DNA of 23,497 nucleotides, from the IMG/VR virus record IMGVR_UViG_3300002242_000771, positions 1 to 23,497 of that record. One strand, written 5' to 3'. Origin of the DNA: a virus. Shown piece after piece: positions 1 through 23,497 of this stretch. Position 1 is the stretch's first letter. The number at the start of each line of letters is the position of its first letter. The position numbers were made by a program, and so were the translations under genes. The notes under the pieces were generated by a model, which saw nothing but the letters and a program-made list of their open reading frames with translations, was not told the origin of the DNA and did not search any database.

Positions 1-137
1 TATTGTACTTGATCTAAATCGTTATCATCGTCAGAGACTACTTGTGTTATAACGTCAGCACTTAAGCCATTTAGACCTTCCATTCTCGCCTTTCGCTGTC
101 TTTGAGCGGCGGCACGTCTTTGTCTTCCGTTTGCCAT
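1..137 (-). CDS. Partial CDS, N-terminus of unknown (possibly internal virion) protein
   Basis: An open frame starts at the ATG at 135-137 and stays open for 45 codons to the left edge, so the gene is cut by the window. An AGGAG site lies six bases upstream of the ATG. The visible N-terminus is strongly basic and Ala/Gln-rich (MANGRQRRAAAQRQRKARM), then becomes acidic (VSDDDNDLDQVQ). It follows two putative internal virion genes in the same direction, 9 bases after the stop of the gene at 147-494. In T7-like phages the next gene would be a large internal core protein, but too little is visible to test that here. The start is well supported; the function is not known. Confidence 0.6.
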   Translation of the reverse strand, partial: MANGRQRRAAAQRQRKARMEGLNGLSADVITQVVSDDDNDLDQVQ

Positions 138-146
138 AATAGACTC

Positions 147-494
147 CTATTTAAATAATTTACTTAATACTAAGCCACCTAATAATACAGGGGCAGCAGC
201 AGTAGCTCCAGCCATTAAACCAGTACCACTTGCAGCGCCTGTAGCAGCACTAGCGCCTTTACCGGCAGCAGAAGGGGCAGCTTTTAAAGCCTCTGCGCCT
301 AGTGTCGCTGCTTTTGGTACAGTATCTTCGACTAAACCAATAGCCGCATCTGTGCCAGCATTAATTAACTTCCCTTCCATTGCTTCAGCCACAGTAGGAC
401 CTTGTGAGACCTGTGGTGCTGCTGGGGCCGCTACTTGCATAACTCCTGCAGTCTCCGGTCCTCTCCTATCTCTATTAATTCCAAAAGGGTTCAT
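147..494 (-). CDS. Small Ala/Gly-rich protein, possible internal virion protein
   Basis: A 115-residue protein with a basic N-terminus (MNPFGINRDRRGP), a long Ala/Gly/Thr-rich middle, and a hydrophobic C-terminus at about 89-113 (TGLMAGATAAAPVLLGGLVL) ending in KLFK. The C-terminal stretch could be one membrane-inserting helix. Its start codon overlaps the stop of the upstream gene by one base (TAATG at 492-496), so translation is probably coupled. Position after the GNAT-like and Gln/Ala-rich genes suggests a virion or ejection protein that may contact the host membrane; this is inferred from position and composition only. No named family is recognised. Confidence 0.75.
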   Translation of the reverse strand: MNPFGINRDRRGPETAGVMQVAAPAAPQVSQGPTVAEAMEGKLINAGTDAAIGLVEDTVPKAATLGAEALKAAPSAAGKGASAATGAASGTGLMAGATAAAPVLLGGLVLSKLFK

Positions 495-1102
495 TACTTG
501 CCCCCTTGTTGTGTAGTAGTAGATGACTTAGGTAATACACCAAACATCCCACCTAGTCTTTGTAACCCTTGGTATTGTGCATCACCTTCGGCTTGAGCCT
601 GTTGTTGTTGAGCTGTACCTACTTGTCCTAATAATTGAGCACCTTGACCTTGAGCACCTAAAGCAGCTTGTTTCATATCCATATCTTGTTGTTGTTTCTG
701 TAAATCAATTCCTGCAAACTTAGCTGCTAGGTCTTGTGAAATACCTGCTTGATTTAAAGCTTGTCTTGATCCACTTAATCCACCAGCTCTTCCAGCTCCA
801 CCTGCTAAACTACCTAATGCTGATTGAGCTTGTTGTGTCGCTTGAGCTTGCATACCTGATACATCTGTACCACCTAGTGCCTGTTGAGCCATAGCTGACT
901 CTAAGTTTGATTGAACACCAGCTGCTTCTGTACCAGCTTGTTGAGCAGCTAATTGAGCATCTGTGAAACCAGCCACGTGTGATAACTCACCAGATTGCTG
1001 TGCTGCTTGTGCTTCCGATAAGAAAGGGCTTATATATTCCTCATAAGCCTTCTCTGTCACACCACTCGTAGTAGTGCTTGATTTTGGTCCACCACCTGAC
1101 AT
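494..1102 (-). CDS. Ala/Gln/Gly-rich protein, putative internal virion (ejection) protein
   Basis: A 202-residue protein dominated by Ala, Gln and Gly, with long predicted helical stretches (about 25-80 and 115-180). This composition is typical of podovirus internal virion proteins such as the T7 gp14 type, which leave the capsid during infection and help form a channel in the host envelope. The heptapeptide PKSSTTT occurs at residues 6-12 and again at 191-197, almost symmetrically bracketing the protein. A GGGAG ribosome site lies a few bases before the ATG at 1100-1102. It follows the GNAT-like gene and is coupled by TAATG to the next gene. The role is inferred from composition and order; sequence similarity to gp14 itself is not claimed. 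Confidence 0.7.
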   Translation of the reverse strand: MSGGGPKSSTTTSGVTEKAYEEYISPFLSEAQAAQQSGELSHVAGFTDAQLAAQQAGTEAAGVQSNLESAMAQQALGGTDVSGMQAQATQQAQSALGSLAGGAGRAGGLSGSRQALNQAGISQDLAAKFAGIDLQKQQQDMDMKQAALGAQGQGAQLLGQVGTAQQQQAQAEGDAQYQGLQRLGGMFGVLPKSSTTTQQGGK

Positions 1103-1123
1103 AATATTCTCCCTGTTAAATTG

Positions 1124-1558
1124 TTATAATTTTTTATCCATAGTCACATATCTTTCCATGTAACCGACCTTATTTAAAACTTTTAGCCATCCTGGTCTTC
1201 CCGTAAATTCCATACGGTCGATACCAGCCTCTCTAGCTTTATTCTCTATTTCAGTCGCAACGACCACATAATCTTTAAATAAAGCCTTACTTCCTTTTAC
1301 ATTTGCTAAAGTGATAATGTGAAGAGCTGTAAAACTATTGTAAGAATTAATTCTTGTACTTCCAAAAGCTACAGAATTACCTTCACTATCTTTAACATCC
1401 CATATATGGAACATAGTTGGATCACGCATAACTTCACGCATGATCTCTGTTGGGGTCCATTCACCCCTCGAGTGTTTGAGCGCCTTAGTTAAACAAGGTT
1501 CAACCTCATTCCATCTCTTAAGACATTCCTCTTGACTCATAATTTTTACTGTGTACAT
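1124..1558 (-). CDS. GNAT-fold protein, T7 gp13-like internal virion protein candidate
   Basis: A 144-residue protein that looks like a small GNAT-type acyltransferase domain. The best signature is the C-terminal part at about 108-138, where an Ala-Arg-Glu-Ala-Gly helix leads into a strand (DRMEFTGRPGW) and then LKVLNKVGYMERYV, matching the usual late-GNAT order of helix, strand, R-x-GW and G-[FY]. The acetyl-CoA-binding R/Q-x-x-G-x-G/A loop is not evident, so catalysis is doubtful. T7 internal virion protein gp13 is related to this fold and is encoded downstream of tail tubular protein B. Here the gene likewise lies downstream of the nozzle-like protein and before Ala/Gln-rich proteins, which favours a structural role. 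GGAGG precedes the ATG at 1556-1558. Confidence 0.68.
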   Translation of the reverse strand: MYTVKIMSQEECLKRWNEVEPCLTKALKHSRGEWTPTEIMREVMRDPTMFHIWDVKDSEGNSVAFGSTRINSYNSFTALHIITLANVKGSKALFKDYVVVATEIENKAREAGIDRMEFTGRPGWLKVLNKVGYMERYVTMDKKL

Positions 1559-1576
1559 ATTACCTCCGAATAATAT

Positions 1577-3583
1577 TTAAACATCTGTTATTTCTACTCT
1601 AGCTCCTCCATCAGATCCTGCACTACCTGCTCTGGACCCTGAGTTGACATTAGGTGTCGCACCACTGCCATTTGTCTCAGATCCTGCACCAGCACCACCA
1701 TTTCCTGGAGCGAATACAATACTACCTCCAGTGACTCCTAGTGCTATTACATCTAAGACTTGATTAAGGTTATCTCCATTACTTCCTGGAGCTGACCAAC
1801 CTAGGGCATTCTCTCCGAACTTTCTAAATACGATGTGAACACCACCAGCACCACCACCTGAACCTACCCCAGTAGCATTTGTAGAAGCAACGTATGTTCC
1901 ACAAGTTAAGTAGTTGTCTTGAGATCCACCACAATCTGCAAATAAGTCAGATGTAGCATCCCAAGCAGCACCTCCAGTCCCAGTAAACTGAGAACTATCT
2001 TCATCTTCACCAGCTACACTTCCTGGAGGAGCAGCAGGGTTTGTTGTCACTCCTGATAAGCTAGTCTGTTTAGCGAAAGCACTGTTAGTCTGTTTAGCAC
2101 CACCAGCACCACCGTTAGCAGTATAAGTACCTATTACACTACCAGTTCCATCTGGGCCATCATATAAAGTAGCTACAGTGTTCCCACCAGCAGTACCAGC
2201 ATTATCGTGGTTGGTATTGCCAGAATAACCATACTGTGCATCAATAGCCAATGTTGCGCTATTGTATGTAGCAGAGTTCAAAGAGTTATTACCATTTGGT
2301 CCACCACCACCACCTCCTGCACCAGTGAGATCTAAAGTTAGTTCTCTAGTTCCTGGTGGGATATTGTATGTCCTAGCTGCAGTTGAAGCAGAAGGATCTG
2401 TGAAGCTCTGATTAGAACCTAATGTAGGTGGTCCAGTATTAATTGCATTTACTACATATAAATACCCGTCAATATATTGGATATAACTATTAGCATCTCC
2501 TAACTGAAACCCAGGTTCCCCTGAAGCATCGTTGCCGAGGAATGCACCAGTATTAGCTTGATCTGTGAATGAGGTTTTACCCCAAGCAATAGAACCACTA
2601 TTAGCTGAAACATCTAATTGACCATTCAGTGTCATCTCATCGACATTTAAAGTGCTTACATCAATCTCAGTAGCTGTGATAGTACCTGTAGCTATTTCAC
2701 TAGCTGTAATAGTATTAGAAGCAATATCACTGGCTGCAATTGTGTTAGCAGCGATATGATCAGTAGTAATAGTACCATCTACTACTAAGTTTCCGTCAAG
2801 GAAATTAGGGGCAGCAACCCAAGTATCTACTGTTGCTACAACCTGGAGGGTGCCATAAAGCTTACCATCATCATAAGTAATAACAACAGTCGCACCATAA
2901 CCTAACTCTGTATGAGTAGAATAAGTTAAACCTGTGAAAGCATTAGCAGCTAATATTACATCAGCTTGCCAGGTAGCATCATTAAGAACTGGTTTATTAC
3001 TTCCTGATTTAGTGTAACTAATTACACCTAAGTTCCTAGAAGTTGCATCTAATACTTTTACAGGGTAAATCTGCCATTCAGAGACTGCGCCATCTATAGT
3101 ATATTGATCTGCTAACCAGTAAGCTGAATCAGGTATTGCTGTTGCCGGAGCAATAGAAGTCCAGGTTATACCTGCTCCTGGGTCATCAGGGTTTCCTAGA
3201 TCAACCAGTAGTTCTGAGTCAGTTGAGTAGTATCTTACATAACTACTAGCTGTAACTGTATCTGATGTAGCTTCCCAAATGTAATCCGTTGGGTCCCCAG
3301 AGGGGTACGTAGCAGTGCTCGTAAATCTACCTCTGTACGCAAGTAAAGCACCTACATCTGTAAAAGGACTAAATCCAAAATCCGTAGCATCACTTTGATT
3401 AGGGATGGTACCCTCTGAGGTTAAATTGGATAATGCAGAAGCATAAGCAATATATAAAACCTCAGAAGAAGGTGTCCAGGATTCTCCATCATTGACCACC
3501 GGGGAACTTAATCTTTTAATCTCTTTCTCCAAGAGACTAAGTCTTCTCTCAATCTCTGGAGAGGGTCTTTGTAAATTAGCCAT
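1577..3583 (-). CDS. Tail fibre/spike protein with stalk repeats and glycine-rich tip
   Basis: A 668-residue modular protein. Residues about 8-27 form a short charged coiled coil (IERRLSLLEKEIKRL) that could trimerise or attach it to the tail. Residues 35-260 are beta-rich without a recognised family. Residues about 263-315 hold a run of roughly ten-residue repeats (ITTDHIAANTIAASDIASN and variants) ending in a T-L-N-V-D-E-M-T-L-N-G motif, as seen in stalks of phage host-specificity and fibre proteins. Residues about 390-668 are a glycine-rich domain with poly-Gly loops (GAGGGGGGPNG) and a closing G-G-A-R-V-E-I strand, similar in style to the 288-aa protein at 8125-8991. It follows the nozzle gene by three bases with GGAAGGAG before the ATG, so it may be the central tail spike or a second receptor-binding fibre. 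Confidence 0.75.
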   Translation of the reverse strand: MANLQRPSPEIERRLSLLEKEIKRLSSPVVNDGESWTPSSEVLYIAYASALSNLTSEGTIPNQSDATDFGFSPFTDVGALLAYRGRFTSTATYPSGDPTDYIWEATSDTVTASSYVRYYSTDSELLVDLGNPDDPGAGITWTSIAPATAIPDSAYWLADQYTIDGAVSEWQIYPVKVLDATSRNLGVISYTKSGSNKPVLNDATWQADVILAANAFTGLTYSTHTELGYGATVVITYDDGKLYGTLQVVATVDTWVAAPNFLDGNLVVDGTITTDHIAANTIAASDIASNTITASEIATGTITATEIDVSTLNVDEMTLNGQLDVSANSGSIAWGKTSFTDQANTGAFLGNDASGEPGFQLGDANSYIQYIDGYLYVVNAINTGPPTLGSNQSFTDPSASTAARTYNIPPGTRELTLDLTGAGGGGGGPNGNNSLNSATYNSATLAIDAQYGYSGNTNHDNAGTAGGNTVATLYDGPDGTGSVIGTYTANGGAGGAKQTNSAFAKQTSLSGVTTNPAAPPGSVAGEDEDSSQFTGTGGAAWDATSDLFADCGGSQDNYLTCGTYVASTNATGVGSGGGAGGVHIVFRKFGENALGWSAPGSNGDNLNQVLDVIALGVTGGSIVFAPGNGGAGAGSETNGSGATPNVNSGSRAGSAGSDGGARVEITDV

Positions 3584-3586
3584 GTA

Positions 3587-5137
3587 TTATCTCCTTCCGA
3601 CTCCTCTTAAATCAAAGGAGATTGTTGTTAATTTAGGGTTAGTCGTGCCACTCATTGTAACACGAACATTCATATACCTTCCTGATACTCTTTTATCTAG
3701 TTTGTAATCAGTTGAAGGGGTAAAGGTCTGATTAGTGTACGAAGCCGTATCACCAATATTACCTGTACCATCAATTGCCACAAGAACTACATTCTCTGAG
3801 CTAGGATAGTATTTAGTTAATTGTTTAAAGTCTGTTGTTCCAAGACTGTTCTCTTTCTGGATAAAGTATCCACCAGTTACATAAGAACTAGTTCCAAGTA
3901 TCTGGATATTAGCATCATCAGGACTAGCACCGTATATTTTAATTACACCATCTAGTTCAGTTTCAGCCATACCTAGTAAATTAGGGATATCCCTTTTATG
4001 CCATAACTTAGTTTCATAATCAATTACGAAAGCTTTATCACAGCCTTTACCAGAGTTACCCGTCTCAGAGTAACATAGCCAAACTTCTTTATCTCTCGTC
4101 TGCTTAAACATGAAAGACCTATCTCTTTGTGAAGCTACAACACTATCAAATAAACCATCTTGTATAATACCTTTAGATAAATCTACTTTCTGTGTTTGAC
4201 CATCATGTACGTATATACCATAATTACCCCAAACAAGATGTTGATTATTACCTATAGATTGTACACAACCTGGTGAATAGATGCCATCATCTTCAAAAAT
4301 TGGATCAAAGGCTAACACAAATGTATCACCTGTTTCCCTAACTTGTATTACCGCATCATCTTTATAGACTATGAAGTAAGGACCAAGTTGGAGACCATCT
4401 AAGATCTTACCAGGTGTTTGTGTCATGAATGCATCACCAGCAGTATTAGTACTAGATGCTTGCCAAGTCACATTAGTTAATGAAGCTATTGATGTAACCA
4501 CAGAGGACCATACTACATCTACCGGAAGACTTACATCATCTCCAGTACCTGCTGCGTGTTCCTCAAAGATATTCATAGCTATTAGTCTGTTGTTATACGG
4601 ACGTAAGATACGAGTAACTAGAGCTGAACCTGTAGAATCATCTATACCAGACCAGTTCGTAAGTTCACCTAGGGACCCTGCTGAGACACCTGCATCAGTA
4701 AACTGAGGTGGTGCATCATTAGCTGGGTTCACAATCAGAATCTCATTAAATACAAAGATCTGCGGTGGGTATAACTCATTAAATGTAAACTTCTGATCTG
4801 CTGTAGCATTAGTAATATCATTATAAGCCAATGTTGACGTATTATAAGTTACTACGTGGCAGAAACCATCTGTCCCATCTACAATGTAAGCAAGAACTAA
4901 ATAGTTAGTACCTGCTGGTGTGTACTGAGTAATCGCTATTAGGTCTCCACCTGAAATAACTGCATCTGAATCATGTAATACTACACTGTCAGTGAAGTCC
5001 AATACGCCTTGTACTGAACCATCTTTTGATCTTACGTTTAAGCTTTCGCTCCACGCTCCCGGCTGTAATTTATGTGCAGGTACATCTGTGATTAAACCCA
5101 TAGAACTGAAATCTATTTCTGGACTTTTAGTGAACAT
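3587..5137 (-). CDS. Tail nozzle / tail tubular B-type structural protein
   Basis: A 516-residue protein opening with SPEIDFSSMGLITDVPAHKL, an N-terminal style typical of podovirus tail nozzle proteins (T7 gp12, P22 gp10 and SU10-type nozzles), followed by about 400 residues of recurring beta-strand blocks consistent with a beta-propeller. Motifs such as IFVFNEILIVNP, YNNRLIAMNIF, FIVYKDDAVIQV, HLVWGNYGIYVHDG and VWLCYSETG look like successive blades. The nozzle would sit below the adaptor and form the distal end of the short tail that opens for DNA ejection. Its ATG at 5135-5137 lies inside the end of the HNH endonuclease gene (11-base overlap), with AAGGAG inside that gene. The call rests on N-terminal style, fold impression and gene order. 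Confidence 0.72.
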   Translation of the reverse strand: MFTKSPEIDFSSMGLITDVPAHKLQPGAWSESLNVRSKDGSVQGVLDFTDSVVLHDSDAVISGGDLIAITQYTPAGTNYLVLAYIVDGTDGFCHVVTYNTSTLAYNDITNATADQKFTFNELYPPQIFVFNEILIVNPANDAPPQFTDAGVSAGSLGELTNWSGIDDSTGSALVTRILRPYNNRLIAMNIFEEHAAGTGDDVSLPVDVVWSSVVTSIASLTNVTWQASSTNTAGDAFMTQTPGKILDGLQLGPYFIVYKDDAVIQVRETGDTFVLAFDPIFEDDGIYSPGCVQSIGNNQHLVWGNYGIYVHDGQTQKVDLSKGIIQDGLFDSVVASQRDRSFMFKQTRDKEVWLCYSETGNSGKGCDKAFVIDYETKLWHKRDIPNLLGMAETELDGVIKIYGASPDDANIQILGTSSYVTGGYFIQKENSLGTTDFKQLTKYYPSSENVVLVAIDGTGNIGDTASYTNQTFTPSTDYKLDKRVSGRYMNVRVTMSGTTNPKLTTISFDLRGVGRR

Positions 5138-5654
5138 AGTTTACTCCTTTTAATTTCCACCCTTTATGTTGTTTTGCTTTCCCAAAAATAACCTCCTCAA
5201 GGTGCGAAGACCTTGTACCATATTTCTCAGTCATCTCATATCTAGTGAGAAGCACCTCACCTAAAGTAGGGTGACACCACCAATACTTTGTTTGATCAGC
5301 GCCTGGGTGATTTAAACCTTTTTTCAAGGAACTCATTACAGATAAAGTACCTTCACTGTGCGAAGTACCAAATCTATTATTACCCTCTCCTCTCATCCTA
5401 GAGCTTTGATTATTTTTACTCTCTTCTGACCACTTTCTACCTAAATTAGTGTGACCGCTCATTAGTATAAAATTCTTATTTAAGATCTTATCCCCTCTCA
5501 TCTTATGAATCAGAAAGTGATCGTCAGGATGTAAAGCAATTAAATTACCTCTTCTCTCATCTCCACCTTCGCATCTAGGTTTAATATGATGAATGTGGAA
5601 ACCTTTCGGATAATCTCCTATTTGTTTCGTGTATATTCTTCTCAAGCTCATCAT
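5127..5654 (-). CDS. Free-standing HNH homing endonuclease with NUMOD-like DNA-binding region
   Basis: A 175-residue HNH endonuclease. Residues 20-50 carry the core: HIHHIKPRCEGGD with the H22-H23 pair, N37 in RRGNLIALH, and H46 in DDHFLIH, the expected beta-beta-alpha metal-site layout. Residues about 71-96 (GRKWSEESKNNQSSRMRGE and G-N-N-R-F-G) resemble a NUMOD3 DNA-binding motif. The C-terminus, ending HKGWKLKG, resembles the DNA-binding tails of phage homing enzymes. AGGAG is only two bases from the first ATG (5652-5654) but five from the second (5649-5651), so translation may begin at the second. The gene sits between the holin-like gene and the nozzle gene and overlaps the nozzle start. 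It is probably a selfish element that nicks a related phage genome at an allelic site. Confidence 0.88.
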   Translation of the reverse strand: MMSLRRIYTKQIGDYPKGFHIHHIKPRCEGGDERRGNLIALHPDDHFLIHKMRGDKILNKNFILMSGHTNLGRKWSEESKNNQSSRMRGEGNNRFGTSHSEGTLSVMSSLKKGLNHPGADQTKYWWCHPTLGEVLLTRYEMTEKYGTRSSHLEEVIFGKAKQHKGWKLKGVNYVH

Positions 5655-5665
5655 ATCTCCTATTT

Positions 5666-6079
5666 TTATTGACGCTTAGCCATAGACTGTCCAAAATAAA
5701 ATCCGATAATGGACATTATAGTATAAGGTAGGTACTCTGGAGTAACCATTCCTTCTAATGTAACAAATTCTGTTACGGTTGTTGTGAAATCAAATACTAA
5801 GAACTTGAATCCTTCTGTGACCTCTACGGGGACCACTGTAGGGAATCCGAAGAACGGTGCTGTAAGGATAACAAATGCCATACCTACAAAAGACATAGTA
5901 ATAAATCTCCTCATCCAATTAGCTGAAGGGTTCTGCATCTCTCTCACAGCCTTTAACTCACCTGCTCTAGCACTTCTCTCATCCGCCAAGTCTTTCTGCG
6001 AATCAGATTTCATTCTAATATATGCACCACCTACTGTCGATATTAACATTGTTATTACTTCCATTGGTAATCCAAACAT
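5666..6079 (-). CDS. Putative holin (three membrane segments)
   Basis: A 137-residue membrane protein. Hydrophobic segments are visible at about 5-21 (PMEVITMLISTVGGAYI), 58-78 (FITMSFVGMAFVILTAPFFGF) and 115-131 (YLPYTIMSIIGFYFGQS), separated by a charged cytoplasmic-type segment (residues 23-50, rich in Lys, Glu and Arg) and an amphipathic part at 82-110. Size, three membrane segments and a charged C-terminus (MAKRQ) fit the 3TM-type holins found in many marine phages, which make lesions in the inner membrane at the end of infection. AGGAGGAT lies before the ATG at 6077-6079. It follows another small membrane protein. No endolysin or clear spanin pair lies in the window, so the lysis role is an inference from topology and family resemblance. 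Confidence 0.65.
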   Translation of the reverse strand: MFGLPMEVITMLISTVGGAYIRMKSDSQKDLADERSARAGELKAVREMQNPSANWMRRFITMSFVGMAFVILTAPFFGFPTVVPVEVTEGFKFLVFDFTTTVTEFVTLEGMVTPEYLPYTIMSIIGFYFGQSMAKRQ

Positions 6080-6088
6080 ATTATCCTC

Positions 6089-6352
6089 CTATTTTTTATC
6101 TTCCATCTTATCAATCTTATCGAATACTTTACCAATAAGTTGTTTGATATCAGCCATGTCTTCTTTAAAATCATTTCTTAGTTGAGTTTGCTCCGCATGA
6201 TAATCTTCCTTTAATACATAAGTATGAGGAAGACCCTCTTTACAGCTGTTGTGGTCCTTTTGAATTGTTTTTACATCTGATGATAGCTCTTTAAGAAAGT
6301 AGCCTATCATAGCGACTATTAAAGTTAAACTGTACACGTAAATATCTTCCAT
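6089..6352 (-). CDS. Small membrane-anchored coiled-coil protein, possible lysis accessory
   Basis: An 87-residue protein with one N-terminal hydrophobic segment at about 4-21 (IYVYSLTLIVAMIGYFL) followed by a charged, heptad-like helical tail (about 22-34 and 50-87). Single-pass proteins with long coiled-coil tails of this size lie beside holin genes in many phages and have been called holin accessories, haemolysin-XhlA-like proteins or i-spanin-like proteins. None of those families can be assigned from sequence alone. The start codon overlaps the stop of the frameshifted reading frame at 6352-6506 by one base (TAATG), with AAGGA a few bases upstream, which suggests translational coupling to that gene. 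The holin-like gene starts 9 bases further on. Confidence 0.7.
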   Translation of the reverse strand: MEDIYVYSLTLIVAMIGYFLKELSSDVKTIQKDHNSCKEGLPHTYVLKEDYHAEQTQLRNDFKEDMADIKQLIGKVFDKIDKMEDKK

Positions 6353-6506
6353 TACACTTTCCTTGACTGTTGTAGTCTGTTATTAATTGTTTTTAAATAA
6401 GATCCATCGGAAAGACTCGTTAGAATCCTTCCTGTGTATCTTCTCTGTCTTACATTGGTTTAGATGGGGAAACTGGGAAGCTTCCTGCGTATGTATAAGT
6501 AGCCAT
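6352..6506 (-). pseudogene. Short gene interrupted by a frameshift; starts like the 104-aa fibre-module protein
   Basis: An ATG at 6504-6506 has a near-perfect AGGAGGT ribosome site and encodes MATYTYAGSFPVSPSKPM before a TAA. Its first residues match the start of the 104-aa protein at 7419-7733 (MANYIYAGSFPGSP). After the codons for Ser-Lys, the -1 frame is open for 35 more residues (beginning TNVRQRRYTGRILTSLSDG, ending RLQQSRKV) and ends in a TAA that overlaps the next gene's ATG by one base, the same TAATG coupling seen elsewhere here. Joined, the product would be 51 residues. A single missing A in the AAA run at about 6460 (sequence error or real mutation) explains this best. A programmed -1 shift is less likely because no canonical slippery heptamer is in frame. 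Function is unknown. Confidence 0.6.
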
Positions 6507-6529
6507 ATTAGACCTCCTCTTAAATTAGT

Positions 6530-6730
6530 TTACGTAGTTGGTTTAGGGTCAAGAACAACTACACCTTCTTTAAAAACGTAGTCATAGAAGTTATCAGGAT
6601 TAACACCTTGAACATCCTCATCTGAGAAAAAAGCATCAGACCCTTTTGTCCTATCTCCTGTATTTATTATAGAGTTGCTTGAGGACATAGCATCAATTCT
6701 CCCTGTTTCCTTATTATAGTAATAAAACAT
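6530..6730 (-). CDS. Small hypothetical protein in the fibre accessory cluster
   Basis: A 66-residue acidic protein (begins MFYYYNKETGRIDAMSS, ends VVVLDPKPTT) with no recognised domain, no signal peptide and no membrane segment. A purine-rich AAAGGGGG site lies before the ATG at 6728-6730. The N-terminus, with aromatic residues and N-K-E-T-G, resembles short phage proteins that describe a strand-turn-strand, but this is weak. It lies in a run of short genes (6.35-8.1 kb) between the polyglycine protein and the lysis-type genes, all in the same direction, and shares their probable virion or fibre association. No function is assigned. Confidence 0.65.
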   Translation of the reverse strand: MFYYYNKETGRIDAMSSSNSIINTGDRTKGSDAFFSDEDVQGVNPDNFYDYVFKEGVVVLDPKPTT

Positions 6731-6740
6731 AAAACCCCCT

Positions 6741-7037
6741 TTAATCTAATTTCATAGTTCTACAGTAAAAAGAACTTGCGGTGACACCTGATATCTCATC
6801 ACAATAAGCAAGGAAAGAGTTCTCTTGCTGACTAGTATCATTAGTCATAGTGCCTATTGTAGTTGCTCCATTCTTAATATTAACTGTATCTGTGTTACCG
6901 CCTGTTGCTTGTATCCAGTACCAACCCGCCGTGAAAGTTTTAGTGTGGGTGTTATAGTCCATAGAGTACGTGGTAAATCCTGCACTTCCATCATTAAATC
7001 CACCACTCTCTTCTATCGCTCCATTAATTACTCTCAT
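6741..7037 (-). CDS. Small beta-rich hypothetical protein
   Basis: A 98-residue protein, polar and predicted mostly beta (GWYWIQATGG, TVNIKNGATTIGTM, SSFYCRTMKLD). Its ATG overlaps the stop of the upstream gene by one base (TAATG at 7035-7039), and the GAGGAG ribosome site lies inside the end of that gene, so the two are translationally coupled and may act together. The strand-rich, Gly/Thr/Asn-rich composition resembles small structural or fibre-tip proteins. No family is recognised and no enzymatic motif is seen. Confidence 0.68.
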   Translation of the reverse strand: MRVINGAIEESGGFNDGSAGFTTYSMDYNTHTKTFTAGWYWIQATGGNTDTVNIKNGATTIGTMTNDTSQQENSFLAYCDEISGVTASSFYCRTMKLD

Positions 7038-7402
7038 TATGAAATCTCCTCGTAGCTTATGATGATCTCCAAGTCACTTACCACACTTGCGAATCCTGCA
7101 ATCTTATCACCCTCTTCTAAATAAATACTCGCACTCTTATCTAGTACCAGTAGAGTAGTATCTGCAGCAACACTTACTGTCTTCAATAGGTGGAAAGAAG
7201 TTGTAGTCCCTGCATCATAGAAAGTAACTGTTGCATCAGCAGCATTAACCCCATCTACATTTGCAATATGGATACTGTTAATTTTATAAATTTTACCACT
7301 AGCAGCTGAGTTTGTTACTATATCAGCTGTTGTGGCTGTTAGTGCAGCTCCTACCGTTTTACCGTTGATAGTTGCTACGTTTACAATGTTTGGATTAGCC
7401 AT
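7037..7402 (-). CDS. Small beta-sandwich-like structural protein, relative of the 138-aa protein at 21961-22377
   Basis: A 121-residue protein, strongly beta-patterned, with a Thr/Ala-rich start (MANPNIVNVATINGKTVG). From residue about 38 it reads as alternating strands: IYKINSIHIANVDGVNAAD, ATVTFYD, a Thr-rich turn, LLKTVSVAADTTLLVLD, IYLEEGDKI and a final strand LEIIISYEE. The order of GVN-A-D-x-T, a Thr-rich turn, a hydrophobic strand, an E-G turn and a final Y-x-E strand is also seen in the protein at 21961-22377, which suggests that the two are paralogues. AGGAGA precedes the ATG. It is likely a virion surface or fibre-associated component, inferred from fold impression and location; no named family is claimed. 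Confidence 0.7.
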   Translation of the reverse strand: MANPNIVNVATINGKTVGAALTATTADIVTNSAASGKIYKINSIHIANVDGVNAADATVTFYDAGTTTSFHLLKTVSVAADTTLLVLDKSASIYLEEGDKIAGFASVVSDLEIIISYEEIS

Positions 7403-7418
7403 TTGCTATTCTCCTATG

Positions 7419-7733
7419 TTATCCGAAGACCATTGCCATAGCGATAGCCTTACCTGTTGAAATATTTAATGCGATAGTTCCGTCTTCATCGGGAACTGTG
7501 AGTACACGAGTAGTCGCAGTAGTTAAACCGTCGACTTCAAAGCGTACCTGTTTAGTACCATCGGTAGACCCCTTAACGACACTAGTAGTATCAACAGTAG
7601 GGGCTTCACCTAAAGCTGAAGTAACCTCCCATGAGTTATTAGAAGTATAAGTGTAGGTTACACCATTCATTTCCAGTGTGTCGTTTAACACTGGTGATCC
7701 AGGGAATGAACCTGCGTAAATATAGTTAGCCAT
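7419..7733 (-). CDS. Stand-alone tail-fibre module protein
   Basis: A 104-residue protein that aligns end to end with a module of the 1711-aa fibre. Residues 8-38 (GSFPGSPVLNDTLEMNG then an aromatic strand and S-W-E-V) match fibre residues about 1393-1423 (TAPGSPVAGDHWF and N-W-V-D-V). Residues 52-89 carry the repeated fibre cassette K-G-S-x-D-x-T-K-Q-V-R followed by EVDGLTTATTRVLTV and D-x-D-G-T-I-A-L, seen three times in the fibre. The C-terminus NISTGKAIAMAMVFG is hydrophobic and unlike the fibre. Codons differ at many synonymous sites, so the copy is not recent. AAGGAG lies before the ATG. It may cap, decorate or chaperone the fibre, or be a detached domain used for domain exchange; this is inference. 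Confidence 0.75.
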   Translation of the reverse strand: MANYIYAGSFPGSPVLNDTLEMNGVTYTYTSNNSWEVTSALGEAPTVDTTSVVKGSTDGTKQVRFEVDGLTTATTRVLTVPDEDGTIALNISTGKAIAMAMVFG

Positions 7734-7753
7734 TTAGGGTCTCCTTTGTTTAA

Positions 7754-8116
7754 TTAGTTTGGGGTCATTAACGACCAGTTTTGTATTTCTTCGTCCCAGA
7801 GATATAATAAATTATCATCTGGACAAGGTATAGGGGCTTCCCACCTACAAGTAGTCTCATTTAAGACCCAAGAAGATGAGGGTTTAGGTCCAATAAAGGC
7901 ATCTCTGTTAGAGTCGTAGGTATGTCCTACTCCTGCGAGATTCTTGCGGATAGTACCATTATAAGAGGTTTGAATCCAACTCCCACCTAGTAGGTCTTTA
8001 CAAAATCGAATACCGATCTCTTCTGACTCATTACCTTGCTCGTCAAGTATATCTTCATCATTAACAACGATTACTTGAGTCACTGTATTGTTTTCTATTT
8101 TTGCAAAATGTGCCAT
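7754..8116 (-). CDS. Conserved marine-phage hypothetical protein
   Basis: A 120-residue acidic protein beginning MAHFAKIENNTVTQVIVVND. Its middle and C-terminal parts hold a motif series familiar from cyanophage and other marine phage genomes: SWIQTSYNGT, K-N-x-A-G-x-G-x-T-Y-D, R-D-A-F-I-G-P-K-P, and SSWVLNETTCRWEAPIPCP, ending in a W-x-x-E-x-x-x-W strand. The family is usually annotated as hypothetical. It tends to lie near fibre genes, as here, between the polyglycine protein and the stand-alone fibre module. A role in fibre assembly or as a minor virion component is plausible but unproven. AGGAG precedes the ATG at 8114-8116. Family resemblance is from memory of motifs, not a search. Confidence 0.78.
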   Translation of the reverse strand: MAHFAKIENNTVTQVIVVNDEDILDEQGNESEEIGIRFCKDLLGGSWIQTSYNGTIRKNLAGVGHTYDSNRDAFIGPKPSSSWVLNETTCRWEAPIPCPDDNLLYLWDEEIQNWSLMTPN

Positions 8117-8124
8117 ATAATCTC

Positions 8125-8991
8125 CTATTGATATAAGTATCTGATAATAACTACGCCAGATCCTCCATTAGCACCAACATCACCGTTATCACCGCCACCG
8201 CCACCGCCTGAACCAGTGTTAACTGCACCTGTTGTTGGAGCTGTGCCGCCAGTAATCCTACCACCATTTCCACCGATGCCAGAACCACCTGTACTAGTAG
8301 TGGTATTACCACCACCACCACCTCCAGCTGCGTAAAAAGTAGCTGTTCCAGTGATTGAGGATTGTGTACCAGCTCCGCCATTACCAGGGATGAAACCACC
8401 ACCACCTCCTGTACTTGCAGTCCCTAATCCTCCATGTCCACCGCCACCTGAACCGTAACGATCAGTACCATCATTACCCTCTGAAGGGGTATATCCGCCA
8501 ACATTACCAGCACCACCTAAAGAAAGGTAATCTAATCCTCCAGCACCACCACCTGAACCACCAGTAAGACCATCGTCTTGGGTTCCAGTACCAGAATAGT
8601 TACCTCCACAACCACCACCAGAAGATTCAAGAGGTGAACCAGAGGTTTGTGGTGTGATTGATGAATCTCCTCCAGCTACATAAGATGTGCCACTTCCACC
8701 AGCTCCGATTACAATTACGTAATCTTGAGCAGTAAGAGTATTAAGGGAAGTACGCATACCTCCAGCACCACCACCACCACCATAATAGCCTTCACTACCA
8801 CCTCCACCACCTCCAGCTACGCATAAGAAATCAGAAGCCCCTGTACCAGCGGTTGTTACTGTGAAAGTTCCTGAACCTGTGAAAGTATGGATTTTGTAGT
8901 TACCATCAGTAGTAATAGTACCACCGGTGGCTACAGTAAAGACTGCACCTTGATTACTAGCAGCCATCATAGCTAATCTTGAAATAGGCAT
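8125..8991 (-). CDS. Glycine-rich (polyglycine-loop) putative receptor-binding tip protein
   Basis: A 288-residue protein with an N-terminal strand region (residues 15-58) and then at least eight poly-Gly tracts (for example GGGGGG at about 60-65, GGGGGAGG at 71-78, GGGGG at 195-199, GGGGGG at 223-228 and 262-267), closing with NGGSGVVIIRYLYQ. This matches the glycine-rich domains of phage fibre-tip proteins, where Gly tracts pack as polyglycine-II helices and the loops between them bind the host surface (the gp38 adhesin of phage S16 is the structural precedent). It lies directly after the large fibre gene, across a structured 78-base gap. A similar Gly-rich domain ends the 668-aa protein at 1577-3583. 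AAAGGAGGG precedes the ATG. Receptor binding is inferred. Confidence 0.75.
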   Translation of the reverse strand: MPISRLAMMAASNQGAVFTVATGGTITTDGNYKIHTFTGSGTFTVTTAGTGASDFLCVAGGGGGGSEGYYGGGGGAGGMRTSLNTLTAQDYVIVIGAGGSGTSYVAGGDSSITPQTSGSPLESSGGGCGGNYSGTGTQDDGLTGGSGGGAGGLDYLSLGGAGNVGGYTPSEGNDGTDRYGSGGGGHGGLGTASTGGGGGFIPGNGGAGTQSSITGTATFYAAGGGGGGNTTTSTGGSGIGGNGGRITGGTAPTTGAVNTGSGGGGGGDNGDVGANGGSGVVIIRYLYQ

Positions 8992-9014
8992 ATGCCCTCC
9001 TTTAAATATTTTAA

Positions 9015-9060
9015 TATACTTCAGCGACCCCTCTCGTGAGAAAGGAGTCTGTGAAATATA
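9015..9060 (-). terminator. Long imperfect hairpin after the fibre gene (possible terminator or RNA-processing site)
   Basis: On the minus strand the arms GACTCCTTTC and GAGAGGGGTC (9040-9049 and 9026-9035) pair over 10 bp, including G-T wobbles, around a TCAC loop. After a 2x2 internal loop, TATATTTCA and TGAAGTATA add eight more pairs and one mismatch. The structure begins 9 bases after the fibre stop codon. No long T-run follows, so it is not a textbook intrinsic terminator; partial termination or mRNA protection are alternatives. Confidence 0.5.
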
Positions 9061-9069
9061 CTTTGTTAA

Positions 9070-12000
9070 CTAAGCAAAAGCTGTACCAGCTTGCATCCCG
9101 TACCAATTAGTTCCATCACTAATAAAGGTATAAATATCAATACCTGCATCTTTAGTAGGTTCTGTGCCACCACTCCACTTAATCGTACCAGCCCAAGTGA
9201 TACTTGTACCTGTAGCGTGCATGATTGTGAATGATTTACCAGCAGTAGCAGTAGGCATCGTGATCGTCATTGTACCTGTACAGCTGTAGACAGTCCCTTC
9301 TGTGAAAGCAGGAGTGAATGAAGCTGCTTTGGTCGTTTGGGTCTCTGTGAAACCTTTTACTATAGTAGTTCCGAAAACCTGTAAATCATTAGTAACTTCA
9401 GCTTCACCAGTTTTAGATAGTTTAATTACATTAGCGTTATTAGCCTGTAGCCAACAATCACCATTAGTAGTTGTACCTACAAAACCATCACCATTAAATG
9501 CAACGAATCTGGCAGAAGCACTAGCATCTGTCTCTGTAGCAACAAAACCAGATACCCCTGCTTTACTTACTGTTATATCACCTGTTGCAGTTCCACCAGC
9601 AAGATTTAACTTCTTATCTAACTCCACTTTAGCGTTAGCTGGAGTAATAGCTCTAGTTGTATCAGTTCCAGTTGTCATTTCTGCATCTGTTGCTAACTCA
9701 ACCACACCTGAAACGGTAGCAGAAGCTGCAACTTCGTCACCTGTGTTAGTTCCCGAGTTTGTACCTGTAATATCACTTGTGTAAGCAATAGTACCATCGG
9801 AGTCTTGTACTGTAAGAACACGAGTAGTAGCAGTAGTTAAACCATCTACTTCTAAACGTACCTTCTTAGTAGAGTCAGCTGAACCTTGAACAATAGCACT
9901 AGTATCTGTAAACGCATCTAAGCCAGCACCAGCGGTAGATACATCAACCCAGTTAGAGTCAATTTGGATATAAAGAATACCATTAGTTGAATCAAACCAG
10001 TGATCACCAGCTACCGGAGATCCCGGAGCTGTCCCTGAAGATGTAAATGAGCCGCCACCTGCGCCAACTTCTTGCCATACTGCGGCAGTTGAAGTAGCAT
10101 CTAAACAAATATAAGCTGTATCTGCTGTTGTGTCTACAAACATAGATCCTGGAGCATAACCATCACCACTATCTTCGTTAGCAGTAGGGGCAGTTGTACC
10201 TGTACCAGATTCTAAGTGAATACTAGTGTCAGCACTATGGGCAGCAGTAGCGTAATCTGTTGTAGCGAATGCTTTAACATCTGCAAGATTAGTTACTTCA
10301 CTATCCATCAAAGCACCAGCAGCAGTTACATTAGTTGTATCTGTTACGTCAGCTAAAGCCTCAATACCATCTAGTTTAGTACCATCAGTAGCTACGTCTC
10401 TTCCATCAAATGTTGAAGTCGTAGTTACAGCACCTGTTAGTGCGCCACCTGCTTTAGGCAATGCATTATCTGCAGTTGTACCTTGAGCAGCAGTAGCGTA
10501 ATCTGTTGTAGCAAATGCCTTAACATCTGCAAGATTAGTTACTTCACTATCCATCAAAGCACCAGCAGCAGTTACATTAGTTGTATCTGTTACGTCAGCT
10601 AAAGCCTCAATAGCATCTACTTTAGTTTGTAATGCAGACCCTGCTAAACCAGCTGGAGTGATTGCTCTTACAGTATCTGTACCTGTGTCAACTTCAGCAA
10701 TAGTAGCTAATTCAACAATACCAGAAACGGTAGCAGAAGCTGCAACTTCATCACCTGTGTTAGTTCCTGAGTTTGTACCTGTGATGTCACTTGTGTAAGC
10801 GATTGTACCATCTGAGTCTTGAACTGTAAGAACACGTGTAGTAGCAGTAGTTAAACCATCTACTTCTAATCTAGCAATCTTAGTAGCGTCAACTGAACCT
10901 TTAGCGATACCTGTTGTATCAACTACAGGAAGTGTATCACCACCACCACCACCAGCTCCAACTTCTTGCCATACTGCGGCAGCAGCTGTAGAATCAACAC
11001 AAATATAAGGTGTATCTGCTGTCGTATCAATCCAAGTAGAACCTACAGCATAACCGTCACCACTGTCTTCAGAAGAAGTTGGTGCGGTGGTAGCGTCTAG
11101 TTTATTCTTAAATGTCGAAATATTAGAATCAGAAGCTGCAATAGGTGTAAGAGTACCTGTTATTACGTTACTCGAGAACTCATTGTTAGTAGCTCCTGTA
11201 GTCTCACCAATAGAGATAGCATTACCTGTACTTCCACATCTGTTACTAGAGATTACATTACTTCCACCTGAGATCCAGATATCTACATTATTGTTACTGG
11301 CAAAGTTATTACCAACAATAGTATTATCATCACCATAGAGAAGTAAGCCAAATGCACCTGCAGCAATAAAGCTACCTGTGATTACAAACTTACTGGATGT
11401 AGCCTGTATAAGAACATTAGAACCTACACCAGATCCTGCACCAGATGCAAATTGACAACCACTAATCTGCCAATCACTTGAACTATCAGTCTGTAAAGCG
11501 TAACCCCCTGAGTGAGTAGTAGTAAAACTACAGCCCACTAAAGATCCCCAATCTTGACCTGAGATATGTATACCATTATACTGCCCATTAGTTGAACAGT
11601 TTACAAGCCTAACACCCTCATCATAGGCACCTAGTCCTCCACCTACGTAGAAACCTGTAGCACCTACGGTCATATCATTCTGAACACTAGAGTTAGCTAC
11701 ATCTGAATCAGCACATCTGTCAAGGTAAATACCATACTTACATGCCTCTACATCAACTGCCTGTATAGTAGTATTCACACAAAGCTTCAGATTAACAGCT
11801 CCTACATCTGCATTAGTTAAATGCAGCTTATTTAGCTCTAATCTGTTTACTCTGTCATAGTTTACAATAGCAGGAGAAGTATCATTAGCGTTATCTGAGA
11901 AAGCATTATCTACAGTAAGGTTAGTATTATCTGTAACAACAGTAACTACACGGGTCTCTCCAGATACTACCAGGAAATCACCTACGGCTACTTCTGTAGA

Positions 12001-14205
12001 GAATAAGGTACCTACACCCACTACTGCTGTAGAAGCAGTTGGATCAATTGTACCTGTTAATACTGTCTCATCTTCATTACCTGCAAAATTAATAAGATTA
12101 ATAGTTGTGAAACCTGTGCCGTCAATAGAAAGATCTTCGATAGCAAAGTAAGAGTCGTAAGTATAACCTGCAGCACTTGCTACGGCATAGTTAATAACAT
12201 TCTTAGAGTTTGTATTAGCTCTGATTGTAACAGAGTTCATACTTTCACCTAAAAGTCTTACATCTTCTTTCATTTCAATCTGACTTACTTTATAGTCGCC
12301 AGCAGGGAAGAATACAGTACCACCACCAGCTGTGTTTACAGCAGAGATAGCAGCATTAATCGCTGTAGTATCGTCAGTAGAGTTATCACCCTTAGCACCA
12401 TGTTGTGTTACAGTAGTGTATAAACCACCACCTGTAGACCATATGGCTGCTGATGAGGTTGCATCTACACATGTATAAGATAAGTCTGCTGTTACGTCAA
12501 TCCATATAGATCCTACAGCATAACCGCTTCCTGAGTCATCAGTAGCAGTCGGAGCTACAGTAGCAACCAAGTTAGATTTCTTAGAAGCGATTGCATCAAT
12601 ACCGTCTAATTTAGTTTCATCAGCTACAAGGAAAGCAGCAGTTGTAGCTTTAACAGCCGCAATACCTGCTAACTCACTGTCCATTAAAGCACCAGCAGCA
12701 GTTACATTAGTTGTATCTGTTACATCAGCTGAAGCTTCAATACCGTCTAATTTAGTTTTATCTGTACCAGTCATTAGACCTGAGTTACCTGCAGCAACCA
12801 CTTCAGTTAATACTGCATTTGTTCCATCAGAAGATGTAACAGTTCTTGTACCTGCAGCGTAAGATAGATCTGTAGTCACGTTAGTAACTTTAGCATTGTT
12901 AGTTGCTGTATCTGACTCAATAGTGTCTAAATCAACTGCTTGAGTAACAGAGATGTGACCTACTTTAGTTTGCTCTGCATCAGTAAACGCATTAGTATCT
13001 GCATTATTCTCATAAGCAACTTTAATACTTGCATCATCTAAATTCTTATTAACAATAGTCCAATCAGCCTCTAAAGATGCACTTGCAACTTCAGCGATTA
13101 TCATATCACCGACTTCCACAGCAGTAGTAAAGAATGTACCAGCAACTGTTACAGTATAAACATCACCGACAGCTACACCACTTGGTGAAGTATCTAAGTC
13201 AGGTGAGTTAGTCGATGCGTTATAAGCACCTTTGTAAGACATCTCTGATGTTATCGCAGAAGCAACCTCTGTATCAACATAAGCCTTAACTGATTGTTGA
13301 GTAGGTACTTTTGTAGCAAGATCTGAAACCATGTTATCTTCATCTACTACGAAAGACATAGCAGATGTTGTTGCATCAGAGTTCATTACTGCACCGGCAG
13401 CGTCTACGTTTGTAGCATCTGTTACATCAGCTGAAGCCTCAATACCGTCTAGCTTAGTTTGGTCAGCTACAAGGAAAGTCCCTGTTGTAGCTTTAACTGC
13501 AGCTACGTCTGCCAATTCTGAGTCCATTAGGGCACCAGCAGCAGTTACGTTTGTTGTGTCTGTTACATCAGCCGAAGCCTCAATACCATCTAACTTAGTA
13601 CCATCTGTTGCTACATCACGACCATCAAATGTTGATGTAGTCGTTACAGCCCCAGTAAGGGCACCACCGGCAAGAGGTAACTTATTTGTTACATCTGCAT
13701 CTAGTGCAATAGTACCATCTGAATCTTGTACTGTAAGAACACGAGTAGTAGCAGTAGTTAAACCATCTACTTCTAGTCTTACTTGTTTAGTATTATCTAC
13801 ATTACCTTTAGCGATACTTACTGTATCTAATACAGGTAGAGATACCGCACCACCTGATGCGATAGAGTCCCATACTGTTCCTGTGTAGTAGTAAAGTAGA
13901 TCATCTGTTGTGTTAAAATATAAGTCACCGGCTGTTAAAGCATCACCGTCATTATCTAATGTTGGGTTACTTGCTTTAGCTCCAAGATAGACATCATCAA
14001 AGTTATCTAAAGCTGTCTCAGCAGCAGTTTGCGCTGTCTCAGCAGCTGTCTGTGCAGTAGATGCAGCAGTAGCACTAGCAGCAGCATTAGTCTCACTAGT
14101 AGCGGCATTAGTTGCGCTAGTAGCCGCAGCAGCAGCACTTGTACTTGCGTTTGAAACTTGTGTTTCATCACCGACGTTTCCGTCGAAAAAACTTCCTTTA
14201 GACAT
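9070..14205 (-). CDS. Large modular tail fibre/tailspike with pectin-lyase-type beta-helix
   Basis: A 1711-residue virion protein. Residues 20-66 are an Ala/Ser/Thr-rich helical stalk (ATNAATSETNAAASA), as in many trimeric fibres. Residues 70-545 hold strand modules and repeats. Residues about 597-1030 form a pectin-lyase-like right-handed beta-helix, opening with TTVTQHGAKGDNSTDDTTAI and VFFPAGDY, the classic start of the pectate-lyase superfamily domain in tailspikes; a beta module is inserted at about 713-782. Residues 1041-1700 repeat several cassettes and end in a compact C-terminal domain (FISDGTNWYGMQ). Repeated units are KLDGIEASADVTDTTNV (about five copies), EVDGLTTATTRVLTV (three), SGTNTGDEVAASATVSG (two) and EDSGDGYA-x-GS (three). 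It probably binds or cleaves host glycans, but catalytic residues cannot be assigned. AGGAG precedes the ATG. Confidence 0.88.
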   Translation of the reverse strand: MSKGSFFDGNVGDETQVSNASTSAAAAATSATNAATSETNAAASATAASTAQTAAETAQTAAETALDNFDDVYLGAKASNPTLDNDGDALTAGDLYFNTTDDLLYYYTGTVWDSIASGGAVSLPVLDTVSIAKGNVDNTKQVRLEVDGLTTATTRVLTVQDSDGTIALDADVTNKLPLAGGALTGAVTTTSTFDGRDVATDGTKLDGIEASADVTDTTNVTAAGALMDSELADVAAVKATTGTFLVADQTKLDGIEASADVTDATNVDAAGAVMNSDATTSAMSFVVDEDNMVSDLATKVPTQQSVKAYVDTEVASAITSEMSYKGAYNASTNSPDLDTSPSGVAVGDVYTVTVAGTFFTTAVEVGDMIIAEVASASLEADWTIVNKNLDDASIKVAYENNADTNAFTDAEQTKVGHISVTQAVDLDTIESDTATNNAKVTNVTTDLSYAAGTRTVTSSDGTNAVLTEVVAAGNSGLMTGTDKTKLDGIEASADVTDTTNVTAAGALMDSELAGIAAVKATTAAFLVADETKLDGIDAIASKKSNLVATVAPTATDDSGSGYAVGSIWIDVTADLSYTCVDATSSAAIWSTGGGLYTTVTQHGAKGDNSTDDTTAINAAISAVNTAGGGTVFFPAGDYKVSQIEMKEDVRLLGESMNSVTIRANTNSKNVINYAVASAAGYTYDSYFAIEDLSIDGTGFTTINLINFAGNEDETVLTGTIDPTASTAVVGVGTLFSTEVAVGDFLVVSGETRVVTVVTDNTNLTVDNAFSDNANDTSPAIVNYDRVNRLELNKLHLTNADVGAVNLKLCVNTTIQAVDVEACKYGIYLDRCADSDVANSSVQNDMTVGATGFYVGGGLGAYDEGVRLVNCSTNGQYNGIHISGQDWGSLVGCSFTTTHSGGYALQTDSSSDWQISGCQFASGAGSGVGSNVLIQATSSKFVITGSFIAAGAFGLLLYGDDNTIVGNNFASNNNVDIWISGGSNVISSNRCGSTGNAISIGETTGATNNEFSSNVITGTLTPIAASDSNISTFKNKLDATTAPTSSEDSGDGYAVGSTWIDTTADTPYICVDSTAAAAVWQEVGAGGGGGDTLPVVDTTGIAKGSVDATKIARLEVDGLTTATTRVLTVQDSDGTIAYTSDITGTNSGTNTGDEVAASATVSGIVELATIAEVDTGTDTVRAITPAGLAGSALQTKVDAIEALADVTDTTNVTAAGALMDSEVTNLADVKAFATTDYATAAQGTTADNALPKAGGALTGAVTTTSTFDGRDVATDGTKLDGIEALADVTDTTNVTAAGALMDSEVTNLADVKAFATTDYATAAHSADTSIHLESGTGTTAPTANEDSGDGYAPGSMFVDTTADTAYICLDATSTAAVWQEVGAGGGSFTSSGTAPGSPVAGDHWFDSTNGILYIQIDSNWVDVSTAGAGLDAFTDTSAIVQGSADSTKKVRLEVDGLTTATTRVLTVQDSDGTIAYTSDITGTNSGTNTGDEVAASATVSGVVELATDAEMTTGTDTTRAITPANAKVELDKKLNLAGGTATGDITVSKAGVSGFVATETDASASARFVAFNGDGFVGTTTNGDCWLQANNANVIKLSKTGEAEVTNDLQVFGTTIVKGFTETQTTKAASFTPAFTEGTVYSCTGTMTITMPTATAGKSFTIMHATGTSITWAGTIKWSGGTEPTKDAGIDIYTFISDGTNWYGMQAGTAFA
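10241..10380 (-). repeat. Direct repeat copy A inside the fibre gene
   Basis: This 140-base segment matches 10487-10626 with four differences by hand comparison. It encodes the block running from ATTDYATAA back through KAFATTDY, ALMDSEVTNLADVK and VTDTTNVTAAG of the fibre, in reverse genomic order. The near-identity contrasts with the strongly diverged codons of other copies of the same protein repeat, pointing to recent duplication or gene conversion. Confidence 0.85.
10487..10626 (-). repeat. Direct repeat copy B inside the fibre gene
   Basis: This is the partner of the 140-base segment at 10241-10380, spaced 246 bases start to start (82 codons, so unequal crossover would keep the frame). 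Differences are two bases in the KAFATTDY part and two near the KLDG/KVDA end. Recombination between the copies would remove or add one 82-residue fibre unit. Confidence 0.85.
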
Positions 14206-14219
14206 AAGTCACTCCTAAA

Positions 14220-15086
14220 TTAAAGTCCCTGGAAATTAGGGAAATTCATTGAGATGTTACCACCACTTCTTTCTGCTCTTGTAGCTCTCTCATTAGTTGC
14301 AGTAATCTTATCCATATACAATCTTGTATATCTTGCAACATCTTCATCATTACTTAAGTATTCTGAAGCGATAGCTAAACTAGCATAGAGGATGATTTCA
14401 TAGTCACCATTAAGTAACCATTCTATCTTCTCAACATCTGCGAAATTAACAGTACAATCACCATATCCATTAGCTGGCGAGTAAGCTACATAAGTAGCTC
14501 CTGATGTATCATCTAGTTGTCTAACTAGTGCATCACACGTGGTCTGTGTACTTCTAAAAACCTCACCGTTGGTATATAATGAACCAATCGGGGGTACGAT
14601 TCTATAGTATCTCATTGTGTACGCACCATCAGCAGCAATATTACCTGCGTCATCTGTAACAACAAAACTTGTACCATCTCTAGCAAAAGAGTAAGGTAAA
14701 GCATTCTTATTAGATGCGTATATTGTACGAGTATCAGATCTTTGTAAAATAACATCATCTGATAAACTTGTACTTGTCCAAACACCATCAGCAGCTTCAC
14801 ATAAAGCCGGAGTAGTGTTTGTTGCAGGGGCTACATCACATGAGCCTGTTCCTGTCTTTCTTAATTCTATTAATTCCAAGAAATCTGATGGAATTGTAAT
14901 ACTTGATGTGTCTGAAGAAATAGTAACAATTGTAGTCTTCTCCAAAGGAGGAATACGTAAGTGTTCATATACTTTACTTTCAGCCATCTCGATAAATTGA
15001 TCTAATTGAGCATCTGTCAAATCTGATCTATTTAGCCAATCTGCTACGGTAGTACGTAGGTTCGCTTGATCTGTTACTGTTGCCAT
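14220..15086 (-). CDS. Head-tail adaptor (SU10-type adaptor protein)
   Basis: A 288-residue protein. The N-terminal helical region, with ADWLNRSDLTDAQLDQFIEM followed by A-E-S-K-V-Y-E-H-L-R-I-P-P-L-E, is the hallmark of phage adaptor proteins that dock on the portal ring (SU10-type adaptor family, functionally like P22 gp4 or T7 gp11). It is followed by a strand region (TIVTISSDTSSITIPSDFLE) and a C-terminal helical part with an A-S-E-Y-L-S-N-D-E-D helix. An insertion at about 78-160 contains ordinary beta segments. The protein would form a ring between the portal and the nozzle. A GGGAG ribosome site lies inside the last codons of the upstream gene (spacing two bases from stop to start), so translation is coupled. 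Assignment rests on the motif plus position after the capsid gene. Confidence 0.78.
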   Translation of the reverse strand: MATVTDQANLRTTVADWLNRSDLTDAQLDQFIEMAESKVYEHLRIPPLEKTTIVTISSDTSSITIPSDFLELIELRKTGTGSCDVAPATNTTPALCEAADGVWTSTSLSDDVILQRSDTRTIYASNKNALPYSFARDGTSFVVTDDAGNIAADGAYTMRYYRIVPPIGSLYTNGEVFRSTQTTCDALVRQLDDTSGATYVAYSPANGYGDCTVNFADVEKIEWLLNGDYEIILYASLAIASEYLSNDEDVARYTRLYMDKITATNERATRAERSGGNISMNFPNFQGL

Positions 15087-15088
15087 AA

Positions 15089-15400
15089 TTAACTCCCTTT
15101 TGGATTCTTAACAATATTGCCCGTCAATAACTGAGGGTAATCTCTAATTACTATCTTTCTAATTTGTGCCATTTCCTCAACACCATTCTGAGGATTATGT
15201 ACATCAATCTTATATTTGTTCATAATATCCACAGCTACAATATCTGGGATAATTGCAAAACTTCTATAGTTAGTCTTCTCATTTGCGAAGAGACTATTTG
15301 CTTGTGACCGAGAAGCTTTAGCGTAGTCTAAATAAGCAGATATATCTTGTTCTGCTCTTGTCTGTCCGAGGTCTCCCACGGTACTTTTTAACCAATTCAT
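15089..15400 (-). CDS. Small hypothetical virion protein between capsid and adaptor
   Basis: A 103-residue protein beginning MNWLKSTVGDLGQTRAEQDI, with an Ala/Ser-rich helix (AYLDYAKASRSQANSLFA) followed by a mixed segment (IIPDIVAVDIMNKYKIDVH) and a basic C-terminus. No membrane segment or known motif is seen. It lies immediately upstream of the adaptor gene and downstream of the structured gap that follows the capsid gene, a position often taken by neck, head-completion or minor capsid proteins. GGAGGAATAAT precedes the ATG at 15398-15400. Function is not known. Confidence 0.7.
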   Translation of the reverse strand: MNWLKSTVGDLGQTRAEQDISAYLDYAKASRSQANSLFANEKTNYRSFAIIPDIVAVDIMNKYKIDVHNPQNGVEEMAQIRKIVIRDYPQLLTGNIVKNPKGS

Positions 15401-15421
15401 ATTATTCCTCCGAATTTTATA

Positions 15422-15466
15422 CCTCTAATTAAATATACTAATAATAATAATACACTTAAGTAGAGG
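15422..15466 (-). repeat. Imperfect inverted repeat in the capsid-downstream gap
   Basis: On the minus strand CCTCTACTTAA (15456-15466) and TTAATTAGAGG (15422-15432) match as an 11-base inverted repeat with one mismatch, around an AT-rich spacer containing TATTATTATTATTAG. It shares two bases with the UUCG hairpin just upstream, so the two structures compete at the junction. It could lengthen the terminator or form an AT-rich regulatory site. Confidence 0.45.
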
Positions 15467-15488
15467 CACCTCCCCGAAGGGAGATACC
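15465..15488 (-). terminator. UUCG-loop hairpin downstream of the major capsid gene
   Basis: On the minus strand the 10-base arms GGTATCTCCC (15479-15488) and GGGAGGTGCC (15465-15474) pair fully (two G-T wobbles) around the extra-stable tetraloop TTCG. The hairpin starts 16 bases after the capsid stop codon at 15505-15507. No U-run follows directly. It most likely reduces transcription past the capsid gene or protects its mRNA 3' end, which suits a gene needed at high copy number. Confidence 0.65.
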
Positions 15489-15504
15489 ATCTAGTAAGTA
15501 ACTA

Positions 15505-16551
15505 TTAAGCTACTAATGCACCGATACCTGAAATCATACCAGATGCGAAAGTGTTACGACACTCAAGTGTACACTCTTCTACTAACATACCAGTAGTTGA
15601 GTCACCTTTCTGACCAACGTCTACAGTGTGTAGTGGACGTAAAGTCGCTAGTGACCACCATGATGGATCGTAAACGATTACGTCTGTAGCACCACCGATA
15701 CCGTCAGAGATATCTACTGAGCTAGCTAGACCCTGGATGTAGTTAGGTACAACCTTAACTAAACCGAAGTCTGACTCGTATAACTCTACTGATTGACGGA
15801 TGCTTCCTTTCTCATCGATGTTACGACGAGTGTTTGAAGCAGCTTGTGCCAAGCTAGAGAAGTTACGCTTTTGAGTTGGAGACATCATTAATACTGATGC
15901 TTTACCACCCTCTTCATAGATACGCTGCATTACTTCATCAACGTCAGATAACGCTAATGAGTGAGTACCAGCTGTAGCTGATGCTGAAGGTAAGCCTAGC
16001 GCTGAACCGTCTGCTGCAGTGTGAGTACCTGAAGCGAATGCTGGAGTTGCAGCAGAAACGTCCCAAGTGTTGTATGCAGGAATGAATGATTGAATACCAC
16101 CCATTACACGACCAGCGTTAGCACCTACTGTATCAGCAGTACCAGTACCGTCAGTAATTTGACGTGCACCGATTAATGAATGCTCTAAATCACGCTTAAG
16201 CTCTGTACCTTTCTTCTTCATTTGGTATGCGAACTCAGAGTTACGACCAGCTTTAGATACTGAGTCTAAAGTCTTAGACACTTGCATGTGCTTAGTCAAG
16301 ATCTGAGTGTAGTTACCAACACGAGTAGTTGATACAGCTGAAACAGAACCTGCTGCGAAATCTGAACCTTCAGACTGCGCGTTAGTTGCTGGTGCAGTTA
16401 GCTCATCAGTTTGCCATTCGTGGTATACTGCTGTTGCTTTCTTGTTACCGATTGATGAAATAAAAGGAGTCTCATCACGCGTGATCATTGAAATGAACGA
16501 CGCTAAGTCTTCCTTTTTACCTTTGGTGTCTTCTGTTCTAAAAATTGCCAT
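15505..16551 (-). CDS. Major capsid protein (SU10/DUF5309-like family)
   Basis: A 348-residue HK97-fold-type capsid protein of the SU10 family. Diagnostic parts are the N-terminus (FRTEDTKGKKEDLASFISMI then R-D-E-T-P-F), the strand E-W-Q-T-D-E-L-T-A-P-A, the segment STTRVGNYTQILTKHMQVSK with S-K-T-L-D-S-V, and the helix QMKKKGTELKRDLEHSLIGA. A later signature is the M-M-S-P-T-Q-K-R block with FSSLAQAASNTRRN. The C-terminal strand region includes VIVYDPSWWSLATLRPLHTV. Length is normal for the family. It follows the scaffold gene, as usual, with AGAGGAA before the ATG. Codon choice looks more GC-rich at third positions than in the neighbours, in keeping with high expression. A strong hairpin follows the gene. 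Confidence 0.9.
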   Translation of the reverse strand: MAIFRTEDTKGKKEDLASFISMITRDETPFISSIGNKKATAVYHEWQTDELTAPATNAQSEGSDFAAGSVSAVSTTRVGNYTQILTKHMQVSKTLDSVSKAGRNSEFAYQMKKKGTELKRDLEHSLIGARQITDGTGTADTVGANAGRVMGGIQSFIPAYNTWDVSAATPAFASGTHTAADGSALGLPSASATAGTHSLALSDVDEVMQRIYEEGGKASVLMMSPTQKRNFSSLAQAASNTRRNIDEKGSIRQSVELYESDFGLVKVVPNYIQGLASSVDISDGIGGATDVIVYDPSWWSLATLRPLHTVDVGQKGDSTTGMLVEECTLECRNTFASGMISGIGALVA

Positions 16552-16587
16552 TTTAGTTTCCTCTTTTTAAATGTTATTATAAGAAGC

Positions 16588-17655
16588 TTAGTCTAGTAAT
16601 CCGTCAACCATAGAATCTAGGAACGCATCTTGTTGTGCCTCCGAACCTTCTCCGGTTAGAATCTTCTTACGTAGTTTCTTTGCTTTCTCGTCAGTTTTAG
16701 CCTTTTTGTTCACAGGCTTTTTAGCTTTAACACTCTTCACAGGAGCCTTCTTACGTTTCTTAGCGGCAACTTTCTTACCGTCTTTAAGAGCTTTATAGTC
16801 GTACATTAACTGGATAGTTTTTGCATCAGTAATCTGTGCAAACTCTGGAAAACCTAGATCACTAGCCCATTTAACTACACCTTCGTAGTTGTCTTGCCAT
16901 CCTGGTAATTCCTTATTTAATGTAACAATCGCTGCATCCCTAGCCGCTGCTAGTGAAGCCTCATCAGCCTTCTTAGTCTCTGCAGAAGCTTCAGACTCTA
17001 ATCTCTTAGTTTCATCTTGCTTCTCTTTTAACTCTTGGGCTTTGGCTCGTCTAGCTTCCTGCCATTTAGGAAGTTCAAACATATCATCGTCAGCAATTAA
17101 CTGCTGTATTTTACGGTCATATGCCGCTAACTGTTGTTCATCAGAATCTACTTGATTCTTCAAAAGTTCAGCATTTTGCTCTTTTAGTGTAATTGACTCT
17201 TCTTGAAGTGTTTGAGCTTGTTTAAGCTGTTCACTGGCTTCAATGGATTTCTTATTAGCGTGTTGAGCAGTTTGATATCCACGAATTAGTTCTCCCATAG
17301 TTACTTCTGAATCTTCACCATCTACCTTTACAGGTACCATGAAGTCCATATCTAACTCTTCGGAATCTTCCTCTTCTTCTACTTCATCTTCAGGTAGGTC
17401 TTCACCATCTTCTTCTTCAGTATCTTCTACCACTTCTTCCTCTTCACTATCAAGTTCTTCAGTCTCAGGTGCCTCAGCTTCATCCTCGTCTGCTGCTTCT
17501 TCCACTGTGTCTTCCACCTCTTGCTCTGGTAGAACTTCTTCGGGTTCGTCCCCAAAAAATTCGCCAGCAAGACCTTCTAACATTGCGTCTTCGTCAACTA
17601 AGTTCAATTTAACATCTTGACTGTTCGTCAAGGTAGTTTCGATATTATCCGACAT
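16588..17655 (-). CDS. Capsid scaffolding protein
   Basis: A 355-residue protein with the layout of podovirus scaffolds. Residues about 36-102 are extremely acidic (long Glu/Asp runs). Residues 107-135 carry the conserved VPVKVDGEDSEVTMGELIRG and Y-Q-T-A motif seen in many phage scaffold or capsid-assembly proteins. Residues 138-245 are a long charged coiled coil. Residues 250-292 form a small domain, 293-330 a Lys/Ala/Pro-rich basic tail, and 333-355 a short amphipathic C-terminal helix (EAQQDAFLDSMVDGLLD), where scaffolds usually bind the capsid protein. It would guide procapsid assembly and then leave. Directly upstream of the major capsid gene. GGAGGAT precedes the ATG at 17653-17655. Confidence 0.85.
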   Translation of the reverse strand: MSDNIETTLTNSQDVKLNLVDEDAMLEGLAGEFFGDEPEEVLPEQEVEDTVEEAADEDEAEAPETEELDSEEEEVVEDTEEEDGEDLPEDEVEEEEDSEELDMDFMVPVKVDGEDSEVTMGELIRGYQTAQHANKKSIEASEQLKQAQTLQEESITLKEQNAELLKNQVDSDEQQLAAYDRKIQQLIADDDMFELPKWQEARRAKAQELKEKQDETKRLESEASAETKKADEASLAAARDAAIVTLNKELPGWQDNYEGVVKWASDLGFPEFAQITDAKTIQLMYDYKALKDGKKVAAKKRKKAPVKSVKAKKPVNKKAKTDEKAKKLRKKILTGEGSEAQQDAFLDSMVDGLLD

Positions 17656-17676
17656 ATTTTAATCCTCCAAGATTAT

Positions 17677-17952
17677 TTATTTCTTAGCAGTTGGCTTTTT
17701 AGCAACTACTTTTGGTTTTTTAACAGGTACACATTTGCAATCTACGCATTCACAATTGCCGCCGCAATCGCCATCGCATTTACAAACCCCTGCCTCTTTC
17801 TTTAGACGTTCGATGATTAATTGAACATCGTTTAATCTATCAAGAAGTTGTCGTACCATAACACTATGACCACGATTACCTCTCATCTCTCTTAAAATGT
17901 TCTTCTCTTCAAGTTCAAACATCTCAATATCTTCCATTAAAAACTCACGCAT
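17677..17952 (-). CDS. Small coiled-coil protein with a seven-cysteine cluster and Lys-rich tail
   Basis: A 91-residue protein. Residues 1-54 are helical and charged (MEDIEMFELEEKNIL, VRQLLDRLNDVQLIIERLKK). Residues 57-74 read CKCDGDCGGNCECVDCKC, seven cysteines in 18 residues at positions 57, 59, 63, 67, 69, 72 and 74, in C-x-C and C-x2-C spacing typical of metallothioneins and other metal-cluster peptides. The end (KKPKVVAKKPTAKK) is Lys/Pro/Ala-rich like the scaffold tail. GGAGG lies upstream, and the ATG overlaps the previous stop by one base (TAATG). It lies between portal and scaffold. It may bind zinc or another soft metal, or make disulphides in the mature virion; the family is not recognised beyond this cluster. 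Confidence 0.78.
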   Translation of the reverse strand: MREFLMEDIEMFELEEKNILREMRGNRGHSVMVRQLLDRLNDVQLIIERLKKEAGVCKCDGDCGGNCECVDCKCVPVKKPKVVAKKPTAKK

Positions 17953-18197
17953 TATTTATCCTCCATTTCTTTTTCAAATATTGCATTGTCACCAGCTACC
18001 GCTAAAGCTTCAATCTGTCTCTTGACATCTTCTAAAGCTACGATAGTGTTATAGAGAGTCTCTCTTAGACCCTCTTGGTTCGGTCTGGTTTTACTCCATG
18101 CTTCTCTATAGTGCTGGCGTACCATGTCAAAAATGACAGGATATGCCTTATTAGCTATAATGGTCTTAGCATGTGAACCTAGTTCTACTTTATCCAT
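17952..18197 (-). CDS. Small helical hypothetical protein between portal and scaffold
   Basis: An 81-residue protein beginning MDKVELGSHAKTIIANKAYP. I chose the ATG at 18195-18197 because GGAGGT lies three bases before it; an in-frame ATG at 18224 would need to start inside the portal gene without a comparable site. The body is helical: a segment with MVRQHYREAWSKTRP, then a helix with LYNTIVALEDVKRQIEAL. Short proteins with a Y/W-x-x-A-W-x-x-T-x-P core followed by a helix of this kind occur in phage packaging clusters, but their role is unknown. Stop and next start overlap as TAATG. Confidence 0.75.
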   Translation of the reverse strand: MDKVELGSHAKTIIANKAYPVIFDMVRQHYREAWSKTRPNQEGLRETLYNTIVALEDVKRQIEALAVAGDNAIFEKEMEDK

Positions 18198-18216
18198 ATT
18201 ACCTCCGTTGTATGAA

Positions 18217-20214
18217 TTAACCAATCTTAGTTGGCTTACCAGTTGCTGCTTCTAATGCAACTTCCGCTTTGTCTTTTGCTTTCTGATGTTCAAACTTCTC
18301 TCTATCAAGCTCCATATCAGCTTGTTTCTTTTGAATGTCTGCCATCTGTTTCTGTAAAGTCAGTAACAACTTCTGTTGTTCCATCTCACCTTCTTTCTTA
18401 GCTTCCTCACCTGCAGCTTCTTGCTGTTGGGCAACCATCTGTTGCTGTTGTTGACCTTGTGGGGTATTAGGGTCGACAATAAAGTCAGCCCAGTTCTCAA
18501 TACCCATACTTTCCATCAACTGTCTAGCAATGTTAAACCCAGAGTCTGGATTAATAACACTCTTAGTCTCAGGTGCTTGGTATAACATAGGCATTACTTG
18601 GCTAGCTAACATCATCATATTCTCTTGAGTGTTAGCAGAGCTATTAGTACCTACATCAATATCAACAGTTAAGCTTTCTATCGGCATTAAGTCCTTTGGT
18701 GAAATACCATAGTATGCAAAATCCTTAAGAACACTATCTGCATTCTCTAAGATTAGATCATATACGCCTTTACACATATCTTTAAAGCCTGTCTCTGCGA
18801 ATCTACGTGCAATGTACGCGATACGCTTTTGAGATGCAGCTTGTACCTGTGCTACTTTACCTGCTGAGTTACCTGAATCAAACAACTTCTCGTTTACACC
18901 CTGAGCTGCTCTAGTCATACCAGTCGCCTGTTCTTTCTCTGCATTCATGAACTCTAGTAAAGAGAACGTCGATGGAGACAAGTTATCAGGAGTGATTGGT
19001 TGTACTGAGGCTACAGGAGAGCCGTTTGTAGGGATTATTTGATGTGGTTCAGGGCTTTGTAAGGCTCTGAAGTCAACTACGTTAGGATCGGCTAGGATTC
19101 GTCCGTAGTTAGTCAAATAAACATTCTCGATAAGACCTCTGGTGATCGCTGTCTTGATCTCTGTAGCAGAGCGTGTTGCATCTGCAATAGATAAGCCATA
19201 GAAAGCGTAAGGGATTTCGATAGGATTCAAATTAGCCAACGGAATACTATCAGCGTACTCCTCTAGTAAGATCTCTTCACCGGCTATGATGAAACGCTTT
19301 AGTTCTGCGATTCCATCTCCATCTCTATCTATTCTCATCCACACTTCGCTAACAGTAATTAATGTGTTAGCTTCACCTATACCTTCAGCTTCGGAGTTCT
19401 CCCAAATACCATTAACAGATTGACGATTATAATCCTCGCCATTAACTCCATTAATAGTGGTGAAATCTTGACCTCCTTCAGCCAATTCCATACCAACATC
19501 GAAACCCATCTCTCTTAAATCAGAAAGGGATTGCTCTGTTTGAATGCCTACAAACGTTGAGTCACTAATACTAGTGGCTGAACGATCAATCATAAAAGCT
19601 TCCGGTGGAATATTCTCTAATTTAATCTTAGATTTGTCCACCTTCCTCTTAATTCTTACTAAAGAGTAAACCTCATTGGTCTCATCAATAACCATATCCA
19701 TGATTTCTACATCATCTTCCATAGTTAAAGCATCAACCTCTTGTGCTGAGATATTCTCATACTCTTCAATCTTGTAATCTATTTTTTCTTCCCACTGCCA
19801 TCTAATAACAGCGTTCTTGAACATTAGGGCTGATTTAACCCATGTATTTAGTTCTGACCAACCGTTGTTCTTCGTAAAGATACAATGATTAGTTACTTCT
19901 GTTGCGATACCTGCTGATCTCGACTGTGTTGGATCTGCTGGGTTAAATTTAGCTATCTTATTATTAGATAACATTAACTCAGAGATAACCGCTAAGTACG
20001 AGTCTACGATTTCAATAGTGTCAGATGTAACCACTTGACTCACACCCATAGGCTTTAAGCGCCCTTTAGGTTGTTGAGTATAGTAATCTATAGCTTCTTC
20101 TCTTGCTTCGGTAAGCTCAGATCCATCAAGAAAGCCTCCAGTTGACTGGCGAATAGCTTCGTTGATGAGACCGTTTAGCTCCTCATCCGATATCTTTTTA
20201 ATCTTGTCTGCCAT
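18217..20214 (-). CDS. Portal protein (P22/SU10-like)
   Basis: A 665-residue portal protein. The N-terminal half shows a typical portal pattern: EAIDYYTQQPKGRLKP, then SQVVTSDTIEIVDSYLAVIS, then a segment on converting and pairing strands (ALMFKNAVIRWQWEEK). Later markers include LENIPPEAFMIDRSATSIS, the D-x-D-G-D-G-I-A-E-L-K-R-F block, PIEIPYAFYGLSIADATRS and the helix with AQVQAASQKRIAYIARRFAE. The last about 85 residues are Gln-rich and coiled-coil, matching the barrel or crown of large portals. It forms the dodecameric ring through which terminase pumps DNA and to which the adaptor binds. It starts 9 bases after the terminase stop codon with AAGGAA before the ATG. Confidence 0.88.
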   Translation of the reverse strand: MADKIKKISDEELNGLINEAIRQSTGGFLDGSELTEAREEAIDYYTQQPKGRLKPMGVSQVVTSDTIEIVDSYLAVISELMLSNNKIAKFNPADPTQSRSAGIATEVTNHCIFTKNNGWSELNTWVKSALMFKNAVIRWQWEEKIDYKIEEYENISAQEVDALTMEDDVEIMDMVIDETNEVYSLVRIKRKVDKSKIKLENIPPEAFMIDRSATSISDSTFVGIQTEQSLSDLREMGFDVGMELAEGGQDFTTINGVNGEDYNRQSVNGIWENSEAEGIGEANTLITVSEVWMRIDRDGDGIAELKRFIIAGEEILLEEYADSIPLANLNPIEIPYAFYGLSIADATRSATEIKTAITRGLIENVYLTNYGRILADPNVVDFRALQSPEPHQIIPTNGSPVASVQPITPDNLSPSTFSLLEFMNAEKEQATGMTRAAQGVNEKLFDSGNSAGKVAQVQAASQKRIAYIARRFAETGFKDMCKGVYDLILENADSVLKDFAYYGISPKDLMPIESLTVDIDVGTNSSANTQENMMMLASQVMPMLYQAPETKSVINPDSGFNIARQLMESMGIENWADFIVDPNTPQGQQQQQMVAQQQEAAGEEAKKEGEMEQQKLLLTLQKQMADIQKKQADMELDREKFEHQKAKDKAEVALEAATGKPTKIG

Positions 20215-20223
20215 AATAGTTCC

Positions 20224-21873
20224 TTATATCCAGTTATTATTCTGAGGTGGTATGAACGTATGTCCAAAACCTACTCTATCATTAGTTAGTTTATCAATGT
20301 GCGTACGATACACTTCACAAGCTATTGCTAAGCTCATTACAGTATCATCAAAACACCCGGGTCCTGCGTTAGTAGCACCCTTCTCGTCTGCTAAGTAATC
20401 TTTAAGCTCTTGAATAATTATAGAAGATCTAATACTTAGTTCTTCTTCAAATATCCAGTTCTTTAAGTTACCTATAATAGCAGGTTTAGACGCACTAGTT
20501 GTTCTAAAACCAAGTCTAATACCTTCCTCATTGGAAATATTAGCAATCTTAGTTTGATGATATAAATTTACATAATTCATATCTTTTAACTTCTGTAGAG
20601 TCGATACACCCATAGAATTACTTTCTACAGCAAGTAAGGCATTATTAAAATACCTACCTAAGTAGAATAACTCCTTTCCGAATGCGGAAGGGTCAATTCT
20701 ATTGTTTCTATAAAGACCTACTACTTCTCTCTTTGTATTAAGAACTACAGCTGTACTATAGTCCTGTCCTACACCTAGAGATACATCTGCTCCGATAATA
20801 TACTTCTCTTCAAAAGAAGGAGCTTGCCATATTTCTAAATGACCTTCTCTTTGTTCATCCCAAGACATCATCTGTGGGTTAAAACTTCTTATACTATCTG
20901 CAGGTTCTAATTTTTGTTTCTCAACCTTATCAATATCAAATACATTAGAGCCAGATACCTGGAAGGCTTCTTCAGGAGTCGCCGGATATTCCTGTGCGAA
21001 CTTCTTTGAACCACCTTCACCAATCTTCATTCGTCTCCACCAAAGCTGTCCATCAGTTAAATCGTATAATTCGATTAAACCTTCTTCTTCTTTAGTTCTT
21101 ACGAAGTCCTTTGGGGGCTCCATCGTGTACTCTTTAGTCATGTGCCATGGTAAGAATACAGGGACATAGTCATTAAGACCTTGCTCTGCTTTCTTCCACA
21201 TCTCATAAAAAGGACCAGAGGCACCATTAGCTGTAGACTCTAGAATGATCTCAGTACCATTAGCACTAGATACACCCTGGAACAATCCAGCTAGGATCTT
21301 CTCTTGGTTTTGCCAGAACGCCACCTCAGAACAATGTAGAATTGTCGGGGTCGTTCCTCGTCCTGCTTCTGGAGAACCAGCTGTATACAGTCTGAATCCA
21401 GAATCGTTATGAGCGAATTTAATTTCTTTTGCATTTGATTTTACAAGTTCTGGTTGTGAGCCTCTAGGCATCCTCTCAATGAATTGCTTACTCATGGTAA
21501 ACAAAGCATCAGATGTAGCACTATCATGTGCTAACACAACTGAACGTGTATATGGAGTATGTAAGGTCTTCCAGAATACTCTTCCAGCAGTATATGTAGA
21601 TATACCTTGCTGACGAGCCTTTAGGATTAATACTCTTACTCTCCCTTTCTCTTTAAGCTGTTTCTGTACAGCATCGTGAATCTTTTGCTGAGCCTGATTG
21701 AACTTAAAAGGTATGTAACCTTGAGCTGCATCTTTGGTGATAATTTTAAGTCTCTCTTCTGAGAACTTACCAAAGTCTTCTGCATACTCTTCATTTTTCT
21801 TCTTGCGTGCTAATTCTTTCTTAAGTTCGATTCGCTTCGCTAAATGAAGCTTATAATCATTATCTTTTTTCAT
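20224..21873 (-). CDS. terL: Terminase large subunit (packaging ATPase and nuclease)
   Basis: A 549-residue packaging motor. The ATPase domain carries a Walker A-like KARQQGIST at 85-93 after the strand RVRVLIL, a Walker B-type strand with TPTILHCSEVAFW around 175-187 (catalytic E183; the usual Asp before it is Ser, as in related terminases with a SEV motif), and coupling motif III, ILESTANG, at 210-217. The nuclease domain has the RNase-H-like acids D363 (IIGADVSLGVGQDYS), E417 (LLAVESNS) and D509/D510 (GCFDDTVMSLAIA). Length is usual for the family. It cuts and translocates genome concatemers through the portal, whose gene follows directly. GGAGG precedes the ATG at 21871-21873. No small terminase is recognised in the window. 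Confidence 0.93.
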   Translation of the reverse strand: MKKDNDYKLHLAKRIELKKELARKKKNEEYAEDFGKFSEERLKIITKDAAQGYIPFKFNQAQQKIHDAVQKQLKEKGRVRVLILKARQQGISTYTAGRVFWKTLHTPYTRSVVLAHDSATSDALFTMSKQFIERMPRGSQPELVKSNAKEIKFAHNDSGFRLYTAGSPEAGRGTTPTILHCSEVAFWQNQEKILAGLFQGVSSANGTEIILESTANGASGPFYEMWKKAEQGLNDYVPVFLPWHMTKEYTMEPPKDFVRTKEEEGLIELYDLTDGQLWWRRMKIGEGGSKKFAQEYPATPEEAFQVSGSNVFDIDKVEKQKLEPADSIRSFNPQMMSWDEQREGHLEIWQAPSFEEKYIIGADVSLGVGQDYSTAVVLNTKREVVGLYRNNRIDPSAFGKELFYLGRYFNNALLAVESNSMGVSTLQKLKDMNYVNLYHQTKIANISNEEGIRLGFRTTSASKPAIIGNLKNWIFEEELSIRSSIIIQELKDYLADEKGATNAGPGCFDDTVMSLAIACEVYRTHIDKLTNDRVGFGHTFIPPQNNNWI

Positions 21874-21898
21874 CTATAACCTCCATTATAAATTTGGT

Positions 21899-21948
21899 CC
21901 CGAGTTATTGACCTAGCTCTCGGGGTAGCTATTCGGAGGATGGTCAAT
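21899..21948 (-). promoter_or_regulatory. Structured intergenic element before terL (H-type pseudoknot candidate)
   Basis: On the minus strand TAGCT (21927-21931) pairs with AGCTA (21914-21918) around the loop ACCCCGAG, and the loop's CCCGAG can pair with CTCGGG at 21899-21904. The linker loops are 2 and 9 bases, a feasible H-type pseudoknot. In addition ATTGACC (21942-21948) can pair with GGTCAAT (21907-21913), which lies in the 9-base loop, so an alternative extended hairpin competes. It ends about 17 bases before the terL ribosome site. Possible roles are translational control of terL, RNA protection, or a DNA packaging site. Confidence 0.45.
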
Positions 21949-21960
21949 CCTTAAAATCTC

Positions 21961-22377
21961 CTAAACGTCTTCGTAGTAACCCATCATGGTTGCGTAGACT
22001 GTTGCGTCATTTGTTTTAGCTAAAAGGTAAAAACCTTCATCTATAGCTAAATTCAGACCTACAATATCCCTACTATGGTTCTTAGGTATATTAAACTCCA
22101 TCAGAGTTGTACCTGTAGTAGCATCCGGTGTTGTGGCAAGATATATTGTGACATCTGCTCCATTAACACCAATAAAGTTATCTGTAGATATTAAGACATT
22201 CTCCATAATCATACGCTGACCGATAAAAGGGATAGCGAATACATAAGCTGTATCGATAGTATCCATTTTATTATGCAGTAACTGATTTGGTTTTAATGGG
22301 GCTACTCTTACTTCCCCGTTACCAGAAACTGCAGCTGATTTACCACAGTCTCCAAATATACTTATTGGTAATGCCAT
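21961..22377 (-). CDS. Small beta-rich hypothetical virion protein
   Basis: A 138-residue protein (begins MALPISIFGDCGKSAAV). After residue 50 it reads as strands: IGQRMIMENVLISTDNFIG, then ADVTIYLATTPDATTGTTLM, LNLAIDEGFYLLAK, and a last strand VYATMMGYYEDV. This order resembles the 121-aa protein at 7037-7402, so the two are likely paralogues with a beta-sandwich-type fold. AGGAGGT precedes the ATG at 22375-22377. It is the last gene before the structured gap and terL. It is probably a virion component (decoration or fibre-linked), inferred from fold impression only; it does not look like a small terminase, which would be helical with a DNA-binding N-terminus. Confidence 0.72.
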   Translation of the reverse strand: MALPISIFGDCGKSAAVSGNGEVRVAPLKPNQLLHNKMDTIDTAYVFAIPFIGQRMIMENVLISTDNFIGVNGADVTIYLATTPDATTGTTLMEFNIPKNHSRDIVGLNLAIDEGFYLLAKTNDATVYATMMGYYEDV

Positions 22378-22389
22378 AACTACCTCCTA

Positions 22390-22944
22390 TTAATCTGTCC
22401 AAGCTAATAGGTCTAAAGATACTTCACCAGCTGCTGCTGAGAAAGGTGCAAACTCTACCGCAATAGAATCATTTGGACCTAAGATAATTGAACCTCTGTA
22501 GTGAGATGCAAATACAGACGGACCACCTTGCATCCAATGCATGATTTCCGTACCACCTGTAGTATCACTAGTAGCTCCACCGACTTCCGCTGTAGCATCT
22601 AATGTAGTTGCATCTGTGAAATTTAAGTTAGCTGGGGTTAGTGCTGTACTATTTGAAATACTAGTTGGGTTCTTTGAAATTAAGAATTTACCTGGTACTT
22701 CTGAACCTACAGTCATAAAACCTAAGAACATTCTCTTAGTTGTAGATGTGTTCTTTACGTACATTATAGCTCTTGAGTCATCTGCCGTAGCACTTGATGT
22801 TACAAAACCTGATGAAATTAAGAAAGTATCACCATTCATTGAGTTGTGCATGATAATTGGTCTTTCTACTGCTGTTGTCAGTAATGAACCCTCGGAATCA
22901 ATTTTTGCAGCCGTTCCTGAGCTGGCATCTCTAATTATGCTCAT
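22390..22944 (-). CDS. Hypothetical beta-rich protein upstream of terL
   Basis: A 184-residue protein beginning MSIIRDASSGTAAKIDSEGS, with strands throughout (RAIMYVKNTSTTKRMFLGFM, FLISKNPTSI, GSIILGPNDSIAVEFAPFSA) and a closing strand VSLDLLAWTD. The first 30 residues look like a cassette seen at the start of some marine phage structural proteins. The pattern of a G-P-N-D turn followed by a final strand is similar to its neighbour at 21961-22377, but identity is low. The ATG overlaps the previous gene by 14 bases, with AGAGGA upstream inside that gene. No enzyme motif is seen; a structural role is the most likely. Confidence 0.72.
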   Translation of the reverse strand: MSIIRDASSGTAAKIDSEGSLLTTAVERPIIMHNSMNGDTFLISSGFVTSSATADDSRAIMYVKNTSTTKRMFLGFMTVGSEVPGKFLISKNPTSISNSTALTPANLNFTDATTLDATAEVGGATSDTTGGTEIMHWMQGGPSVFASHYRGSIILGPNDSIAVEFAPFSAAAGEVSLDLLAWTD

Positions 22945-23107
22945 CTTCTATATCCTCTTCTGTTAGAACCTCATCATGTGCTACTGAATTGTAAGCATTC
23001 ATAATCCTAAGTTCAATTAATATTAATTTTAATAAATTGTTAGTTTCTGCTGTACCATTTAAGTCAGTTTGATCTAATGGTACATTACTTTGTAAATTTA
23101 CAGACAT
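22931..23107 (-). CDS. Small hypothetical protein
   Basis: A 58-residue acidic protein, MSVNLQSNVPLDQTDLNGTA followed by a hydrophobic helix (NNLLKLILIELRIMN) and an acidic end (EEDIEDEHN). I chose the ATG at 23105-23107 because TAGGAGGGA lies just before it; the longer in-frame start at 23152 would open with an implausible Tyr run (MYCYYYY) inside the upstream gene. Proteins with a Q/S-N-V-P-L-D start and an L-L-K-x-x-L-x-E-L-R-x-M-N helix recur beside small structural genes in marine phages. Function is unknown. It overlaps the next gene by 14 bases. Confidence 0.65.
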   Translation of the reverse strand: MSVNLQSNVPLDQTDLNGTAETNNLLKLILIELRIMNAYNSVAHDEVLTEEDIEDEHN

Positions 23108-23115
23108 ATTCCCTC

Positions 23116-23442
23116 CTACCCGTAAAAGGCTATAGTAATAGTAGCAGTACAATCAGAAAGAACATTTATCTTCTGCTTGTCCCCTATAAACCTCTGCGCT
23201 GGGTTCTGCTCTGTCCTTGTGGTTACTTGACTAGGGTCCCCATTGGGTAAAACTACATCATCTTCATCATAAGAGACATAGAATATGTTGTTTGAATTAA
23301 ACACTACATATCTGGCATCATCAGGTATATCTACTACTTGTCTAATACCTACGGACGTAGTTATACTTACCATATCATCAGACACTGGAAGCATCTCAGG
23401 GAAGTGATTAAGGTTTACACCTTTTAGTATCAACTTCTTCAT
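23116..23442 (-). CDS. Small beta-rich hypothetical protein
   Basis: A 108-residue protein beginning MKKLILKGVNLNHFPEMLPV, followed by mainly beta segments (MVSITTSVGIRQVVDI, ARYVVFNSNNIFYVSYD), a polar turn region and a final strand with C-T-A-T-I-T-I-A-F-Y-G. The closing T-I-T-I-A-F-Y pattern recalls the ends of other small virion-type proteins in this window. AGGAGG precedes the ATG at 23440-23442. No family is recognised. Confidence 0.7.
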   Translation of the reverse strand: MKKLILKGVNLNHFPEMLPVSDDMVSITTSVGIRQVVDIPDDARYVVFNSNNIFYVSYDEDDVVLPNGDPSQVTTRTEQNPAQRFIGDKQKINVLSDCTATITIAFYG

Positions 23443-23451
23443 AGAACCTCC

Positions 23452-23497
23452 TTACTTAAAGAACTCCACAGTAATATGTGTTAGTCCTACAGCGTTA
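23452..23497 (-). CDS. Partial CDS, C-terminus of an upstream gene
   Basis: The right edge holds one open frame that ends in TAA at 23452-23454 and encodes NAVGLTHITVEFFK. The stop lies 10 bases before the next ATG, with the AGGAGG site between, which fits the tight spacing of the other genes. The final strand T-H-I-T-V-E-F-F resembles the ends of the small beta-rich proteins that follow. Only 14 residues are visible, so this is a weak call and no function is given. Confidence 0.4.
   Translation of the reverse strand, partial: NAVGLTHITVEFFK

Follow-up and report, generated by a model that had tools for sequence, protein, structure and literature searches.

Our results tentatively suggest that a small protein with seven clustered cysteines (the Cys7 protein), encoded in the head operon of a marine phage, is a head-assembly accessory protein with an optional thiolate metal site, probably for zinc, between a two-helix hairpin and a basic tail. 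The DNA under study is a stretch of 23,497 nucleotides (the window), whose source is an uncultured marine phage of the SU10-like type. From the sequences compared, the cysteine cluster looks like a recent addition specific to this lineage, and not like a standard head component, because nearly all relatives lack it.

The Cys7 gene and its protein

The Cys7 gene encodes 91 aa at 17677..17952 on the minus strand, which is open across this whole interval; the plus strand is interrupted there. Read by eye, a Shine-Dalgarno-like GGAGG (17960..17964, minus strand) lies 7 nt before the ATG, and this ATG overlaps the TAA stop of the preceding gene to give TAATG. Because of the Shine-Dalgarno site, the TAATG coupling and the syntenic homologues found in place in 62 IMG/VR contigs, we conclude that this open reading frame is a real gene.

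The minus strand carries, in this order, the terminase large subunit (20224..21873; phrog_2, E = 2e-36), an SU10-type portal protein (18217..20214; PF23899, E = 5.7e-141), a small helical protein (17952..18224; phrog_8161-like, E = 1.2e-6), the Cys7 gene, a head scaffolding protein (16588..17655; phrog_3927, E = 1.9e-17) and the major capsid protein (15505..16551; PF17236, E = 1.7e-80). The N-terminal part of the scaffold is strongly acidic (97 Asp and Glu in 355 aa). The portal and capsid families together identify an SU10-like head module. The earlier note had placed the Cys7 gene between portal and scaffold. It does lie in the head operon just before the scaffold, but a second small helical gene intervenes on the portal side. 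This neighbour is of the same family as LUZ24 gp64 (phrog_8161), which occupies the same operon region, the interval between portal and scaffold. The Cys7 protein is unlike this family, and profile comparison gave no sign of paralogy between the two small genes (probability 0.2%). The neighbour probably starts at the ATG at 18197 (81 aa) and not at the TTG at 18224; its relatives begin with MDKVELG. Also amid structural genes, the minus-strand open reading frame at 5127-5654 encodes a protein that resembles an HNH/homing endonuclease (HIHHIKPRCEGGDERRGNLIALHPDDHFLIH, a motif seen by eye).

The translated gene bears out the previously described cluster of seven cysteines in CxC and Cx2C spacing within residues 57-74 (17731..17784, minus strand; predicted unstructured). 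They stand at residues 57, 59, 63, 67, 69, 72 and 74 (CxCx3Cx3CxCx2CxC). The helical N-terminal domain and Lys-rich tail of the same description were likewise recovered, in the sequence as well as in an AlphaFold2 model (34 alignment rows; mean pLDDT 69, pTM 0.51). The model predicts a two-helix hairpin at good confidence, with helix 1 at residues 2-25 (17878..17949, minus strand) and helix 2 at residues 31-54 (17791..17862, minus strand), both conserved in the family alignment. The remainder is predicted to be disordered, including the Lys-rich tail at residues 77-91 (17680..17724, minus strand), which is kept in kind across relatives. The pLDDT of the cysteine segment is low (51 in block 61-70 and 43 in block 71-80), a value to be read in the light of the fact that AlphaFold does not model metals.

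Cysteine makes up 7.7% of the whole protein, and the density of CxC and CxxC motifs is confined to residues 57-74. Across the 26 other likely genes of the window there are only 44 cysteines in 7,453 residues (0.59%). At this frequency, and assuming independence, seven cysteines within 18 residues would be expected ~6e-8 times in the window.

Relatives and the distribution of the cysteines

Sequence searches with the Cys7 protein gave no informative relative: no model of Pfam or NCBIfam (at E<=10) or of PHROGs (0 matches) fitted it, and the phage collection held no relative, its sole match being a Lacticaseibacillus phage protein at E = 7 (42.9% over residues 25-59). The best match of a BFVD fold search had E = 0.38, and those listed were short helical pairs or partial overlaps, hence uninformative. 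Scans of IMG/VR with the Cys7 protein and the portal yielded 77 distinct contigs, which were searched with a profile built from the N-terminal half. A separate search with this domain, as the earlier note had advised, proved fruitful, with a homologue in 62 of the 77 contigs; the tail is complete in 60 of these and cut at the contig end in 2. The 15 contigs without a match consist of 4 that are cut off ahead of or inside the gene, and 11 from distant lineages (7 with a finger module, discussed below, and 4 without). The 77 do not include L184, L191, L195, L225, L228 and L237-L240, where the portal or the next gene is cut off, nor L203-L216, whose portals are 21-26% identical.

The Cys7 protein belongs to a hairpin family of SU10-like marine phages. 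It has the conserved REMRG...RG...VRQLL..LN.VQ followed by a Lys-rich tail, and its gene lies directly before the scaffold and after the phrog_8161-like gene. The hairpin is conserved over 34 aligned rows and the Lys-rich tail is retained with or without the cysteine segment; both the linker and the tail are freely variable in their length and sequence. Syntenic relatives (e.g., L005, L009 and L177) share the place, the hairpin and the Lys-rich tail, but differ from the Cys7 protein by their Cys-free tail. This is the general condition: in 58 of the 60 relatives with a complete tail the hairpin is kept and the tail is Lys-rich and free of cysteine. Only two relatives, L001 and L160, have cysteines in the tail, which brings the array to 3 of 61 sequences when the window is counted. 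L001 is 69% identical to the Cys7 protein and has all seven cysteines in register. L160 is a shorter protein with a CxCxCxC array, different from that of the window, in the same linker. Further IMG/VR scans with L001 and L160 as queries matched only themselves.

Hence, conservation of the cysteines, which the earlier note had proposed as a check, holds for the nearest relative (7/7) and fails for 58 of 60 family members, so that the cluster is not a family-wide feature. The absence of cysteines from these 58 relatives therefore indicates that the family's role in head assembly does not need them. This contradicts a family-wide need for the structural metal site that had been suggested; the dense cluster and its full retention in L001 speak in favour of the site itself, and a lineage-specific metal site in the Cys7 protein is plausible from the sequence. 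Of the roles put forward in the earlier note, virion-associated metal or redox function or a structural site, the last agrees best with the data.

An alternative explanation might be that the cysteine segment arose when a disordered linker drifted or expanded under little constraint, and that it has no specific function. The freedom with which linker and tail vary among relatives, and the presence of an array in only 3 of 61 sequences, would agree with this. However, the seven cysteines of L001 are in exact register although more than half of the intervening residues have changed: 6 of the 11 residues between the cysteines differ from the window, whereas none of the 7 cysteines does, and 3 cysteine codons have changed synonymously. 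The chance of all six changes sparing the seven cysteines is 0.025 for this single sequence pair. The comparison is suggestive of selection keeping the cysteines, and the rarity of cysteine in the window phage also argues against drift, which we consider unlikely.

The number of small genes at this place was compared with that of other phages. One small gene follows the portal in LUZ24, SU7, Sulfitobacter pCB2047-C and the Vibrio phages SJSY21 and BA6. In CRP-7 and Octadecabacter DB virus 2 two lie ahead of the scaffold or of the following long gene, and a long and a small open reading frame follow the portal in two Manatee Spring genomes. From these counts in the relatives that were opened, the Cys7 gene occupies the place of the second small gene, which is present in only some lineages. 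In the nearest named phage by portal (45%), Roseobacter phage CRP-7, the positional counterpart is gp57 (MK613349), likewise directly before the scaffold and after a phrog_12967/8161-like small gene. It resembles the Cys7 protein in its position and in a basic stretch near its end, but it has no cysteine at all.

A more distant lineage has a different module at the same place. This lineage is represented by seven contigs (L241-L247), with a portal that is 45% identical to the query, and the gene immediately preceding the scaffold terminates in CEHCGQTGLTKLTYGRWHGDKC, a CxxC...HxxxC module. The gene of L241 (5582-5875) has a zinc-finger-like end of the homing-endonuclease type, and residues 70-95 of its product resemble the finger that phage homing endonucleases carry (phrog_27406, E = 1.3e-4). 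This C-terminal finger, shared by L241-L247, is of the CxxC-x12-HxxxC type and unlike the Cys7 array. The L241-type proteins gave no match with the N-terminal-half profile; what they have in common with the Cys7 protein is the gene place and a Lys-rich linker. Because they lack sequence homology to the Cys7 protein, they are, as far as sequences tell, analogues by position only. In their relatives L248 and L251 the tail is basic and the finger absent. With the Cys7 array and the L241-type finger at the same spot, optional, likely metal-binding modules before the scaffold would come in at least two forms.

A proposed optional metal site in an assembly protein

We propose that the Cys7 gene product acts as an accessory protein of procapsid assembly. 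Its two-helix hairpin probably docks on the portal, the scaffold or the neighbouring small protein, and the disordered Lys-rich tail probably binds to the strongly acidic scaffold or to DNA, although the docking partners and the target of the tail are guesses. The working parts of the family are probably this hairpin and tail, which, judged by place and charge, would aid scaffold-portal or scaffold-DNA organisation. In this lineage, a short seven-cysteine segment would have been added to the linker between them. In the reducing cytoplasm of the host the segment would most likely bind one small thiolate metal cluster, with Zn(II) as the likeliest metal; both its spacing and its conservation suit thiolate binding. 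Metal binding could make the floppy linker fold up as a compact knob, and thereby alter how the basic tail is presented. The site would be an optional refinement that head assembly in the family does not require.

The available part of a study of phage SU10 reports that mass spectrometry detected the portal (CDS 6), scaffold (CDS 8) and capsid (CDS 9) proteins, while CDS 7, the gene between portal and scaffold, was not among the particle proteins detected (PMC4281155). Such an absence would fit a transient assembly factor, although small proteins are easily missed and the link between CDS 7 and the Cys7 protein is positional. The accessible text of PMC9509320 makes no mention of gp7.

Alternatively, the cysteines might be a redox element, in which disulfides formed after lysis lock the protein or cross-link mature heads. 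With seven cysteines, an odd number, and a CxxC, cross-linking once oxidised is conceivable. Yet a conserved odd number and CxC pairs better suit thiolate clusters than defined disulfides; the scaffold and the neighbouring small protein contain no cysteine, and the portal and capsid proteins only 2 each. We regard this explanation as quite unlikely.

Adrenodoxin-type [2Fe-2S] ferredoxins hold their cluster by four cysteine ligands (C-x5-C-x2-C-xn-C) in a beta-grasp domain. Likeness to their C-x5-C-x2-C loop would make the segment an iron-sulfur site, as a remnant of this loop or by convergence on it. A phmmer search against the PDB gave 13 matches, with ferredoxin VI first (E = 0.072) and putidaredoxins at E of about 1, over DCGGxCxCxxC. 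However, a cysteine-rich query reaches such E-values by chance, the DCGG part reads KCDG in L001, there is no fourth distal cysteine, and a protein of 91 aa with a helical model leaves no room for the fold. The likeness was rejected as chance, and a ferredoxin-type site is highly improbable.

Metallothionein likeness and a possible hydrothermal link

Metallothioneins are small Cu- or Zn-thiolate proteins, such as the bacterial SmtA (PF02069) and the fungal 7-Cys Cu-metallothionein. Like the Cys7 cluster, they contain a dense CxC array in which few of the intervening residues are hydrophobic, but the Cys7 cluster is short and appended to a helical domain. Of the metallothionein likeness claimed by the earlier note, high cysteine content with CxC/CxxC motifs applies to residues 57-74 alone, and no metallothionein model of Pfam or NCBIfam matched at E<=10. 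Among the papers listed in literature searches on phage or viral metallothioneins, auxiliary metabolic genes (AMG), viromes and hydrothermal topics, none described a phage metallothionein in its title or the opening of its abstract.

The habitat of the relatives bears on this likeness. L001 and L160 stem from one hydrothermal-plume metagenome, IMG sample 3300001679; the available part of PMC4660358 gives this sample as Tahi Moana, a deep-sea vent site. Apart from these two, none of the 60 relatives carries a sample number listed in that part. A cysteine tail thus occurs in 2 of 2 plume contigs versus 0 of 58 others, with the window not counted (nominal p = 0.0006, post hoc and ignoring kinship). 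The same sample was used in PMC8190135, the available portion of which does not mention a Cys7 protein. A portal tree was built from 36 rows, hand-picked from the relatives' contigs. In this tree the window and L001 pair firmly (100/99), and L160 is placed weakly with a Cys-free clade (81/43). The cysteine-tail label requires two changes on this tree, and a single change sufficed in just 16% of bootstraps. Possibly, the tail was gained twice, or gained once and lost once.

These results might also be explained if the cysteine tail acts as a metallothionein-like buffer that binds up soft metals (Cu, Zn, Cd) inside the infected cell, or carries them within the particle. The tail would then be an adaptation to metal-rich hydrothermal-plume water, with head assembly merely the vehicle that gives a high copy number. 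The CxC-dense array, the shared vent sample, the two changes on the portal tree and the cysteine-rich mini-proteins of unrelated phages, one of them in a structural operon (L158, see below), are all in line with buffering. However, seven cysteines per small protein offer little capacity unless the copy number is high, and the mismatch with metallothionein models counts against it as well. We see buffering as a somewhat unlikely but serious alternative to the optional site in an assembly protein.

A bolder reading, which we consider improbable, is that SU10-like phages of deep-sea hydrothermal plumes gained a metallothionein-like site in a procapsid accessory protein more than once, and that their heads or particles carry Zn or Cu. 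If so, the bound metal in assembling heads or particles would tune assembly or buffer metal in the infected cell. We know of no earlier proposal of a metal site in an accessory protein between portal and scaffold. For phage tails such sites have been found or suggested, for example in a tail fibre with potential iron-binding domains, as described in the accessible part of PMC11705849. More metagenomes would allow a direct test of the plume link. A protein of hairpin and basic tail, with a linker that takes up cysteine modules in some lineages, would also provide a compact model of tinkering in phage head assembly.

Neither host nor donor could be traced. The portal alignment matched no relative in a genome collection of 84,980 species, and hence gave no hint of the host. 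A stricter form of the cysteine pattern (with D-G and D) had 0 matches in this collection, so that no host donor was found for the exact motif; in IMG/VR it matched 2 stretches, L001 itself and L220. The exact cysteine spacing occurred in at least 120 IMG/VR stretches, which were nearly all translated frames of low-complexity cysteine runs without sign of genes.

The one plausible gene among these stretches is that of L158 (1312-1398), an open reading frame of 28 aa with 9 cysteines (MVKCEKCGCECDCKNNCQCTDCECKKEE), packed amid the structural genes of an HTVC023P-like marine phage. It had no match in the phage collection, and five relatives have no annotated gene in its place in the adaptor region. 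Small cysteine-rich proteins with a hydrophobic, lipoprotein-like N-terminus are encoded by other phages at L011:7340-7546 and L220:1485-1670 (minus strand), the latter being a cysteine-rich putative lipoprotein. Both end in cysteine arrays similar to that of the window.
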